Positions 1 to 64,000 of a stretch of DNA of 64,000 bases are shown piece by piece. The number at the start of each line of letters is the position of its first letter. The stretch's first letter is position 1. The stretch covers positions 806,001 to 870,000 of the forward strand of contig NZ_AP018795.1 in assembly GCF_003966655.1 (NCBI RefSeq), written 5' to 3'. The position numbers and the translations under genes were made by a program. The notes beneath the pieces are model-generated. The model had not been told where the DNA came from. It saw only the letters and a list, made by a program, of their open reading frames with translations, and ran no database searches. Source of the DNA: Acidithiobacillus ferridurans (lineage in GTDB: Bacteria > Pseudomonadota > Gammaproteobacteria > Acidithiobacillales > Acidithiobacillaceae).

Positions 1-1439
1 CCGATGCGGCCGCTTTCTCCGCTATGCAAATGGAAGCACGAGAACTCAATTTCATCTCCTACACCAACCGTGCAATGGTTGCCAATCAGGTGGCTATCGG
101 GCAAACCATCAGCCTGGTTTCGTGGGCACATTATGTAAAAAGTCTTGGCCTGAACATTCAGAGAGCCGGCACAATTGCTTCTTTCATACCCTACGTTGGT
201 CAAGCAATAATGATGATTACCAATGGTATTGCCAAAGCCGCAACCTTGCTGGATCAAAGCGTTTCCAACGCTGCCAAGGTGGCTCTTCCCGCTCTGGATA
301 TCGCCGATGCCGCACTTAGCGGTGCGCAAGAAATCTATCATCTATCCAACGGCGCTTTTGATCCCGGAACAGACAACAGCAAAGCAGGAGGCGCGATGAC
401 CGCAGTGGCTGAGCAGGTAATCAAAATCCATGATCCGGATGCCCGATTAAACGCCATTCTTTTAGCAAGCAATCTTGGGCAGTATTTCAAAAATCGTAGC
501 GACCTTATCCAGCGTTGGGGAGGAGATAAGAATAGAGCGCAGGCACGCATGGCTTATATGATCAATGCCTCACGGGATGGGTTTACGGCGGCTCGGAATG
601 ATTTGCCGACACCGTTGCGTTTCTTTAGCTCACCAAATTTGTGGAGTTTTGGATGGGAATTTCGCCGTGCGGGCGGAACGCAGTTGGCCCCCAACCGAGA
701 TGGTCGTTATGTCTGGTCTGGGATGGATACACTGTCTTTCCACTACTGGCAGAGGAAAGCGGCACTTTTTGGCGGAAAGAAATGGTCTGAAATACCTTTA
801 GGTTACGGTGCCTCGCAGACCGGTAATGGTAACAATTTTTCATACCCCAGCAACTACACCGAAACCCGGGCACAACCGCAAATGCATTTCCCCGCCGATG
901 ACCGCAACGCGCTTTTACCGGCCTATCAAAATTCCTGGAATGCCAATTCCGGCGCCTCTCGCATCGCCGCCAGTCTGCACCCGGAGGACCAGAACGGCAT
1001 GGGCAGCACAGCACTTAAACGCCCCGGCGGCGATAGTAGTCGCGCGACGGCGGGTGGGATTACCCGTTACTGGGACTTCAATCGTCGCAACCAAAAACTC
1101 GTGGACGCCAACGGCGATCCATCAGACATCATGCCATTTTACACGGTGGTCGTGGAGCATGCACGGGGAAGTGTTCGGGATGCAGCAAACGCCCTGCGCA
1201 TCCATCAAATGGCATCTCGCCAGGATATCAACTTGGTATTGCCGCAAAAGGCGCTAGAAGGTCAGGTACGCGCCGTTGCAAAAGCACAGGCCTACTTCCG
1301 TCATCCTGCGCCCATCTGGCAACGGAACGATAGATTCTATGAAAGAGGCAACCTGTTCAGCCCCTTCTGGGAAGCCCGTCTCGTCGACTTAGACGCGACT
1401 GACCGTATGCAATACGCCGCCATGCTCGGTCTGCACTAA
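1..1439 (+). CDS. TadG-like pilus assembly protein, 5' end outside the window
   Basis: The reading frame is open from the first bases of the window (codons from base 3 read D-A-A-A-F-S-A before the first ATG at 24), so the true start lies upstream. The visible N-terminus, an Ala-rich stretch followed by ARELNFISYTNRAMVANQ, is what follows the membrane anchor in TadG/TadE-type pseudopilins: many small residues, then an 'R-x-x-N...TNRAMVANQVA' block. The rest (about 400 residues) is polar, with W/Y-rich segments and no further clear membrane helix except a hydrophobic patch near GTIASFIPYVGQAIMMI. TadG-like proteins are minor pseudopilins or periplasmic factors of the Flp pilus. The position at the head of a row of tad genes supports the call. 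The family assignment is from sequence pattern only; the C-terminal part is unrecognised. Confidence 0.6.
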   Translation, partial: DAAAFSAMQMEARELNFISYTNRAMVANQVAIGQTISLVSWAHYVKSLGLNIQRAGTIASFIPYVGQAIMMITNGIAKAATLLDQSVSNAAKVALPALDIADAALSGAQEIYHLSNGAFDPGTDNSKAGGAMTAVAEQVIKIHDPDARLNAILLASNLGQYFKNRSDLIQRWGGDKNRAQARMAYMINASRDGFTAARNDLPTPLRFFSSPNLWSFGWEFRRAGGTQLAPNRDGRYVWSGMDTLSFHYWQRKAALFGGKKWSEIPLGYGASQTGNGNNFSYPSNYTETRAQPQMHFPADDRNALLPAYQNSWNANSGASRIAASLHPEDQNGMGSTALKRPGGDSSRATAGGITRYWDFNRRNQKLVDANGDPSDIMPFYTVVVEHARGSVRDAANALRIHQMASRQDINLVLPQKALEGQVRAVAKAQAYFRHPAPIWQRNDRFYERGNLFSPFWEARLVDLDATDRMQYAAMLGLH

Positions 1440-1453
1440 CCTGAGGACAATCC

Positions 1454-2362
1454 ATGATCAAAGATAGAAATGTAATTCGCATCGGTCTGCAAATCAGCAT
1501 GGCAGTTGCCTGCCTCACCCTCACCACCTATGCCGATGCGGAAAAAGTGACGGAACCGGTCCCCGATTCTCCCCATGCAAACCCGGCGTTACGCGCGAAG
1601 ATTCGCTCTGGCCAGATCGGTAGCACTTTGGAAGAAAAATTAAAAACATTGCGTGAAGCGAGGGACTACACCAATGCGCCGGGCGACTTCACGAAAAATG
1701 GAGACGTTCCTGAGTACGATGTTATCGTTGCCGGCTTGAACCATTTCAAAAAATTCATTACCAACTATACAAACCCATCAATAACGGACTGGGACCGTGA
1801 TTTAAAGTTGCCAGAAGGATGCCGATGGATTCCCAATCCTCCGGCACTCGCTCCTGTCATCATCAGGAGTGCTTCAGTGAATGCCCCAACCCATACCAGC
1901 AAATGGCACATTATCTCCTGTGTGGCGAAGGTCCAGTCCGGCAAAAAGATGAAATCTGTGACATATTTTTACCGTCTTTATGCCAGCATCACTAGCGGTT
2001 CAGCAGACGAAGCCCTCTCTCTCGCGCGAAAAAATCTACGAAAATACGGATACGATGAAGTAACGCTTCCCACTTATCCTCATGACCAAAATGATAGATC
2101 AGCCATATTTTCAGATAAGGGCCGTGCAGCGATAGCTGTTGCCGGTGCGTCTTCTGAAACCGTGCCGGCCACATACATTAACCACCCGGACAAACTAACT
2201 AAATATACGCCAATGTTACATAACTTGAAGAACTATTTACAAAATAATGGAAAAATCACCACCATAAGCATATATGAGGTTTCTTTGACCCCGTTGGATG
2301 CCCCACTAAAACCCATCCGCGGACTGGACACCGCCGTCGCCGGACTTCCCAAGAATCATTAA
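1454..2362 (+). CDS. Secreted protein of unknown function in the tad locus
   Basis: This 302-residue protein has a positively charged N-terminus and a hydrophobic stretch (IGLQISMAVACLTLTTYADA) that looks like a Sec signal peptide. The start is supported by GAGGA six bases upstream. It begins 14 bases after the preceding TadG-like gene, so it is probably in the same operon. The mature part is hydrophilic with two cysteines (in EGCRW and IISCVAK) that could form a disulfide in the periplasm. I do not recognise a domain. The context suggests an accessory factor for pilus assembly or for the outer-membrane side of the machine; that is inference only. Confidence 0.6.
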   Translation: MIKDRNVIRIGLQISMAVACLTLTTYADAEKVTEPVPDSPHANPALRAKIRSGQIGSTLEEKLKTLREARDYTNAPGDFTKNGDVPEYDVIVAGLNHFKKFITNYTNPSITDWDRDLKLPEGCRWIPNPPALAPVIIRSASVNAPTHTSKWHIISCVAKVQSGKKMKSVTYFYRLYASITSGSADEALSLARKNLRKYGYDEVTLPTYPHDQNDRSAIFSDKGRAAIAVAGASSETVPATYINHPDKLTKYTPMLHNLKNYLQNNGKITTISIYEVSLTPLDAPLKPIRGLDTAVAGLPKNH

Positions 2363-2372
2363 TCAAAAAGAT

Positions 2373-3179
2373 ATGACACATCGGCCACTCACAAGCCTGC
2401 CACATACCTGTAGCGAACGCGGTCAATCCCTTACCGAGTTCGTCGTGGTGGCTGCGTTCGCGCTTATTCCACTTTTTTTCCTGGTGATCTACACCGGGAA
2501 ATGGAGCTTCACCCAGTTACGGACTATCGAAGCGGCGCGCTACGTGGCATGGGAGCGCACGGTGTGGCGCAGTCAGCCACCGCAGGGACGGGGGTGGGTG
2601 GCCATTAAACCTGATGCCGATCTGCGGGATGAGGCGGCTGCGAGATTTTTCGGGCAACACGGTATGGCGTTAGCCAATACCGAGAACAGAACAGTTATAG
2701 ACCCGATTCTGACCCGTCATGATGGTCGGCCTTTGTTACGTGACCTCGCCAATATTCAGGTGGCTACGCATGAGGAAACCATCTCCAGTGGAGTTTCTAT
2801 GAACTTTTTGGGAACCATCATGAAAATTACGGACATTCCGTTGCGCATGACCGGACCCACAGTCGCCACCGTCAGCGTTCAACTGGAAGGACTGCCGGGG
2901 TATCGCTATCTACCGGACAATCCGCTCGCCAGCGGCCCCCTCTTTACCGCGCAGGCCGCCGTGCTCACGGATGCATGGACAGCCAACGGCCCTGCAGAGG
3001 AAGCGCAGACGGTAAAAAAGTTCCTGCCAACCGCGTATCTGGATGACGGGGCGATAAAAGCGGTAACAACCGTGGGAGGCACCCTTTTTCCTGAACTCAA
3101 ACGCCTGGATTTCGGGCACGTCGATCCGGAAGTGCAGTATGGCGACCGCCTGCAACCTTATCCCAGTGGAGGCAAATAA
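2373..3179 (+). CDS. TadE-like pseudopilin
   Basis: The N-terminus carries the type IVb prepilin-like signature ERGQSLTEF followed by a hydrophobic helix (VVVAAFALIPLFFLVIYTG) and then FTQLRTIEAARYVAWERTVW. The Gly before QS is the expected cleavage site of the TadV/CpaA prepilin peptidase, and the Glu five residues after the cleavage site matches the conserved Glu5 of pilins. TadE-like proteins are minor pseudopilins that may prime or anchor the Flp fibre at the inner membrane. At 268 residues it is longer than a typical TadE, so its periplasmic domain is extended. The ribosome binding site is weak. It lies 10 bases after the previous gene and 2 bases before the next, so it is part of the operon. 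Confidence 0.75.
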   Translation: MTHRPLTSLPHTCSERGQSLTEFVVVAAFALIPLFFLVIYTGKWSFTQLRTIEAARYVAWERTVWRSQPPQGRGWVAIKPDADLRDEAAARFFGQHGMALANTENRTVIDPILTRHDGRPLLRDLANIQVATHEETISSGVSMNFLGTIMKITDIPLRMTGPTVATVSVQLEGLPGYRYLPDNPLASGPLFTAQAAVLTDAWTANGPAEEAQTVKKFLPTAYLDDGAIKAVTTVGGTLFPELKRLDFGHVDPEVQYGDRLQPYPSGGK

Positions 3180-3181
3180 TC

Positions 3182-3856
3182 ATGAACATCCGATCGATCA
3201 TGTTCTGTATCGTTGCGATTCTCAGCGCCCCGACTTTGGCCGTGGCGGATGAGAAGGGACCACTCCTGCCTCCTCCAGACAACGCGGTCACCGAACCACT
3301 GGCAAGTCACCTTCGTATCAACGGCTTGGATATGCGTGCCGTACAATTTCATGTGGGTGCGGAGGAAGAACGGCTACGCTCCTATTTTGTAGAGGCGTGC
3401 GCAAAACTGGGCGGATCCTATACGGAAAATCAACTTCGCAATGAACATATTCAAGGGTGCATTACGCCACCTTATTCGTTGGCCACCCAGTGGCACATGG
3501 AGGGCGAGTCTGCCTACGGCACTCTCTCCAGTCTGCGTATGGATCAAAAAATGGAGCGCGACCCGCTACCTGCCGATTTGCCGTTACCGTCCAACGCCTC
3601 AGTATTGCAGGATGTGGAGACTACCGACGCGGGCATTCACGGACGGGTTTTGCATATACGTGCTGACAGTCCTGCCAAAACACTGCGCAGCACGCTCACA
3701 AACGCATTAATGGTACAACAATGGCAACCGGCTCCGGCCATGCGCAACAACCCATCCGTGATCTCCATGAATAAAGGGAACCGCCATCTGGACATTGTAA
3801 TTGGTGAAGACGGTACCGATAACAGTCGCCTGGTGGTAGTTCTGGATCAACGTTAG
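3182..3856 (+). CDS. Secreted protein of unknown function in the tad locus
   Basis: This 224-residue protein begins with a clear Sec signal peptide (MNIRSIMFCIVAILSAPTLAVA, cleavage likely after AVA). GGAGG about nine bases upstream supports the ATG. Mature cysteines at EACAKLGG and IQGCITPP could pair. No domain is recognised. It sits 2 bases after the TadE-like gene and 9 bases before the short pilin gene, so it is translated from the pilus operon and probably acts in the periplasm with that machine. It might be a pilotin-like or assembly factor, but nothing in the sequence proves this. Confidence 0.6.
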   Translation: MNIRSIMFCIVAILSAPTLAVADEKGPLLPPPDNAVTEPLASHLRINGLDMRAVQFHVGAEEERLRSYFVEACAKLGGSYTENQLRNEHIQGCITPPYSLATQWHMEGESAYGTLSSLRMDQKMERDPLPADLPLPSNASVLQDVETTDAGIHGRVLHIRADSPAKTLRSTLTNALMVQQWQPAPAMRNNPSVISMNKGNRHLDIVIGEDGTDNSRLVVVLDQR

Positions 3857-3865
3857 GGGCGTGCC

Positions 3866-4033
3866 ATGAACGAAAAAGGCCAGTCCAGCATCGAGTACAT
3901 CATCGTTGCGGTTTTCGCCCTGGGATTGCTGTTTGTCGGCAATCCCAGCCCCATTACCCGGCTCCTGGAAGCACTGCGGACATTTTCCAGCGATTTTTCC
4001 TGGGCTGCGTCCATAGCCACTTTGCCATTCTGA
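3866..4033 (+). CDS. Short Flp-like (type IVb) pilin or pilin-like protein, 55 residues
   Basis: This is a very small gene. The product starts MNEKGQSSIEYIIVAVFALG. The first residues up to Gly5 form a short leader, and the QSSIEYIIVA segment matches the type IVb pilin motif (G, then E-Y at positions 5-6 after cleavage) followed by a hydrophobic alpha-helix. The size is typical of Flp/TadE-class pilins processed by TadV. It sits between a secreted protein gene and cpaB, 8 bases before the cpaB start. A bona fide Flp usually has a further conserved hydrophobic and aromatic tail; here the tail is LLEALRTFSSDFSWAASIATLPF. It could be the major pilin, a minor pilin, or an inactive paralogue. Confidence 0.65.
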   Translation: MNEKGQSSIEYIIVAVFALGLLFVGNPSPITRLLEALRTFSSDFSWAASIATLPF

Positions 4034-4041
4034 GGAAACGC

Positions 4042-5088
4042 ATGTCGACCCCGATTAAACCTGACTCCATAATGCGGCCGACTCTACAAAAGAAAAGTCG
4101 TGCTATCACCGGATGGATTCTTCTGTCATTCGCGGTGCTGGCCGGGCTTGGCGCAGCGTATCTTGCTGTGCATATCCTCAATGCCAAGGAGTCCGCTTTG
4201 AAGCAGCGCTTGCTAAGTGAAATGTCTTCCAAAAAGGAAATCACCGTTGCCGCGGTTGTACCGATTGAGAATCTGCCCGCGAATACCATCCTCACGTTGT
4301 CTATGGTCGCGCGGCGAAGAATCCCGGTCGACACCGCACCGGCCGGGATCATACGGGAATCCGATTTCAACAAAATTGAAAACAAAAGACTCCTGTTCCC
4401 GGCGGAAGGCGGCAAACCGCTGACACGGTCGATGTTCAGCAACGTGGGCAGCCCGGCGGATATTCTCGATGCTCATCACATCGCCCTGACGATTTCGGTC
4501 AATTCGGAAAACTCCTTCAATAAAATGCTTCGCCCTGGAGACCACATCGACATGCTATGGATCACGCCAGCCGATGTTCGCGCCAATGCAGCCGCAAGCA
4601 CCATCACCAACCTACAGACCGCTCCTGCAGCGCCAGATGGCTCCTTGGCGCGATTTTTAGGGCAGAACCTGAAAGTTCTCGCGACTGGGCGAGAGATGTC
4701 TCCCAATAACCCTGGTGGAGCAGATGGCTATGGCACCATTACCCTCGAAGTCACACCGCAGCAGGCGCAAAAAATCCTGGTAGCCCAGAAAAGCGGGGAA
4801 ATCCGTCTGGATTTAAGGGGTAACAACAATACTGGTGCCTGGCCAAAATATGCGATTTCGCTGCACGATATTATCGGATATCCGCACACCATGCCGGCTG
4901 GGGTGGAATATATTGTCGGTGGCGCATCGAATAGTGGTAGCACGACTATCCGCGACGTGCAAACCGCCGGAAATGCAGCGCAGCACGCGGCCCCCGGGAG
5001 CGGGGATATGACGCTACGGAATAAGGCTCAGAACGGCGAATTCACCGCTCTGCCGTTCCCCTATGTACCATCATCACCCACGCCTTGA
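4042..5088 (+). CDS. cpaB: Flp pilus assembly protein CpaB/RcpC
   Basis: The 348-residue product has a short cytoplasmic N-terminus, one membrane helix (GWILLSFAVLAGLGAAYLAVHIL), and then an SAF-type domain (VPIENLPANTILTLSMVARRRIP, followed by the Pro-rich loop GGKPLTRSMF). This is the layout of CpaB/RcpC. The family sits in the periplasm and works with the CpaC secretin in letting the Flp pilus through the envelope. The second half has the expected TLEVTPQQAQKILVAQKSGEIRLDLR block. GAGGA five to six bases upstream supports the start. It lies directly upstream of the secretin gene, as in most tad loci. Confidence 0.88.
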   Translation: MSTPIKPDSIMRPTLQKKSRAITGWILLSFAVLAGLGAAYLAVHILNAKESALKQRLLSEMSSKKEITVAAVVPIENLPANTILTLSMVARRRIPVDTAPAGIIRESDFNKIENKRLLFPAEGGKPLTRSMFSNVGSPADILDAHHIALTISVNSENSFNKMLRPGDHIDMLWITPADVRANAAASTITNLQTAPAAPDGSLARFLGQNLKVLATGREMSPNNPGGADGYGTITLEVTPQQAQKILVAQKSGEIRLDLRGNNNTGAWPKYAISLHDIIGYPHTMPAGVEYIVGGASNSGSTTIRDVQTAGNAAQHAAPGSGDMTLRNKAQNGEFTALPFPYVPSSPTP

Positions 5089-5103
5089 CAGGACATTTTT
5101 CCG

Positions 5104-6459
5104 ATGAAATACATCCGTAACTCCTTGGCTGTGGCCATGGCAACCTGCGTCCTACCCGCTCTGACCTATGCTGGTGATCTCCTCAGTCTCGAGCAGCGAT
5201 CTGATATTTCCATGTACGCCGGGCAGGTAAAAATCATCCCTACCAATACCGTGAAGCGGGTCGCCGTCGGTAATGGTAAAATACTCAGCGTTACCTTGGT
5301 TGACAACAAAGAATTACTTCTTCTGGCTGAGGGGTCTGGTGAAACAAATTTACACCTTTGGTATAAAAATGGGGCCAAAAGCGCGTCGCGAGTCGTCATC
5401 GCACCAAAAGATGTAGGTCGCACCGCCGAGGAAATATCTACTTTACTCGGGAACGGCACTCATACACAGGTCAAGGTGGTCGGCGACAAAGTTGTTATTG
5501 ATGGTAGGAATCTATCGGACGAAACCATAAACAGAATAGAGAAACTCAAGGCGATTTATCCAAATGTTGTCAACCTCGCAGAAAAAGAATCGATAAGAAT
5601 GGAGAAAGTGGTGCTTCTGGATGTAAAAATATTGAAGATGAAAAATGATTTTTTCCGCAGTCTCGGAATTAACTGGAACCAATCAATTTCCGGACCACAA
5701 GCTGGCATCGTCGGAGATTTCAGTTCTAATCCATACTTCCGCATGGATGTGCCATCCACAACCGGCACTGGCGGACCCCTTGCCAATTTTTCCTTCCCCA
5801 GTTCAGGGGTGCAAAACCTCCCTCTCAAGGTGGCCCCATTTGCGACCAATTTCGGGGTCATCGCCTCAGTGGCTTCCCGCATCAACTACGCACTGCAAAA
5901 CGGTGATGCGTACGAAATCGCCAATCCCAAACTCAGCGCCAAAAGTGGCAGCAAGGAGCCAGCGGAGTTTCTGGCAGGCGGACAGATTCCCATTCCCCTG
6001 GCGATTGGATTTGGACAAACATCTGTCATTTTTAAGGATTTTGGCATTCGCCTGAAGTTTTCTCCGGTTGCGGATGACAGAAATAATATCAGCCTGAAGA
6101 TATTCTCCGAGATAAGTAACATTGATCCAGCATTGAGCGTTGGTGGCGTACCCGGATTTTTTACTACCAGGACTCAAGAGGAAATCAACCTGAAAGATGG
6201 TGATACACTTGTAATGTCTGGATTGATAGATCACAGTATGGCCAATAATACCAGCAAAATACCAGGACTCGGAAATATCCCTGTTCTTGGCTACCTATTT
6301 AAATCTGAAGATTTCCGCAACAACGAGTCAGATTTGGTTTTTCTCGTCACACCCAAGGTAATCACTGCCGATTCCCTAGAGAATATCGATGCGGAATCTC
6401 ATGGTCGTTATCTGGAAAACCTATATCGAATGCGTTCTGAAAAAGGCCTGATCCGCTAG
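5104..6459 (+). CDS. cpaC: Outer-membrane secretin CpaC/RcpA of the Tad pilus
   Basis: This 451-residue protein has a Sec signal peptide (ending ALTYAG), an N-terminal pilus/secretin N0-like domain (SMYAGQVKIIPTNTVKRVAVGN), a BON-like segment with KVVGDKVVIDGRNLS, and a C-terminal secretin domain with typical strands (EFLAGGQIPIP, KDFGIRLKFSP, NLKDGDTLVMSGLI, IPGLGNIPVLGYLFKSEDFR, ESDLVFLVTPKVI). It is predicted to form the multimeric outer-membrane pore through which the pilus passes. It lies 15 bases after cpaB. Stretches of this gene (around 5560-5660 and 6060-6120) are visibly more AT-rich than the genes downstream of 8200. Confidence 0.92.
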   Translation: MKYIRNSLAVAMATCVLPALTYAGDLLSLEQRSDISMYAGQVKIIPTNTVKRVAVGNGKILSVTLVDNKELLLLAEGSGETNLHLWYKNGAKSASRVVIAPKDVGRTAEEISTLLGNGTHTQVKVVGDKVVIDGRNLSDETINRIEKLKAIYPNVVNLAEKESIRMEKVVLLDVKILKMKNDFFRSLGINWNQSISGPQAGIVGDFSSNPYFRMDVPSTTGTGGPLANFSFPSSGVQNLPLKVAPFATNFGVIASVASRINYALQNGDAYEIANPKLSAKSGSKEPAEFLAGGQIPIPLAIGFGQTSVIFKDFGIRLKFSPVADDRNNISLKIFSEISNIDPALSVGGVPGFFTTRTQEEINLKDGDTLVMSGLIDHSMANNTSKIPGLGNIPVLGYLFKSEDFRNNESDLVFLVTPKVITADSLENIDAESHGRYLENLYRMRSEKGLIR

Positions 6460-6469
6460 GAGAACCTCT

Positions 6470-8198
<1,729 letters not shown>

Positions 8199-8209
<11 letters not shown>

Positions 8210-9194
8210 CCCAGTAATCGGAATGGGGAATGGACCCGCTGCGGCGGTGGCGCCGTTACCGGCATCAGAAAGGGTGCCAGTATCCCCCCACCTCCTCTTG
8301 CAAAGCGCGGCCGGACGGCGCGAAGGCGGCGCCAGCGCCGTGGAGTTCGCCATCGCGGCCCCTGCCTTGCTGCTCGCGATCTTGGGCACCTTTCAGACGG
8401 CCCTGCTCTACCAGGCCCGCGCCCAACTGGAGGTGGCGGCCCAGGAGGCAGTGCGGGCCGGGACCTTGCACGGGGCAAGCCTGGGCGCCATCCGCGATGG
8501 CCTCGCCCGGGGATTGACGCCCCTCTATACCCACGGCCGGGACATGACGGCGCTGGCTCAGGGCTATGCCGCCGCCACCCTCGCCGCTCAGCAGGCCGAC
8601 ATCCACATTCTCAACCCCACCCAAGAGGCCTTTGCCGACTTCCAGGAGCGCACCCGCGATCCCGACGGCCACTGGGTCACGGGCATCCCCAGTGATCATC
8701 TGGGCTACCGTAGCGTCCAGCCGGGCCAGCAGAGCGGCCTTTCCATCCAGGATGCCACCCTCCTCAAGATCCGGGTGGTCTACCACCATCCCCTCATCAT
8801 GCCCTTCGTGGACCACCTCTTCGCCCGCTTCGGCGGCGGGGCCTTCGCCCAGGCCCAAGGGGTGCAGGACCGCCTCCTCGACACCTTTCCCCTCTCCGCC
8901 GAGGCCATCTTCCGCATGCAAAGCCCCTTTACCCATCCCGAGGCGCTGCAGGCGCTTTCGAACCTGGGCAGACCGCAGCCAGGGCAGACATCTTCCGAGA
9001 ATGCCGGAGAGGGCAGCAGAGAGAGCGCAAACCCAGGTACCGTTCCCGAACTGCCGGAATATGCCGACGAGGGTGCTTCTTGCGCCGAGGACTCGTCCCC
9101 ACCCGCAACGGAGGGGACGAATCCATTGCTCGACTACATCAATCGGCAGGGCGGATCGGGATCGTCCAATCCTTTTTCCGCCGTTTCCGAATAG
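8199..9194 (+). CDS. TadE-like membrane protein
   Basis: This 331-residue protein has an unusually long leader (about 40 residues) before REGGASAVEFAIAAPALLLAILGTFQTALLYQARAQ, the typical TadE signature: Gly, then A-x-x-E-F and a hydrophobic helix. After the helix, LEVAAQEAVRAGTLHG matches the conserved region of TadE-like proteins. The C-terminal 70 residues are rich in Ser, Pro and Glu and look disordered. GGAGG six bases upstream supports the ATG, which overlaps the tadA end by 11 bases, so translation is coupled. TadB/TadC, which usually follow TadA, are absent here, so this gene occupies their usual place. Confidence 0.75.
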
Positions 9195-9229
9195 TCCAGG
9201 CCGTTTTGCCCATTTGAATGGAGGGAGCC

Positions 9230-10576
9230 ATGTTCGCGAAACGCCCGATTCTCAGCTCGGCCCTGGTAGCCGGGACCGCCATCGGCGGCGCCTACCTGTA
9301 CGCGGATTACCAGGATCTCTGGGATGACAAAAGCATCGAGCGGCGCGACGAAAACGCTGCGGATGTCCAACGCCCGGAAATCGGGGAAGCACAGCCCACG
9401 GTTCTTACCAACTCGGAGCAAGCGACCGCCCATGGTGCCGGCGAAGCCCCGGCCCAAGGAACAAGTCCCGGCACAGAGGCCCAGACCTTCCCCCTGCCGC
9501 CCACCGGCCCCATAGAGCAGCGGAACATTCCTTTCCCGAATCCTTCCAAGGAGGCGAGCACGTCCCTTGCGTCCCGCCCGTCCCGCGAGACGCCCATCCT
9601 TACGAACCCGTCTTCCGGCATGGCATCCCGCCCCCATCCGGCCTCCCGGGAAGGGAACCGGCAGGCCAAGCGCCCATCCCCTGCCGTGATGCCCGATTAT
9701 CCGGACCAGAACCCCAAGCCGCCCCCTTCCCTCCCGCAGACACTCTGGGAGCGCGCCAGATCCTGGGCAGAGTCCTCCTGGCAGCGGGTGCGCCAGGAGG
9801 CCCGGGATTTCTTCGCCCCCCCACCCCCCGTCGAGCCGATCCTCCAGCGCAATCAACCCGCCGGGGCGGCTTGCGTTCGGAAAACGCCCTTGCCGGGTCT
9901 TTTTGCGGGAATGGATGGGGCGCAGACGGGTGCGGACGATCGCTTTGCGCTTTACCGCAAATGCGTGAAGGTGCGTTCCGGTTTCGAAAAGTACCTCAGC
10001 GACGAATTCCTCGCCAAAACCGAAGCGGTCGCCGGGCACGTAGGGGCGAAACCCGCCCATCTCCTCGCCGTCATGGCCGCAGAGACGGGGGGAAAGTTTC
10101 GGCCTAGCACAAGGAACGACATCGGCGCCACGGGGATCGTCCAGTTCACCAAAAGAACCGCGAAAGGACTTGGAACGAGTACCCAGGATCTGGCCGGGAT
10201 GAGTAACACCCAACAACTGGACTATGTGCAAAAATACCTGGAGCAGCGCCGCGCCCGCGGCATCTCTGTAAAACTGGGCGGCCCGGTCAAGGGCCCCGTC
10301 CCCTTGGACAGCATCCCCCGTCTGTATGGGGCCGTCTGGTATGGGACCCCACTGGACAACGAAGATACCGTGCTCCACCGCTGGCCGGAGCGCCCCTACC
10401 TCCTCAACTGGAACATGGACGTGGATCCCCGCACCGGCAAACTCGAAGGGGCTACCGTCAATCCCGGAACGCGGCATGGCGTCAAGGGATACATCAACGG
10501 CAACGATCTGGTATGGTTCATAAAAAAGAATGGCACCCACGCCAACAAGGCCGGGTGCGCGCATTTCCTCGACTGA
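9230..10576 (+). CDS. Membrane-anchored lytic transglycosylase-like protein (SLT fold)
   Basis: The ATG at 9230 is chosen because GGAGGGA sits just before it; the upstream ATG at 9218 has no such site. The 448-residue product has an N-terminal signal anchor (PILSSALVAGTAIGGAYLYA), a long Pro/Ser-rich linker of about 180 residues, and a C-terminal SLT-like domain. In that domain HLLAVMAAETGGKF supplies the probable catalytic Glu (about residue 285), followed by GATGIVQFTKRTAKGLG, the usual G-x-x-Q-(F/M) block. Lytic transglycosylases open peptidoglycan for envelope-spanning machines such as pili or secretion systems. The position after the tad genes fits this role. Fusion to such a long linker suggests reach across the periplasm. 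Confidence 0.8.
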   Translation: MFAKRPILSSALVAGTAIGGAYLYADYQDLWDDKSIERRDENAADVQRPEIGEAQPTVLTNSEQATAHGAGEAPAQGTSPGTEAQTFPLPPTGPIEQRNIPFPNPSKEASTSLASRPSRETPILTNPSSGMASRPHPASREGNRQAKRPSPAVMPDYPDQNPKPPPSLPQTLWERARSWAESSWQRVRQEARDFFAPPPPVEPILQRNQPAGAACVRKTPLPGLFAGMDGAQTGADDRFALYRKCVKVRSGFEKYLSDEFLAKTEAVAGHVGAKPAHLLAVMAAETGGKFRPSTRNDIGATGIVQFTKRTAKGLGTSTQDLAGMSNTQQLDYVQKYLEQRRARGISVKLGGPVKGPVPLDSIPRLYGAVWYGTPLDNEDTVLHRWPERPYLLNWNMDVDPRTGKLEGATVNPGTRHGVKGYINGNDLVWFIKKNGTHANKAGCAHFLD

Positions 10577-10590
10577 TGTGGGAGCGTGTC

Positions 10591-11640
10591 ATGTGGAAGA
10601 AACTGAACAAAGGGCTCATGGCCCTGCTGGCGGGGCTCTTCCTGACCCTGCCGGGCCTGCCCGCGGCCCAAGGACAGGAAACCCCGTCCGACCATACTTG
10701 GCAGGTCATTGTCGACCTGCGCCCCCTGCGCCTGGTGGGGGACAGGAAAAAGCCCTTGCCCGGCTACTGGCAGAAGCGCAACCTCGCCTTCAATGACCGA
10801 GCCGTGCCCCTGGCCAGGGTCCTGTACCCCAAGCCCGGCAAAGGCGTGGAGATCGGCATCAGCGACAGCCTCCAGGGCCATTTCACCGATACTCAAGGTA
10901 TCCAGACCCTCTACCTCGCCTACAAGTACTTCGCCGGTAGCGAAGCGGTCAACCCCAACCCCTATTTTGCCCGCCAGCCCGACATGGCCTACTCGCCGAA
11001 ATACAACGATGACGCCCTCATCCTTACCCAGGGCCAACGGATTCTCGGCTTTCTGCCCATGGACCGGCTGCCGTGGTTTCACTATCCCGTCTATCACGAC
11101 CCCAAGGACCCAGATCAGGGTTTGGCACCGGACAATACCTTCATTGCCCAGAAAGACGACGAATTTTCCCCCTACACCTATGGTTTTACCCACCTCCCCA
11201 AGATAGGGGGCATGGGCGCTGTCTTCGCCATCGGCGGGCGAATGGGCTTTTGGGGGCGGCATGGTTGGGAGGATCATACGGGGGACTATATAGGTAACGT
11301 CTACACCGAAAACTACGCCCTGAATCTCCTGCGCTTCGAAGGGAATCGGCTGGTCCTGCTGGCCACCTTCCCCCATGCCCACGAGGTACATTTTTGCGGG
11401 ATGCCCCAAGACAAAGGCTCCTTGCGCAATCAGGTCATCGCCTACCGTCCCGATCCCGGCGATCCGGCCAAGCTGCAATTTCGCATCCAGACCTATGCGG
11501 CCCCTTGCAATTGGCACAAACCGGCCATCGAGGTCCCCATCAAGGGCCCCTTGAAGCTGGTCAAGACGGAGATCGTCACCGTGACCCCCGAGGTGCTGGG
11601 GCCTTTGCTGCCCTTTCCCGGCGGCAAATCGGTGCCATGA
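10591..11640 (+). CDS. Secreted protein of unknown function
   Basis: The start is taken at the ATG at 10591, with a GGGAG site seven bases upstream, which gives a clean signal peptide (KGLMALLAGLFLTLPGLPAAQG). The mature protein of about 325 residues is rich in Pro, Tyr, Phe and Gly, with repeated aromatic stretches (YLAYKYFAG, MGFWGRHGWEDHTGDYIGN) and two cysteines (HFCGMP, APCNWH). I recognise no domain. It starts 14 bases after the transglycosylase gene and 43 bases before the next secreted protein, so it is probably part of the same exported set. Confidence 0.6.
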   Translation: MWKKLNKGLMALLAGLFLTLPGLPAAQGQETPSDHTWQVIVDLRPLRLVGDRKKPLPGYWQKRNLAFNDRAVPLARVLYPKPGKGVEIGISDSLQGHFTDTQGIQTLYLAYKYFAGSEAVNPNPYFARQPDMAYSPKYNDDALILTQGQRILGFLPMDRLPWFHYPVYHDPKDPDQGLAPDNTFIAQKDDEFSPYTYGFTHLPKIGGMGAVFAIGGRMGFWGRHGWEDHTGDYIGNVYTENYALNLLRFEGNRLVLLATFPHAHEVHFCGMPQDKGSLRNQVIAYRPDPGDPAKLQFRIQTYAAPCNWHKPAIEVPIKGPLKLVKTEIVTVTPEVLGPLLPFPGGKSVP

Positions 11641-11683
11641 GCCCGGATGGGCCTTTGTGGTCTCGCGACGGGAGATTCTGGTC

Positions 11684-12661
11684 ATGAACCGATCGTCCCA
11701 TTGGCATCATTTCGCCTTCGTCATCTGTTGCATGGGCTGGCTCGGCATCAGCCCGGCCCAGGCCCAGTCCATCGACGATCTGCCTTATACCCACACCTTA
11801 AATTGCAATGCCGAGCAGAAAAGTCCGGCGGTGGGAACGATCTGCGCGCAGCCGAAACCGAAGAATTTTGATGAATCGCACACCCTTCGCGGTGAACTGT
11901 TGCGTCAAGACATGTATGTCGTCGGCCTCTACCGCCGCGCCCTGGAGAACACCGCACCGGGCGGGCCCGAGCAGGCGAAGATCATTGCCGAGCAGGGGGC
12001 GTATCTCAAACGGCGCGACGCCTGCGGCCAGGATGCCCAGTGCATCCTGCGGGTGGAGCAGGCCCGCCACAAGGAACTGATCACGCTGACCCATAAGCTG
12101 CAAAAGGAACTGCCCTATGAGGACATCCAATCCTGGACCCGGGGCCTGGTGTTCCCCGATGGAAACGGCAAAGCCCAGCCCCTCGAGCAACGCCTCTTGC
12201 AGTCCTTTGATCAATATCCCATGCCCCATGTGACCCTCCCCGACGGCAGCACGGTCTTCTGGGGCTTTCTGACCGGGGCCGGGCAGGTGCAGTCCCTGGC
12301 CATCACCGATGCCCAAAACCATCTGCGCTTGCTCGGGGCGGCCGACGATCTCCTCCTGGCGGGTACCGATCCGCACAAGCTCCAACAGGCGCGCCTCGTG
12401 GTCTTCGTCCGCGATCCCCAAGCCTTGGCCCGCTATCTCCCGGTCGTGCGCGCCTGGGCGGCCGCGGATGTCCTGGGTTTCAACCGGAAGTGCCCGGGCC
12501 AGGACCACGCCCGCTGCACCGCGGCCTTGCAGGCGCCCCTGCCCATCCAGGCCTATAACCTGAATTGCAAAACCAGCAACGGCAAAATCATCCAGCAGCA
12601 CTGCGCCCTTCCCTTGCCGCAGGTGCCGGATGACGTCTCACCCGGGTTGTTCTGGCAGTGA
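11684..12661 (+). CDS. Secreted LprI-like cysteine protein
   Basis: The start at 11684 (GGGAG about 11 bases upstream) gives a signal peptide ending SPAQAQS. The N-terminal 100 mature residues show the layout of the LprI/DUF1311-type domain: Cys41 and Cys54, then a helical region ending QGAYLKRRDACGQDAQCI with Cys114 and Cys120. LprI-like proteins are periplasmic or lipoproteins; some inhibit lysozyme. The remaining 200 residues form an unrecognised domain with two more Cys pairs near the C-terminus (FNRKCPGQDHARC, NLNCKTSNG...HCALP). The same four-Cys arrangement occurs in the next gene, so the two are probably paralogues. The neighbouring transglycosylase suggests a link with peptidoglycan turnover, which is inference. 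Confidence 0.62.
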   Translation: MNRSSHWHHFAFVICCMGWLGISPAQAQSIDDLPYTHTLNCNAEQKSPAVGTICAQPKPKNFDESHTLRGELLRQDMYVVGLYRRALENTAPGGPEQAKIIAEQGAYLKRRDACGQDAQCILRVEQARHKELITLTHKLQKELPYEDIQSWTRGLVFPDGNGKAQPLEQRLLQSFDQYPMPHVTLPDGSTVFWGFLTGAGQVQSLAITDAQNHLRLLGAADDLLLAGTDPHKLQQARLVVFVRDPQALARYLPVVRAWAAADVLGFNRKCPGQDHARCTAALQAPLPIQAYNLNCKTSNGKIIQQHCALPLPQVPDDVSPGLFWQ

Positions 12662-12720
12662 GCAGTCGAATCCATAAGTTACGCAGGATGTTGTTTTCAC
12701 CTGACAGAAGGAGCGTATCC

Positions 12721-13428
12721 ATGTACTTAAACACCCTGTTCCTGAACACCCCATCCCGTTTTGGGGCGTTGCTGATCCTGTCCACCGCGCCTTTGGCCTC
12801 GCCCGCCGTGGCGCAGGCCGGCCTGCCCGCCGCCCAATGCAGCCGGGCGGCCACGCCCACGGAAGGGGCCATTTGCGCCAACCAGGAACTCCACGCCCTG
12901 GACACGGAACTTGCCGAGGCCTATCACCACGCCTTGACCGCTACTAATAAGGGTAGCAACGAGCGTCAAATGCTCATTGCCGAACAGCGACAGTGGCTTA
13001 CCATGCGTGATGCTTGCAAGGCGAATGTCGGGTGCTTGGCGGCGGCGTACCGCGAGCGTCTGGCGCAACTGCATCCAGGGGCGATGCTGGAGCTATCTCC
13101 GATCGCGCTTCCCCAGTTTCTGGCGATGCACCCAGACGCGGTCATTCAACTCACCAGTCAAAGTCCGGGCTGTATATACTGTACGGACCAGGATCGCAGG
13201 ATTTTCGCTGAGGTGGCGGCGCATCTACCCGCGCATGTGGCCATCGCCCGGGTAGAGTGGACACCATGGTACCTTTTCCCCAAGGAAGTTGCTTCGCTTG
13301 CCGAATCCACGCCGGGAATTCCAATGATCGCGATATTGCGTAATGGAGAGGTGGTCGATCGCATTACAGGTGAGCAGAGAGACCCGGCATTGCTATCCCG
13401 AGCCATAGCCTCGGTGTTTCGGGAGTGA
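12721..13428 (+). CDS. LprI-like domain fused to a thioredoxin-like domain, secreted
   Basis: The ATG at 12721 follows AGAAGGAG and gives a signal peptide ending PAVAQA; an earlier GTG at 12658 overlapping the previous stop is possible but gives a poor leader. Residues 37-117 are LprI/DUF1311-like: Cys40, Cys52, the EQRQWLTMRDACK helix and Cys99/Cys105. Residues 130-235 resemble a thioredoxin fold: PGCIYC (Cys151 and Cys154, a C-x-x-C redox site) at the start of a helix, the strand VAIARVEW, then TPGIPMIAIL with the probable cis-Pro201, and NGEVVDRITG. The protein would act in the periplasm as a thiol-disulfide carrier or sensor, perhaps for the cysteine-rich exported proteins made next to it. 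The 235-residue length is complete. Confidence 0.7.
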   Translation: MYLNTLFLNTPSRFGALLILSTAPLASPAVAQAGLPAAQCSRAATPTEGAICANQELHALDTELAEAYHHALTATNKGSNERQMLIAEQRQWLTMRDACKANVGCLAAAYRERLAQLHPGAMLELSPIALPQFLAMHPDAVIQLTSQSPGCIYCTDQDRRIFAEVAAHLPAHVAIARVEWTPWYLFPKEVASLAESTPGIPMIAILRNGEVVDRITGEQRDPALLSRAIASVFRE

Positions 13429-13490
13429 TCGGGCTCAGGCAAAGACGGTCGCCCATCTCCCAAGAGACTGAACGGCGGCGCCCATGACGC

Positions 13491-14465
13491 TTAGAAGGTT
13501 GCCTGCTCCGCAAACACCCCCAACGCCCGCTTCAGATCCTCCCAGACCTTGCGCTTGTCGATGGGATTACGCAGCAGATAGGCGGGGTGGTAGGTGACGA
13601 TCAAGGGAATGCCTTGGTAGTGCTGGGTCGTACCGCGCAATTGGCTGAGCGGCGTATCCACCTGAAGCAAGCCCTGCGCAGCAAAGCGTCCCAGGGCAAC
13701 GATCACACGCGGCTGTAACAGCGCGATCTGGCGCTGCAGGTAGGGCATGCACGCCTGCACCTCCGGGCCCAGCGGATCGCGGTTGTTGGGGGGACGGCAT
13801 TTGAGGATATTGGCAATGTAGGCGTCTTTGTCGCGACTCAGGCCCATGGCCTGGAGCATGTTGTCGAGGAGTTGACCGGCACGCCCCACAAAGGCTTCGC
13901 CGCGGCGGTCTTCTTCCGCGCCCGGCGCCTCGCCGACAAAGAGCCAGGACCCGCGCGGGTTGCCCGCACCGAATACGGCATGTTTGCGGGTTTCGCCCAG
14001 GGGGCATGCCTGACAGGTGCTGACCATGTTGCTGAGATCACGCCAGTCCAGAGTGGCGATGCGGGTGATCCGTTGCCGCTCCCCAGTAGCGCCGCTGGCC
14101 TGGGCTGCGGCGGGTGCCGGCGGAGATGGAAGGGGCTCGGCAGTGGGCGGCGACCGTGTGCCGTTCACCGGGATCGGGGTCGCCTCTGCGGATGAGAGTG
14201 CCGTCGCGGGTGCCGCACCACCCCCTACCGGGGCCCCCTCTTCGGCGGGGATCGGGAGTGGTTCCGGGCACCGCATGGACGTCTCCACAAGGGGCGCCGG
14301 AACCGACTCCGACGCTGATGGCGCAGGTACAGATCGGTTCGCTACAGCGCTAGCGTTGTTTGCCGTCGTTTTGTCCTGCGCCAGCTCCGGCGGCGGGTCA
14401 CCGGGCACGGGCATGCGCAAAAGCTGCAGGAACTGGCGTTGTTCGTCGCTGAGGATGTCGGGCAT
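13491..14465 (-). CDS. Uracil-DNA glycosylase, family 4 (iron-sulfur type)
   Basis: The C-terminal 180 residues carry the family-4 UDG signature: STCQACPLGETRKHAVFGAG, GEAPGAEEDRRGEAFVGRAG (GEAPG at 178-182), NILKCRPPNNRDPLGPEVQAC and the motif III-like VTYHPAYLLRNP. Cys151, Cys154, Cys223 and Cys239 are placed to bind the 4Fe-4S cluster of this family. The enzyme removes uracil from DNA to start base excision repair. The N-terminal 135 residues are a Pro/Ala/Ser-rich low-complexity extension; similar extensions occur in the 'phage SPO1 DNA polymerase-related' members in proteobacteria. The gene converges with the thioredoxin-fusion gene and is read away from the DUF4870 gene. Confidence 0.9.
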   Translation of the reverse strand: MPDILSDEQRQFLQLLRMPVPGDPPPELAQDKTTANNASAVANRSVPAPSASESVPAPLVETSMRCPEPLPIPAEEGAPVGGGAAPATALSSAEATPIPVNGTRSPPTAEPLPSPPAPAAAQASGATGERQRITRIATLDWRDLSNMVSTCQACPLGETRKHAVFGAGNPRGSWLFVGEAPGAEEDRRGEAFVGRAGQLLDNMLQAMGLSRDKDAYIANILKCRPPNNRDPLGPEVQACMPYLQRQIALLQPRVIVALGRFAAQGLLQVDTPLSQLRGTTQHYQGIPLIVTYHPAYLLRNPIDKRKVWEDLKRALGVFAEQATF

Positions 14466-14641
14466 GAGTCTATGCTAAAGGTCCGGCCCCTTGGTGGCAA
14501 TCCTCCAGCCGTCCGCAAAGGGCCCATCGCAAGGCTATTCTTTGACAAAAAATTCAGTATGATAGTGAGCACGGGCCACACAGACTGGAACGCCACTCGG
14601 CCACCCAGCGCAAAATCCATCATCCTACAGGGAGCGTGAAC

Positions 14642-14992
14642 ATGGACAGCAATGACCTCATTGAATCAGTCAGTAAGGACGATCGTAATATCGCTGCGCT
14701 CACCCATGCCGGCGGTATCATCTTCGGGTTCATCCCGTCGCTCATCGTCTATCTCCTCAAAAAGGACAGCGGCTCCGCCTGGTTGGTGCAGCAAAGCCGA
14801 GAGGCGCTGAATTTCCAGATCACGGTGCTGATTGCCTGTGTAGTAGCCAGCATTCTCAGCACCTTGTTGATAGGCCTGTTCATTTTCCCGCTGATTTTCA
14901 TAGTGAATTTGATATTCTGTGTGTTGGCCGCCATCAAAGCCAGTAATGGCGAGGTCTACCGCTACCCGCTCACCCTGCGTTTGCTGAGTTGA
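14642..14992 (+). CDS. DUF4870 (Tic20-like) small membrane protein
   Basis: The 116-residue product has RNIAALTHAGGIIFGFIPSLIVYLLKKD, then QQSREALNFQITVLI and two more hydrophobic helices ending VLAAIKASNGEVYRYPLTLRLL. This is the DUF4870/Tic20-like pattern of a small helical inner-membrane protein of unknown role. The ATG at 14642 is preferred over the GTG at 14636 because the GGGAG site is about eight bases upstream. It stands alone between the divergent UDG gene and uup. Confidence 0.85.
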   Translation: MDSNDLIESVSKDDRNIAALTHAGGIIFGFIPSLIVYLLKKDSGSAWLVQQSREALNFQITVLIACVVASILSTLLIGLFIFPLIFIVNLIFCVLAAIKASNGEVYRYPLTLRLLS

Positions 14993-15088
14993 CGCGTAGA
15001 ACCAGAGAACACCCTTTCGGCTTGCGCCACTGCAGCGCGCCCCGTACCCTACGCCTTTATTTTGCATAACCAGGATGGGGTCGGCTGA

Positions 15089-16951
15089 ATGTCTATTCTG
15101 CGGCTGGAGGCAGGGCAAGTGGAATGGGGTGGCCGGGCGCTGCTGGACCATGCCGAGTTGAATCTGGAGGCGGGCGAGCGGGTCGGCCTGATCGGCCGCA
15201 ACGGTGAAGGCAAGTCTACCCTGCTGCAAGTGCTGGCAGGGCTCTGCCCCCTCGATGGTGGAACGCTGTGGGTGGCGCCCGGCATACGTCGGGCCTACCT
15301 GGCGCAGGAGCCGGAATTAGCCGGTGAGCACGACCTGCTCACCGCCATCAAATCCGGACATCCTGCCTGGCGGCACTTGCAGAATGCCGATGCGGACGAT
15401 GCCCATGCCCATGCCCTTGCCGACCACCACGATGCCTGGCAGATCGACTACAAGGCAGAGGCCCTGCGCGACAGCCTGGGGCTGCCCGCTGAAGGCGTGG
15501 TCAGCGCCCTTTCCGGCGGCCAGCGCAAGCGGGTAGCCATCGCCGCCACCCTGGTCGCCGAGCCGGACCTGCTCTTTCTCGACGAACCCACCAACCATCT
15601 CGACCTGCCCGCCATCCTGGCGCTGGAACAATCCCTGCTGCGCCATCGCGGCACACTGGTCTTCGTCACCCACGATCGACGTTTTCTCGACCGCCTGGCG
15701 ACCCGCATCGTCGAACTGGATCGTGGCATACTACGCAGTTTTCCGGGCACTTTTGCGGCTTATCAAAGCCGCAAGGCCGAAGTCCTCGCTGCTGAGGCTG
15801 CCGCCGACAGCCGTCTGGAAGGGCAACTGGCGGAAGAGGAGGCCTGGCTGCGCCAGGGGGTCAAGGCCCGCGCCAAGCGCAACCAGGGCCGCCTGCGCCG
15901 TCTGGAGGGGCTGCGTGAGGAGCGCGCCAGCCGTCGTCAGCAGCAGGGGCACGCCACCCTGCAAATCAGCACGGCGGATCGTTCCGGCGCACTCATTGCC
16001 GAGCTGGATCACGTGTCTTTTGCCTATGGTGGGCGTCCGGTCATCCGCGATTTTTCCACCCGCATCGAACGCGGCGACCGGGTTGGCATTATCGGCCCCA
16101 ATGGAGCGGGCAAGACGACACTGCTGCGCCTGATCCTTGGCGAACTGGAGCCACAGGAGGGTACCGTCCGCCGCGGCACCAAACAGGAGGTCGCCTACTT
16201 CGACCAGATGCGCGCCACCCTCGACCCCGAGAGCCGGGTGTTGGACGCCATCGCGGACGGGAATGATTTTATCGACATCAATGGCGAACGCCGTCACGTG
16301 CTGAGCTATCTGCAGGATTTCCTCTTCCCGCCCAGCCGGGCGCGGGGGCTGATCAAGGCACTCTCCGGCGGCGAGCGCGCACGTTTGCTGCTGGCTCGCC
16401 TGTTTGCCCGCCCCGCCAATATTCTGGTGCTGGACGAACCCACCAACGACCTGGACCTGGAGACGCTGGAGGTGCTCGAAGAACGTTTACAGAGTTACGC
16501 CGGCACGATCTTCCTGGTATCCCATGACCGAGACTTTCTCGATAACGTGGTCACCCAGGTGATCGCCTTCGGGGAAGACGGCCAGATCAGCCAGAATGCG
16601 GGCGGCTACGAGGACTGGCTGCGTTGGCAGATGGAGTCGCAGCGCACGGCAAAATCGGTAGAAGGTGGCGGCGGCAAGGGTTCCGGCAAGCGGGATGGCG
16701 GCAAGGGCAGAAAATCCGCCATGAGCTACAAGGAAAACCAGGAACTCGCCGCCCTGCCGGCGCAGATCGAGGCGCTGGAGAAAGAAGAGGGTGAAATCGC
16801 CGCCACGCTGGCCCTGCCGGAAACCTACCAGAACCCGGAGCGCTTGCGCGAGGTGCAGGCCCGCGCCGATGTCGTCAGTGCATCTTTAACGAAAGCGTAT
16901 GGGCGCTGGGAGGCGCTGGAAGAAAAGGCCGCCCGGGCTGCCGACTTTTAG
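15089..16951 (+). CDS. uup: ABC-F ATPase Uup
   Basis: The 620-residue protein has two ABC ATPase cassettes without membrane helices: Walker A GRNGEGKST and GPNGAGKTT, signature motifs LSGGQRKRVAIA and LSGGERARLLLA, and Walker B LLFLDEPTNHLD and ILVLDEPTNDLD. The inter-domain linker is rich in Arg and Lys (KARAKRNQGRLRRLEGLREER). The C-terminal coiled coil (SYKENQELAALPAQIEALEKEEGEIAATL) is the Uup CTD, which separates it from EttA and YheS. Uup binds DNA and the ribosome and affects transposon precise excision and ribosome function. Its stop codon overlaps the stop of the convergent membrane-protein gene by 3-4 bases. Confidence 0.92.
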   Translation: MSILRLEAGQVEWGGRALLDHAELNLEAGERVGLIGRNGEGKSTLLQVLAGLCPLDGGTLWVAPGIRRAYLAQEPELAGEHDLLTAIKSGHPAWRHLQNADADDAHAHALADHHDAWQIDYKAEALRDSLGLPAEGVVSALSGGQRKRVAIAATLVAEPDLLFLDEPTNHLDLPAILALEQSLLRHRGTLVFVTHDRRFLDRLATRIVELDRGILRSFPGTFAAYQSRKAEVLAAEAAADSRLEGQLAEEEAWLRQGVKARAKRNQGRLRRLEGLREERASRRQQQGHATLQISTADRSGALIAELDHVSFAYGGRPVIRDFSTRIERGDRVGIIGPNGAGKTTLLRLILGELEPQEGTVRRGTKQEVAYFDQMRATLDPESRVLDAIADGNDFIDINGERRHVLSYLQDFLFPPSRARGLIKALSGGERARLLLARLFARPANILVLDEPTNDLDLETLEVLEERLQSYAGTIFLVSHDRDFLDNVVTQVIAFGEDGQISQNAGGYEDWLRWQMESQRTAKSVEGGGGKGSGKRDGGKGRKSAMSYKENQELAALPAQIEALEKEEGEIAATLALPETYQNPERLREVQARADVVSASLTKAYGRWEALEEKAARAADF

Positions 16952-17271
16952 GAAGAAGAATTTGGTGTGCCCTGCCCCTTGTCGCGCAGCAAAAAATGCA
17001 GGGCCACGCCGTCGACTACCGCCAGGAACAGGGTCGCGACCAGGCCCGCGGCCATGCTGACCCAGGGTCCGGGGGGCGCCTGGGGGTCGGGAACGAAACC
17101 CTGCCAGTGCCAGGCCATTCCGGTTATCCCATAGGCGATGATCAGCCCCGGAATCAGCAGCAGACCATCCAAGGCCAGCAGTACCAGCACCGCCAGCAGT
17201 ACCAGCAGTACCATACCCGCGCCTTTGAGCAGCTCGCGCAGCCAGCGCAACCAGTCACGTGGTTCAGCCAC
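16948..17271 (-). CDS. Small membrane protein of unknown function
   Basis: The proposed start is the GTG at 17271, which overlaps the end of the upstream gene by 8 bases (GTGGCTGA). This gives 107 residues: an amphipathic N-terminus (DWLRWLRELLKG), a very Leu/Val-rich helix (AGMVLLVLLAVLVLLALDGLLLIPG), a second helix and a third near VSMAAGLVATLFLAVVDG. No family is recognised. The tight overlap chain with the PBP gene and the next small gene suggests the three are co-translated and could form a membrane complex. The end overlaps the uup stop tail-to-tail. Confidence 0.55.
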   Translation of the reverse strand: MAEPRDWLRWLRELLKGAGMVLLVLLAVLVLLALDGLLLIPGLIIAYGITGMAWHWQGFVPDPQAPPGPWVSMAAGLVATLFLAVVDGVALHFLLRDKGQGTPNSSS

Positions 17272-17575
17272 GGTACACCCAAAGCACGATATCCCGGCGC
17301 GGCAGGGTGACCGGAGCCCCATTTTGGAAATCCAGGGTGGCGTTGGGCCAGAAGGCCGTGTCGGCGAAGCGCGGGGTCACCAAATAGGTTCCCGGCCAGT
17401 CGGGCGCGGCCACTGCCTGATGCCCTCCGACAATAATGGCGCGCGCCCCGGCCTCGTTCACATAGATGTGCGCCACAGGGATGCGGGTAAACACCGCCGT
17501 CGTCAAGATCCCCAGCAGGATCGCCACAATACCTGCCGTAAGTACTCCCGCGACCCATTTGTCCAGCCTGCTCAA
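17264..17575 (-). CDS. Small single-pass membrane protein of unknown function
   Basis: The start is taken as a TTG at 17575 that overlaps the TGA of the preceding PBP gene (TTGA), giving 103 residues. It has one N-terminal helix (WVAGVLTAGIVAILLGILTTAVF) followed by a periplasmic domain with HIYVNEAGARAIIVGGHQ and PGTYLVTPRF. The domain is not recognised. Translational coupling to the class B PBP suggests it works in the same peptidoglycan or envelope process. The TTG start is inferred from the overlap and reading-frame fit, not from a strong ribosome site. Confidence 0.55.
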   Translation of the reverse strand: MSRLDKWVAGVLTAGIVAILLGILTTAVFTRIPVAHIYVNEAGARAIIVGGHQAVAAPDWPGTYLVTPRFADTAFWPNATLDFQNGAPVTLPRRDIVLWVYRG

Positions 17576-19326
17576 TTGCCGCCTCCTTCCGCCCAGATTT
17601 CCGCCTGGGTGGCCGTGATATGGTTCTCCTTGGAGGCACAGGCCTTGCCTCCGCACCAGCGTGGTGCAATGTTCAGCTCTTCCAGGGCGTGGCGCATGGT
17701 CACCCGGAACACGGGGGCCGACTCCACGCCACCGAAGTTCCAGTAGCGGGTACTTCCGCGCAAGGTTACCGCCATGACCAGTTTCGGTGCAAAACCAGGT
17801 GCAAATCCGACAAACGTCGCATTGGTCTTGTTCTTCAAAAACCCGTCTTTTCCGTTGGCCAGGTTGGCAGTGCCCGTCTTGCCCGCCACTGCATAACCGG
17901 GGATCGCTGCGAGGATGCCCGTACCGTTGGCAGCGCAGACTCCTTCCAGCCAGTGCCGCAGGTGCGCCGCGATGGCGGCGGGCATGATGCGCACGCGCTG
18001 CGTGGGCTGGCCGGCGATCAGCGTCGGAGCGACGTGATAACCCCCGTTGGCGATGGCCGCATAACCTTCCGCCAGTTGCAGGGTCGTCACCGACACGCCG
18101 TAGCCCAGCGCTATGGTGGCATGGCGCGCCTTGTCCCAGGTCTGGGGCGGAGGCAGCACACCACCGGTTCCACCTGCAAAACCCAGATCCGGCTCCTTGC
18201 CATAACCCGCCGCCCGATACATGTCGTAGATGGCCTGGGCAGGTGTTCGCAGGGCAATCTTGGCGGCGCCGATGTCGCTGGAGTATTTGAGAATATGCGC
18301 CACGTTCAGTTCATGGTGTACCACATCGTCGCGAATACAGAACCCGCCCACGGGCAGGCAGTGGGAGACGTTAAAGCGCTGGTCCGGCTGGATACTGCCC
18401 GTTTCAAGGGCGGCCGCCACCATAAATGGCTTCATTACCGAACCGGGCTCGAAAGCCTGGTGCACGGCGTTATTGACATAATCCATAGGATCGCCGCAAC
18501 TACCGCGCGCATTGGGATTACAGGACGGCACGCTCGCCATGGCGAGAATCTGTCCGGTTTGCACATTCATTACCACCGCCGAGCCTTCGGTGGCGCCGAA
18601 ATGTTGTTGCGCAGCCAGCAACGTCATGTAGGCCCAGTACTGAATCTGAGGGTTGATGGTCAGGTGCAGGTCGTGGCCGGGTACCGGCGCCTGCCGCGCA
18701 CCGAGGAGGTGGAGCACTTCGCCCTGCCCGTCTACCAGCACCTTCTCACGGCCCGCCTTGCCCGACAGCCAGGAGTTATAGCCCATCTCCAGGCCGGCAG
18801 CGCCCTGGTGATCGAGATGTACCAAGCCTAGCAGCGGTGTGGTTACCGCCCCCAACGGATAATAAGTGCGACTGGTCTTCTGGACATAGATACCGGGCAC
18901 ATGGAGGGCATCGAGTGTGCGCCCCAGTTGCGGCGGCACCTGACGCAGGATATAGGCGAAGCCGGATCCACCGGACCGGACCCGCGCCGTCAGCTCGTCG
19001 GGACTGAGATTCAGAGCCTGCGCCACCTTGTTCCAGTCCTTACGGTGGGCATTGAAGATGCGCGGATCCGTCCAGATGGTCACGGCCGGCACATTTACCG
19101 CCAACGCATCACCGTTGCTACCGTAGATCACGCCACGGGCAGCGGGCAAAGGCCGCGACTGCAGATAGCGCATGCGCCCCTGAACACGCAGCTCGTGGGC
19201 TTGCCGCCATTGCAGTTCCGTATCCCGCGCCAGCACCACCACCAGCCCCAGAAGAATGACGGCAAGGAGCAGTATCGCCCGCCAGCGCGGCAGGATGCGT
19301 TGCAGGCTTAAGCGTTCCGACGGCAT
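17572..19326 (-). CDS. Class B penicillin-binding protein (FtsI/PBP2-like transpeptidase)
   Basis: This 584-residue protein has an N-terminal membrane anchor (AILLLAVILLGLVVVLA), a PBP dimerisation domain (RPLPAARGVIYGSNGDALAVN, the usual R-G-x-I-x-D/S-R-N-G block), and a transpeptidase domain with SxxK at Ser296-Lys299 (EPGSVMKPF), SxN as SSD (349-351) and KTGT at 483-486. It crosslinks peptidoglycan stem peptides in the periplasm. GAGGGG upstream supports the start. It is not in a division/cell wall cluster; its neighbours are an O-antigen-ligase-type protein and two small membrane proteins, so it may be a second, specialised paralogue. It has seven cysteines in the periplasmic part (269, 277, 323, 330, 464 and two near the C-terminus), which is unusual and may mean disulfides. 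Confidence 0.88.
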   Translation of the reverse strand: MPSERLSLQRILPRWRAILLLAVILLGLVVVLARDTELQWRQAHELRVQGRMRYLQSRPLPAARGVIYGSNGDALAVNVPAVTIWTDPRIFNAHRKDWNKVAQALNLSPDELTARVRSGGSGFAYILRQVPPQLGRTLDALHVPGIYVQKTSRTYYPLGAVTTPLLGLVHLDHQGAAGLEMGYNSWLSGKAGREKVLVDGQGEVLHLLGARQAPVPGHDLHLTINPQIQYWAYMTLLAAQQHFGATEGSAVVMNVQTGQILAMASVPSCNPNARGSCGDPMDYVNNAVHQAFEPGSVMKPFMVAAALETGSIQPDQRFNVSHCLPVGGFCIRDDVVHHELNVAHILKYSSDIGAAKIALRTPAQAIYDMYRAAGYGKEPDLGFAGGTGGVLPPPQTWDKARHATIALGYGVSVTTLQLAEGYAAIANGGYHVAPTLIAGQPTQRVRIMPAAIAAHLRHWLEGVCAANGTGILAAIPGYAVAGKTGTANLANGKDGFLKNKTNATFVGFAPGFAPKLVMAVTLRGSTRYWNFGGVESAPVFRVTMRHALEELNIAPRWCGGKACASKENHITATQAEIWAEGGGN

Positions 19327-19474
19327 GCCCAGCCCCTCAGCGGTATTCCCCGGGCGTCCCTATGGAAAGGCAAGGGCACGCCGGCAGGACTTAGAATGAG
19401 CGCCTCCGGCGGTTCGCGGTTCTCCGCCCCACGAACGTCACAAGCCGCAAAGATGCTGGTCGGGATATCCATAC

Positions 19475-21535
19475 TCAGTGCGCTATTGCCGCCTCCTTCG
19501 CAGTCTGGCGATGAATGGATTGCAGCCAGGAAACAGCCGGGGTATAGGCCGGATTCGCGCGCAACAATTGCAACAGGGTGGCTTCCGTCGCACGTTTTTC
19601 GCCTGCCCGCCACTGGGTGAGGGCGATTTCCATCTGCAGATTACTGCGCGGGTAAGAAAACAGCGGCCGCTGTAACCCGGCAGATAAAAAGGCTATACCC
19701 TCCCCGATGTGCCCCTGATCCACATAGGCCAGTTGGGCGATTTTGTTGCGCAGGCCGACACTTTCGGGATTGATCGCCAGGCCTTTACGCCAGGCCAGCA
19801 GCGCCAACCGGTCCTGCTGCGCCTTATCGAGGCCGAGCAGGGCGCCCTGCTCCAGATAGAGCGTACCGATGGAATTCCACACGCCCGACTGCTGGGGAAT
19901 TCCCACCAGACTCTGGCGATATTGACTGAGCGCCGCCTTTACCAAGGAACGGCGTTGGGCAATATCCGGCTGCTTTCCGCGCTCTGCGAGACTGAGATAG
20001 GTGTTGGCCAGATACACATGGGGTTGGGTCGCCAACGGTCGTACCAGCGTCAGCACATCCGCCGCCTTGAGTAGAAGCACGGCACGCTGGTTCGCGTTGG
20101 GGATCAACCGGTTGAGCCAGCCGTTTTCGCTCAGCAGGGCGAAAGTCGCGCCATCGGCGGCGAGGTTCCAGGAAGCCGCCACCACCGCCAGCACCAGGAG
20201 CGCTTGCGCGATGAATCCATGGTTAATGCCGATCCGTGGTAGCAAGGGCGCAGTCTCGGTCTGGACACCGTAGAACCGCCAGGCACGTGCCAGAAAGAGG
20301 CCAGACAGCAGGCTCAGGGGTAGATTGTAGAAAATGAAATTCCCCAGGGCATGGCCGGTAACGGCGAAAACCCCGAGTACCAGACCCAGGGCCTGCAAGC
20401 GGCGTTCATCCGGCACCTGCAAGACCTTGCCCGCGCGGTAAAGCAGACGGTACAGGGCGTACATCAGGGTCGCGGCAAAGCCGAGGAGAACACCCAGATT
20501 GATGAGCCCTCCCTCGGCCAGATATTCCAGGTAATCATTGTGGGCGTAAGTACCCGCCGACGCCAATTCGCCGGGCAGACGATAGGCAGGGTAATTCAGA
20601 AAATATGACCCGAGGCCGGTACCCAGCCAGGGATGGCTGAGAAACATATGCCAGGTCGCCACCCACATCAACCCGCGGGAAACCGTAGAAATGTTATGGG
20701 TAATGAAGCCTGGCGCCAGATGTCCCAGAAGGTCATAGCCCTGGGGATAACCCAGCAGGGAAAAGCTGATCAACGCCACCGCCGTTATCACCGCCATACG
20801 CGCCCAGCCGCCCGGGCGCCTTCCAAACCCCCAGAAAACAAAAGGCATCGTACATATCCACGCCAGCAACCCACCCCGGCTATTCGTGGAAAAAAACGCG
20901 AGCAGGATTACGGTAAGCGTGGTGAGATAAAATAACCCGGCCATGTTTAGCTGAAGCGCCCCAAAGCGCGTACCGCGTTTCTCATCGTCGATGAGGTAAA
21001 CGGCAAGAATGGGGAAAAACAGGAGATTCAGCCACGCCGCGAAACTGTTGGTATCCAGCAGCGGACCATAAGGCCGCAAGCCGGATAGCCCAACGCCCTG
21101 CCCCATCCAGTGGTAATACTGCCAGAGCGCCATACCGCTCAGAATCCAGGCACTCAGCAAGATCCCTCGCCAAAACCAGACCCAGGCCTGTTCTGCGACC
21201 GGCGCCGGAATCATCACGCTGATGAGAAATGTCAGTGGCAGGGCACCCAATACCCAAAAGTAGAACCAGCTCGTGTAAGGTGATCCGCTCCAGAACAGGG
21301 TCAGGCCAAACCACAGCAGCCAGAGCAGCATGAAGATCGGCAAAAACCCGCGCGGCCAGGCCAGTCCTTCCCCCAGGCGCGGCCACCAGACCAGTGCACC
21401 CCAGACCATCAAAACCATGCTGGTGACGGCCAGCAGGGGGATCATCTGACCGTTGTAATACCAGGAAAAAAAATAAGCGATCAGGGGAAAGGCCGCATAG
21501 AGCCCGGCCCGATAGGAGGGTACGGCAGGATTCAC
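19475..21535 (-). CDS. O-antigen ligase/Wzy_C family membrane protein with TPR tail
   Basis: The start is a GTG at 21535 overlapping the previous stop (GTGA), giving 686 residues. There are about twelve membrane helices, with the Wzy_C landmark HNISTVSRGLMWVATWHMFL, then HPWLGTGLGSYFLNYPAY and YAHNDYLEYLAEGGLINLG, the conserved His-Asn-x-Tyr-Leu motif of O-antigen ligases, PglL-type oligosaccharyltransferases and Wzy polymerases. The last 200 residues are soluble and helical with TPR-like repeats (WRKGLAINPESVGLRNKIAQ). It probably transfers or polymerises a lipid-linked glycan on the periplasmic face. Ligase, PglL and Wzy cannot be told apart here. No glycan synthesis genes are adjacent, which fits PglL-type more than Wzy. 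Identification is by pattern. Confidence 0.8.
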   Translation of the reverse strand: MNPAVPSYRAGLYAAFPLIAYFFSWYYNGQMIPLLAVTSMVLMVWGALVWWPRLGEGLAWPRGFLPIFMLLWLLWFGLTLFWSGSPYTSWFYFWVLGALPLTFLISVMIPAPVAEQAWVWFWRGILLSAWILSGMALWQYYHWMGQGVGLSGLRPYGPLLDTNSFAAWLNLLFFPILAVYLIDDEKRGTRFGALQLNMAGLFYLTTLTVILLAFFSTNSRGGLLAWICTMPFVFWGFGRRPGGWARMAVITAVALISFSLLGYPQGYDLLGHLAPGFITHNISTVSRGLMWVATWHMFLSHPWLGTGLGSYFLNYPAYRLPGELASAGTYAHNDYLEYLAEGGLINLGVLLGFAATLMYALYRLLYRAGKVLQVPDERRLQALGLVLGVFAVTGHALGNFIFYNLPLSLLSGLFLARAWRFYGVQTETAPLLPRIGINHGFIAQALLVLAVVAASWNLAADGATFALLSENGWLNRLIPNANQRAVLLLKAADVLTLVRPLATQPHVYLANTYLSLAERGKQPDIAQRRSLVKAALSQYRQSLVGIPQQSGVWNSIGTLYLEQGALLGLDKAQQDRLALLAWRKGLAINPESVGLRNKIAQLAYVDQGHIGEGIAFLSAGLQRPLFSYPRSNLQMEIALTQWRAGEKRATEATLLQLLRANPAYTPAVSWLQSIHRQTAKEAAIAH

Positions 21536-21726
21536 TGATCGTCTCCAGCATGTTGTGGGCAACAGTAATGGCCGTCAGCCCGGCGGACCGCTTCCTGTAG
21601 TGGCAGATGCCGGTTGCAGCGCGCGCATCGCACCAGCCGATCTATCCGTGGCGCCCGGGGGCGGCGGTGCTGCCGACCATACCAAAGCAGCGCCACAAAC
21701 ACCGTTAGAATCAGCCACTTCAACAT
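21532..21726 (-). CDS. PP0621-like small zinc-ribbon membrane protein
   Basis: The product (64 residues from the ATG at 21726; an upstream in-frame ATG would add 13) has one membrane helix (KWLILTVFVALLWYG), an Arg-rich stretch, and a small Cys cluster: LVRCARCNRHLPLQEA...HYCCPQH. This C-x-x-C plus C-C arrangement is a zinc-ribbon-like unit, and the size matches the PP0621 family of uncharacterised proteobacterial proteins. It overlaps the start of the O-antigen-ligase-type gene by 4 bases. Confidence 0.65.
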   Translation of the reverse strand: MLKWLILTVFVALLWYGRQHRRPRAPRIDRLVRCARCNRHLPLQEAVRRADGHYCCPQHAGDDQ

Positions 21727-21817
21727 AAGCACAGGTACCCGTGTGGTGCGGACTGACAGCGCCATGCCATCCGCGGATCCACCACAAAAAGCGACTCGAC
21801 GATCGCCAAGTCCTTGT

Positions 21818-21840
21818 GAAAAAGGCCCGACAATGCGGGC
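21818..21840 (-). terminator. Rho-independent terminator downstream of tRNA-Pro
   Basis: On the minus strand a 6-bp stem GGCCCG / CGGGCC (positions 21835-21840 and 21823-21828) with a 6-nt loop is followed by five T. It lies 12 bases beyond the CCA of the tRNA, so it ends the ispB-tRNA transcript or the tRNA transcript. Confidence 0.8.
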
Positions 21841-21851
21841 CTTTCCTCAAT

Positions 21852-21928
<77 letters not shown>

Positions 21929-21938
21929 ATGACATACA

Positions 21939-22907
21939 TCAAAAATCACGCCGCACGGCAAATGCCGCCAAAAAAGCAAGGGCTTCCTTCTCCACACCTG
22001 CCGGGAACCCGGACAGGCAAGCAATGGCCTGATCCGCCTTTTCCTTCGCGACGCGCAAAGTGTAATCAATTGACCCCGTTCTGGCAATGATTTCCCAGAC
22101 GGTTCCAAAGACGGCTGGCGCATTGCCGCACAGTGCTTCACGCAGAATGGCCTGCTCCGCCGCCGTAGCATGCTGCATGGCGTGGATATAGGGCAGGGTT
22201 GCCTTGCCTTCCGCGAGATCGTCGCCGCGGTTTTTACCCATTTTCTCGGCACTGGTGGAATAATCCAAGGCGTCATCCATCAACTGAAAGGCGATGCCGA
22301 GCAGCGAGCCATATTGCGCCAAGGCATTCTCCGCAGCGGCATCCAGGTGGTTTACCAGCGCCCCGATACGGGCGGCGGCCTCGAAGAGCTTGGCAGTCTT
22401 GGCTTCTATGACCGCGAAGTACGCCTCAGGGCTCAGATCGGCATCGTTGGCATTCTCCAGTTGCGCAACCTCTCCCTGGGCAATAACGCTGGTGGCCTCC
22501 GCCATGGTGGCGAGGATACGCATGTCGCCGTCCTGTACCATCATCTCGAAGGATCGGGCGTAAAGAAAATCCCCGACGAGGACGGCGGCGGCGTTGCCCC
22601 AGCGTTGATTGGCAGTCGCATTGCTGCGCCGCAGTTCGGAACCATCGACTACGTCATCATGCAGCAGCGTCGCGGTGTGGATAAACTCGACAACAGCCGC
22701 CAGAGAGATCGGACGCGGGCCACGCTCACCGCCCATACGTGCGGCGAGCAGCAGAACAATAGGCCGCAGCCTTTTGCCACCGGCGTTGATCAGATAAGTC
22801 CCCATGGCCGGAATGGTCGGCACCCCCGAACGCAATTGTTCCTGGATAACGCTGTTCACCGCAACCATATCGGCCCGTACGAGGCGGTTGACTTCCTCCA
22901 GATTCAT
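21939..22907 (-). CDS. ispB: Polyprenyl (octaprenyl) diphosphate synthase
   Basis: The 322-residue protein has both aspartate-rich motifs of trans-prenyltransferases: LLHDDVVDGSELRRSN (first DDxxD with the following Arg pair) and FQLMDDALDYS (second DDxxD). It also has the GGKRLRP block near residue 44 and GKNRGDDLAEGKATLP. It adds isopentenyl diphosphate to make the polyprenyl tail of ubiquinone. The start is at 22907, with a GGGAG site about eleven bases upstream; longer in-frame starts lack such a site. The close match in length to IspB (323 in E. coli) supports the octaprenyl type, but the exact chain length cannot be read from sequence. Confidence 0.93.
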   Translation of the reverse strand: MNLEEVNRLVRADMVAVNSVIQEQLRSGVPTIPAMGTYLINAGGKRLRPIVLLLAARMGGERGPRPISLAAVVEFIHTATLLHDDVVDGSELRRSNATANQRWGNAAAVLVGDFLYARSFEMMVQDGDMRILATMAEATSVIAQGEVAQLENANDADLSPEAYFAVIEAKTAKLFEAAARIGALVNHLDAAAENALAQYGSLLGIAFQLMDDALDYSTSAEKMGKNRGDDLAEGKATLPYIHAMQHATAAEQAILREALCGNAPAVFGTVWEIIARTGSIDYTLRVAKEKADQAIACLSGFPAGVEKEALAFLAAFAVRRDF

Positions 22908-23008
22908 GCCCTTGCTGCTCCCTGCTGTCTGCCTCAGCACCTGCCACACACCGGTATGGTGCGGAGCCGTTGATTGCAGGCGATTGTCGTTAGCGCGGCA
23001 CAAGCTTG

Positions 23009-23974
23009 TCAAGCGCGGTCGTCCGCCTTATGCGCAGCGCCGGACAACCCGGCCGGGATCTCCAGGTGGCGTGATCTGGCCAATCGTCTCAATACTTCCG
23101 GGTCGCCATTCCAATGTGCAAGAGTATCCCACAGGGGGTGCGGGCCGAGGTCTTCACCTACCCGCAACATGCGTTCACGCAAGGTTTTGCCACCACTGCC
23201 CACCGCCAGAAAGAGCAGTATCAGGGTATTGATATAATCCTCGCTACGGCGTTGCTGGTAGGTGATGCGCAGAAGTTCGGCATACAACGGCAGTCGCCGC
23301 GGTTCATGGGCGATAGCCCGCCACAGGATCGCCATGCCGTAGGCCGGATCATGGTTGCGGGACACCAGGGCCAGCGCCATCTCCGCCGTCATGACGGCAT
23401 CCGGAGTTCGCACGTGCGGAAGGGGGATGGCCATGCCCACTTTCTCGGCAAGCACGAGGAGTTCAAGATTGCCGGGATCCTGACTCAGGCCGGTATTTAC
23501 CCGTTCCTGCCACCAGGATTCGTCCATAGGGGCAGCCCCCGGCTTTTCTCCCAGACTTTCGAGCAACTCGGCATAGCTGTCGATATCGGCCATGGCAAGA
23601 TAGGCATCCAGGAGCATGTTGATGGGTTTGGTCACATGCGGATTGATATCCACATACCAGCGCAACACGGTCGCGGCCTGCGCATAGTGGCCATACTCCA
23701 GGTAAATGGTCGCTTCGTTGAGAAGATCGTCGATGCTGAGCGCTTGCTGCTCGGCACCACCGGTAGTAGTTACGGGTGGCGCAACAGCATCTACGCTGGA
23801 CACTTCGGGTCGCATCTGCCGCACGTCTGTGGCGGGTGCCGAACGCGCTGCTGAGGAGACTGGCGCGCTGCTTTTGTTCTGTAAACGGCGGCGCCGTGCC
23901 CGTAAACGGATGAAAACCTCCACCAGCAGCAGCAGGACGACAACGATTTCCAACAGTAACATTACACCTTGCAT
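23009..23974 (-). CDS. Membrane-anchored TPR protein, FimV/HemY-like
   Basis: The 321-residue product has an N-terminal membrane helix (GVMLLLEIVVVLLLLVEVFI) followed by an Arg-rich stop, a low-complexity linker, and a helical domain with TPR-type repeats (LLNEATIYLEYGHYAQAATVLRWYVDINP; YAELLESLGEKPG). The segment IDDLLNEATIYLEYGHYAQA resembles the C-terminal FimV domain, a polar scaffold for type IV pili and envelope machines. The start at 23974 has AGGTG upstream. It lies 90 bases after ntrC on the same strand but has no obvious functional link to it. Confidence 0.55.
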   Translation of the reverse strand: MQGVMLLLEIVVVLLLLVEVFIRLRARRRRLQNKSSAPVSSAARSAPATDVRQMRPEVSSVDAVAPPVTTTGGAEQQALSIDDLLNEATIYLEYGHYAQAATVLRWYVDINPHVTKPINMLLDAYLAMADIDSYAELLESLGEKPGAAPMDESWWQERVNTGLSQDPGNLELLVLAEKVGMAIPLPHVRTPDAVMTAEMALALVSRNHDPAYGMAILWRAIAHEPRRLPLYAELLRITYQQRRSEDYINTLILLFLAVGSGGKTLRERMLRVGEDLGPHPLWDTLAHWNGDPEVLRRLARSRHLEIPAGLSGAAHKADDRA

Positions 23975-24064
23975 AGGCACCTCGAGTTCGACCAAACATG
24001 TCCCTGTATTCCCGCATACAAGGGGGTATTAGTCGAAAGCCCGGGATTCGCCAGAAGCGACGCT

Positions 24065-25471
24065 TTACGTATCCTCCGCCATGCCCAACTCCTTCAGCTT
24101 GCGGGTGAGCGTATTGCGCCCCCACCCGAGTTTGTGCGCGGCGCTCTGCTTATGGCCACGGGTATGTTGCAGGGCCGCTTCCAGCAGACAGCGTTCGAAC
24201 AGCGGCTGAATTTTGTCCAGCAAGGCTTCTTCACCACCAGCGAGGCGCTGCCGTACCACCGCCCCCAGCAGCAGGCGCCAATCCTGGGTGTTCGGGTCCG
24301 ATATCATGGCGGACGCCGGCGACGCGGCCATTTCCGGCGGCAAATCCGTCACCTGGACCTCGCGGGTGGGTGCCATCACCGTAATCCAGCGACAGACGTT
24401 TTCCAATTGGCGCACATTACCGGGCCAATGCCAGTTCATAAAGGCGGTCTCCGCCTCCGGACTCAATATTCGCCGCTCCACATCCAGTTGCTCCGCGCTA
24501 CGACGGAGAAAATGGCGGGCCAGACGCGGGATGTCCTCCCGCCGCTCGCGTATGGGCGGAAGATGGATATGGATGACGTTGAGACGGTGGTAGAGATCTT
24601 CCCGGAAGCTGCCATCGCGCACCTTGGCTTCGAGGTTCTGGTGGGTCGCGGCGAGGACGCGGACGTCCGCACGCTGGGGCGCGTGGCCACCGACCCGATA
24701 GAAAGTACCGTCGGAAAGCACCCGCAGCAGGCGCGTTTGCAGGGCGGCCGGCATATCGCCGATTTCATCCAGAAAGAGGGTTCCCCCGGAGGCCTGCTCG
24801 AAGCGACCCTGCCGGGTCTGCACCGCCCCGGTAAAAGCGCCCTTTTCATGGCCGAAAAGTTCCGATTCCAGCAACTCGGCGGGAATGGCCGCCGTGTTGA
24901 TAGCGATGAAAGGTCCGCGCGCACGGGGGCTGTGCCGGTGCAGCGCACTGGCCACCAACTCCTTGCCGGATCCCGATTCACCGGTAATCAGCACATTGAT
25001 CTGTGAGCGCGACAGTCGCCCGATGGCACGAAACACCTCCTGCATGGCCGGAGCCTCACCGATCATTTCCGCCGGATCGCTCTCCTCAACACCCGCCGCA
25101 CTCGGTCCCGCCCCACTGCCGAGGGCGCGCCGCACCAGCGTAACCGCCTCGTCCATGTCAAACGGCTTGGGCAGATACTCAAAGGCCCCACTTTGAAAAG
25201 CGGCGACGGCATTGTCGAGATCAGAGTGCGCCGTCATCACGATCACCGGCAGTTTTGGCCAGCGCGACTGAACTTCGCGCAGAAACGCCAATCCGTCCAG
25301 GCCGGGCATGCGCAGATCGGTGACAACGGCGCCCGGCTGCTCACGCCCCAGGGCCCGCAGCGCGCTGTCGGCGTCTGCAAAGCTGCGCACCAGGATATCG
25401 GCCTGAGTCAACGCCTTCTCTAAAACCCAGCGAATGGAAGGATCGTCATCGATAATCCAGACCTGTGTCAT
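24065..25471 (-). CDS. ntrC: Nitrogen response regulator NtrC (NRI)
   Basis: The 468-residue protein has a receiver domain (phospho-acceptor Asp52 in VVTDLRMPGLDG, Lys102 in LPKPF), an AAA+ sigma-54 activator domain (Walker A GESGSGKE at 164-170, GAFTGA loop at 211-216, Walker B GGTLFLDEIGDMP) and a C-terminal Fis-type helix-turn-helix (HKQSAAHKLGWGRNTLTRKLKELG). Phosphorylated NtrC binds enhancer dyads and opens sigma-54 promoters under nitrogen limitation. Its start overlaps the ntrB stop (ATGA), so the pair is translationally coupled. Candidate binding sites for this protein occur at several promoters between 26.7 and 40.8 kb. Confidence 0.95.
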   Translation of the reverse strand: MTQVWIIDDDPSIRWVLEKALTQADILVRSFADADSALRALGREQPGAVVTDLRMPGLDGLAFLREVQSRWPKLPVIVMTAHSDLDNAVAAFQSGAFEYLPKPFDMDEAVTLVRRALGSGAGPSAAGVEESDPAEMIGEAPAMQEVFRAIGRLSRSQINVLITGESGSGKELVASALHRHSPRARGPFIAINTAAIPAELLESELFGHEKGAFTGAVQTRQGRFEQASGGTLFLDEIGDMPAALQTRLLRVLSDGTFYRVGGHAPQRADVRVLAATHQNLEAKVRDGSFREDLYHRLNVIHIHLPPIRERREDIPRLARHFLRRSAEQLDVERRILSPEAETAFMNWHWPGNVRQLENVCRWITVMAPTREVQVTDLPPEMAASPASAMISDPNTQDWRLLLGAVVRQRLAGGEEALLDKIQPLFERCLLEAALQHTRGHKQSAAHKLGWGRNTLTRKLKELGMAEDT

Positions 25472-26553
25472 GCGGATGCCTCCCGGTGCGGTGACAGGGG
25501 CAGGGAAACGGAAAATACCGTTTCTCCAGGTTCTGAATGGCAGTGGACCACGCCGCCATGCCCACGCACCAGTCCCTGTGCGATGGCGAGCCCCATTCCC
25601 ATACCCTCGGCACGACTGGTGACCAGGGGCAAAAAGATCCGTGGCAGCAGGTCCGGGGAGATTCCCGGGCCGTTGTCGACGACATCCACACGCAGCGCCA
25701 GGCGGAACTTGTGGTGCAGCAGGGTAACGTAGCGTTCGACCCGGGTACGGATCAGGATTGCACCGTGGCGGTCCAGCGCCTGTTGGGCATTGCGCATCAG
25801 ATTCAGAAAAACCTGCACCAGTTGCTCCTGATCCGCCATAAGGTCGGGAATGGAGGGGTCGTAGTCGAAACGCACGGCAATACCGGTGGGCAATTCCGCA
25901 TTCAGCAGGTGACGCACGTGCTCCAGCACCTGATGGATATTCACCTCGGCAAAAACTGGGCGGCTACGGGGCCCCTGGAGGCGATCCACCAGATGATGCA
26001 GGCGATCCACCTCATGGAGAATGACGCGGATGTAATCTTTCAGTTCCGGACGTTGCAACTCACGATCCAGGAGCTGCGCAGCGCCACGCAAACCACCGAG
26101 GGGGTTTTTAATTTCGTGGGCGAGGCCGCGCAGCATCTCCTGCGCTGCGCCGTAAATGCGGTCCTGCATTTCCTCCTCGGCGTGCCGCGCCGGCAGTTCC
26201 ATGGGCCGCATTTCGATAATGAGGCCGTCGGTTGGTGCCGGTGTCACCACCAAATCCACCACGGCGCCGCCGCCCTCACTCAGCGCCAGGGGCAGGGCTC
26301 TACGCAGAGTCGCCGCATTCGCCGCAATGGTATCCGCAAAAAGTGTGGCAAATCGCTCTTCGCCAACGACACTGCATAGCGCCGGCAAATATTGTCCCAA
26401 TGCCTGGTGCTGGCTGATGCGCAGCAGATTCTCGGCGGCGGGATTCATATACCGGATGTGGTAACCCGCTCCCAGAATCAGTACCGCTGATTCCAGGGCG
26501 TCCAGCACCATATTCTCCGTGGGCAGGGTGGCTATGTTTTTGCGGCGCGCCAT
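25468..26553 (-). CDS. ntrB: Nitrogen sensor histidine kinase NtrB (NRII)
   Basis: The start at 26553 has CGGAG seven bases upstream and gives 361 residues with no membrane helix, as expected for NtrB. The order is a PAS domain (AVLILGAGYHIRYMNPAAENLLRI), an H-box GLAHEIKNPLGGLRGAAQLL with the phosphorylated His, an N-box (VFLNLMRNAQQAL) and a G-box (VVDNGPGISPDLLPRIF; GMGMGLAIAQGLVRGHGG). It phosphorylates or dephosphorylates NtrC under control of PII. A sigma-54-like promoter and an NtrC dyad lie upstream, suggesting autogenous control. Confidence 0.93.
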   Translation of the reverse strand: MARRKNIATLPTENMVLDALESAVLILGAGYHIRYMNPAAENLLRISQHQALGQYLPALCSVVGEERFATLFADTIAANAATLRRALPLALSEGGGAVVDLVVTPAPTDGLIIEMRPMELPARHAEEEMQDRIYGAAQEMLRGLAHEIKNPLGGLRGAAQLLDRELQRPELKDYIRVILHEVDRLHHLVDRLQGPRSRPVFAEVNIHQVLEHVRHLLNAELPTGIAVRFDYDPSIPDLMADQEQLVQVFLNLMRNAQQALDRHGAILIRTRVERYVTLLHHKFRLALRVDVVDNGPGISPDLLPRIFLPLVTSRAEGMGMGLAIAQGLVRGHGGVVHCHSEPGETVFSVSLPLSPHREASA

Positions 26554-26600
26554 GCAAGCTCCGATTTTATGATTCACCAAACAGGCTCCGTGCTCAGTAA

Positions 26601-26616
26601 AGCAAAAAGCGCACCA
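26601..26616 (-). promoter_or_regulatory. Sigma-54-like promoter of ntrB
   Basis: On the minus strand TGGTGC-GCTTT-TTGCT matches the -24/-12 consensus TGGCAC-N5-TTGCA/T with two changes in the -24 box. GG and GC are separated by exactly 10 bases. It lies about 48 bases upstream of the ntrB ATG and about 116 bases from the NtrC dyad, a normal enhancer distance. Confidence 0.55.
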
Positions 26617-26731
26617 GACCATCAGGAACGCAGCCCCTGCACCCCGGCATACCATGGACATACTTCTGCATCCCCGGCGCAAACACCAGGCATACCCTTA
26701 TCGTGCGGCAGCCGGTTGCAGACGCATATGA

Positions 26732-26748
26732 TGCACCATAATAGTGCA
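26732..26748. promoter_or_regulatory. NtrC enhancer-type dyad
   Basis: The 17-mer TGCACCATAATAGTGCA matches the NtrC consensus TGCACCA-N3-TGGTGCA at 16 of the 17 positions (the three spacer bases count as free). The same 17 bases recur exactly at 40670-40686. It can serve ntrB and possibly anbu, since enhancers act in either direction. Confidence 0.75.
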
Positions 26749-26787
26749 TTTCGGACGAGGCGCCTAGCGCCACTGGCGGCCGACCTT

Positions 26788-26816
26788 TTGGTCGCGCTTC
26801 CCAAGGACGGTATTTT
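26788..26816 (+). promoter_or_regulatory. Possible weak sigma-70 promoter of anbu
   Basis: TTGGTC and TATTTT separated by 17 bases lie 47 bases upstream of the anbu start. The match is partial, and no better promoter is visible in this gap. Confidence 0.25.
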
Positions 26817-26862
26817 CAGCGACTATCATCCATCCATGTCGTCGGGCTCACAGGAACACTCC

Positions 26863-27633
26863 ATGACCTATTGCCTCACCACCCACGTCACCGGGGGTCT
26901 GATTTTCTGCTCCGACTCGCGGACCAACGCGGGCACCGACAATGTCAGCATCTACTCGAAAATGCATCACTTCTGCTGGCCCGGGGATCGTTTTCTCTGC
27001 CTGCTTTCAGCGGGCAATCTGGCGACCACCCAGGGCGTGGTCAAGCGGATGCAGCAAGATATCGATCAGGACGCCGAAACCCATCTGCTCAATCTGACCA
27101 GCATGGCAGAGGCGGCGGATTATGTCGGCCTCATCAATGCCGAGGTGCAGCGCAACCAGGCCAACCGTGATACCGCCAACACCAATTTTGAGGCGACCTT
27201 CATACTCGGCGGGCAGATCGGGGCAGAAATGCCAGCCACCTACATGATCTATCCACAAGGCAACTACATCCATGAATCATCGGACCATCCCTTTCTGCAA
27301 ATCGGCGAAATCAAGTACGGCAAACCGATCCTGGACCGCGTAGTCAGGCCCGACCTCTCGCTGGAGGCTGCAGCACGCTGTGCGCTGGTCTCCATGAATT
27401 CCACCATGCGCAGCAATGTCACGGTAGGCCCTCCGGTGGAACTGCTCATTTACCACGCCAACAGCCTGCAGGCGGGGCGCTACCTGACCTTTTCCGAAGA
27501 AGATCCTTTTTACCGCAGCATCGGTGAACGCTGGAGCCAGGGGTTGCTACGGGCGCTGGATGACCTGCCGCGCTTTGCCTGGGAAAGTGCGGCCACGAGT
27601 CCCACGGAAACGACAGAAAACGGCGTCCGTTAA
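26863..27633 (+). CDS. anbu: Anbu proteasome-like peptidase (ancestral beta subunit)
   Basis: The start at 26863 has AGGA eight bases upstream. The 256-residue protein begins MTYCLTTHVTGGLIFCSDSRTNAG: after removal of Met, Thr2 would be the catalytic N-terminal nucleophile of the Ntn hydrolase fold, and the SDSRT block is the conserved Asp-Arg region of proteasome beta-type subunits. Anbu family proteins form open helical assemblies rather than closed rings. In proteobacteria they are encoded beside a circularly permuted ATP-grasp protein, an alpha-E protein and a transglutaminase, exactly as here. Their physiological substrate is unknown. The long intact reading frame argues for a functional gene. 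The NtrC dyad upstream suggests nitrogen control. Confidence 0.85.
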   Translation: MTYCLTTHVTGGLIFCSDSRTNAGTDNVSIYSKMHHFCWPGDRFLCLLSAGNLATTQGVVKRMQQDIDQDAETHLLNLTSMAEAADYVGLINAEVQRNQANRDTANTNFEATFILGGQIGAEMPATYMIYPQGNYIHESSDHPFLQIGEIKYGKPILDRVVRPDLSLEAAARCALVSMNSTMRSNVTVGPPVELLIYHANSLQAGRYLTFSEEDPFYRSIGERWSQGLLRALDDLPRFAWESAATSPTETTENGVR

Positions 27634-27669
27634 CGGACGAAATCAGCCCTGCACTACGGCTGAGCCAAG

Positions 27670-27686
27670 CGCACCGTATTGGTGCA
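27670..27686. promoter_or_regulatory. NtrC enhancer-type dyad of the ATP-grasp operon
   Basis: CGCACCGTATTGGTGCA matches TGCACCA-N3-TGGTGCA with both half-sites intact apart from the first base and the seventh. Its centre is about 141 bases upstream of the -24 box, a normal NtrC-to-promoter distance. Confidence 0.7.
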
Positions 27687-27818
27687 TATCTCTTCTTGAC
27701 TGCGGCACGGTCCCGCCGGAAATCCGCCATTCGGGTGCAACCGGCATCCAAGGACCACGAACTGCGGGAAATGTGATGGTTGGTGACCGGAGAACGAGGC
27801 GATCGCCCAGCCGGCATC

Positions 27819-27834
27819 TGGCATAATCTTTGCT
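27819..27834 (+). promoter_or_regulatory. Sigma-54 promoter of the ATP-grasp operon
   Basis: TGGCAT-AATCT-TTGCT differs from the TGGCAC-N5-TTGCT consensus at only one base, with GG and GC 10 bases apart. It lies 114 bases upstream of the ATP-grasp start codon. Confidence 0.8.
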
Positions 27835-27947
27835 GATATCATCCCAGCGACCACAGCACAGCCCGATCCGGCACCGGAACGAGGACGTCGTCTCACCGCC
27901 ATATTCAGAAGCGTGAGCGTGCATCACGCGAAGAGGAGAACTGGTTT

Positions 27948-29411
27948 ATGGATTGGCTGAGCAAGCATTATCAACAGCAGAAGAGTTACGATGAACTGGT
28001 AGGCGAAGGTGGGGTGCCACGTCTGCCCGCAGCCCCCCTGTTTGACTACCTCAGCACCCTGGACGGTAGTGAACTGCGTGCCCGCCGACAGGCCGCCGAT
28101 GCCGCGATCCTCGCCATGGGTATCACCTTCACGGTGTACAGCGAGGCAGGCGATATCGACCGCGCCTGGCCCTTTGATATCATCCCCCGCATTCTCTCCC
28201 GGCGAGAATGGGTGCGCATCGAAGAAGGGCTCAAGCAGCGTTTACAAGCCCTCAACCTCTTTATCGACGACATCTATAACGCACAGCGTATCGTTGTGGA
28301 CGGTGTTTTCCCGGCCGAGGTCCTGGCCAGTTCCCGTAATTTCCGGGAGGCCTGTCGCGGCGTGCGTCCACCTTTCGGAGTCTGGGCCCACATCTGTGGG
28401 AGCGATCTGGTCCGCGATGCGGACGGCACGATCTATGTTCTGGAGGACAACCTGCGGGTTCCCTCCGGCGTCTCCTACATGCTGGAAAATCGACAGATCA
28501 TGAAGCGGCTCTTTCCTGAACTATTCAAGTCCTCCACGATCCTGCCCGTGGACGACTACCCCAACCGGCTCTACGACACCTTGGCCGCGCTGTCGCCACG
28601 CGAGGGTGAACGGCCCGTGGTCGCCGTGCTTACCCCGGGCATCTACAACTCGGCCTACTTCGAGCACAGTTATCTGGCGCAGCAAATGGGGGCATATCTG
28701 GCGGAGGGCGCGGATTTCTTCGTCAGCAGGGACGATATCGTTTATCTCCGGACCATCTCCGGTCCGCAGCGGGTGGATGTGATCTACCGCCGCATCGACG
28801 ACGAATATATGGACCCCGAGGTCTTCCTCTCCGATTCCGTTCTGGGTATTCCCGGATTGCTGCGCGCCTGGCGACGCGGCACGGTCGCCATTGCCAACGC
28901 CCCCGGTGCCGGGGTCGCCGATGACAAGGTGGTATACGCCTTCGTGCCCGATATCATCCGCTACTATCTGGGCGCCGAACCCATCCTGCCCAACGTGCCG
29001 ACCTACTTGTGCATGCGTGACGCAGACCGCGATTATGTACTGAGTCACCTGCACGAACTGGTGGTCAAACCGGCCAACGAGTCAGGCGGTTACGGCATGC
29101 TCATCGGACCGCGCGCCACATCCGAAGAGCGTGGGCGCTTTGCGGAACTGATCACCGCTAACCCGCGTAATTATATCGCCCAGCCCACCCTGAATCTTTC
29201 CACCGCGCCAACCCTGGTGGAAGACCATCTGGAAGCCCGCCATCTCGACCTGCGCCCCTTTATCCTGCAGGCGGACAAGCTGTATGTGACCACCGGCGGC
29301 CTGACCCGGGTGGCCATGCAACCGGGGTCGCTGGTGGTGAACAGCTCCCAGGGCGGCGGCAGCAAAGACACCTGGATTGTCGATGAGGAGGCCCCATGCT
29401 TTCGCGCGTAG
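27948..29411 (+). CDS. Circularly permuted ATP-grasp type 2 protein
   Basis: The 487-residue protein matches the circularly permuted ATP-grasp type 2 family (DUF404/407-type). It has a PLFDYLSTLD N-terminus, QRLQALNLFIDDIYN, HICGSDLVRDADGTIYVLEDNLRVPSGVSYMLENR (the E-D-N-x-R metal and ATP-binding block), NAPGAGVADDKVVYAFVPDIIRYYLGAEPILPNVPTY and VVKPANESGGYGMLIGP, where Lys, Glu, Ser and Gly should contact ATP. ATP-grasp enzymes ligate a carboxylate to an amine through an acyl-phosphate. The family is predicted to form amide or peptide bonds; the substrate is unknown. GAGGAGAA upstream fixes the start. It overlaps the alpha-E gene by 16 bases. Confidence 0.88.
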   Translation: MDWLSKHYQQQKSYDELVGEGGVPRLPAAPLFDYLSTLDGSELRARRQAADAAILAMGITFTVYSEAGDIDRAWPFDIIPRILSRREWVRIEEGLKQRLQALNLFIDDIYNAQRIVVDGVFPAEVLASSRNFREACRGVRPPFGVWAHICGSDLVRDADGTIYVLEDNLRVPSGVSYMLENRQIMKRLFPELFKSSTILPVDDYPNRLYDTLAALSPREGERPVVAVLTPGIYNSAYFEHSYLAQQMGAYLAEGADFFVSRDDIVYLRTISGPQRVDVIYRRIDDEYMDPEVFLSDSVLGIPGLLRAWRRGTVAIANAPGAGVADDKVVYAFVPDIIRYYLGAEPILPNVPTYLCMRDADRDYVLSHLHELVVKPANESGGYGMLIGPRATSEERGRFAELITANPRNYIAQPTLNLSTAPTLVEDHLEARHLDLRPFILQADKLYVTTGGLTRVAMQPGSLVVNSSQGGGSKDTWIVDEEAPCFRA

Positions 29412-30382
29412 CTGAAAACCTGTACTGGATGGCCCGCTATCTGGAGCGGACCGAAGACATGGCCAGACTGATCAACGCCACCACACTGCTGCTGCTCGAC
29501 CTGCCCCAGGGCGCCGAGTTCGGCTGGGACATTCTCTTGCAGGTGACGGGCGACGCCAAACTCTACACGGAACACTACGGCACGCCGGAGGAAGGCCGCA
29601 TCATGCGGTTTCTCATTGCCGACGAGCGCAACCCCAACTCGGTGATGGCCGCCATCCATCAGGCCCGGGAGAATTGCCGCACCTTCCGCGACCTGCTTCC
29701 CGCCGAGTTCTGGGAGCGCCTGAACACCCTTTTCCTCTTCGTCCGCGAACATGCCGACACCAGTTCAGACAGCCGTCATGCACGTTATGCCTTTCTCAGC
29801 GAGGTCATTTCCCGACGCCACGCCCTGGTTGGGCTGCTCATCAGCAGCATGAGCCAGGACAACGTCTACCAGTTCATCAAGCTGGGCCGCAACATGGAAC
29901 GCGCCGACATGACCACCCGCATCGTCGACGTGACCAGCGCCGTGATTCTGCCCCAGGACCAGGGGCTACAGAAAACGACCACCAGCAGCCTCTGGCTGGG
30001 CGTATTGCGTGCGCTCAGCGCCTTTGAGATGTACCGCCGTCATGTCTCGGTACAGGTGCGCAGCAATCAGGTGGTAGACTACCTGCTCAAGGATAACAAG
30101 TTTCCGCGCAGCATGAAGTACTCCCTGGGGGAGATGGAGGTGGCGCTCGCCTATCTGCCCAACGCGGGCATCCCCGCCGAGGCCGTGCGCCGCGCGCGGC
30201 GGCGTCTGGATGTCCTGAAACTGGCGAATTTGCGCCCGGACCTGCTCCACGAGTACCTGGATCAGGCACAGAAAGATCTCGCCATGGTGCACCGCACGAT
30301 TCACGACACCTATTTTGCCCGGGATGATACCGGTTTCGGCGGAGTGCCGAGCGGGCTGCTCCTGAATGCCGCGCAAGCCTGA
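29396..30382 (+). CDS. Alpha-E domain protein
   Basis: The 328-residue, almost all-helical product begins MLSRVAENLYWMARYLERTEDMARLINAT, the hallmark of the alpha-E family (COG2307), and contains RNMERADMTTRIVDVTSAV. The domain always occurs with the permuted ATP-grasp protein and the transglutaminase-like protein and is thought to be a helical partner or substrate-binding component of the same pathway; no reaction is proven. Translation is coupled to the upstream gene (16-base overlap, GAGGAGG before the ATG), and the next gene follows 38 bases later. Confidence 0.9.
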   Translation: MLSRVAENLYWMARYLERTEDMARLINATTLLLLDLPQGAEFGWDILLQVTGDAKLYTEHYGTPEEGRIMRFLIADERNPNSVMAAIHQARENCRTFRDLLPAEFWERLNTLFLFVREHADTSSDSRHARYAFLSEVISRRHALVGLLISSMSQDNVYQFIKLGRNMERADMTTRIVDVTSAVILPQDQGLQKTTTSSLWLGVLRALSAFEMYRRHVSVQVRSNQVVDYLLKDNKFPRSMKYSLGEMEVALAYLPNAGIPAEAVRRARRRLDVLKLANLRPDLLHEYLDQAQKDLAMVHRTIHDTYFARDDTGFGGVPSGLLLNAAQA

Positions 30383-30420
30383 CCGCAGACGCGGCCCCAC
30401 CCACTTCGGAGGAAATCATC

Positions 30421-33400
30421 ATGGGCATCCATGTCGTACTGCGCCACCAGACCGAGTATGACTTCGACCGGCTGGTGGAAATCCACCCCCATGTGCTGCG
30501 CCTGCGCCCCGCGCCCCATTGTCGCACCCCGATCCTGGCCTACTCCCTCCATGTCGAACCGGGCAAGCATTTTCTCAACTGGCAACAGGACCCATTCGGC
30601 AACTACCAGGGGCGCCTGGTCTTTCCCGAGCGTGCGCGCTCGCTGAAGGTGGAGGTAGAGGTCATCGCCGATCTGACCGTGATTGACCCCTTTGATTTCT
30701 TCATCGAACCTGAGGCCGAACACTGGCCCTTCGCCTATGACCCCATTCTCCGCAAGGAACTCGCACCCTACCTGGAAGAGGAAGAGGCCGGCCCGTTGCT
30801 ACGGCGTTTTCTACTCGATATCCGCCGCCAGCGCCAGCGTACCGTGGATTTTCTCGTGGCCATCAATCAACGCCTGCAGGGACAGATCGGCTATACCCTG
30901 CGCATGGAGGCCGGGGTGCAGACACCGGAGGAGACCCTGGAAAAGGCCAGTGGCTCCTGCCGCGACAGTGCCTGGCTGCTGGTGCAGGTGCTCCGCCACA
31001 TGGGCCTCGCAGCGCGCTTCGTGTCCGGCTATCTGGTGCAACTGGTAGCCGATCAGGCGCCCCTGGACGGACCCGCAGGCCCCGCCAGCGATTTCACTGA
31101 TCTCCATGCCTGGGCAGAAGTTTACGTCCCCGGCGCCGGCTGGATCGGTCTCGACCCGACCTCCGGACTGTTTGCCGGAGAGGGCCACATCCCGCTCGCC
31201 TGTACCCCGCATTATCAAAGCGCGGCCCCCATTACCGGCGCCACCGGTGCCTGCAAGGCCGAGTTTCACTTCGCCAACACCGTGACCCGCCTGCTGGAAA
31301 CGCCTCGCGTCACCAAGCCGTACACCGACGGGCAATGGGAACAGATCATGGGCCTGGGCGATGCGCTGGACAAGCGTTTTCAGGCCGCCGACATGCGCCT
31401 CACCATGGGCGGCGAGCCCACCTTCGTGGCCACGGAAGGAGTGGATGCCGCCGAATGGAATCAGGACGCCCTTGGCGACCACAAGCGGGAACGCGCCGAA
31501 ACGCTGGTGCGTCGCCTCGGCCAGCGCTTCGCGCCCGGCGCACTGCTGCACACGGGTGAGGGCAAATGGTATCCCGGTGAACCGCTGCCGCGTTGGGCGC
31601 TCGGTCTATACTGGCGCAAGGATGGTATCCCCCTGTGGGGCGATCCCCGACTGCTCGCCGATCCATTGCACGACTACGGCTGGCAGGCCGATGACATCCA
31701 CAATTTCGCCTGTACCCTGACCCGCTATCTGCAACTCGACAGTGACCGTCTGCTGCCCGCTTACGAGGATGCCTGGCATATTCTGCATCAGGAGGGCCGC
31801 ACTCCGATCAATATCGATCTCAGCACCCATCGCCTCGACGACCCGCTGGAACGCCAGGCGCTGATCGGCAAATTGCAGGCGGGACTCGATCAGCCGGTGG
31901 GCTGGGTGCTGCCCCTCGCCTGGGAATGGAAACAGCAGCGCTGGTACTCGGCGCCGTGGAGTTTCCGGGGCGGGCGGCTGGTTCTGCTGCCTGGCGACTC
32001 CCCGCTGGGCATGCGTCTGCCCCTCGACAGCCTGCCCTGGGTCGTCGAAGCCCATAAAAAATGGCAGCCGGACCCTGACCCCTTCGCGCCGATGCAGCCA
32101 TTGCCGGATATCCACGGCGATATCGCCGCGCGCTACAGCCATGTCCCTGAAGCGCAGCCATCGTCCACGGCGGACCAGCAACGCTGGGAGGAGATCCCCC
32201 ATACCGCAGTCACCCTGGAAATCCGCAAAGGCTGCCTGTACTGCTTCTTTCCGCCCTTGCAGGTGACGGAACACTATCTGTACCTGCTCAGCGCGGTCGA
32301 ACACAGCGCCACCGAACTCCATATGCCGGTGGTCATCGAGGGTTATGCGCCGCCCAGCGATCCACGGGTGGAGAAGCTGCTCGTCACCCCCGATCCCGGG
32401 GTCATCGAAGTCAATATCCATCCTTCCACGCACTGGCAGGAGATGGTGGAAAAGACCACGGCCCTCTATGATGACGCCCACGCCTGCCGGCTGACCGCCG
32501 AAAAATTCATGCTGGACGGGCGCCATACCGGAACTGGCGGCGGCAATCACATGACACTCGGCGCCGCCACCCCCGGCGACAGTCCCTTTTTGCGCCGCCC
32601 CGATCTGCTGCAGAGCCTCATCACCTACTGGCAGCACCACCCGGCCCTGTCCTACTTTTTCAGCGGCATGTTTATCGGCCCCACCAGTCAGTCGCCGCGG
32701 GTGGATGAGGCGCGCCATGAGGCCCTTTACGAGCTGGAGATCGCTTTTGCTCAGGTGCCGCCCGGCATCGTGCCGCAGCCATGGCTGGTGGACCGTCTCT
32801 TCCGCAATCTGCTGGTGGACATCACCGGCAACACCCACCGCGCCGAAATCTGCATCGACAAGCTCTATTCGCCGGCCGGGGCCGCCGGCAGGCAGGGACT
32901 GGTGGAACTACGGGCCTTCGAGATGCCGCCCCACGCCCGCATGAGCCTTGCGCAGCAACTGCTGGTGCGCAGCCTCTTGCTGCGATTCTGGGAAACCCCC
33001 TATCGCCATGAACTGGTGCGCTGGGGCACCACCCTCCACGATCGCTTCATGCTACCCCATTATATCTGGGAAGATCTGCGCGAAATTTGCGCGGACCTGC
33101 AGGAACACGACATTCCCTTCCAACTCGACTGGCTGGCGCCCTTCTCCGAGTTTCGCTTTCCACGATACGGTCACATCCGGATCGGCGAGATCGACATCGA
33201 GTTGCGCGCCGCCATCGAACCCTGGCACGTTCTCGGCGAAGAGATGACGGGTAGCGGCACGGCGCGCTATGTGGACTCCTCGGTCGAACGGCTGCAGGTA
33301 CGGGTAACGGGCATGACTCCGGGGCGCCATGTGCTCGCCTGCAACGGACGACGGGTGCCACTGCAGGCCACTCGTGCGCACGAAGCGCAGGTGGCCGGGG

Positions 33401-33783
33401 TACGCTACCGCGCCTGGCAACCGCCATCCGCGCTGCACCCCACCATTCCGGTGCATACGCCGTTGACTTTCGACCTGATCGACACCTGGAACGGAAGTAG
33501 CGTAGGCGGTTGCAGCTACCACGTCATGCATCCCGGCGGGCGCAATCCGGAGGCCTTCCCGGTCAATGCCTGGGAAGCGGAGGCGCGGCGCCAGAGCCGC
33601 TTCACCACGACCGGCCACAGTCAGGGTCCGCAACCGGAGCCGATCCTGCAGGGTCAGGGCGAGAGCCTTTTCGTGCCAACCGGCAGCGGTGAGCACGCTT
33701 GGCTGCCCCCCCATGCGGAAGATCAACCTGACTATCCCCATACCCTGGACCTACGCATGGCGCGGCCCATGGCATCGAGCTGA
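30421..33783 (+). CDS. Large transglutaminase-like protein with DUF2126 C-terminus
   Basis: The 1120-residue protein starts with the bacterial transglutaminase-like N-terminal domain (HVVLRHQTEYDFDRLVEIHPHVLRLRPAPH), then the catalytic core: GSCRDSAWLLVQVLRHMGLAARFVSGYLV with nucleophilic Cys near residue 180, DLHAWAEVYVPGAGWIGLDPTSG with His near 229 and Asp near 245. The remaining 800 residues are the DUF2126 domain (MGGEPTFVATEG, HTGEGKWYPGEPLPRW, GRHTGTGGGNHMTLGG-like block). This two-part layout is the standard partner of the alpha-E and ATP-grasp proteins. It may hydrolyse or transfer amide bonds made by the ligase. GGAGG eight bases upstream fixes the start, and a terminator follows at 33867. 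Confidence 0.9.
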   Translation: MGIHVVLRHQTEYDFDRLVEIHPHVLRLRPAPHCRTPILAYSLHVEPGKHFLNWQQDPFGNYQGRLVFPERARSLKVEVEVIADLTVIDPFDFFIEPEAEHWPFAYDPILRKELAPYLEEEEAGPLLRRFLLDIRRQRQRTVDFLVAINQRLQGQIGYTLRMEAGVQTPEETLEKASGSCRDSAWLLVQVLRHMGLAARFVSGYLVQLVADQAPLDGPAGPASDFTDLHAWAEVYVPGAGWIGLDPTSGLFAGEGHIPLACTPHYQSAAPITGATGACKAEFHFANTVTRLLETPRVTKPYTDGQWEQIMGLGDALDKRFQAADMRLTMGGEPTFVATEGVDAAEWNQDALGDHKRERAETLVRRLGQRFAPGALLHTGEGKWYPGEPLPRWALGLYWRKDGIPLWGDPRLLADPLHDYGWQADDIHNFACTLTRYLQLDSDRLLPAYEDAWHILHQEGRTPINIDLSTHRLDDPLERQALIGKLQAGLDQPVGWVLPLAWEWKQQRWYSAPWSFRGGRLVLLPGDSPLGMRLPLDSLPWVVEAHKKWQPDPDPFAPMQPLPDIHGDIAARYSHVPEAQPSSTADQQRWEEIPHTAVTLEIRKGCLYCFFPPLQVTEHYLYLLSAVEHSATELHMPVVIEGYAPPSDPRVEKLLVTPDPGVIEVNIHPSTHWQEMVEKTTALYDDAHACRLTAEKFMLDGRHTGTGGGNHMTLGAATPGDSPFLRRPDLLQSLITYWQHHPALSYFFSGMFIGPTSQSPRVDEARHEALYELEIAFAQVPPGIVPQPWLVDRLFRNLLVDITGNTHRAEICIDKLYSPAGAAGRQGLVELRAFEMPPHARMSLAQQLLVRSLLLRFWETPYRHELVRWGTTLHDRFMLPHYIWEDLREICADLQEHDIPFQLDWLAPFSEFRFPRYGHIRIGEIDIELRAAIEPWHVLGEEMTGSGTARYVDSSVERLQVRVTGMTPGRHVLACNGRRVPLQATRAHEAQVAGVRYRAWQPPSALHPTIPVHTPLTFDLIDTWNGSSVGGCSYHVMHPGGRNPEAFPVNAWEAEARRQSRFTTTGHSQGPQPEPILQGQGESLFVPTGSGEHAWLPPHAEDQPDYPHTLDLRMARPMASS

Positions 33784-33866
33784 AAGGCTGCATCGAATAT
33801 GGCACGCTTCCTGCTACATAAATACTGATCATGGTCATGTGATCACTCCTCCTCAAGTGGCTTCCA

Positions 33867-33890
33867 GGGCGGTTATTCCGCCCTTTTTTT
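33867..33890 (+). terminator. Rho-independent terminator after the transglutaminase gene
   Basis: GGGCGG, loop TTATT and CCGCCC form a 6-bp GC stem, followed by seven T. It lies 84 bases after the stop codon of the operon's last gene. Confidence 0.88.
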
Positions 33891-34015
33891 CGTCCTCAGG
33901 GCGAACGTCATTGAAAATAATATGTAGAACAATATGTTAAAAACACTCGCCATTCTCGAACCAAGCGTCTCCCGGGGATAGAGCACCCGCGCTGCACTGG
34001 CGCACCCCCAGGATC

Positions 34016-34032
34016 TGCACCATACTTGTGCA
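34016..34032. promoter_or_regulatory. NtrC enhancer-type dyad of prkA
   Basis: TGCACCATACTTGTGCA matches TGCACCA-N3-TGGTGCA with one change. It lies about 104 bases upstream of the -24 box of the prkA promoter. Additional CGCACC half-sites flank it, which may allow several NtrC dimers to bind. Confidence 0.72.
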
Positions 34033-34126
34033 ATGGCGCACCACTCCAGCGCACCCTATTCGGGGTGATTGCACACGATCATCTCCATGGTAGAACGGCA
34101 GGCGACTGGAGCAGCAAATGTCAAAC

Positions 34127-34142
34127 TGGCACAGGAAATGCT
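34127..34142 (+). promoter_or_regulatory. Sigma-54 promoter of prkA
   Basis: TGGCAC-AGGAA-ATGCT has a perfect -24 box, a -12 box with one change (ATGC for TTGC), and 10 bases between GG and GC. It lies 98 bases upstream of the prkA start codon. Confidence 0.8.
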
Positions 34143-34240
34143 AGTTTCATGGTGTACACGGGGTCTTCCCCATAGCGAACCGCGACGACCGATGCCGGTC
34201 TAACCAATCGCAGACGCGGCAATGCCGCAAGGAGTGGCAA

Positions 34241-36175
34241 ATGGCGTTATTCGACCGTTACCAGGAGCGTTTCCTGCAGCAGCAGGAAGTCACCCTTTCC
34301 ATCGATGAGTATCTGGACCTTTGTGCCCGGGATCCCATGGCTTACGCCACCGCCGCGGAGCGGATGCTGGCGGCCATCGGCGAGCCACAGGTGGTGGACA
34401 CCCAGGCTGATCCCCGGCTGTCGCGTATTTTCATGAACCGTAAACTGCTCACCTATCCCGCCTTCAAGGACTTCTATGGCATTGAAGACGTGGTGGAAAA
34501 CCTCGTCGCGTATTTTCGTCACGCAGCGCAGGGACTGGAAGAGCGTAAACAGATTCTCTATCTGCTCGGTCCGGTGGGCGCCGCCAAATCGTCTCTGGCG
34601 GAGCGCCTGAAAAACCTGATGGAGCACTATCCCATCTATTGCCTCGCCGCCCATGGCAGGGTATCGCCACTCTTCGAGTCACCCCTCGGTCTCTTTGACC
34701 GGGATGAGGATGGCCCGGTGCTGGAAGACCGCTTCGGCATTCCCTCCCGCGCCCTCAATGGCGTAATGTCGCCCTGGGCCGCCAAACGGCTGCGCGAGTT
34801 CGGTGGTGACATTCGTAAGTTCACCGTGCACCGCCTGATGCCGTCGCAGTTGCACCAGATCGGCATCACCAAGGTGGAACCGGGCGACGAGAACAATCAG
34901 GATATTTCCAGCCTCGTCGGCAAAGTGGATATTCGCAAGCTGGAAGATTTCTCCCAGGACGATCCCGACGCCTATGCCTATGCGGGCGGCCTCAATGTCG
35001 CCACCCAGGGCGTGCTGGAGTTCGTCGAGATGTTCAAGGCGCCCATCAAGATGCTCCACCCCCTGCTGACGGCCACCCAGGAGGGCACCTACAACGGTAC
35101 CGAAGGTTTTGGCGCCATGCCCTTCCAGGGCATCATCCTGGCCCACAGCAATGAATCGGAATGGTCTGCTTTCCGCAACAACAAGCGCAACGAGGCTTTC
35201 CTCGACCGCGTCTATATCGTCAAGGTGCCCTATTGCCTGCGCGTCACCGAGGAGACGCAGATCTACCGCAAGCTCCTCGAAAGCAGCGCCCTCAACGCCG
35301 CCCCCTGTGCCCCCGACACCATGGACATGCTGGCTCGTTTCTCCGTCCTCAGTCGTCTCAAGGAACCCGGCAACAGCAGCCTGTGGTCCAAGATGGAGGT
35401 CTACGATGGCAAGTCCCTCAAAGATCGGGACCCCAAGGCCAAAAGCCTGCAGGAGTATCGTGACGCATCCGGCGTGGACGAGGGCATGGACGGCATTTCC
35501 ACGCGCTTCGCTTACAAAATCCTGTCACGCACCTTCAACTTTGACGGCGACGAGATAGCGGCCAACCCGGTACACCTCCTGCATGTGCTGGAAACACAGG
35601 TCCGTGCCGAACAGTTTCCGGCAGAACTGGAATCCCGCTATCTCGCCTTCCTCAAGACCGAATTGGCCCCCCGTTATGCCGAGTTCCTCGGTCTGGAAAT
35701 TCAGAAGGCCTATCTGGAGAGCTATGGCGATTACGGCCAGAATCTCTTTGACCGCTATATCCAGTACGCCGATTTTTGGCTGCAGGATACGGAATTCCGT
35801 GACCCCGATACCGGGCAACTCATGGACCGCAGCCTGCTCAACGAAGAACTGGAAAAAATCGAGAAACCGGCGGGCATCGCCAACCCCAAGGATTTTCGCA
35901 ACGAAGTAGTAAACTTTGTGCTGCGGGTCAAGGCATCCAACGACGGCGTCAGCCCGGCCTGGACCAGTTATGAGAAGCTGCGCGCAGTCATCGAGAAGAA
36001 GATGTTTGCCAATACCGAGGATCTGCTACCGGTGATTTCCTTCGGCAAGAAGAGCTCCTCGGATGACGAACGCAAACATCAGGACTTTGTCGCACGCATG
36101 ACTTCCAAGGGCTACACCGAAAAGCAGGTACGCCTGCTGGTGGACTGGTATATGCGTTATCGCAAGCATCATTAG
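34241..36175 (+). CDS. prkA: Serine protein kinase PrkA (YeaG family)
   Basis: The 644-residue protein matches PrkA/YeaG: an N-terminal PrkA AAA+ domain beginning LDRY-like FDRYQERFLQQQ and containing the P-loop LLGPVGAAKSSLAERLKNLM, the VEGIEG-like EDVVENLVAYFRHAAQGLEERKQILYL region, the conserved LEFVEMFKAPIKMLHPLLTATQEGTYNG, HSNESEWSAFRNNKRNEAFLDR, and the C-terminal kinase domain (YIKVPYCLRVTEE onward). PrkA works with YeaH and SpoVR in starvation and stress responses. In E. coli the yeaGH operon responds to nitrogen starvation through NtrC and sigma-54, which fits the promoter here. The P-loop reads GAAK where GGGK is usual. The start is supported by AAGGAG. Confidence 0.92.
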   Translation: MALFDRYQERFLQQQEVTLSIDEYLDLCARDPMAYATAAERMLAAIGEPQVVDTQADPRLSRIFMNRKLLTYPAFKDFYGIEDVVENLVAYFRHAAQGLEERKQILYLLGPVGAAKSSLAERLKNLMEHYPIYCLAAHGRVSPLFESPLGLFDRDEDGPVLEDRFGIPSRALNGVMSPWAAKRLREFGGDIRKFTVHRLMPSQLHQIGITKVEPGDENNQDISSLVGKVDIRKLEDFSQDDPDAYAYAGGLNVATQGVLEFVEMFKAPIKMLHPLLTATQEGTYNGTEGFGAMPFQGIILAHSNESEWSAFRNNKRNEAFLDRVYIVKVPYCLRVTEETQIYRKLLESSALNAAPCAPDTMDMLARFSVLSRLKEPGNSSLWSKMEVYDGKSLKDRDPKAKSLQEYRDASGVDEGMDGISTRFAYKILSRTFNFDGDEIAANPVHLLHVLETQVRAEQFPAELESRYLAFLKTELAPRYAEFLGLEIQKAYLESYGDYGQNLFDRYIQYADFWLQDTEFRDPDTGQLMDRSLLNEELEKIEKPAGIANPKDFRNEVVNFVLRVKASNDGVSPAWTSYEKLRAVIEKKMFANTEDLLPVISFGKKSSSDDERKHQDFVARMTSKGYTEKQVRLLVDWYMRYRKHH

Positions 36176-36233
36176 AGGCTGTGCCATCGCAAAGAGGGCC
36201 AACGGCCCGCGCTTCGACCTGTCCCGATCTCCT

Positions 36234-36256
36234 GCCCGCACCCGCGGGCTTTTTTT
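36234..36256 (+). terminator. Rho-independent terminator after prkA
   Basis: GCCCGC, loop ACCC and GCGGGC form a 6-bp stem followed by seven T, 58 bases after the prkA stop. It separates prkA from the downstream amt transcription unit. Confidence 0.88.
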
Positions 36257-36292
36257 GCCGGGATGGCCGACTCCACCGGCGCGCAGCGGATA

Positions 36293-36315
36293 GAGCGCAC
36301 TATTTTGGTGCGCTC
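36293..36315. promoter_or_regulatory. NtrC enhancer-type dyad of the first amt gene
   Basis: Eight-base arms GAGCGCAC and GTGCGCTC around TATTTTG form a perfect inverted repeat with the GCAC(C/T)A...GGTGC core of NtrC sites. The -24 box of the candidate promoter is about 70 bases downstream. Confidence 0.62.
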
Positions 36316-36374
36316 GGCATTCCCGGCCTCCTGTCACAATCCATAAGCCCTTATTTTTCGTTATCCTGCCCGGC

Positions 36375-36390
36375 TTGCACACTTATTGCT
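36375..36390 (+). promoter_or_regulatory. Sigma-54-like promoter of the first amt gene
   Basis: TTGCAC-ACTTA-TTGCT has an exact -12 box and a -24 box with one change (TTGCAC for TGGCAC), at the correct 10-base spacing. It lies 63 bases upstream of the start codon. Confidence 0.6.
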
Positions 36391-36452
36391 TGACGCTATC
36401 TGAGTAAGCACGGGGCGAACAGCCCCATAACGGGCAAAAAAGGAGCGACAAG

Positions 36453-37769
<1,317 letters not shown>

Positions 37770-37779
37770 ACCGCGTTCC

Positions 37780-37809
37780 CGGTGGACCGTCCATGGGGGA
37801 GGTCCACCG
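37780..37809 (+). terminator. Possible hairpin terminator after amt
   Basis: CGGTGGACC and GGTCCACCG form a 9-bp stem with a 12-base loop, 10 bases after the amt stop codon. There is no T run, so it could instead be an mRNA-stabilising hairpin or a protein-binding dyad. Confidence 0.4.
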
Positions 37810-37870
37810 TAACCATCCGCCCCATTTTAGGTCATAATGAGGGTGAGGCGTCGCCACCAGGGAGTCTGCC

Positions 37871-39175
37871 ATGAGCATGATCATCGACCGGCGCAGTTCC
37901 GGAACCAGATCCACGGCCAATCAGGATCGTCTGCAAAGACGTGTCCGCGCCCGACTCAAGGTCGCTGTCGAAAAAATGGCCCGCTCCGGCTCCATTGAGG
38001 ATCTGGCCAATACCGACCAACCCGTTTCCATCCCCACCCGCGATCTCCATGAACCCAGCTTTCGCCGCGACCTCGGCGATACCTCCTGGGAGCGGGTGTT
38101 ACCCGGTAACAAGGAATATCAGCGTGGCGACGAAATCAACAAGCCCGAGGGGGGCGGTTCCGGCAAGGGTCGGGTGGGGTCTCCCGACGGCCTGGGAGAA
38201 GACGAAGTCGCCATCGTCCTCTCCGCCGACGAGTTTCTGGACCTGCTCTTCGACGGACTGGCGTTACCCAATCTGCGTAAAATGGCACAGGGGGATATCC
38301 AGGCCGATCAATGGCGGCGGGCGGGTTTCATCAAGGACGGCAGCCCCTCCCGCATGCACGTCGGCCGCACCATGCGTGCCGCCCGTGCCCGTCGGCTGGC
38401 TTTGCGTGCCGGAAAACGCCGCGAATTGCAGGATCTGCTGGATGCTCGCAACGTCCTGCAGGAAGAGATTCAAGACCGTCTGGCACAGAAGCAAGATGTC
38501 TCCGTAGAGCAGGAGCGCCTCAGCGAACTGGATCATCAGATTGACGCGTTGGAGCGCAAAATCAAAGCGATTCCATTCATCGACGAGGCCGACCTGCGCT
38601 TCGCCCATATCGACCAGCAACCCCACCCCATTACCAACGCGGTGATGTTCTGCGTCATGGACGTTTCGGGCAGTATGGGTGAAAAGGAAAAAGACCTGGC
38701 CAAGCGCTTCTTTCTGCTGCTGTATCTGTTTCTGCACCGGCATTATCAGGCGGTGCAGATGGTCTTCATCAAGCACCACAGCACCGCCTCGGAGTGCAGT
38801 GAACAGGCCTTTTTCGGCGCCCGCGAGGGAGGTGGGACGCTGGTCTCTCCGGCCATCATCCTGAGTGAAGAAATCATGCAACAACGCTTCCCCCCGGATC
38901 GATGGAATGTCTATCTGGCACAGGTATCCGACGGTGATAATTATTTTGCCGACAACGCCGTGGTGGAAGAGCACCTTCTGAACCTGCTGCCGCGCCTGCG
39001 CAACCTCTTCTATCTGGAGGTCAACCGGGACAGCGAGAGTGATCTGCTGCGACTCTACGATGCCATTGCCCAGGACTTCCCGGAGCTGGTCACCGCCCGC
39101 GCCAGCGAGCGCGAGGACATCTACCCGATGTTCCGGACACTCTTTGCCACTGAGGAGACGCCAAGCCATGTCTAG
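37871..39175 (+). CDS. yeaH: YeaH/YhbH (DUF444) protein
   Basis: The 434-residue protein matches the DUF444 family: STANQDRLQRRVRARLKVAVEKM, the glycine-rich GGGSGKGRVGSPDGLGEDEVAIVLSADEFLDLLFD, and a C-terminal von Willebrand A-like domain beginning VMFCVMDVSGSMGEKEKDLAKRFFLLLYLFL with the MIDAS motif DxSGSMG. YeaH acts with the kinase PrkA and SpoVR in the stress response; its biochemical role is unknown. GGGAG six bases upstream supports the start. The spoVR start overlaps its end by 8 bases. Confidence 0.93.
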   Translation: MSMIIDRRSSGTRSTANQDRLQRRVRARLKVAVEKMARSGSIEDLANTDQPVSIPTRDLHEPSFRRDLGDTSWERVLPGNKEYQRGDEINKPEGGGSGKGRVGSPDGLGEDEVAIVLSADEFLDLLFDGLALPNLRKMAQGDIQADQWRRAGFIKDGSPSRMHVGRTMRAARARRLALRAGKRRELQDLLDARNVLQEEIQDRLAQKQDVSVEQERLSELDHQIDALERKIKAIPFIDEADLRFAHIDQQPHPITNAVMFCVMDVSGSMGEKEKDLAKRFFLLLYLFLHRHYQAVQMVFIKHHSTASECSEQAFFGAREGGGTLVSPAIILSEEIMQQRFPPDRWNVYLAQVSDGDNYFADNAVVEEHLLNLLPRLRNLFYLEVNRDSESDLLRLYDAIAQDFPELVTARASEREDIYPMFRTLFATEETPSHV

Positions 39176-40642
39176 GTTCCTCTTTACCGACAATGACTGG
39201 ACCTTCGCGCGGATCGATGCGGTCACCGAAGAAATTGCGGCCATCGCCGCGGAAGAACTTCAGCTCGACACCTATCCCAACCAGTTGGAGATCATCAGCG
39301 CCGAGCAGATGCTCGATGCCTATGCCTCCATCGGGCTTCCGGTCTATTACGCCCACTGGTCTTTCGGCAAGCAACGTGCCATCGAATCCGGGCAGTACCG
39401 TCGCGGCGAAATGGGTCTGGCGTATGAACTGGTGATCAACAGCAATCCCTGCATCAGCTACCTCATGGAAGAAAACACCATGACCATGCAGACTCTGGTG
39501 ATCGCCCATGCGGCTTACGGGCATAACGCCTTTTTCAAGAACAATGTCTTCTTCCGGCAATGGACGGATGCGGAGGGCATTCTGGATTATCTGGCGTTCG
39601 CCCAGCGCTACATCGCCCGCTGCGAGGAGCGCTACGGGATCGAGGCGGTAACCGACGTATTGGATGCAGCCCATGCCATCAGCCGTAACGGCGTGGATCG
39701 CGGCCGCCGTCCGCGCCAGCTCTCGGCCCGCGAGGAAGAGCAACGCCGCGAAGAACGTGAACGCTACCTGCAGCAGCAGCTCCTGGAAATATGGCGCACC
39801 CTGCCTCCGCATGACACCAGCCAGCCCGTTGATGCCAACGTATTCCCGCCAGCCCCCCAGGAAAACCTGCTCTATTTCATCGAAAAAAACGCCCCACACC
39901 TGGAGGGCTGGAAGCGGGAAATACTGCGTATCGTGCGCAAGATCTCCCAGTATCTCTACCCCCAGGGACAGACCAAGATCATGAACGAGGGCTTCGCGTG
40001 CTTCGTGCATTACCATATCCTGCACAGCCTGCATGCCCGGGGGCTGATTACCGACGGCACCCTGCTGGAGTTTTACGCCAGCCACACCGCCGTCACCTTC
40101 CAGCCGGACTTTGATGATCCGCGCTACAGCGGAATCAACCCCTATGCCCTGGGTTTTGCCGTGTTCCAGGACATCAAGCGGATTTGTCTCGCGCCCACGG
40201 ACGAAGACCGCCGCTGGTTTTCCTTTGCCGGAGACCCCGACTGGCGCAAGCAGATTCACTTCGCCATGCGCGAATTCCGTGACGAAAGCTTCATCCTGCA
40301 ATACCTCTCGCCCAAGGTCATGCGCGACCTGCACCTCTTTGCCCTGAGCAACGACCCAGACGCTACGGCGTACCGGGTCAGCGCCATCCATGATGACTCG
40401 GGCTACCAGTATCTGCGCCAGGCTTTTGCCCGACAAATCGCTGAAAGCACCCGCCCGCCGGACATTCAGATCGTGTCTGTGGATCGCTGGGGGACCGACA
40501 TCTGCGTCTACGGCAGATGGATCCTCAGCCCCTCGATCAGGATGAAGCCCAAAAGACCCTCCATTTGATTCACACCCTCTGGGGGTATGATGTGCATCTG
40601 AACATGGAAGAGCTTTCCCTGAGCGAATCCGGCACGCTCTGA
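39168..40642 (+). pseudogene. spoVR: SpoVR/YcgB family protein, split by a frameshift near its C-terminus
   Basis: The ATG at 39168 follows GAGGAG and overlaps the yeaH stop by 8 bases. The first 440 residues match SpoVR family proteins (YPNQLEIISAEQMLDAYASIGLPVYYAHWSFGK, EENTMTMQTLVIAHAAYGHNAFFKNN, FACFVHYHIL, INPYALGFAVFQDIKRIC, DDSGYQYLRQAFARQ). In the given sequence the frame ends at 40568 after an unrelated tail. Reading one base differently after the run of five G at 40489-40493 restores the family C-terminus (GDRHLRLRQMDPQPLDQDEA, then LIHTLWGYDVHLNMEEL) ending with TGA at 40640-40642, for 491 residues against about 510 in E. coli YcgB. One G is therefore probably missing, either by real mutation or by sequencing error. 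Until checked, treat as possibly intact. Confidence 0.85.
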
Positions 40643-40669
40643 AGATCCGATTCCGACAACCCCAAGGGT

Positions 40670-40686
40670 TGCACCATAATAGTGCA
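40670..40686. promoter_or_regulatory. NtrC enhancer-type dyad 1 of the porin-glnK-amt operon
   Basis: TGCACCATAATAGTGCA is identical to the site at 26732-26748 and matches the NtrC consensus nearly perfectly. It lies about 90 bases upstream of the -24 box. Confidence 0.82.
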
Positions 40687-40689
40687 TAG

Positions 40690-40706
40690 CGCATTGATAT
40701 GGTGCA
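40690..40706. promoter_or_regulatory. NtrC enhancer-type dyad 2 of the porin-glnK-amt operon
   Basis: CGCATTGATATGGTGCA has a perfect right half-site and a weaker left half. Its centre is 20 bases from that of dyad 1, so both would lie on the same face of the helix and could favour cooperative binding. Confidence 0.62.
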
Positions 40707-40767
40707 CCAAATGCGGTCACTTCCTCGCCATTTTTCAAAAAACGTTACGTTATAGCCTGTTATAAGT

Positions 40768-40783
40768 TGGCACTAAGTTTGCT
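40768..40783 (+). promoter_or_regulatory. Sigma-54 promoter of the porin-glnK-amt operon
   Basis: TGGCAC-TAAGT-TTGCT is an exact match to the sigma-54 consensus with 10 bases between GG and GC. It lies 56 bases upstream of the porin start codon. Confidence 0.9.
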
Positions 40784-40823
40784 AGAAGCTCCCTGTAATT
40801 TCACACCAAAGGGAGCAGCAAAC

Positions 40824-42403
<1,580 letters not shown>

Positions 42404-42457
42404 TCACCTATAACCGTTTTACAACCGCTCCGAATCCTTATAGGGAGGAATTTCTTC

Positions 42458-43762
42458 ATGTCAGTAGCTTGGCTTAATACCGGCGACAATGCGTGGCAGC
42501 TTACCGCAGCGACCGTCGTTGGCTTGCAGAGTGTTCCCGGGCTCGTCGTCCTGTACGCGGGCATCGTCAAGAAGAAGTGGGCCGTCAACTCCGCTTTTAT
42601 GGCCTTTTATGCCTTTGCCGCAGTACTGATCGCATGGGTCCTCTGGGCCTACAATATGGGTTTCGGTAATCAGTGGTTTCCTTTTGTCGGCATGCCGCAT
42701 TCCATCATCAGTATGCAGGATGAACTCAAACAGGCCCTGATCCCGGCCTCCAACACCAGCGCCGCCTTTCCCATGTCCACCATGGTATATTTCCAGTTTG
42801 TCTTTGCCGCCATTACTCTGGTGATCATGGCTGGCGCCGTATTGGGACGGATGAGCTTCAAGGCATGGATGATTTTCGTTCCCTTATGGCTCACCTTCTC
42901 CTATACCGTTGGCGCCTTCAGTTTGTGGGGTGGCGGTTTCCTCTCCAGCCTCGGCGTCATCGATTACTCCGGTGGTTATGTCATTCACCTCTCTGCAGGT
43001 GTCGCGGGCTTTGTGGCGGCCGCGGTGATTGGACCACGCCTCGCGCGTGACCGTGAAAACTTCCAGCCCAACAACGTACTGCTGATGCTGGTCGGTGCCG
43101 GTATCCTCTGGCTCGGATGGAACGGCTTCAACGGTGGTGATCCCTACGCTGCCAGCCGCGATGCCGGCGCGGCGGTGCTGAACACCAATATCGCCACAGC
43201 GGTCAGCGTCATCGTCTGGACCATCATGGATATCTTCTACTTCAAGAAGCCATCCGTCATCGGTGCTGTACAAGGCATGATCACCGGGCTGGTGGCTATC
43301 ACCCCCGCGGCAGGTGTGGTCGATGGCTGGGGCGCGATAGCCATCGGCATCAGTTCCGGCATCATCCCCTGGCTCAGCATGAATCTGCTCGGTAAAACCG
43401 CGCTCTTCCGCAAGGTAGATGACACCCTGGGGGTCTTCCATACCCATGCGGTGGCGGGTCTCCTCGGTGGTATCATGACCGGTTTACTGGCGACCAAGGC
43501 GGGCTGTGCAGCTTTCGCCCTGAGCACCCCGGGCGGCGCCATCGAGGGCAACTGGCATCAGGTCTGGTTACAACTCGTCGGCGCAGCATTCATCATCGTG
43601 CTGAATATCATAGTGACGTACGTTCTGCTCAAGCTCATCAGCCTGATCGTGCCTCTGCGCATGACGGAAGAAGAGCTGCTGATCGGCGATGATGCGGTGC
43701 ATGGCGAGGAAGCCTACGCCTTTTTCGGTGACGGCGAACGCCGGCCGGTGACTGGTGACTGA
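42458..43762 (+). CDS. amtB: Ammonium transporter Amt (second copy, paired with GlnK)
   Basis: The 434-residue protein lacks the signal-like N-terminus of the first Amt and starts directly with [36 protein letters not shown]. Channel histidines are in [23 protein letters not shown] and [22 protein letters not shown]. The latter reads HTH rather than VH, a clade difference from the first copy. It is predicted to form the trimeric ammonium channel gated by GlnK. GGAGG eight bases upstream fixes the start. A hairpin with a short T run follows at 43799. Confidence 0.95.
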
Positions 43763-43798
43763 ACGCTACCCCCGACATCTTTACGGTTATAATACGAC

Positions 43799-43819
43799 AC
43801 GGCGGGCAACCGCCGTTTT
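43799..43819 (+). terminator. Probable intrinsic terminator after the second amt gene
   Basis: ACGGCGG, loop GCAA and CCGCCGT form a 7-bp stem with a tetraloop, followed by TTT and then G. The T run is short. A TATAAT at 43788-43793 sits just upstream, so the same hairpin could instead lie at the 5' end of the amidotransferase mRNA. Confidence 0.6.
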
Positions 43820-43865
43820 GTATGCCATCATGGCACCCCGACATCACTGAAGAAGGGCCTGCATC

Positions 43866-44579
43866 ATGACCAGGATTCTTGTTTTACAGCATCATCCGGA
43901 AGAGGGGCTGGGAAGCCTGCACGATATTCTTGCGGCACAGGGGCATCGAACGGGCGTATATCGCCTGGATCTGGGCGTGCCGGCTCCCGATGACTTGGCC
44001 GACTATGGCGCCTTGATCATCATGGGTGGACCCATGAGCGTCCACGATACGGACCGGTACCCGTGGCTGCTCACCGAGCAACGAATCATTCGTCGGGCAG
44101 TGGTCGAAGAACTCCCCGTCCTGGGACACTGTCTCGGTGCGCAACTGATTGCCCAAGCGATGGGCGGCCAGGTAACCCCTAACCCGGATGGCCCGGAGAT
44201 CGGCTGGTGGCCCGTCACCAAGACCCCGGAAGCAATGGGCAGCACCTGGTTAACAGAGCTTCCCGACACGTTTACGCTCTTTCACTGGCATGGCGAGACC
44301 TTTTCCCTGCCAGCCGGTGCAGTGCCCCTGCTTTCCAGCGACCTTTGCGCCCAGCAGGCCTTTGCCATCGGCAAGCACTGCCTGGCGCTTCAAGGCCACC
44401 CGGAGGTCACTCCCACCACGGTGCAAGCCTGGACGGAAAGCATGGCGCATGACTTGCAACAAGCCGGTGCGGGCGTACAGAGCCGCCAGACCATTCACGA
44501 CCATCTGGAGCGCCGATGTGAAGCGTTGCTGGCCAGCGCCGCGGCCATCTACCGCCCGTGGTTGGAGCAGTTACGCTGA
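43866..44579 (+). CDS. Class I glutamine amidotransferase (GMP synthase-like)
   Basis: The 237-residue protein has the class I amidotransferase triad: Cys in ELPVLGHCLGAQLIAQAMGG, then His and Glu in CLALQGHPEVTPTTVQAW. The N-terminus ILVLQHHPEEGLGSLHDILAAQGH and LIIMGGPMSVHDTDRYPWL are typical of the stand-alone 'GMP synthase-glutamine amidotransferase domain' group. It should hydrolyse a glutamine amide to supply ammonia, or hydrolyse another gamma-glutamyl compound; the acceptor is not known. It is adjacent to the amt-glnK operon but separated by a probable terminator, and converges with a lipoprotein gene (4-base gap). Confidence 0.85.
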   Translation: MTRILVLQHHPEEGLGSLHDILAAQGHRTGVYRLDLGVPAPDDLADYGALIIMGGPMSVHDTDRYPWLLTEQRIIRRAVVEELPVLGHCLGAQLIAQAMGGQVTPNPDGPEIGWWPVTKTPEAMGSTWLTELPDTFTLFHWHGETFSLPAGAVPLLSSDLCAQQAFAIGKHCLALQGHPEVTPTTVQAWTESMAHDLQQAGAGVQSRQTIHDHLERRCEALLASAAAIYRPWLEQLR

Positions 44580-44583
44580 CCGT

Positions 44584-44970
44584 TCAGGGCCGCGCAATGG
44601 CCTGCCCTACATACTGCCCCATCCAGTGCTCGATCTCTTCCACCTCACGGAGGTGCCCATACAGACCGATACGCGCCGAAAACTTTGTCACCGCAGCACC
44701 CTTGGTTTGCAGGGTGATCAGGATGGCGTTACCCTCTGGATCGTAGCCATGCACTTCTACGGTACTGGGATTGATCTGTTTGGATCCGGTAAACCGCATC
44801 CCCGCCTGGGGCAGTGCCCTCTCCGCCGCTGCCGTGACGACGCTGAGAGATGCCGGGTAAAAAGTATAGTACGGTACGGGGTTGACTTGCGGAGCCCAAC
44901 TGGCGGTACAGCCACTCAACCCAAGAGCCAGCACCAAAGAAGCTACTGCAAGGCGTAAGGATAAGGTCAT
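44584..44970 (-). CDS. Small lipoprotein of unknown function
   Basis: The start at 44970 (GGAG six bases upstream) gives 128 residues with a lipoprotein signal peptide (LAVASLVLALGLSGC, lipobox LSGC). The mature part (about 105 residues) has one compact domain with PYYTFYPASLSVVTAAAERAL and a repeated YDPEGNAILITLQTKG strand pattern, reminiscent of DUF3568-like lipoproteins; that match is only a guess. It is probably anchored in the outer membrane. Confidence 0.7.
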   Translation of the reverse strand: MTLSLRLAVASLVLALGLSGCTASWAPQVNPVPYYTFYPASLSVVTAAAERALPQAGMRFTGSKQINPSTVEVHGYDPEGNAILITLQTKGAAVTKFSARIGLYGHLREVEEIEHWMGQYVGQAIARP

Positions 44971-45217
44971 AGCATTCTCCATAGCGAAATTATGAGGCTG
45001 GTCCGGGGTGAACCCGGCTTTCCCATTATACGGCAAAAGACCGCGCAGGGGATTCCTTCGGGAAGGGACTCACCATAACGGCGCCCCCGCTGCCGGAGCA
45101 GGCATCGCGATCGATCAGGCCGGTGGGTGTACCCCATTCACCACACTGGCATACCCGTGGGATTTTGCATCATAATGAAATGTAACTGGCTCAAGACGAT
45201 ATAAGGAGATGATGACC

Positions 45218-45589
45218 ATGAACACTGCACGCTGGTTAATGATTGCGGCACTGCCCCTGACGCTTGCGGGCTGCGCGAATAATCCCTACGCCACCAACGG
45301 CACTACGGCCAACACGGCGGGCGGCTCCCTGCTCGGCGCCGTCGCGGGCGCGGTCATCGGGAATCAAACCGGGTCGCCGCTGGCTGGTGCCGCCATCGGT
45401 GCCGGGCTGGGCGGACTCGCCGGTTACGGCCTCTCACACAGCCAGCAGCAGCCGGCGCCACAACCCGGCTATTATGCCGCGCCACAAGGTAACGTACCTT
45501 GCCCCTCCGGCTATGTGTGTACGCCAACGGCCCCGCAATACCAGCAGCCACCCGCCTGCCCGCCCGGATATACCTGCTCCCCGCAATAA
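45218..45589 (+). CDS. Glycine-zipper lipoprotein
   Basis: Three ATG lie in frame; 45218 is chosen because AAGGAG is nine bases upstream, while the first two ATG touch the site. The signal peptide ends LTLAGC (lipobox). The mature protein starts with a glycine-zipper segment (SLLGAVAGAVIGNQTGSPLAGAAIGAGLGGLAGYG) that could insert in a membrane, as in 17 kDa-antigen/SlyB-like lipoproteins. The C-terminal 45 residues are rich in Pro, Gln and Tyr, with the repeat CPxGYxC twice (CPSGYVC, CPPGYTC). Confidence 0.75.
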   Translation: MNTARWLMIAALPLTLAGCANNPYATNGTTANTAGGSLLGAVAGAVIGNQTGSPLAGAAIGAGLGGLAGYGLSHSQQQPAPQPGYYAAPQGNVPCPSGYVCTPTAPQYQQPPACPPGYTCSPQ

Positions 45590-45906
45590 GCGGAAACTAG
45601 CGAGGGTAGGCCGTCCCTCCGGCACCCCGCTGCAACCCACGCGGGGGAGAGCGGAGGGATGGCACGCTCCTGGGTGCCGGAGCCGCGCCGGCAATCTCCA
45701 CGATAAAAGCGCTATGGCCCATAGCGGTAGAAGCCACAGCAGTACAGGCTGGTTTGCTGGCATTTCTAGTCCACAGCTTGAGAATAAACGGCCAACCCCT
45801 AGCCTTACTTAAATTTTTCAAATACTATGGCCTAGAATGTAGGGATATTTCCAGACGGAGACCGCGCATCGGCAAACGTCCAGAACGGTTCCGACCAGGG
45901 GGAAAC
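45590..45906. other. Gap upstream of rlpA
   Basis: A 317-base gap. It has AT-rich sequence between 45800 and 45850 with a TAGAAT that could be a -10 box of the rlpA promoter, and a short inverted repeat near 45714-45726. I see no convincing gene or terminator. Confidence 0.35.
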
Positions 45907-46986
45907 ATGCGCGTACGGTTCCATCTGCGGCTTTTGAGGCTAGGGGCTTTTGGCCTTGGTGCCGCAGCACTAGCGGGTTGTGCGAGCATGCCTGATCATG
46001 TTGCGGGCCAGCCGCGCAATAGCTACGGTTCGGCCATGGCGGGCTCGGGATATTCTACCGGACAGGACTGCTTTGCCACCGCGCCCAACCTGAATGCCGC
46101 CTACAACCAGCCTTATGAAATCAACGGTCGCTGGTACCATCCGCTCCGCGGTGACGCGGATTTCTCCGAAAATGGCATCGCCTCCTGGTACGACCGGCAG
46201 TCGTCCAGCGACGTGACCGCCATGGGTACCGCCTTCCACGCCCGGCAAATGACCGCCGCGAGCCGGACATTGCCACTACCATCGTGCGTGCGCGTCACCA
46301 ACCTGAAGAACGGGCGCAGCATCGTCGTCCTGGTGAACGATCGCGGCCCCTTCGTGAGCGGCCGTATCATGGATATGTCCTATGGTGCCGCCAGCCGGTT
46401 GGGCATGCTCAGCCGAGGCACCACGCCGGTACATATTCAGGTGATTCCCAGCAGTCCGGCACCTGGCGCACCGCTGCCGAGGGTACTGCCCGTAGTCCAA
46501 CGCACTGTGCCCGGAACGGTACCCGCACCGGTCCCGCAAGCGCCGGCGGCGATACCGGTACCGGCCTATACCGCCCCCTCCAATGCCAATGCCAAGCTGA
46601 CGGCGGTGGTGGACGACACTTTTGCCAGCGGTCCGATTCGCGCCATGCCTGCCGCCGCCCGCACGGTCCCGCCCGCTCCCCTTCCCCCACATAGGGAGGC
46701 CACCGCCCATACTTTGGAACAGTGGCGGCAGACGCCGCGATCCGAGCAAATCTATCTGGAAACAGCAAGCCCCATGCATCTACAGACCGCGGTTCGTGAG
46801 CGCAGCAAGCTGCAGGATTTCGGCATAAGCACCGCGCAGATGGTGCCGGTATCCTCCACGACCGGGGGCGGGCTGTATAAGATCAAGATCGGTCCCATGG
46901 CCCCCACCGCGGCCCCGGAAGACTACGCGGCCAGCCTGCGACGCCTGCGCCTCGGTACCTTTGTGGTCAGCGAGCAGGAGGGTTAA
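45907..46986 (+). CDS. rlpA: Septal ring lytic transglycosylase/lipoprotein RlpA
   Basis: The ATG at 45907 follows GGGGGAAAC. The signal peptide ends AALAGC (lipobox). The central domain is a double-psi beta barrel: GIASWYDRQSSSDVTAMGTAFHARQMTAASRTLPLPSCVRV, then NGRSIVVLVNDRGPFVSGRIMDMSYGAA, which has the conserved Asp in VNDRGP of RlpA and expansin-like folds. A Pro/Ala-rich linker leads to a C-terminal SPOR-like domain (near MHLQTAVRERSKLQDFGI to GLYKIKIGPM) that binds denuded peptidoglycan. RlpA cleaves naked glycan strands at the septum. The protein is 359 residues, normal for the family. Confidence 0.9.
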   Translation: MRVRFHLRLLRLGAFGLGAAALAGCASMPDHVAGQPRNSYGSAMAGSGYSTGQDCFATAPNLNAAYNQPYEINGRWYHPLRGDADFSENGIASWYDRQSSSDVTAMGTAFHARQMTAASRTLPLPSCVRVTNLKNGRSIVVLVNDRGPFVSGRIMDMSYGAASRLGMLSRGTTPVHIQVIPSSPAPGAPLPRVLPVVQRTVPGTVPAPVPQAPAAIPVPAYTAPSNANAKLTAVVDDTFASGPIRAMPAAARTVPPAPLPPHREATAHTLEQWRQTPRSEQIYLETASPMHLQTAVRERSKLQDFGISTAQMVPVSSTTGGGLYKIKIGPMAPTAAPEDYAASLRRLRLGTFVVSEQEG

Positions 46987-47275
46987 AGGCATCGGTGCTC
47001 AGCCTGCGCGGGGGTGGTTCCCTCCGTTCGCCGAGAATGGCCCAGACAATCAGCGCGATCCAGGCGATGCCCGACCAGCCGAGCACGATGTTCAATATCA
47101 GCACCCACAGAAAATGCTCATGGTGGCGCGCGGCAGCGATGATGCTGGGGACAAAATAGATCAACAGACCGAGTATGGCAGCCAGCAGCCATACCACCGT
47201 GTGCAAAAATAGCGCCGCAATACCCAGTGCAATCAAGGCGAATATGGCAATGCTTATGGCGATCAACGCACTCAA
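46967..47275 (-). CDS. Superinfection-immunity-like small membrane protein
   Basis: The product has hydrophobic helices ISIAIFALIALGIAALFLHTVVWLLAAILGLLIYFVP and then ARHHEHFLWVLILNIVLGWSGIAWIALIVWAI, the pattern of the T4-type superinfection-immunity family (two helices around a His-rich loop, then GW). The start is a TTG overlapping the TGA of the preceding channel gene (TTGA). It overlaps the rlpA 3' end by 20 bases. In bacteria the family is common and not necessarily linked to phage. Confidence 0.7.
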   Translation of the reverse strand: MSALIAISIAIFALIALGIAALFLHTVVWLLAAILGLLIYFVPSIIAAARHHEHFLWVLILNIVLGWSGIAWIALIVWAILGERREPPPRRLSTDAFNPPAR

Positions 47276-48519
47276 GTCTCAGCTCCTTCCGCCTTCGCGG
47301 TAAACAATTTACTGATAATGGCATCTCCTGCCAGACTCTCACCGCTCAGGGCCAGCGCCAGCAGTTCCCCGCCCAACACTTCCGGAGAGATGATGAGATC
47401 GGCCCCGATCTGTCGCAGACGTTCCAGATGCTTACCGTTCTGAACCGCCGCCACGGTTTTCCCGGGAACACCCAACTCTCTCGCCGCGAGAATGATAAAG
47501 GCATTTTCACTGTCATTCGCCCGCAATGCGAGCACTCCCAGGGCATACTGGGCTCCCGCTCTGCGCAATACATCCAGGTCCGTTGCATCACCGATCATGA
47601 GATCTTCCGTGGCCATCCACTGTCGCTCCGGTAGCACGGACATCAGCACCAGCGCCGACAAATGCCTGGCGCGCAGGGCGCGGTAGGTATTCTGGGCCAA
47701 CGCATTATCCCCGATGATCAGGTAGTGACTACGGTAACTGCGCCGTTTCTCTCCCATGAGCAGGCGCTGCATCCTGCCGTTCAGCAACGGTACGACAACC
47801 GCGGAAATAGAGGTTGCGAAAACGGTGATGCCCAGGATGATGATGGAGATGACAAAAATCCGGGCGTCTTCGCTTTTCGGCACGATATCTCCATACCCGA
47901 CGGTGGACATGGTAACCACGGAGAAATACAGGGCATCCACCAGATTCATGATAGGCGGCGAAAAGCCTGCGCCCAGCACGTAACTGCCCAGTACCGCGTA
48001 ACTCATCAGCAGCAAAATGGATATCGCTGCAAACAGGGTTCCCGCAGCCACGCTCGAATGCGCAAAATGGCGCCGAAACACCAGCAGCGCTATCAGGATC
48101 GCCGCATTGTAGGCAACGACGCCGCTCCACACAAAACCGTAGTGGTGCAGCAACATGGCCAGCATCGCGGCCGCCAATATCAGAGTAATGGCCCAGGAGA
48201 AGCGGGAGCGGAACAATAACCCGATGGCCATCAGCAACAGGACGATACCGACAATCGCCTCGGGTACCGTGCCCAGTGCCGATAAGAGCGGGGCCTGGGT
48301 CAGGCTGGCGGAGGGGGCAAGGCCTGCCAGCGCCGGAAAGATCCGGGTCAGGCGCGGCAAGGCATTCAGGATCGCCAGCCCCCCCAACAGCCCAACGGCC
48401 AGCGCCATCGGAATCTGTGGAAACCAGACATCCAGATTCAATACGACACGCGCCTTGGCCACGAAGCGAAAAAACCGCTGTCGCAGTGACCATCTCATCA
48501 CATCGGGGATTCTGATCAT
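47272..48519 (-). CDS. Voltage-gated-type potassium channel with TrkA-N domain
   Basis: The 415-residue protein has several N-terminal helices, then the pore NLVDALYFSVVTMSTVGYGDIVPKS with selectivity filter TVGYGD, an S6 helix (FVISIIILGITVFATSISAVVVPLL) and a cytoplasmic RCK/TrkA-N domain (SHYLIIGDNALAQNTYRAL, EDLMIGDATDLDVLRRAGAQYALGVLALR). This resembles Kch. It controls potassium flux and so membrane potential and pH homeostasis. The start at 48519 has AAGG nine bases upstream. The next gene is coupled by TTGA. Confidence 0.87.
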   Translation of the reverse strand: MIRIPDVMRWSLRQRFFRFVAKARVVLNLDVWFPQIPMALAVGLLGGLAILNALPRLTRIFPALAGLAPSASLTQAPLLSALGTVPEAIVGIVLLLMAIGLLFRSRFSWAITLILAAAMLAMLLHHYGFVWSGVVAYNAAILIALLVFRRHFAHSSVAAGTLFAAISILLLMSYAVLGSYVLGAGFSPPIMNLVDALYFSVVTMSTVGYGDIVPKSEDARIFVISIIILGITVFATSISAVVVPLLNGRMQRLLMGEKRRSYRSHYLIIGDNALAQNTYRALRARHLSALVLMSVLPERQWMATEDLMIGDATDLDVLRRAGAQYALGVLALRANDSENAFIILAARELGVPGKTVAAVQNGKHLERLRQIGADLIISPEVLGGELLALALSGESLAGDAIISKLFTAKAEGAET

Positions 48520-48699
48520 GGACAGACCCTTACTTTCGGAGGCCGGACACTGCTCAGCCCAAACATCGTCCGTACGGAACTGTAGCATCTGCGGATCGCT
48601 GCAGCGACCTATGGCTGGCGCAGCACCCTGTGCATGCCGGCGCGAAGAACCGTCAGCTTTGGATTTCCAGGGGTGTGGACACGCCCGACGGCACGGAGA

Positions 48700-49866
48700 T
48701 CACAGCCAGGATTCTCCTTCGTGTAACAGGCGGGTGAACCATCCCGCCGGCTGCACGGCGCTCCGTGCAACCACCGGCACACTCTGCAGGACATGGCCGT
48801 GCCAACGGACAGACAGGGTACCGATGGGTGCACCGGCGCGAATCGGCGCCTTGAGACCGGCGGCGGGAATAAACCGCGTGTGCAGCCCGACACCCTGCTG
48901 TTTGGGTTCAGACACCACGACGGCGCGGGTGGTCACCCCCTCCATCACTTCCGGACTCCAGTCCACATGACGGACTTGTGCGACTACCTGTCCGGCCTTA
49001 TACAATGGAAGGTTCTGCCAGCCGTTCCAGCCATAATCCAGCAGCGCGCTCGCATCACTGCCCGCCGCACTGCGTGAAGGCGCCCCCAGCACGACGGCCA
49101 CCAGGGTGCGTCCGCCGCGGGTCGCGCTGACATCCAGATCCCAACTGTTCTTTGCCGCCAGGCCGACACCCAGACCATTGATGTTTTCCTGACCGGCCAG
49201 CGGGTTGTAGTTGTACTGGGTGATATGGTTGTAAGTGTAAGAGACCTTCCCCGCCACCTGTAACACCTGCGGATACGCCTGGATCAAGTGTTTCGAGAGT
49301 CGCGCGACATCCAGCGCTGTACTGGTCTGGCCCGGCTGGGGCAAACCATCGGGGTTGGTAAAGTGGGTGTGTTGCAGCCCCATCGCCGCCGCGTCGTGAT
49401 TCATCAGATCGACGAAACCACCGACGCTGCCGGCCACCGTTTGGGCGATGGCGACAGCCGCATCATTCCCCCCGTCAATCAACAGACCATGCTCCAGTTG
49501 GCTCATGGTCACCGGCAGGTGGGGCTGAATAAACATGCGCGAACCCTGCGCATGCCAGGCCTCGTTGGAGACATGAACCCGCCGCTGCGGCGGCACCAGT
49601 CCCTGCTTTTCCGCCTGATACATGACGTAGGCCGTCATTAACTTGACCAGCCCGGAAGGGTTGAGGGGTTTTTCGGCGTTCTCCGCCACCAGTACCTGAC
49701 CGCTGTTCACATCCAGGAGAACCGCGCCCTGTATGCCCGTCAGTTGGGGCGCCGGCATGGGTGGCGGCGGGGGCAGGGTTGGCAAGGGGGGTAAATTCGG
49801 GGTCGCCGCGTTGGCGCCCCCCCACACAAGCAGCGCCACGAGGGCCAGAATGTTTGGCGATTTCAT
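48700..49866 (-). CDS. D-alanyl-D-alanine carboxypeptidase (PBP5/DacC) homologue without active-site motifs
   Basis: The overall layout is PBP5/6-like: signal peptide ending GGANA, a Pro-rich linker, the peptidase S11 fold (AVLLDVNSGQVLVAENAEKPLNP...) and a C-terminal beta domain with a terminal amphipathic helix (AGWFTRLLHEGESWL). The motif regions are altered: SLTK is GLVK at 72-75, SGN is GGN at 132-134, and KTG is GVG at 233-235 (INGLGVGLA, where PBP5 has GLKTGHT). Catalytic Ser and both Lys-containing motifs are therefore not conserved; Lys75 remains. The surrounding structure is intact (e.g. THFTNPDGLPQPGQTSTALDVARL). It is probably a non-catalytic peptidoglycan-binding homologue. The family assignment is firm; enzyme activity is unlikely. 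Confidence 0.85.
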   Translation of the reverse strand: MKSPNILALVALLVWGGANAATPNLPPLPTLPPPPPMPAPQLTGIQGAVLLDVNSGQVLVAENAEKPLNPSGLVKLMTAYVMYQAEKQGLVPPQRRVHVSNEAWHAQGSRMFIQPHLPVTMSQLEHGLLIDGGNDAAVAIAQTVAGSVGGFVDLMNHDAAAMGLQHTHFTNPDGLPQPGQTSTALDVARLSKHLIQAYPQVLQVAGKVSYTYNHITQYNYNPLAGQENINGLGVGLAAKNSWDLDVSATRGGRTLVAVVLGAPSRSAAGSDASALLDYGWNGWQNLPLYKAGQVVAQVRHVDWSPEVMEGVTTRAVVVSEPKQQGVGLHTRFIPAAGLKAPIRAGAPIGTLSVRWHGHVLQSVPVVARSAVQPAGWFTRLLHEGESWL

Positions 49867-49976
49867 TGTTTTTGGCGGTTCTTCATCCGGCGGATAACAC
49901 TGGGTTGGAAGCCCTCCGACAGGTAAAAGTTCCCGGCCGGCATCGTAAATTTTCAGCCGCGGCACACCCGCCAGGA

Positions 49977-51596
49977 TCAGCTACCCCGGCGCTGCAGATA
50001 GCGCTGCAGCAAAGCGGCAGTCGAGGCGTCGTGGGGATGGCGGGCCGTACTCCGCAGTTCCGCCACGATCCGCTGCGCCAACACCTTGCCCAACTCCACG
50101 CCCCACTGATCAAACGAGTCGATACCCCAGATAATCCCCTGGGTAAAGACGCTGTGCTCGTAAAGTGCCACGAGCGCCCCCAGAGTATGGGGGTCGAGGC
50201 GGTCCCCCAGAAGGACGCTGCTGGGCCGGTTGCCGGGGAAAACGCGGAATGGCACCAACGCCTCGGCCACCCCTTCGGCACGCAATTCCTCCGCCGCCTT
50301 GCCAAAGGCCAGCGCCTCGGCCTGGGCGATGAGGTTAGCCATCAGCAACTCGTGCTGCTCGGCCAACGGACTGAGCGGCTGACAAAAGCCAATGAAATCA
50401 CAGGGAATCAGTCGCGTACCCTGATGAATCAATTGATAGAAGGAATGCTGCCCGTCGGTGCCGGGCTCACCCCAGATAATGGCGCCCGTATCGACGGTAA
50501 CCGGGTGACCATCCTCATCCACGCCCTTGCCGTTGCTTTCCATCTGCAGTTGCTGAAGATAAGCGGGGAAACGCGCCAGATCATGGGCATAGGGCAATAT
50601 GGCCTGGGTCTGCGCATCCCAGAAATTGTTATACCAGAGCGCCAGCAGGCCCATGAGCACCGGCAGGTTCTGTTCCAGGGGCGCCGTCTGAAAGTGGTTA
50701 TCCATGGCATGGAAGCCCGCCAGCATGGCGGTGAAATGTTCCACCCCCACCCCCAGCATGGTGGACAGGCCGATGGCCGAATCCATGGAATAACGTCCGC
50801 CTACCCAATCCCAGAAACCGAACATGTGTCCGGTATCCATCCCGAAGGCCTTGACAGCTTCGACATTGGTGGACACGGCGACGAAGTGCCGGGCCACGGC
50901 CGCCTCGCCCAGGGCCGAGGTAACCCAATAGCGGGCCTGTTGGGCGTTGGTCATGGTCTCCAGGGTGGTGAAGGTTTTGGAAGAGACGATGAACAGGGTT
51001 TCGGCGGGGTCCAGATGCGCCGTAACGTCGGTAAAAGTCGCGCCATCCACATTGGCGACAAAACCCAGCTCCATGCCTGGGTGACGATACGGGCGCAGCG
51101 CCTTCCAGGCCATTTCCGGCCCCAGGTAGGAGCCACCAATCCCAATATTGATGATCTTGCGAATGGGCTGACCGGTCGCCCCCCGCCAGGTGCCATCGTG
51201 GATGGATCGGGTGAAGGCGGCCATGTGGTCCAGTACCTTATGGACTTCTGGCACCACATCCACCCCCGCCGTGCGCATGACATGGCCTTTGGGTGCGCGC
51301 AGAGCCACATGAAAAGCCGCCCGCCCCTCCGTGCGATTGATCCGTTCGCCCGCGAACATCGCCGCCCGGCGTTCTTCCAGGTGCCGCGCCCGCGCCAGGG
51401 TGATCAGCAGACGCAAGGTCTCCGGGTTGATGAGGTGTTTGGAATAATCGAGGTAAAGGCCGCAGGCCTCGGCGGAAAAATTCCGGGCGCGCTGCGGGTC
51501 GTCCTGAAAGAGCTGACGCAGGGTCACGCCCTCCCAACTTTGCCGATGCTGCTGTAAATCCCGCCAGACGGATGAGGTATTCAAGGGTGTGGACAC
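49977..51596 (-). CDS. pgi: Glucose-6-phosphate isomerase
   Basis: The start is the GTG at 51596, with AAGGAG seven bases upstream, giving 539 residues, a normal Pgi length. Landmarks are [83 protein letters not shown], the [31 protein letters not shown] block containing the catalytic Glu/His, and [12 protein letters not shown] near the C-terminus. It interconverts glucose-6-phosphate and fructose-6-phosphate. The DacC-like gene lies 110 bases downstream on the same strand; co-transcription is possible. Confidence 0.96.
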
Positions 51597-52045
51597 GAAA
51601 AAACTCCTTGCGCAAAACGGGACGGACGCGGAAAAGTGCTGACCCAAGAGTAGGCAAGGCGCGTCTCCACTGCAAGGGCAGCGGTTTTGCACCGAAAAAA
51701 TTCGCGGCATCATAGCATTCAGGCAATGGCTTCGTGCCGCATACCGCCTTCGCCTCCGCGCCTGCGCCTGCGCCGATATTTCCTGCCCTGTCCAGTTTCA
51801 CCAGTTTATCGTAATATTCATTCTTTACGATTTAATGTGTGAGAAAATTTGGCTAGTTAGTAGATCAACCTGTTTTTGGGCGTTTTTTGAAAAATCGGCT
51901 GAGCCGCTTATACTGCCAGTCTTTGTTGGTCCGGAACCTCTACTCGCCTTGATTGTTGCCTCATTACCCGCCGTTTCGCGCGATAGCTCATCCTGGTTTT
52001 CCGAGTCGCCGCCTGACGCCCGTGTAACTCCTCGGGGATCTGCCC
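51597..52045. other. Intergenic region between pgi and the ArnT-like gene
   Basis: A 449-base gap between divergent genes. It is more AT-rich from about 51800 to 51900 (several T runs), where promoters for the downstream gene probably lie, but no clear -35/-10 pair or other structure was found. No gene of convincing quality is visible. Confidence 0.4.
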
Positions 52046-53737
52046 ATGTTTTCCCGGAGTAGTGCCGTCGGCCGAGTCTTCGGACTCAAGGCAGCCGCGG
52101 TTTTTTTGCTGGCGCTGCTGTTTTTCGGCTGGGACGTGGGCAATACCAGTCTGTGGAACATCGATGAGCCCATCTACGCGCAATCCCTGAAAGAACAGAT
52201 CGCCCAGCACAATCTGGTGGTACCGACCTTCAACGCACGGCTGATGCCTGACAAGCCGGCGCTGAACTACTGGCTGATGTGGACCGGCGTAAAAATGCTG
52301 GGAATGAACTCCTGGGGATTGCGGATGGGTTCCGCCGTTGCCGGCGCCCTGCTGGTTCTGTATCTGGTCATCGGATTGCGGCGTCTGTATGGTGAAAACA
52401 TCGCGCTGATCAGCGGGCTGATGACCGCCACGGCACTGCACAGCACGGTGATTTTCCGCAGCGCCACCCCCGATCCGCTGCTGATCCTGACGGTGACGAT
52501 CGCCCTGCTGAGTTACCTGCGCGGTTATCTGTTCCCGGACATACGCAGCCGCGAAATCCTCATCGCCTATGCCGCCATGGCCCTCGCCACGCTGGACAAG
52601 GGCCCCATTGGATTTCTCTTGCCTGGCCTGATCATCGTCCTGTTTTTGCTGCTGCGCAGGGAGCTGTCCTTTCTCTGGCGGGAAGGCCGGCTGACCTGGG
52701 GAGTGCCGATCTTTCTGATCATCGCCCTGCCCTGGTATCTTGCCGTCGGCGTCGAAACCCATTGGGCCTGGGATCGCGCGTTCATCTTCAAACAGAACAT
52801 CGGCCGCTTCAGCGACAGCATGCAGGGGCACCGTGGTCCTTGGGTCTATTATCTCATCAGCACCTTCCTCGGGATGCTGCCCTGGTCGATTTTTTTACCC
52901 CAGGTTTTCCGGGAGATATGGCTTTCCCGGCGGCAATTTTTGCGCAGCCATCCGAAGACATCGTTCCTGCTGGTCTGGGCGGTGGCGTGGATCGGTTTTT
53001 TCACCCTCTCCGCTACCAAACTCCCCAATTACGTCTGGGAAGCCTATCCGCCGCTCTTCATTCTGCTGGCCGCCTATTTCGAGAAAGTCCGGGCGGGTAC
53101 CACTCGCCCCACACGCCGGGGGTTGATCCTGTCAGCCGGGGTGCTGTTCCTGATCGGACTGGCCATGAGTCTTTTTGCGGGCCTGGTCCTACCGCTACGC
53201 GAGCCGCACCTGCCGGATATGGTGGAGATCGGCCTGCCTTATCTGCTGGCTGCGACCGGCGCCGGCGCCCTGCTCTGGCAGCGGCGCTGGGTGCCGGCAT
53301 GGGCGACTCTGGGCGTCGGCGGCGTGGCGCTAACCGCCTTGCTGGTCTTGGTCATCACCCCGTCCTTGAATGGGGTGAAGCCCTCCCGGGAGATGGGGCA
53401 ACGCATTGCCGCCCTGCAAGGTCCGCAGCCATATCGGCTGGCGTCCTGGCAATGGTTTCAGCCGAGCTTTCTATTTTATGCCGGGCGCGGCAACATGCCC
53501 ATCCGTCATTTGCAGACCCTGACGGAATTACCGGCGCTACTCGGTCCGGAGCCGCTCTATCTCGTCTGCCCGGCACACACCGTCGCCGCTGTTCGCGCCG
53601 CCGTGCCCGCGGCATACCGGCAGCAGACCGTCCTACTGCGCTACGAGATCTATAACCGCGAAAATATCGCCCTGTTGCGGATCAGCCCGCGCACGAAAAG
53701 CCTTGACCATGCCATTGCGCCTTACTACCATCAATAA
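52046..53737 (+). CDS. ArnT/PMT-like membrane glycosyltransferase
   Basis: The 563-residue protein has many helices and the GT-C landmarks: GNTSLWNIDEPIYAQSLKEQIAQHNLVVPTFNARLMPDKPALNYWL, in which the Asp-Glu pair is the typical catalytic Asp/metal motif of the ArnT/PMT group, followed by a large periplasmic loop. ArnT-type enzymes move a sugar from a polyprenyl-phosphate donor to lipid A or protein. The exact substrate is unknown; it could modify lipid A or another envelope glycan. The start lies downstream of a GGGG-type site. It is followed after 6 bases by a fluoride riboswitch, which acts on the next genes, not this one. Confidence 0.85.
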   Translation: MFSRSSAVGRVFGLKAAAVFLLALLFFGWDVGNTSLWNIDEPIYAQSLKEQIAQHNLVVPTFNARLMPDKPALNYWLMWTGVKMLGMNSWGLRMGSAVAGALLVLYLVIGLRRLYGENIALISGLMTATALHSTVIFRSATPDPLLILTVTIALLSYLRGYLFPDIRSREILIAYAAMALATLDKGPIGFLLPGLIIVLFLLLRRELSFLWREGRLTWGVPIFLIIALPWYLAVGVETHWAWDRAFIFKQNIGRFSDSMQGHRGPWVYYLISTFLGMLPWSIFLPQVFREIWLSRRQFLRSHPKTSFLLVWAVAWIGFFTLSATKLPNYVWEAYPPLFILLAAYFEKVRAGTTRPTRRGLILSAGVLFLIGLAMSLFAGLVLPLREPHLPDMVEIGLPYLLAATGAGALLWQRRWVPAWATLGVGGVALTALLVLVITPSLNGVKPSREMGQRIAALQGPQPYRLASWQWFQPSFLFYAGRGNMPIRHLQTLTELPALLGPEPLYLVCPAHTVAAVRAAVPAAYRQQTVLLRYEIYNRENIALLRISPRTKSLDHAIAPYYHQ

Positions 53738-53743
53738 AACGTG

Positions 53744-53795
53744 TGGCGATGGAGTCCGCCCAATAACCGCCTTTATAGGCTAATGACTGCTACTG
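53744..53795 (+). promoter_or_regulatory. Fluoride riboswitch (crcB motif) aptamer
   Basis: The RNA GGCGATGGAGTCCGCC, then CAATAACCGCCTTTATAGGC, then TAATGACTGCTACTG follows the crcB-motif consensus and resembles the characterised Thermotoga aptamer (GGCGATGAGGCCCGCCC ... GGCTGATGGCCTCTACTG). It has the P1 pairing, the GATG and TGATG-type pseudoknot bulges, and the GCC/GGC stem. The expression platform is unclear: a hairpin around 53796-53815 lacks a T run, so control may be at translation. It lies immediately upstream of a HyfC-like fragment, crcB and a DUF190 gene. Confidence 0.88.
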
Positions 53796-53849
53796 ATCCT
53801 GATCGCAAGATCGGGCGGTGGGGAGTCGGAAGTCATATAAGGGGAAGGT

Positions 53850-54215
53850 ATGCTCGACGATATCGTCCTGCAGTGTGAGCAAGTCTTGGCGGTGCTTTTG
53901 TTATCACCGCTCCTGCACGGCTTCATGGTCACCATGGAAGAGCGCGTTCAGCGCGGACAGGGGCCGTCCATCTTCCAGCCCTATCGGGATCTCTGGAAAC
54001 TCTTCCACAAAACCCTGCTGATACCGGTGCTGACCAATTTTCCCCTGCCGCTCTCGGACATGGGCGATATCCTCGGTGGCGGCCTCATCCTGACCCTTGG
54101 CGGTTTTTTCATCCTGCTGGCCTTTTCCATAGTTGACATCCGGAACGTGAATATTTCGTGCGCAATCGGAATTCGGAATATTGTTGATCGTTGTTTTTGC
54201 GTCTTTTATTTGTAA
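53850..54215 (+). pseudogene. Truncated HyfC/NuoH-like subunit fragment under the fluoride riboswitch
   Basis: The first 55-60 residues (LAVLLLSPLLHGFMVTMEERVQRGQGPSIFQPYRDLWKLFHKTLL) match the N-terminus of the HyfC/HycD/NuoH family: a helix, then the RxQxRxGPxxxQPYxDLxKL block that contacts the quinone or membrane arm of hydrogenase-type complexes. After a second helix (GGGLILTLGGFFILLAF), the sequence leaves the family pattern and stops at 121 residues, while full proteins have about 300. It has a strong ribosome site (AAGGGGAAGG), so it may still be translated. It is probably a decayed remnant left between the riboswitch and crcB. Confidence 0.55.
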
Positions 54216-54231
54216 CGTATAAGGAGTAGAG

Positions 54232-54609
54232 ATGTTCGCCACTTTCGGCTTCATTGCCCTGTTCGCGGTGCTCGGCGCCTGGGCGCGTTATGGACAGACC
54301 CTGTTGGTGCAGGCGGCATTCGGCCGCGGTTTTCCCTGGGCTACCCTGAGCATCAATGTCCTGGGCTGTTTTATCATGGGCTTTCTGTTTTTCGAGACCT
54401 TGGAACGTATTTCCGTGAGCCCGGAATTGCGCACGGGCATACTCACCGGCGGCCTGGGTGCCTACACCACTTTTTCGACGTTTTCCCTCGAAACCTTGGT
54501 GCTTTTTGAAAATGGCGAAGCCATCAAGGCGCTGCTATATATGTTTACATCATTGTTTCTGTGCGTCGGTGCCGCTTTTGCCGGGGCCTGGGTTTCCCGC
54601 AGTATCTGA
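54232..54609 (+). CDS. crcB: Fluoride channel CrcB (Fluc)
   Basis: The 125-residue protein has four helices and the Fluc landmarks: LGAWARYG, GRGFPWATLSINVLGCFIMGFLF (with the conserved Asn), and GGLGAYTTFSTFSLETLVLFENG (the TTFSTF phenylalanine box). Fluc dimers export fluoride, which accumulates in acidic environments as HF. A good ribosome site (AAGGAG) lies upstream. It lies 437 bases after the riboswitch aptamer and should be switched on by fluoride. Confidence 0.95.
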   Translation: MFATFGFIALFAVLGAWARYGQTLLVQAAFGRGFPWATLSINVLGCFIMGFLFFETLERISVSPELRTGILTGGLGAYTTFSTFSLETLVLFENGEAIKALLYMFTSLFLCVGAAFAGAWVSRSI

Positions 54610-54619
54610 GAGGTGCATC

Positions 54620-54937
54620 ATGACGACCGTATCCGTAGTACGCATTTATATCAAAGAAGGCGACAAACATAGCGGACACAATCTCATGGAAGAAATCTTC
54701 CGCATGCTCCACGACCAGTACAAGGTCCATGGCGTCACCGCCTTTCGCGGTATCGCGGGCTTTGGCAGCAAAGGACAAGTGCATGCCGACGATGTTCTGC
54801 GCCTCAATGTGCATTTGCCGCTGGTACTGGAATTTTTTGACGAACCGGAGGCCGTGGATGCGGTGATGCCGCACCTGCGGGAATTGGTGCCACCGGGCCA
54901 CATTCTGCGCTGGGAAGCTGACTGCTGCTGCGAATGA
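54620..54937 (+). CDS. DUF190 family (PII-like) protein
   Basis: The product (105 residues, start at 54620) matches DUF190, a small ferredoxin-like/PII-like fold often found beside crcB: TVSVVRIYIKEGDKHSGHNLMEEIFRMLHDQYKVHGVTAFRGIAGFGSKG, then LPLVLEFFDEP. The start follows AGGTG. It is translated from the crcB operon and probably helps the fluoride response or binds an effector; its biochemistry is not settled. It ends with a Cys-rich tail ADCCCE. Confidence 0.9.
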   Translation: MTTVSVVRIYIKEGDKHSGHNLMEEIFRMLHDQYKVHGVTAFRGIAGFGSKGQVHADDVLRLNVHLPLVLEFFDEPEAVDAVMPHLRELVPPGHILRWEADCCCE

Positions 54938-54973
54938 TTTGTCCGGCTTGCGGGTGGGATATCAGAGCGTTGA

Positions 54974-55882
54974 ATGTGGATGACGGGCATGGACATGGAT
55001 AATGACCAGAAACTCTGGGCACGGGCGCAAAACTACGTGCTGAGCCGTCAGTCGGCGGATGGCGGCTTTTGTTTCTACCGGGTCTGGGGCGTGGAAGAGT
55101 CCACCGCACCGGATACCTATTACGCCGTTGCCGTACTCCGCTTCTGGGGCATGGCTATTCCCCACCGCGCCGAGCTGGTCCGCTGGCTGCACTCCCTGCA
55201 GGACGATCAGGGGCGGTATTCCAGCCTGACCAATGCCAGTTTTGGCGTGCGCGCCCTGAGTCTGTTGGCCGCTGCCCCTCTCCGCGATCCGCGCCCGCAT
55301 GTACTGAATTGGGCGGCCCAAGCCGCAGGCCGTAAAAAAGCAGCCAATAGCGAGACACTGCGGGACTGGCAGCGCTGTATCCAACTGCAGCGCCTGCTCG
55401 CCCCGGATGAGCCCCTGCCCGAAATCATGCGTAGCGGCGCCGAAGCGATTCTGCATGGCATGGAGGCCGTCGCCGGAGGCTTCGGCAGTCACCCCAACCT
55501 GATCGACAGCGGCATCGCCTGGGCCTTGCAGCGGCTTCTGGGTCAGCCCCATCGCCCGCAGGATCGAATCTTCCTGCATGACTGCGAAGATGCCACCCTC
55601 GGCCTGCGTCTCAGCCCCGATGGCGCCAGCACCCGTCTGGAGGCCATCTTCTGGGGGATACTACAGATGGTGCATCTCCACATCGCGCCACAGTATCCAG
55701 AGGCCGTCATGGCCTATGTGCGTGCATGCCAGCCAGTGAATGGCGGTTTCGGACGCCGCGCTGGCGCCATTGCCACCCTGGAGGGCACTTTTCATGCAGT
55801 GATGATTGCGGCGGGCTTGTCCCGTAACCCGCTGTTACAGATGCTGACGGGAATTTCAACGAGCGAGGATGTTCTACACTGA
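54974..55882 (+). CDS. Prenyltransferase/squalene-cyclase-type alpha-toroid protein
   Basis: The 302-residue protein has repeats of the prenyltransferase/squalene oxidase (GGF/QW-like) family: DGGFCFYRVWG, QGRYSSLTNASFGVRAL, AGGFGSHPNLIDSGIAWALQRLL and NGGFGRRAGAIATLEGTFHAVMIAAGL. It resembles the beta subunit fold of geranylgeranyl transferases. The three Zn ligands of active prenyltransferases are not clearly present (Asp and Cys in HDCEDATLG and His in GTFHA could be candidates). The first ATG is used; a second ATG at 54989 is equally possible. It is probably an enzyme or a lipid-binding protein acting on isoprenoids; cfa lies downstream. Confidence 0.62.
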   Translation: MWMTGMDMDNDQKLWARAQNYVLSRQSADGGFCFYRVWGVEESTAPDTYYAVAVLRFWGMAIPHRAELVRWLHSLQDDQGRYSSLTNASFGVRALSLLAAAPLRDPRPHVLNWAAQAAGRKKAANSETLRDWQRCIQLQRLLAPDEPLPEIMRSGAEAILHGMEAVAGGFGSHPNLIDSGIAWALQRLLGQPHRPQDRIFLHDCEDATLGLRLSPDGASTRLEAIFWGILQMVHLHIAPQYPEAVMAYVRACQPVNGGFGRRAGAIATLEGTFHAVMIAAGLSRNPLLQMLTGISTSEDVLH

Positions 55883-55959
55883 ATTGGGGGGCAGACGTTC
55901 GCACTGATGAGCGGGCGTTTCTGCCGTTCCGCTTGGCTTGAAAGGACAGGAGTCTCAAC

Positions 55960-57219
55960 GTGAAAGATCTACGCACCAACTTTTTGGACCACGTCAAAAA
56001 GGGTCTCAACGGAAAGCCGCTGTTTCTGCGCATCGTCTTCTGGGATGGCCATGAATACGCCTTTAACCAGGACATCCGCGTCACCATGCGCATCAGCTCC
56101 GCCAAACTCATCTCGCGCATGCTCATGGGCAGTGCCCTGGATGTGCTTGGCGAAGGATATGTGGAGGGCACCATCGGCATCGATGGTCGCTATCAGGATA
56201 TTCTCGCGGTGGCGGAAGGGCTGAGTGACGCCTTCCCCGCCAAAAAACCCAAAATCGGCATTTTCCGCAAACATCAGGCCACCCACAGCAAATCCCGGGA
56301 TGCCGATGTGATTCACTACCACTACGATGTTTCCAACGACTTCTACAAGCTCTGGCTGGACCGCAATATGGTCTACTCCTGCGGCTACTTCAAAACCGGT
56401 GCGGAAGATATCGACACCGCCCAAGAGCAGAAGCTGGACCATATCTGCCGCAAACTCCATCTGCAGCCGGGTGAAAAGCTTCTGGATATCGGCTGCGGCT
56501 GGGGTGGTCTGCTGAGCTGGGCCGCAACACATTACGGGATTCAGGGCGTGGGCGTTACCCTCAGCGAGCAGCAGTTTGCCTACGCCAAGGAACGTATGGA
56601 ACGGGAGGGGCTGGCGGATCGGGTGGAAATCCGCCTGCAGGATTACCGCGACATCCCCGAACGGGATTATTTCGATAAGGTGTCTTCGGTTGGGATGTTC
56701 GAGCACGTCGGCCGCGCCAAGCTGGGAGAATATTTTGGCGTCATCAACCGGGTGCTCAAGGAAGGTGGCTGGGTGATGAATCATGGCATTACCGCCAGCC
56801 AGCAGGACGACGAAGACGGACATCATTCCGGCAGCGATTTCATGGACAAGTACGTCTTCCCCGACGGGGAAATCCCGCATCTGTGGCGCCTGGTACTGGA
56901 AATGGCGGGACAGGATCTGGAAGTCCTGGATGTGGAAAACCTCCGCCCCCACTACGCCCAGACTCTTATCCACTGGGTACAACGCCTGGAAGCACACAAG
57001 GACGAAGCCGTCGCCATGGTGGGGGACAAGCGCTATCGCATCTGGGCCATCTACATGGCGGGCTGCGCCTATGCCTTCTGGCGCAACTGGTCAGCCCTGC
57101 ACCAGGTGCTGGCCGTCAAACAGGGCGGCGCCGAGCTCACGCCGCGGCCCTGGGAGCGGCGTTACCAGCATCAGGAGGATAGCTTCCGCCTGGCCGCGCC
57201 GGATTGGGGGGATTTGTAA
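55960..57219 (+). CDS. cfa: Cyclopropane-fatty-acyl-phospholipid synthase
   Basis: The start is a GTG with AGGACAGGAG upstream. The 419-residue protein has the Cfa layout: an N-terminal lipid-binding domain, then the SAM-dependent methyltransferase core LLDIGCGWGGLLSWAATHYGIQGVGVTLSEQQ, then VSSVGMFEHVGRAKLGEYFGVINRVLKEGG and the C-terminal YMAGCAYAFWRNWSALHQVLAVK. Cfa adds a methylene bridge to unsaturated acyl chains, making the membrane less permeable to protons. The length is close to E. coli Cfa (382) with a longer N-terminus. Confidence 0.93.
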   Translation: MKDLRTNFLDHVKKGLNGKPLFLRIVFWDGHEYAFNQDIRVTMRISSAKLISRMLMGSALDVLGEGYVEGTIGIDGRYQDILAVAEGLSDAFPAKKPKIGIFRKHQATHSKSRDADVIHYHYDVSNDFYKLWLDRNMVYSCGYFKTGAEDIDTAQEQKLDHICRKLHLQPGEKLLDIGCGWGGLLSWAATHYGIQGVGVTLSEQQFAYAKERMEREGLADRVEIRLQDYRDIPERDYFDKVSSVGMFEHVGRAKLGEYFGVINRVLKEGGWVMNHGITASQQDDEDGHHSGSDFMDKYVFPDGEIPHLWRLVLEMAGQDLEVLDVENLRPHYAQTLIHWVQRLEAHKDEAVAMVGDKRYRIWAIYMAGCAYAFWRNWSALHQVLAVKQGGAELTPRPWERRYQHQEDSFRLAAPDWGDL

Positions 57220-57280
57220 AAATAGCAGACATCAACCTGTATGGGCGCGGAATCATCCGACTGGGGCAAGGGAATACCGT

Positions 57281-57859
57281 ATGGGCAGAAATCGACTGGA
57301 GGCCTTTAGTGATGGCGTGATCGCTATCATCATCACCATCATGGTCCTCGAAATGAAAGTGCCCCCTGGTGAGCACCTGCATGCCCTCCTGCCGGTGCTC
57401 CCGGTGTTCCTCAGTTATGTGATGAGCTTTATCTACGTCGGCATATACTGGAATAACCATCACAACATGCTACAGGCCAGCGGAAAGGTGAACGGCGCCA
57501 TTCTCTGGGCCAATCTGCACCTGCTCTTCTGGCTCTCTTTGTTTCCGTTTGTGACGAGCTGGATGGGTGAAAACCATTTCGCCGTCGCTCCTACCGAACT
57601 GTACGGCGTCGTACTTTTTATGGCCGCCGTCGCCTATCTTATTCTCCAGTCTTGCATTATCGCCGCCGGGGCGCCGACCTTGCGCCGCGCCGTCGGTCGA
57701 GACTGGAAAGGGAAGGCCTCGCCCGCCCTCTATTTCATAGGTATTGTTTCCGCCCAATGGTCCCCCACGGCGGCCAAACTCATCTATCTGGGCCTGGCCT
57801 TGTTGTGGTTGATTCCGGATCGCCGGATAGAAAATCTCCTCGTCGACAGCAAGGAATGA
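57281..57859 (+). CDS. TMEM175-family potassium channel
   Basis: The ATG at 57281 has AAGGGAA upstream. The 192-residue protein starts MGRNRLEAFSDGVIAIIITIMVLEMKVP, the FSDG signature of bacterial TMEM175 channels, in which helix 1 forms the pore. It has about six helices. Prokaryotic TMEM175 proteins conduct potassium and often form tetramers. Together with the Kch-like gene at 47.3 kb, this window encodes two potassium-handling proteins. Confidence 0.88.
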   Translation: MGRNRLEAFSDGVIAIIITIMVLEMKVPPGEHLHALLPVLPVFLSYVMSFIYVGIYWNNHHNMLQASGKVNGAILWANLHLLFWLSLFPFVTSWMGENHFAVAPTELYGVVLFMAAVAYLILQSCIIAAGAPTLRRAVGRDWKGKASPALYFIGIVSAQWSPTAAKLIYLGLALLWLIPDRRIENLLVDSKE

Positions 57860-58160
57860 GCATGCCCCACTCGGGGTGACGATGACGCCCGCTGCGCCCG
57901 AATAACGTCCGCGATGGCCTGCTGGATTTCCGCCTCGTGGTTCATCACGCGGAGCGGGACGGTTTGTTACCGGAGTTCTGGGTTATACTCGCAACAAGGG
58001 CAGGGTCGCATGACAAAACACCCATAACCTTACCGAAGTCGCAAGAGGGGGCGGGGATGAGCCGGCACAGACGTTTACTGGGTTGTTTTCAGGCAGATGC
58101 CCGCGAACGGTCAAAGAATCCATACCGAATCACGCCGGTCGGCTCGGCGCCCGCCCTCGC
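57860..58160. other. Gap upstream of recC
   Basis: A 301-base gap. A TATACT near 57983 could be a -10 box for recC. A short minus-strand reading frame at about 57862-57944 has coding-like composition but no recognisable product. Nothing else is visible. Confidence 0.35.
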
Positions 58161-61100
58161 ATGAGTCATCCGGAAATCGAACCGGGCTTTATCGTCCTCC
58201 ACGGCGACCGTCTGGAGTGGCTCGGCGATGCCGTTCTGGAATGGTTGCGCGAGCACCCGCTTCGGCCACTGGAAGAGGAAATCTTCCTCGTCCAGAGCAA
58301 CGGCATCGCCGAGTGGCTGCAATGGACACTGGCAGCCCATGAGGGCATCTGTGCAGCGGTGCGCGTCGCCCTGCCGGGGCGTTTTCTCTGGGAAAGCTAT
58401 GCACGGGTGCTGGGCACCGGCATCGTCTCGGGCCGCGCGCCGCTGGACAAGGCACCGCTCACCTGGCGACTGATGCGGCTCTTGCCGGAACTGCTGGCCC
58501 ATGCCGATTTCGCCCCCTTGCGGCATTTTATCGGCCAGTCACAGCGGCCGGACGGCGCATTGGAGCGGCGCTGGCAAATGGCCGCGCAGATCGCCGATCT
58601 CTTCGACCAGTATCAGGTCTATCGTGGCGACTGGCTGGCGGACTGGGCCACAGACCAGTCCCTGCTGCGGCGGGGCGATGGCGAGCGGGTGACCCTGCCC
58701 GCCGACCAGTGCTGGCAACCCCGGCTCTGGCAGGCGTTACGGCAGGACCTGCACAGCAGCGGGCAGGACCAGGCGCTGGGCCGGGCGCAGGTGCATGAGC
58801 AATTTCTCGCCGCCCTGAATGCCGGGCGCCCCCCCGTAACGCCCTTGCCCCGCCGCGTCGTCATCTTCGGAGCAGCCACCCTGCCGGAACAGAGTCTGAC
58901 CGCGCTGGCCGCGCTGGGCCGGCAGATGCAGGTGATCCTTGCGGTGCCCAACCCCTGCCGCTACCACTGGGCCGACATCGTCTCGGGACGCGAATTGCTC
59001 AGGCGCGAGCGCCGTCGCCAATCCCCGCGCAACGGCCACGATCTCTCTGCCACCGCAACAGAGGACCTGCATCAGTTCGGCAACCCCCTGCTCGCGGCCT
59101 GGGGACGTCAGGGCCGGGATTTTCTCCATCTGCTGGACCAGTTCGATGAAACGGCGGCATTGCAGCGCCAGATGGACATCCCGCGCATCGATCTCTTCAG
59201 CGAAGATCAGGGCGCCACCCTCCTGCGCCAGTTGCAGGTGCAAATCCGTGATCTGGAAGGCATCAGGCCGGAAACCTGCACGGCGCTCGACGACAACGAT
59301 CACTCCGTGGTCTTTCACATCGCCCACAGCGCCCTGCGCGAGGTGCAGATTCTCCACGATCAACTGCTGGACCGCTTTGCCGCCGGCACACTGCAACCCC
59401 GCGACGTAATCGTCATGGTCCCGGAGATCGGCGGTTTTGCGCCCCTCATCCGCGCCACTTTCGATCAATATGACCGGGAAGACAGGCGTTACATTCCCTA
59501 CCACATCGTCGATCTGCAGGCCCGCGACGAACAGCCCCTGCTCCTGGCCCTGGACTGGCTGCTGCGGCTGCCAGAACAGCGCTGCCGACAGAGCGAAATC
59601 CGCGATCTCCTCAACTGCCCCGCCCTGCGCCGGCGCTTTGGTCTGGAACTGGAGGACCTGCCCATCGTGCAGCACTGGCTGGCCGAGGCCGGCTGGCGCT
59701 GGGGGCTCTCGGCAGAGCACCGGGCCGCGCTAGGCATGCCCCATTGCGGTCCCCAGAACAGCGGCGACTTTGCCCTGCAACGCCTCTGCCTCGGCTATGC
59801 CAACGGCGACGACAGCCATTTCTCCGGGATCGAGGCCTACGGCGAGGTGGGCGGGTTGGACGCCGCGCTCCTCGGCCCCCTCGGTCAATTGCTGGAAAAG
59901 CTGGAGCACTGGCAGCACGTTCTGGTGGAATTTCTGGTGCCGGGACGCTGGGGTGAAGCGGCCCGCAACCTGCTCACGGACTTTTTCAGCGCCAGCGATG
60001 ACGACGATGAGGCGCTCCTGCAAAATCTGGAAGAGGCCCTGCGCCAATGGCTGGAGGACTGCGCGGCGGCAGGTTTTGACGAAGCGCTCCCCCTCGCGGT
60101 ATTTCGCGGCGCCTGGCTGGAGATGCTGGATGCGCCGGATCTGGGGCGCAGCTTTCTTGGCGGCGGAGTCACCTTCTGCACCCTCCTGCCCATGCGCGCG
60201 GTGCCCTACCCGCTGGTCTGCCTGCTCGGTATGAACGAGGGCGATTACCCGCGGCGCAGCCCCCGTCCGGACTTCGACCTCATGGCGCTACCCGGCATGG
60301 CCCGCCCCGGCGACCGCTCCCGCCGCGATGACGACCGCTATCTGATGCTGGAGGCGCTCCTGGCCGCCCGTCAGGAGATCTACGTCAGTTGGGCGGGAAG
60401 GGATCAGCGCAATAACCATGAACGGGCGCCCTCCCTGCTGGTGGCGCAGTTGCGGGAGGCCATTCGCGACGGCTGGCCGCTGGCCCTGGAAGAGCGCACT
60501 TTCGAGCATCCCCTACAACCCTTCAGCCCCGACTATCTGTCCGGCAAACCCGGCCTGCGCACCTGGGCCCGCGAGTGGTATCCCTCTCCGCACAGCGCCC
60601 CGGAAAACACCGCGCTACCCGACCCCGCCGAGGTCACCCCCGCAGCATCCGCGAGCTGCTGGAGTTTTTTCGCCTGCCCGCCCGCGCCTTTTACCGGCAA
60701 CGCCTGCGCACGGACTTCAACGAAGAAGATCCGGCTGAGGAGGACGACGAACCCTTCACGCTGGACAGCCTCGAAACCTATCACCTGCTCGAAGACCTGC
60801 TCCGCGCCGCAGAAAAAAACGGCCCTGACCGAGTTGCCGAAAGAGCGCGGGCACAACAGCGCGGTGGTCGCTATCCCCTCGCGGGCATGGCGGCGAGAAC
60901 CGCGGCCGCGCTGCTCGACGACATCACTCCCGTCCTGACCGTCTGGCAGGAGATCCGCATGGAATGGGCCGCAGCGCCGCAACGACAGGCTATTACCCAT
61001 GCCCACGGCCGGATATTGCTGGAGGACTGGCTGCCCACATTGCACCAAAACAGTGCAGGAGACCTCGCCTTCGTCCAGCTCCGCGCCAGTCGCCTACTGA

Positions 61101-61552
61101 ATAAGGAGAGCCAAAAACCCGAAGGGGATAAACTCGCAGCGCTCTGGCTCCAACAGTTGCTCGCCAATGCCGTCGGCCTGCGCTGCGATGGCATCGTGGT
61201 GGGCCGGGATGTGCTTGTCCGCGCCGCGCCACCGCCACCGGGCGCCATGGCCGCACTGGACGATCTGCTGGATCTCTGGCAGGAAGGTCTCTGCGAGCCC
61301 CTGCCGGTCACCCTCAAAACCGCCCTCGTCAGTCTGCAGGGCAAAAACCCGGCGCCGATTTACGACGGCAATGACCACCTGCCCGGCGAAGTCAGGAAAA
61401 ATCTCAACCTGTTCCGCGATTATCCCGACTTCGCCGCCCTCAGCAGCGCCCGAACCGGGCTGCAACGACGCGGCTTCGCAGAATACGCCGCAGCCCTCTA
61501 CCGCCCCTTCGCCGACTGGCTGGAAACCCTGGAATGGCAGGCGCATCCATGA
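58161..61552 (+). pseudogene. recC: RecC exonuclease V subunit, split by a frameshift
   Basis: The N-terminal two thirds match RecC: ILVQSNGIAEWLQ-like EIFLVQSNGIAEWLQWTLAAHEGICAAV, FLWESYARVLG, VFGAATLPEQSLTALAALGRQMQVILAVPNPCRYHWADI, and VPYPLVCLLGMNEGDYPRRSPRPDFDLMA. In the given sequence the frame shifts at the run of five C at 60637-60641 and the first product ends at 60938. The C-terminal third continues in another frame (PRSIRELLEFFRLPARAFYRQ... to RPFADWLETLEWQAHP) ending at 61552. With one extra C the protein would be 1130 residues, matching E. coli RecC (1122). RecC recognises Chi in RecBCD recombination and is essential to it. It is probably a sequencing error or a recent mutation. 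recB overlaps by ATGA. Confidence 0.9.
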
Positions 61553-64000
61553 CCACGATCCTCGACCCCCTGCACCTGCCCCTGCACGGCAGCCGCCTCA
61601 TCGAGGCCAGCGCCGGCACCGGCAAAACCTGGACCATCGCCGCCCTCTATCTGCGCATGATCCTTGGGCATGGCGCAGAAGGTGAGCGCTTCGCACGCCC
61701 TCTTCTGCCCGAAGATATTCTGGTGATGACCTTCACCCGCGCCGCCACCCAGGAACTCAAGGAACGCATCCGCGATCGCCTGCAAACGGCCGCCCGATAT
61801 TTCCGCGGCAGCGAACATCCAACGCAGCCAGATCCCTTTCTCGAAGCGCTGCTGGCCGACCATCCCGACCCCGTGGTCCGCGCCCGCGCCGCGCATCAGC
61901 TTGCCTTGGCGGCCGATGCCATGGATGACAGCGCCATTTTCACCATTGACGCCTGGTGCCAGCGCACCCTGCGCGAGCACGCCTTTGCCACCGGCAGCGA
62001 CTTCCGCGAGACGCTGCTTCTGGATGAGACCGATCTGCGCGACGACGCGGTGCGCGACTTCTGGCGGCAGGAGATCTATCCGCTGAGCGAACCCGTCCTC
62101 GATGAGGTCCTCCAGCTCTTTTCCAGTCCCGACAAGATCCGGCAGGAAACAGAAGCCCTGTGCAAACTCGATCCGCCCCTGCCCGCCCCCGAATCGACAC
62201 TGGCGGACTGGCTGTCCGCCGCCGTCGGTGCGCCCCGACGGCAGCTCGCCACCCTCAAGGCGCAATGGGCGGCGGAGCATGATGCTTTTGCGGAGTGGCT
62301 GTTGGGGCTCGTAAACGGTCCCAAGGCAGACAATCCATTGAATGGTAAAAGCCTAAGCGCAGCGATTGTCAGTCGGGCCCTCGCCGCGCTGCGTGATTGG
62401 GCCGACCATTCCGATATATTGATTCCCGACGAACCGGATAAATGCCAGCGCCTTGCTGCCAGCCAACTGCCCGAGTATTGCAAAAAAACACCGCCTCTCG
62501 TCATCCACCCCGCTGCCGAGACACTGGATACCCTGTTCAGGGAGTTGGAAACCATCGCCCAACAGTTCGCCCAACTGCATGGTGAAATTCGCACCCACGC
62601 CGCCGCCTGGATCAACGCCCGGCTGAGTCAGCTCAAGGCCCAGAGCGGGCAGGTCAGCTTTGCCGACTATCAGCAGCGCCTCGCCAGGGTACTGCACGAC
62701 AAAACCCAGGGACCGGCACTCGCCGCCCGCCTGCGGCAGAAATATCCCGCCGCCCTCATCGACGAGTTTCAGGACACCTCCGCCCTGCAATACCAGATCT
62801 TCGACGACATCTACCACGCCGCCGACAACGACCCCAATACCCTGCTTCTGCTCATCGGTGACCCCAAACAGTCCATCTACGCCTTTCGCGGCGCGGACAT
62901 CGGCAGTTATCTGCAGGCACGTCGCCTGACCGAGGGCCGCCATTACGCCCTCGGCACCAATTATCGCTCCAGCCATGCGCTGGTCAGCGCCCTCAACGCC
63001 ATCTACACCGCCGCCGAACACGACGACCCCCAAGGCGCTTTTGCCTATGCGGCCCCCGGTGCCGACAACCCGCTCCCTTACCAGCCGGTGCAGGCCCATG
63101 GCCACCAAAAAGTCTGGCGGATCCATGGCAAAGCCGCCCCCGCGCTGACTTTCTGGAATGCCGGCGGGAAACTGAACAAAGGCGACTATCTGGAACGCTG
63201 CGCAGCACAGGCCGCAGAATGCATTGTCGGACTGCTCGACAACCCGGAAGCAGGATTCGCGCAGGAGGGAGAAATCACCCGACGGCTGGAGGCCAAGGAC
63301 ATCGCCATTCTCGTCCGCGATCATCATGAAGCCGCCAGCATCCGTCAGGCCCTCCACCACCGCCGATTACGCAGCGTCTTTCTCTCGGAGCGGGATTCCG
63401 TCTATGCCAGTGAGGAAGCCCGCGAACTGCTTCTCTGGCTGGAGGCGGTGGCCGAACCCGAAGATGCCCGCCGTCTGCGCGTCGCCCTCGCCCTGCCGCT
63501 GCTGGGACGGTCTTTCAGCGCCCTGGACGCCTTTCATCAGGACGAAGCGGCCTGGGAGGCGCAACTGGAGCAGTTCCAGGATCTGTCCCGGCAGTGGCGG
63601 CGGCAGGGCGTCCTGGCCATGCTCCACCACAGCATCCATCAGTTCGGCATTGCCGCCCGCTTGCTGACGCAGCCCGAAGGCGAACGTCGCCTCACCAACC
63701 TGCTCCACCTCGGTGAACTCTTGCAGCAGGCGAGCGCCACCCTCGACGGTCCCGAGGCCCTCATTCGCCACCTGCGCGAGGCCATCGCCGCCGGAAGCGA
63801 TCAGAGTGATGCCCACATCCTGCGTCTGGAGAGCGATGCCGGACTGCTGCGCGTGGTCACCATCCACGCCGCCAAAGGTCTGCAATATCCCCTGGTTTTT
63901 TTGCCCTTCATCGCCACCTGCAGGCCCGCCAGGGCCAACCCCTTTACGGTCATCCACAGCGCGGACGGACAGTCCGCCATCCACTGGGAAAGCGGCGACA
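61549..64000 (+). CDS. recB: RecB exonuclease V helicase/nuclease, 3' end outside the window
   Basis: The start overlaps the recC stop (ATGA). The frame is open for 817 codons to the end of the window. It has the UvrD/RecB-type helicase motifs: SRLIEASAGTGKTWTIAALYLRM (Walker A), ILVMTFTRAATQELKERIRDRL, FDAIFTIDAW-like SAIFTIDAWCQRTL, ALIDEFQDTSALQYQIFDDIY (Walker B), LLIGDPKQSIYAFRGADI and VVTIHAAKGLQYPLVFLP. RecB is the 3'-5' helicase and nuclease of RecBCD, used to repair double-strand breaks and degrade foreign linear DNA. The nuclease domain lies beyond the window. recD is not in view. Confidence 0.95.
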   Translation, partial: MTTILDPLHLPLHGSRLIEASAGTGKTWTIAALYLRMILGHGAEGERFARPLLPEDILVMTFTRAATQELKERIRDRLQTAARYFRGSEHPTQPDPFLEALLADHPDPVVRARAAHQLALAADAMDDSAIFTIDAWCQRTLREHAFATGSDFRETLLLDETDLRDDAVRDFWRQEIYPLSEPVLDEVLQLFSSPDKIRQETEALCKLDPPLPAPESTLADWLSAAVGAPRRQLATLKAQWAAEHDAFAEWLLGLVNGPKADNPLNGKSLSAAIVSRALAALRDWADHSDILIPDEPDKCQRLAASQLPEYCKKTPPLVIHPAAETLDTLFRELETIAQQFAQLHGEIRTHAAAWINARLSQLKAQSGQVSFADYQQRLARVLHDKTQGPALAARLRQKYPAALIDEFQDTSALQYQIFDDIYHAADNDPNTLLLLIGDPKQSIYAFRGADIGSYLQARRLTEGRHYALGTNYRSSHALVSALNAIYTAAEHDDPQGAFAYAAPGADNPLPYQPVQAHGHQKVWRIHGKAAPALTFWNAGGKLNKGDYLERCAAQAAECIVGLLDNPEAGFAQEGEITRRLEAKDIAILVRDHHEAASIRQALHHRRLRSVFLSERDSVYASEEARELLLWLEAVAEPEDARRLRVALALPLLGRSFSALDAFHQDEAAWEAQLEQFQDLSRQWRRQGVLAMLHHSIHQFGIAARLLTQPEGERRLTNLLHLGELLQQASATLDGPEALIRHLREAIAAGSDQSDAHILRLESDAGLLRVVTIHAAKGLQYPLVFLPFIATCRPARANPFTVIHSADGQSAIHWESGD

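Follow-up and report, generated by a model that had tools for sequence, protein, structure and literature searches.

A conserved PBP5-type protein of the Acidithiobacillaceae with altered catalytic motifs, linked to a class A penicillin-binding protein gene

Results

The locus and the encoded protein

The window (i.e., the whole 64,000-nucleotide stretch of Acidithiobacillus ferridurans DNA that was analysed) contains, at 48700-49866 on the minus strand, a gene with an ATG start and an unbroken translation of 388 residues. The initial annotation had described an intact frame of this length without naming a strand; the frame holds on the minus strand, and the plus-strand frame over the same interval contains stops and is not open. 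The features referred to below are the following, with their basis in brackets.

48700..49866, minus strand: putative pseudo-D,D-carboxypeptidase of the S11/PBP5 type, 388 aa, all three catalytic motifs altered (translation, Pfam, orthologs, model)
49807..49866, minus strand: predicted signal peptide, residues 1-20 (by eye; a low-confidence stretch of the model)
49744..49806, minus strand: proline-rich linker, residues 21-41 (by eye)
49642..49653, minus strand: GLVK, residues 72-75, at the SxxK site, with Lys75 retained and Ser71 one place before (ortholog alignment)
49465..49473, minus strand: GGN, residues 132-134, at the SGN site (ortholog alignment)
49162..49170, minus strand: GVG, residues 233-235, at the KTG site (ortholog alignment)
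48751..49017, minus strand: PBP5 C-terminal beta domain, residues 284-372 (PF07943 and predicted model)
48706..48741, minus strand: C-terminal helix, residues 376-387, a predicted PBP5-like membrane anchor of modest amphipathy (model and hydrophobic moment)
49977..51713, minus strand: pgi, the upstream neighbour (window annotation; adjacent in 24 of 27 pseudoenzyme-bearing genomes)

The protein, referred to as the pseudoenzyme from here on, belongs to the S11/PBP5-type fold family on both of its domains: Peptidase_S11 is matched with an E-value of 2e-53 (181.8 bits against a curated Pfam cut-off of 27.6), and PBP5_C (PF07943) with an E-value of 1.5e-7 (31.9 bits against 21.2). It lies far under all cut-offs of the NCBIfam DacA/DacC/DacD-type equivalogs, the best score being 195.8 bits versus 610 for DacD, and its sequence matches in the PDB are headed by PBP5/PBP6-type carboxypeptidases. 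No promoter-like sites were found in the two stretches scanned, and terminator-like sites in these stretches were near chance level, with none on the gene's own strand.

Predicted structure

The structure model, built from a 21-row alignment, presents a pLDDT of 84.0 and a pTM of 0.82, with low values for residues 1-25. Its best PDB match is Pseudomonas aeruginosa PBP5 (4k91_B), with a Z-score of 42.0 and an rmsd of 1.9 over 341 residues; comparison with E. coli PBP6 yielded a Z-score of about 41, and with E. coli PBP5 entries Z-scores of 35-40. The PBP5-like fold that the initial annotation had proposed, to be checked by exactly such a comparison, is thereby borne out at the level of a predicted model, and the C-terminal beta domain it also described is present both as a PF07943 match over the cut-off and in the model. 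A PBP5 fold throughout the protein is predicted with confidence. The amphipathy of the C-terminal helix is modest, its hydrophobic moment being matched by 7 to 61 of 300 tail shuffles among 26 orthologs.

Orthologs and catalytic motifs

Orthologs were found in 27 of the 29 Acidithiobacillaceae genomes searched (the family assignment rests on named relatives), spanning four genera at 57-100% identity. Among the matches listed, the closest named relative carrying one is A. ferruginosus, at 94% protein identity. The two genomes that have none are incomplete (G019, 71% complete, and G024, 61% complete). A class-wide search covered 143 genomes, of which 126 had a match at an E-value of 1e-40 or better, and loci were taken for roughly 30 of those that matched best. 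When the first motif alone was searched for as a degenerate DNA pattern (P-S-G-L-V-K-x-M-T and a few near spellings), one of 398 phylum-wide genomes matched, the window's own, in a draw that held no other genome of the family.

The columns of SxxK, SGN and KTG read G72-L-V-K75, G132-G-N134 and G233-V-G235 in the window protein. The proposed loss of all three catalytic motifs was borne out, and the altered residues, for which conservation among relatives had been suggested as a check, are identical (SGLVK, GGN, GVG) in all 27 orthologs; none of the motifs of an active S11 D,D-carboxypeptidase (SxxK, SxN, KTG) occurs in any of them. The Thr of KTG is also replaced in all 27, and the Thr at position 237 has been replaced too. 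The motifs are gutted rather than erased, with K75 and N134 retained. By comparison, all 51 other PBP5-type sequences in the alignment, sister paralogs included, present S, S, K and T at the same columns; these rows were chosen as best hits, and dead S11 proteins could exist elsewhere. Twelve sites are fixed or nearly so within each group (i.e., pseudoenzymes and others) yet differ between the groups, and eight of these (71, 72, 74, 129, 132, 233, 234 and 237) lie in the motifs or at most three residues away.

In E. coli PBP5, a Gly in place of the active-site Ser44 removes both penicillin binding and carboxypeptidase activity, as stated with reference to earlier work in the available text of PMC2909392. 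Judging from its sequence, the pseudoenzyme is very probably a non-catalytic protein, and we infer that it neither acylates beta-lactams nor cuts pentapeptides. A relocated active site was also considered, given that Ser71 sits one residue ahead of the usual nucleophile position and stands i/i+4 to Lys75: Ser71 would serve as the nucleophile of a remodelled acyl-enzyme hydrolase with another specificity. Both residues are invariant in the 27 orthologs, and column 71 is Ala in all 51 motif-intact relatives. However, replacement of the second-motif Ser, of the Lys and Thr of KTG and of Thr at 237 leaves no known handling of the proton or carboxylate, and a helix is predicted to start at residue 71, so that this Ser probably faces differently. 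We consider this alternative very unlikely.

Selection on the altered residues

All four Gly codons are present at each of G72, G132 and G233 among 25 of the 27 sequences (the truncated L039 and L049, which has unknown bases, were omitted from the counts), and pairwise dN/dS ranges from 0.06 to 0.45 in 14 ortholog pairs. Since synonymous codons differ at the altered sites, the residues are kept by selection rather than by recency. The altered motifs are conserved under purifying selection within an orthologous clade, i.e., the pattern of a dedicated pseudoenzyme. These results agree with the earlier suggestions that the gene is maintained and that it encodes a pseudo-enzyme: the fold is kept, the motifs are identically replaced, selection is purifying, and motif-intact paralogs exist in the same family.

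Chance or a sequencing slip as the source of the altered motifs is ruled out by identical motifs with differing synonymous codons. That the gene is a pseudogene in early decay, or a product of sequencing error, is extremely improbable: one draft ortholog (G013/L039) has an in-frame stop and a frame break, which would fit decay, but the motif identity, the varied codons and a dN/dS below 0.5 in 14 of 14 pairs stand against it. The lesions of that ortholog (L039/L010, G013:C128:8169-9337), a TAG in frame and a break of the frame around residues 54-59, may be an error of the draft assembly.

Origin among S11 paralogs

In a tree of 79 rows, the 27 pseudoenzymes cluster as a single clade (support 100/100), whose stem measures 1.16 changes per site. 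Grouped with it are the two clades of motif-intact paralogs and a single sequence that belongs to a different gammaproteobacterial family. DacA1-like matches at 43-48% identity (one partial) were obtained from all 29 family genomes, and the nine such proteins read all have SLTK, SGN and KTG. A further PBP5-type paralog, identified by score, occurs in 16 of the 29 genomes, and the nine copies read are likewise motif-intact. The window's genome (2.92 Mb, one contig) has three matched S11 genes; a shorter PBP7-like protein in this genome (L003) has SITK, SGN and KSG. In each of the two sister-family genomes (Thermithiobacillaceae by inference), a single S11 match was found at an E-value of 1e-10, and it is motif-intact. 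At three loci (L053, L054 and L055), about 8-12 kb separate the pseudoenzyme from a third PBP5-type paralog, which is motif-intact.

The history to which these sequences point is a duplication of a PBP5-type carboxypeptidase on the Acidithiobacillaceae stem, followed by fast change and then by conservation.

Linkage to pgi and to a class A PBP

As the initial annotation had noted, pgi adjoins the gene: in the window it is the immediate upstream neighbour in the same orientation, as it is in 24 of 27 genomes overall. In the remaining three, the contig ends (two genomes) or other genes are found (G020, locus L020). Immediately downstream of the pseudoenzyme, A. montserratensis (L012), Acidithiobacillus sp. 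YTS05 (L017) and A. sulfuriphilus (L020) have a gene for an 826-residue class A PBP; the L012 copy, the one scanned, has Transgly, Transpeptidase and OB domains and belongs to the PBP1A family. We refer to this adjacent duplicate class A PBP as PonA2, a name coined here, and searched the 29 genomes with it.

Of the 27 pseudoenzyme genomes, 20 have PonA2 as the gene directly downstream, in the same orientation. Only one of the 21 genomes with a PonA2-like gene (G019) departs from this arrangement: its contig ends inside that gene, and the pseudoenzyme may therefore simply be absent from the assembly. Apart from this cut contig, no PonA2-like match away from the pseudoenzyme was found in the 29 genomes. 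The spacing between the two genes, measured between match ends rather than start codons, is 49-89 bp in 19 genomes and 267 in the fragmented G027, where the pseudoenzyme match stops early. Transpeptidase motifs SxxK, SxN and KTG were found in 18 of the 19 PonA2 copies read, the 19th (G026) being split between frames.

All genomes but G024, which has no PonA2 match either, also have a separate PBP1A match at another place (28 of 29 genomes, 63-69% identity); in G000, G011 and G019 this match is broken or cut. PonA2 and PBP1A form sister clades within the family, with SH-aLRT values of 81 and 97 in a quick tree that gave long-branch warnings and in which the PonA2 support of 81 is below the program's mark for a firm branch. 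The class A PBP of the sister family, of which each of the two genomes has one match at the cut-offs used, falls outside. Given this topology and the single outside copy, the duplications that produced the pseudoenzyme and PonA2 are placed on one and the same stem. The branch leading to both Acidithiobacillaceae class A PBPs is itself long (1.88 changes per site), which implies that the synthase changed much before it was duplicated.

Beyond the block of pgi, pseudoenzyme and PonA2, the surroundings differ among the three loci read by eye. This bears on the possibility that the protein has a structural or shape role in the acid-exposed envelope, tied to neither a synthase nor stem peptides, and that its neighbours are kept because the pgi block is old. 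The Acidithiobacillaceae are a family of acidophiles, the searches made showed the protein in no other family, and the pgi adjacency and the retention of the gene after PonA2 loss (see below) would suit such a role. However, PonA2 remains adjacent in nearly every genome that has it despite the differing surroundings, and G020, whose upstream region is present without pgi, still keeps its PonA2 neighbour; we regard a purely structural role as quite unlikely.

Two further genes were observed near the locus or in the window's genome. An RlpA-like gene (by eye) lies at 45754-46986 on the plus strand of the window, about 1.7 kb from the pseudoenzyme, and was seen near it only in close relatives, many of the loci being too short to show it; in E. 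coli, rlpA adjoins dacA. The only PBP1A-type match of the window's genome at an E-value of 1e-20 or better (G000:C1:350020-352324) is divided over two frames, with the break falling a little ahead of KTG (L138 1425-3536 and 3439-3975). The relative G006 has it intact in a single frame of 851 residues, and the split is either a sequencing error or a real frameshift.

Loss of PonA2 and evolutionary rate

PonA2 is absent and the pseudoenzyme kept, motifs included, in seven of the 27 genomes (G000, which is the window's, G006, G007, G003, G004, G013 and G023), corresponding to at least four losses on the pseudoenzyme tree if PonA2 was never regained. Because the window's lineage has no adjacent synthase gene, the link to PonA2 is hidden from the window alone. 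In the place of PonA2, the window has a K+-channel-like gene at 47272-48588 on the minus strand (TVGYGD filter, by eye), seen only there and in close relatives among the loci fetched, many of them short. The downstream genes of the other PonA2-less loci, named by eye, are GST-like (L006, L008), LysR-like (L010) and antiporter-like (L048).

The ratio of pseudoenzyme to pgi substitutions is 1.16 on branches with PonA2 versus 2.17 on those without, with a Fisher p of 0.0004 from approximate counts (branch length times sites). This analysis used 23 of the 27 genomes, leaving out the three without pgi in the locus and L049, which has unknown bases; the PonA2-less G023 lineage is the root of the rate tree, and its own branch is uncounted. 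The corresponding dN ratios are 0.70-1.51 in eight pairs with PonA2, 1.41-3.03 in four pairs without, and 1.99-4.09 in three mixed pairs. Within the ferrooxidans clade, the contrast is only 2.17 without PonA2 versus 1.48 with it (p = 0.11), so the shift in rate is not separable from a clade effect. A relaxed constraint on the pseudoenzyme after PonA2 loss is suggestive only.

Discussion

A possible role in class A PBP synthesis

Overall, the best explanation is a family-wide pseudoenzyme, born by duplication, that assists class A PBP synthesis as a partner without catalysis, with a probability of roughly 0.55. The initial annotation had suggested that the protein may bind peptidoglycan or regulate true carboxypeptidases or transpeptidases; the gene linkage is what makes class A PBPs, which are glycosyltransferase-transpeptidases, the likely class of partner. 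Taken together with the shared origin and the common pathway, this linkage gives the partner role by itself about even odds. The protein would be exported to the periplasm and attached to the periplasmic face of the inner membrane by its C-terminal helix, and its altered groove or surface would bind either stem peptides in newly made peptidoglycan or the synthase itself. Such binding could steer or regulate the synthase, or keep pentapeptide donors from the true carboxypeptidase. The first partner was probably PonA2, and in the lineages without it, the window's included, the protein may work with the remaining PBP1A.

Among the results that limit this reading is that adjacency to pgi is no less widespread than adjacency to PonA2 (24 versus 20 of 27 genomes), which counts against a partner; another is that PonA2 is not the pseudoenzyme's only reason to exist, given the seven genomes that keep one without the other. 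A single fixed partner is disfavoured by this survival, and so is a simple replacement of LpoA, given that 29 of the 31 genomes of the order have an LpoA-type activator (PF04348). The replacement of LpoA was rejected as a simple idea on that count, there being no evident activator vacancy. The two genomes missing a PF04348 match are G019 and G020, the latter 99% complete and with its pseudoenzyme-PonA2 pair kept. For LpoB (PF13036), no match over the cut-off was found in the 31 genomes, six of which have weak matches below it.

An alternative in which the synthase is not contacted directly is that the protein shields pentapeptides as a decoy, binding D-Ala-D-Ala stems uncut and guarding them from active DacA. 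The groove fold, Lys75 and Asn134 are kept, and the DacA1-like protein from which stems would need guarding is matched in every family genome and motif-intact wherever read. A precedent may be E. coli PBP6a, which has low in vitro activity and seems to protect pentapeptides from other carboxypeptidases, according to the available text of PMC4916385. Affinity for D-Ala-D-Ala is nevertheless made doubtful by the additional loss of the second-motif Ser and of the Lys and Thr of KTG. These are substrate-holding residues. Moreover, PBP5(S44G) no longer localizes to midcell, an effect that its authors put down to a loss of interaction with the substrate in the available text of PMC2909392. We thus consider a shield unlikely.

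A bolder form of the partner reading is that the protein represents a new kind of synthase partner, in which a PBP5 fold stripped of catalysis and seated at the inner membrane regulates a class A PBP, having arisen with the duplicate synthase as a gene pair on the stem of an extreme-acidophile family and later passed to PBP1A. We put this forward tentatively, as a possibility short of even odds.

In the literature, the vesicle proteins of Fervidacidithiobacillus caldus include "DacC and MrcA" according to the available text of PMC10853474, where it is not told which S11 protein is meant. No gene-neighbour precedent was found in the available part of PMC7267771, and nothing relevant in that of PMC3759942.

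Comparison with known systems

The pseudoenzyme resembles PBP5 (DacA) of E. coli and P. aeruginosa in both domains, the export signal, the C-terminal helix and the predicted fold (Z-scores of 35-42), but differs in having SxxK, SGN and KTG all replaced and in forming its own clade. The predicted fold is shared with E. coli PBP6a (DacC) at a Z-score of about 41; PBP6, however, acylates, an ampicillin acyl-enzyme complex being in the PDB (3ita). The engineered PBP5(S44G) has the same Ser-to-Gly change at the nucleophile and is reported as inactive and penicillin-blind in the available text of PMC2909392, yet it is a single mutant made in the laboratory, whose other two motifs are unchanged. The low-pH specialist carboxypeptidase of E. 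coli is PBP6b, according to the available text of PMC4916385.

With LpoA, LpoB and LpoP the analogy is only hypothetical, i.e., that of a non-catalytic partner of a class A PBP, and the coexistence of LpoA-type genes with the pseudoenzyme family sets the two apart. The Lpo proteins are outer-membrane lipoproteins with folds other than that of PBP5, and LpoP is described as outer membrane-localized in the source text available. PBP2B is a division PBP of a class other than PBP5. Its inactive form in B. subtilis, which still supports division according to the available text of PMC5656894, offers a precedent for a structural PBP role without catalysis, although as a laboratory mutant.

Significance

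S11 carboxypeptidases are among the best-studied penicillin-binding proteins. In the open-licence literature searched (titles and the starts of abstracts, among the matches listed), no natural S11 pseudoenzyme is described; the present case is one of an enzyme that lost its catalysis and took on another use, from a family with no such member found described in that literature. The results suggest that the label "D-alanyl-D-alanine carboxypeptidase", if assigned automatically, would misdescribe the pseudoenzyme, one of three S11 genes matched in the window's genome, and its orthologs. Given a clade in which all three motifs were replaced and then fixed, one may ask what the body of PBP5 does besides catalysis, and the close linkage to the gene of a family-specific class A PBP opens the regulator hypothesis to direct tests, in bacteria that are culturable and non-pathogenic and have a cell wall facing strong acid.
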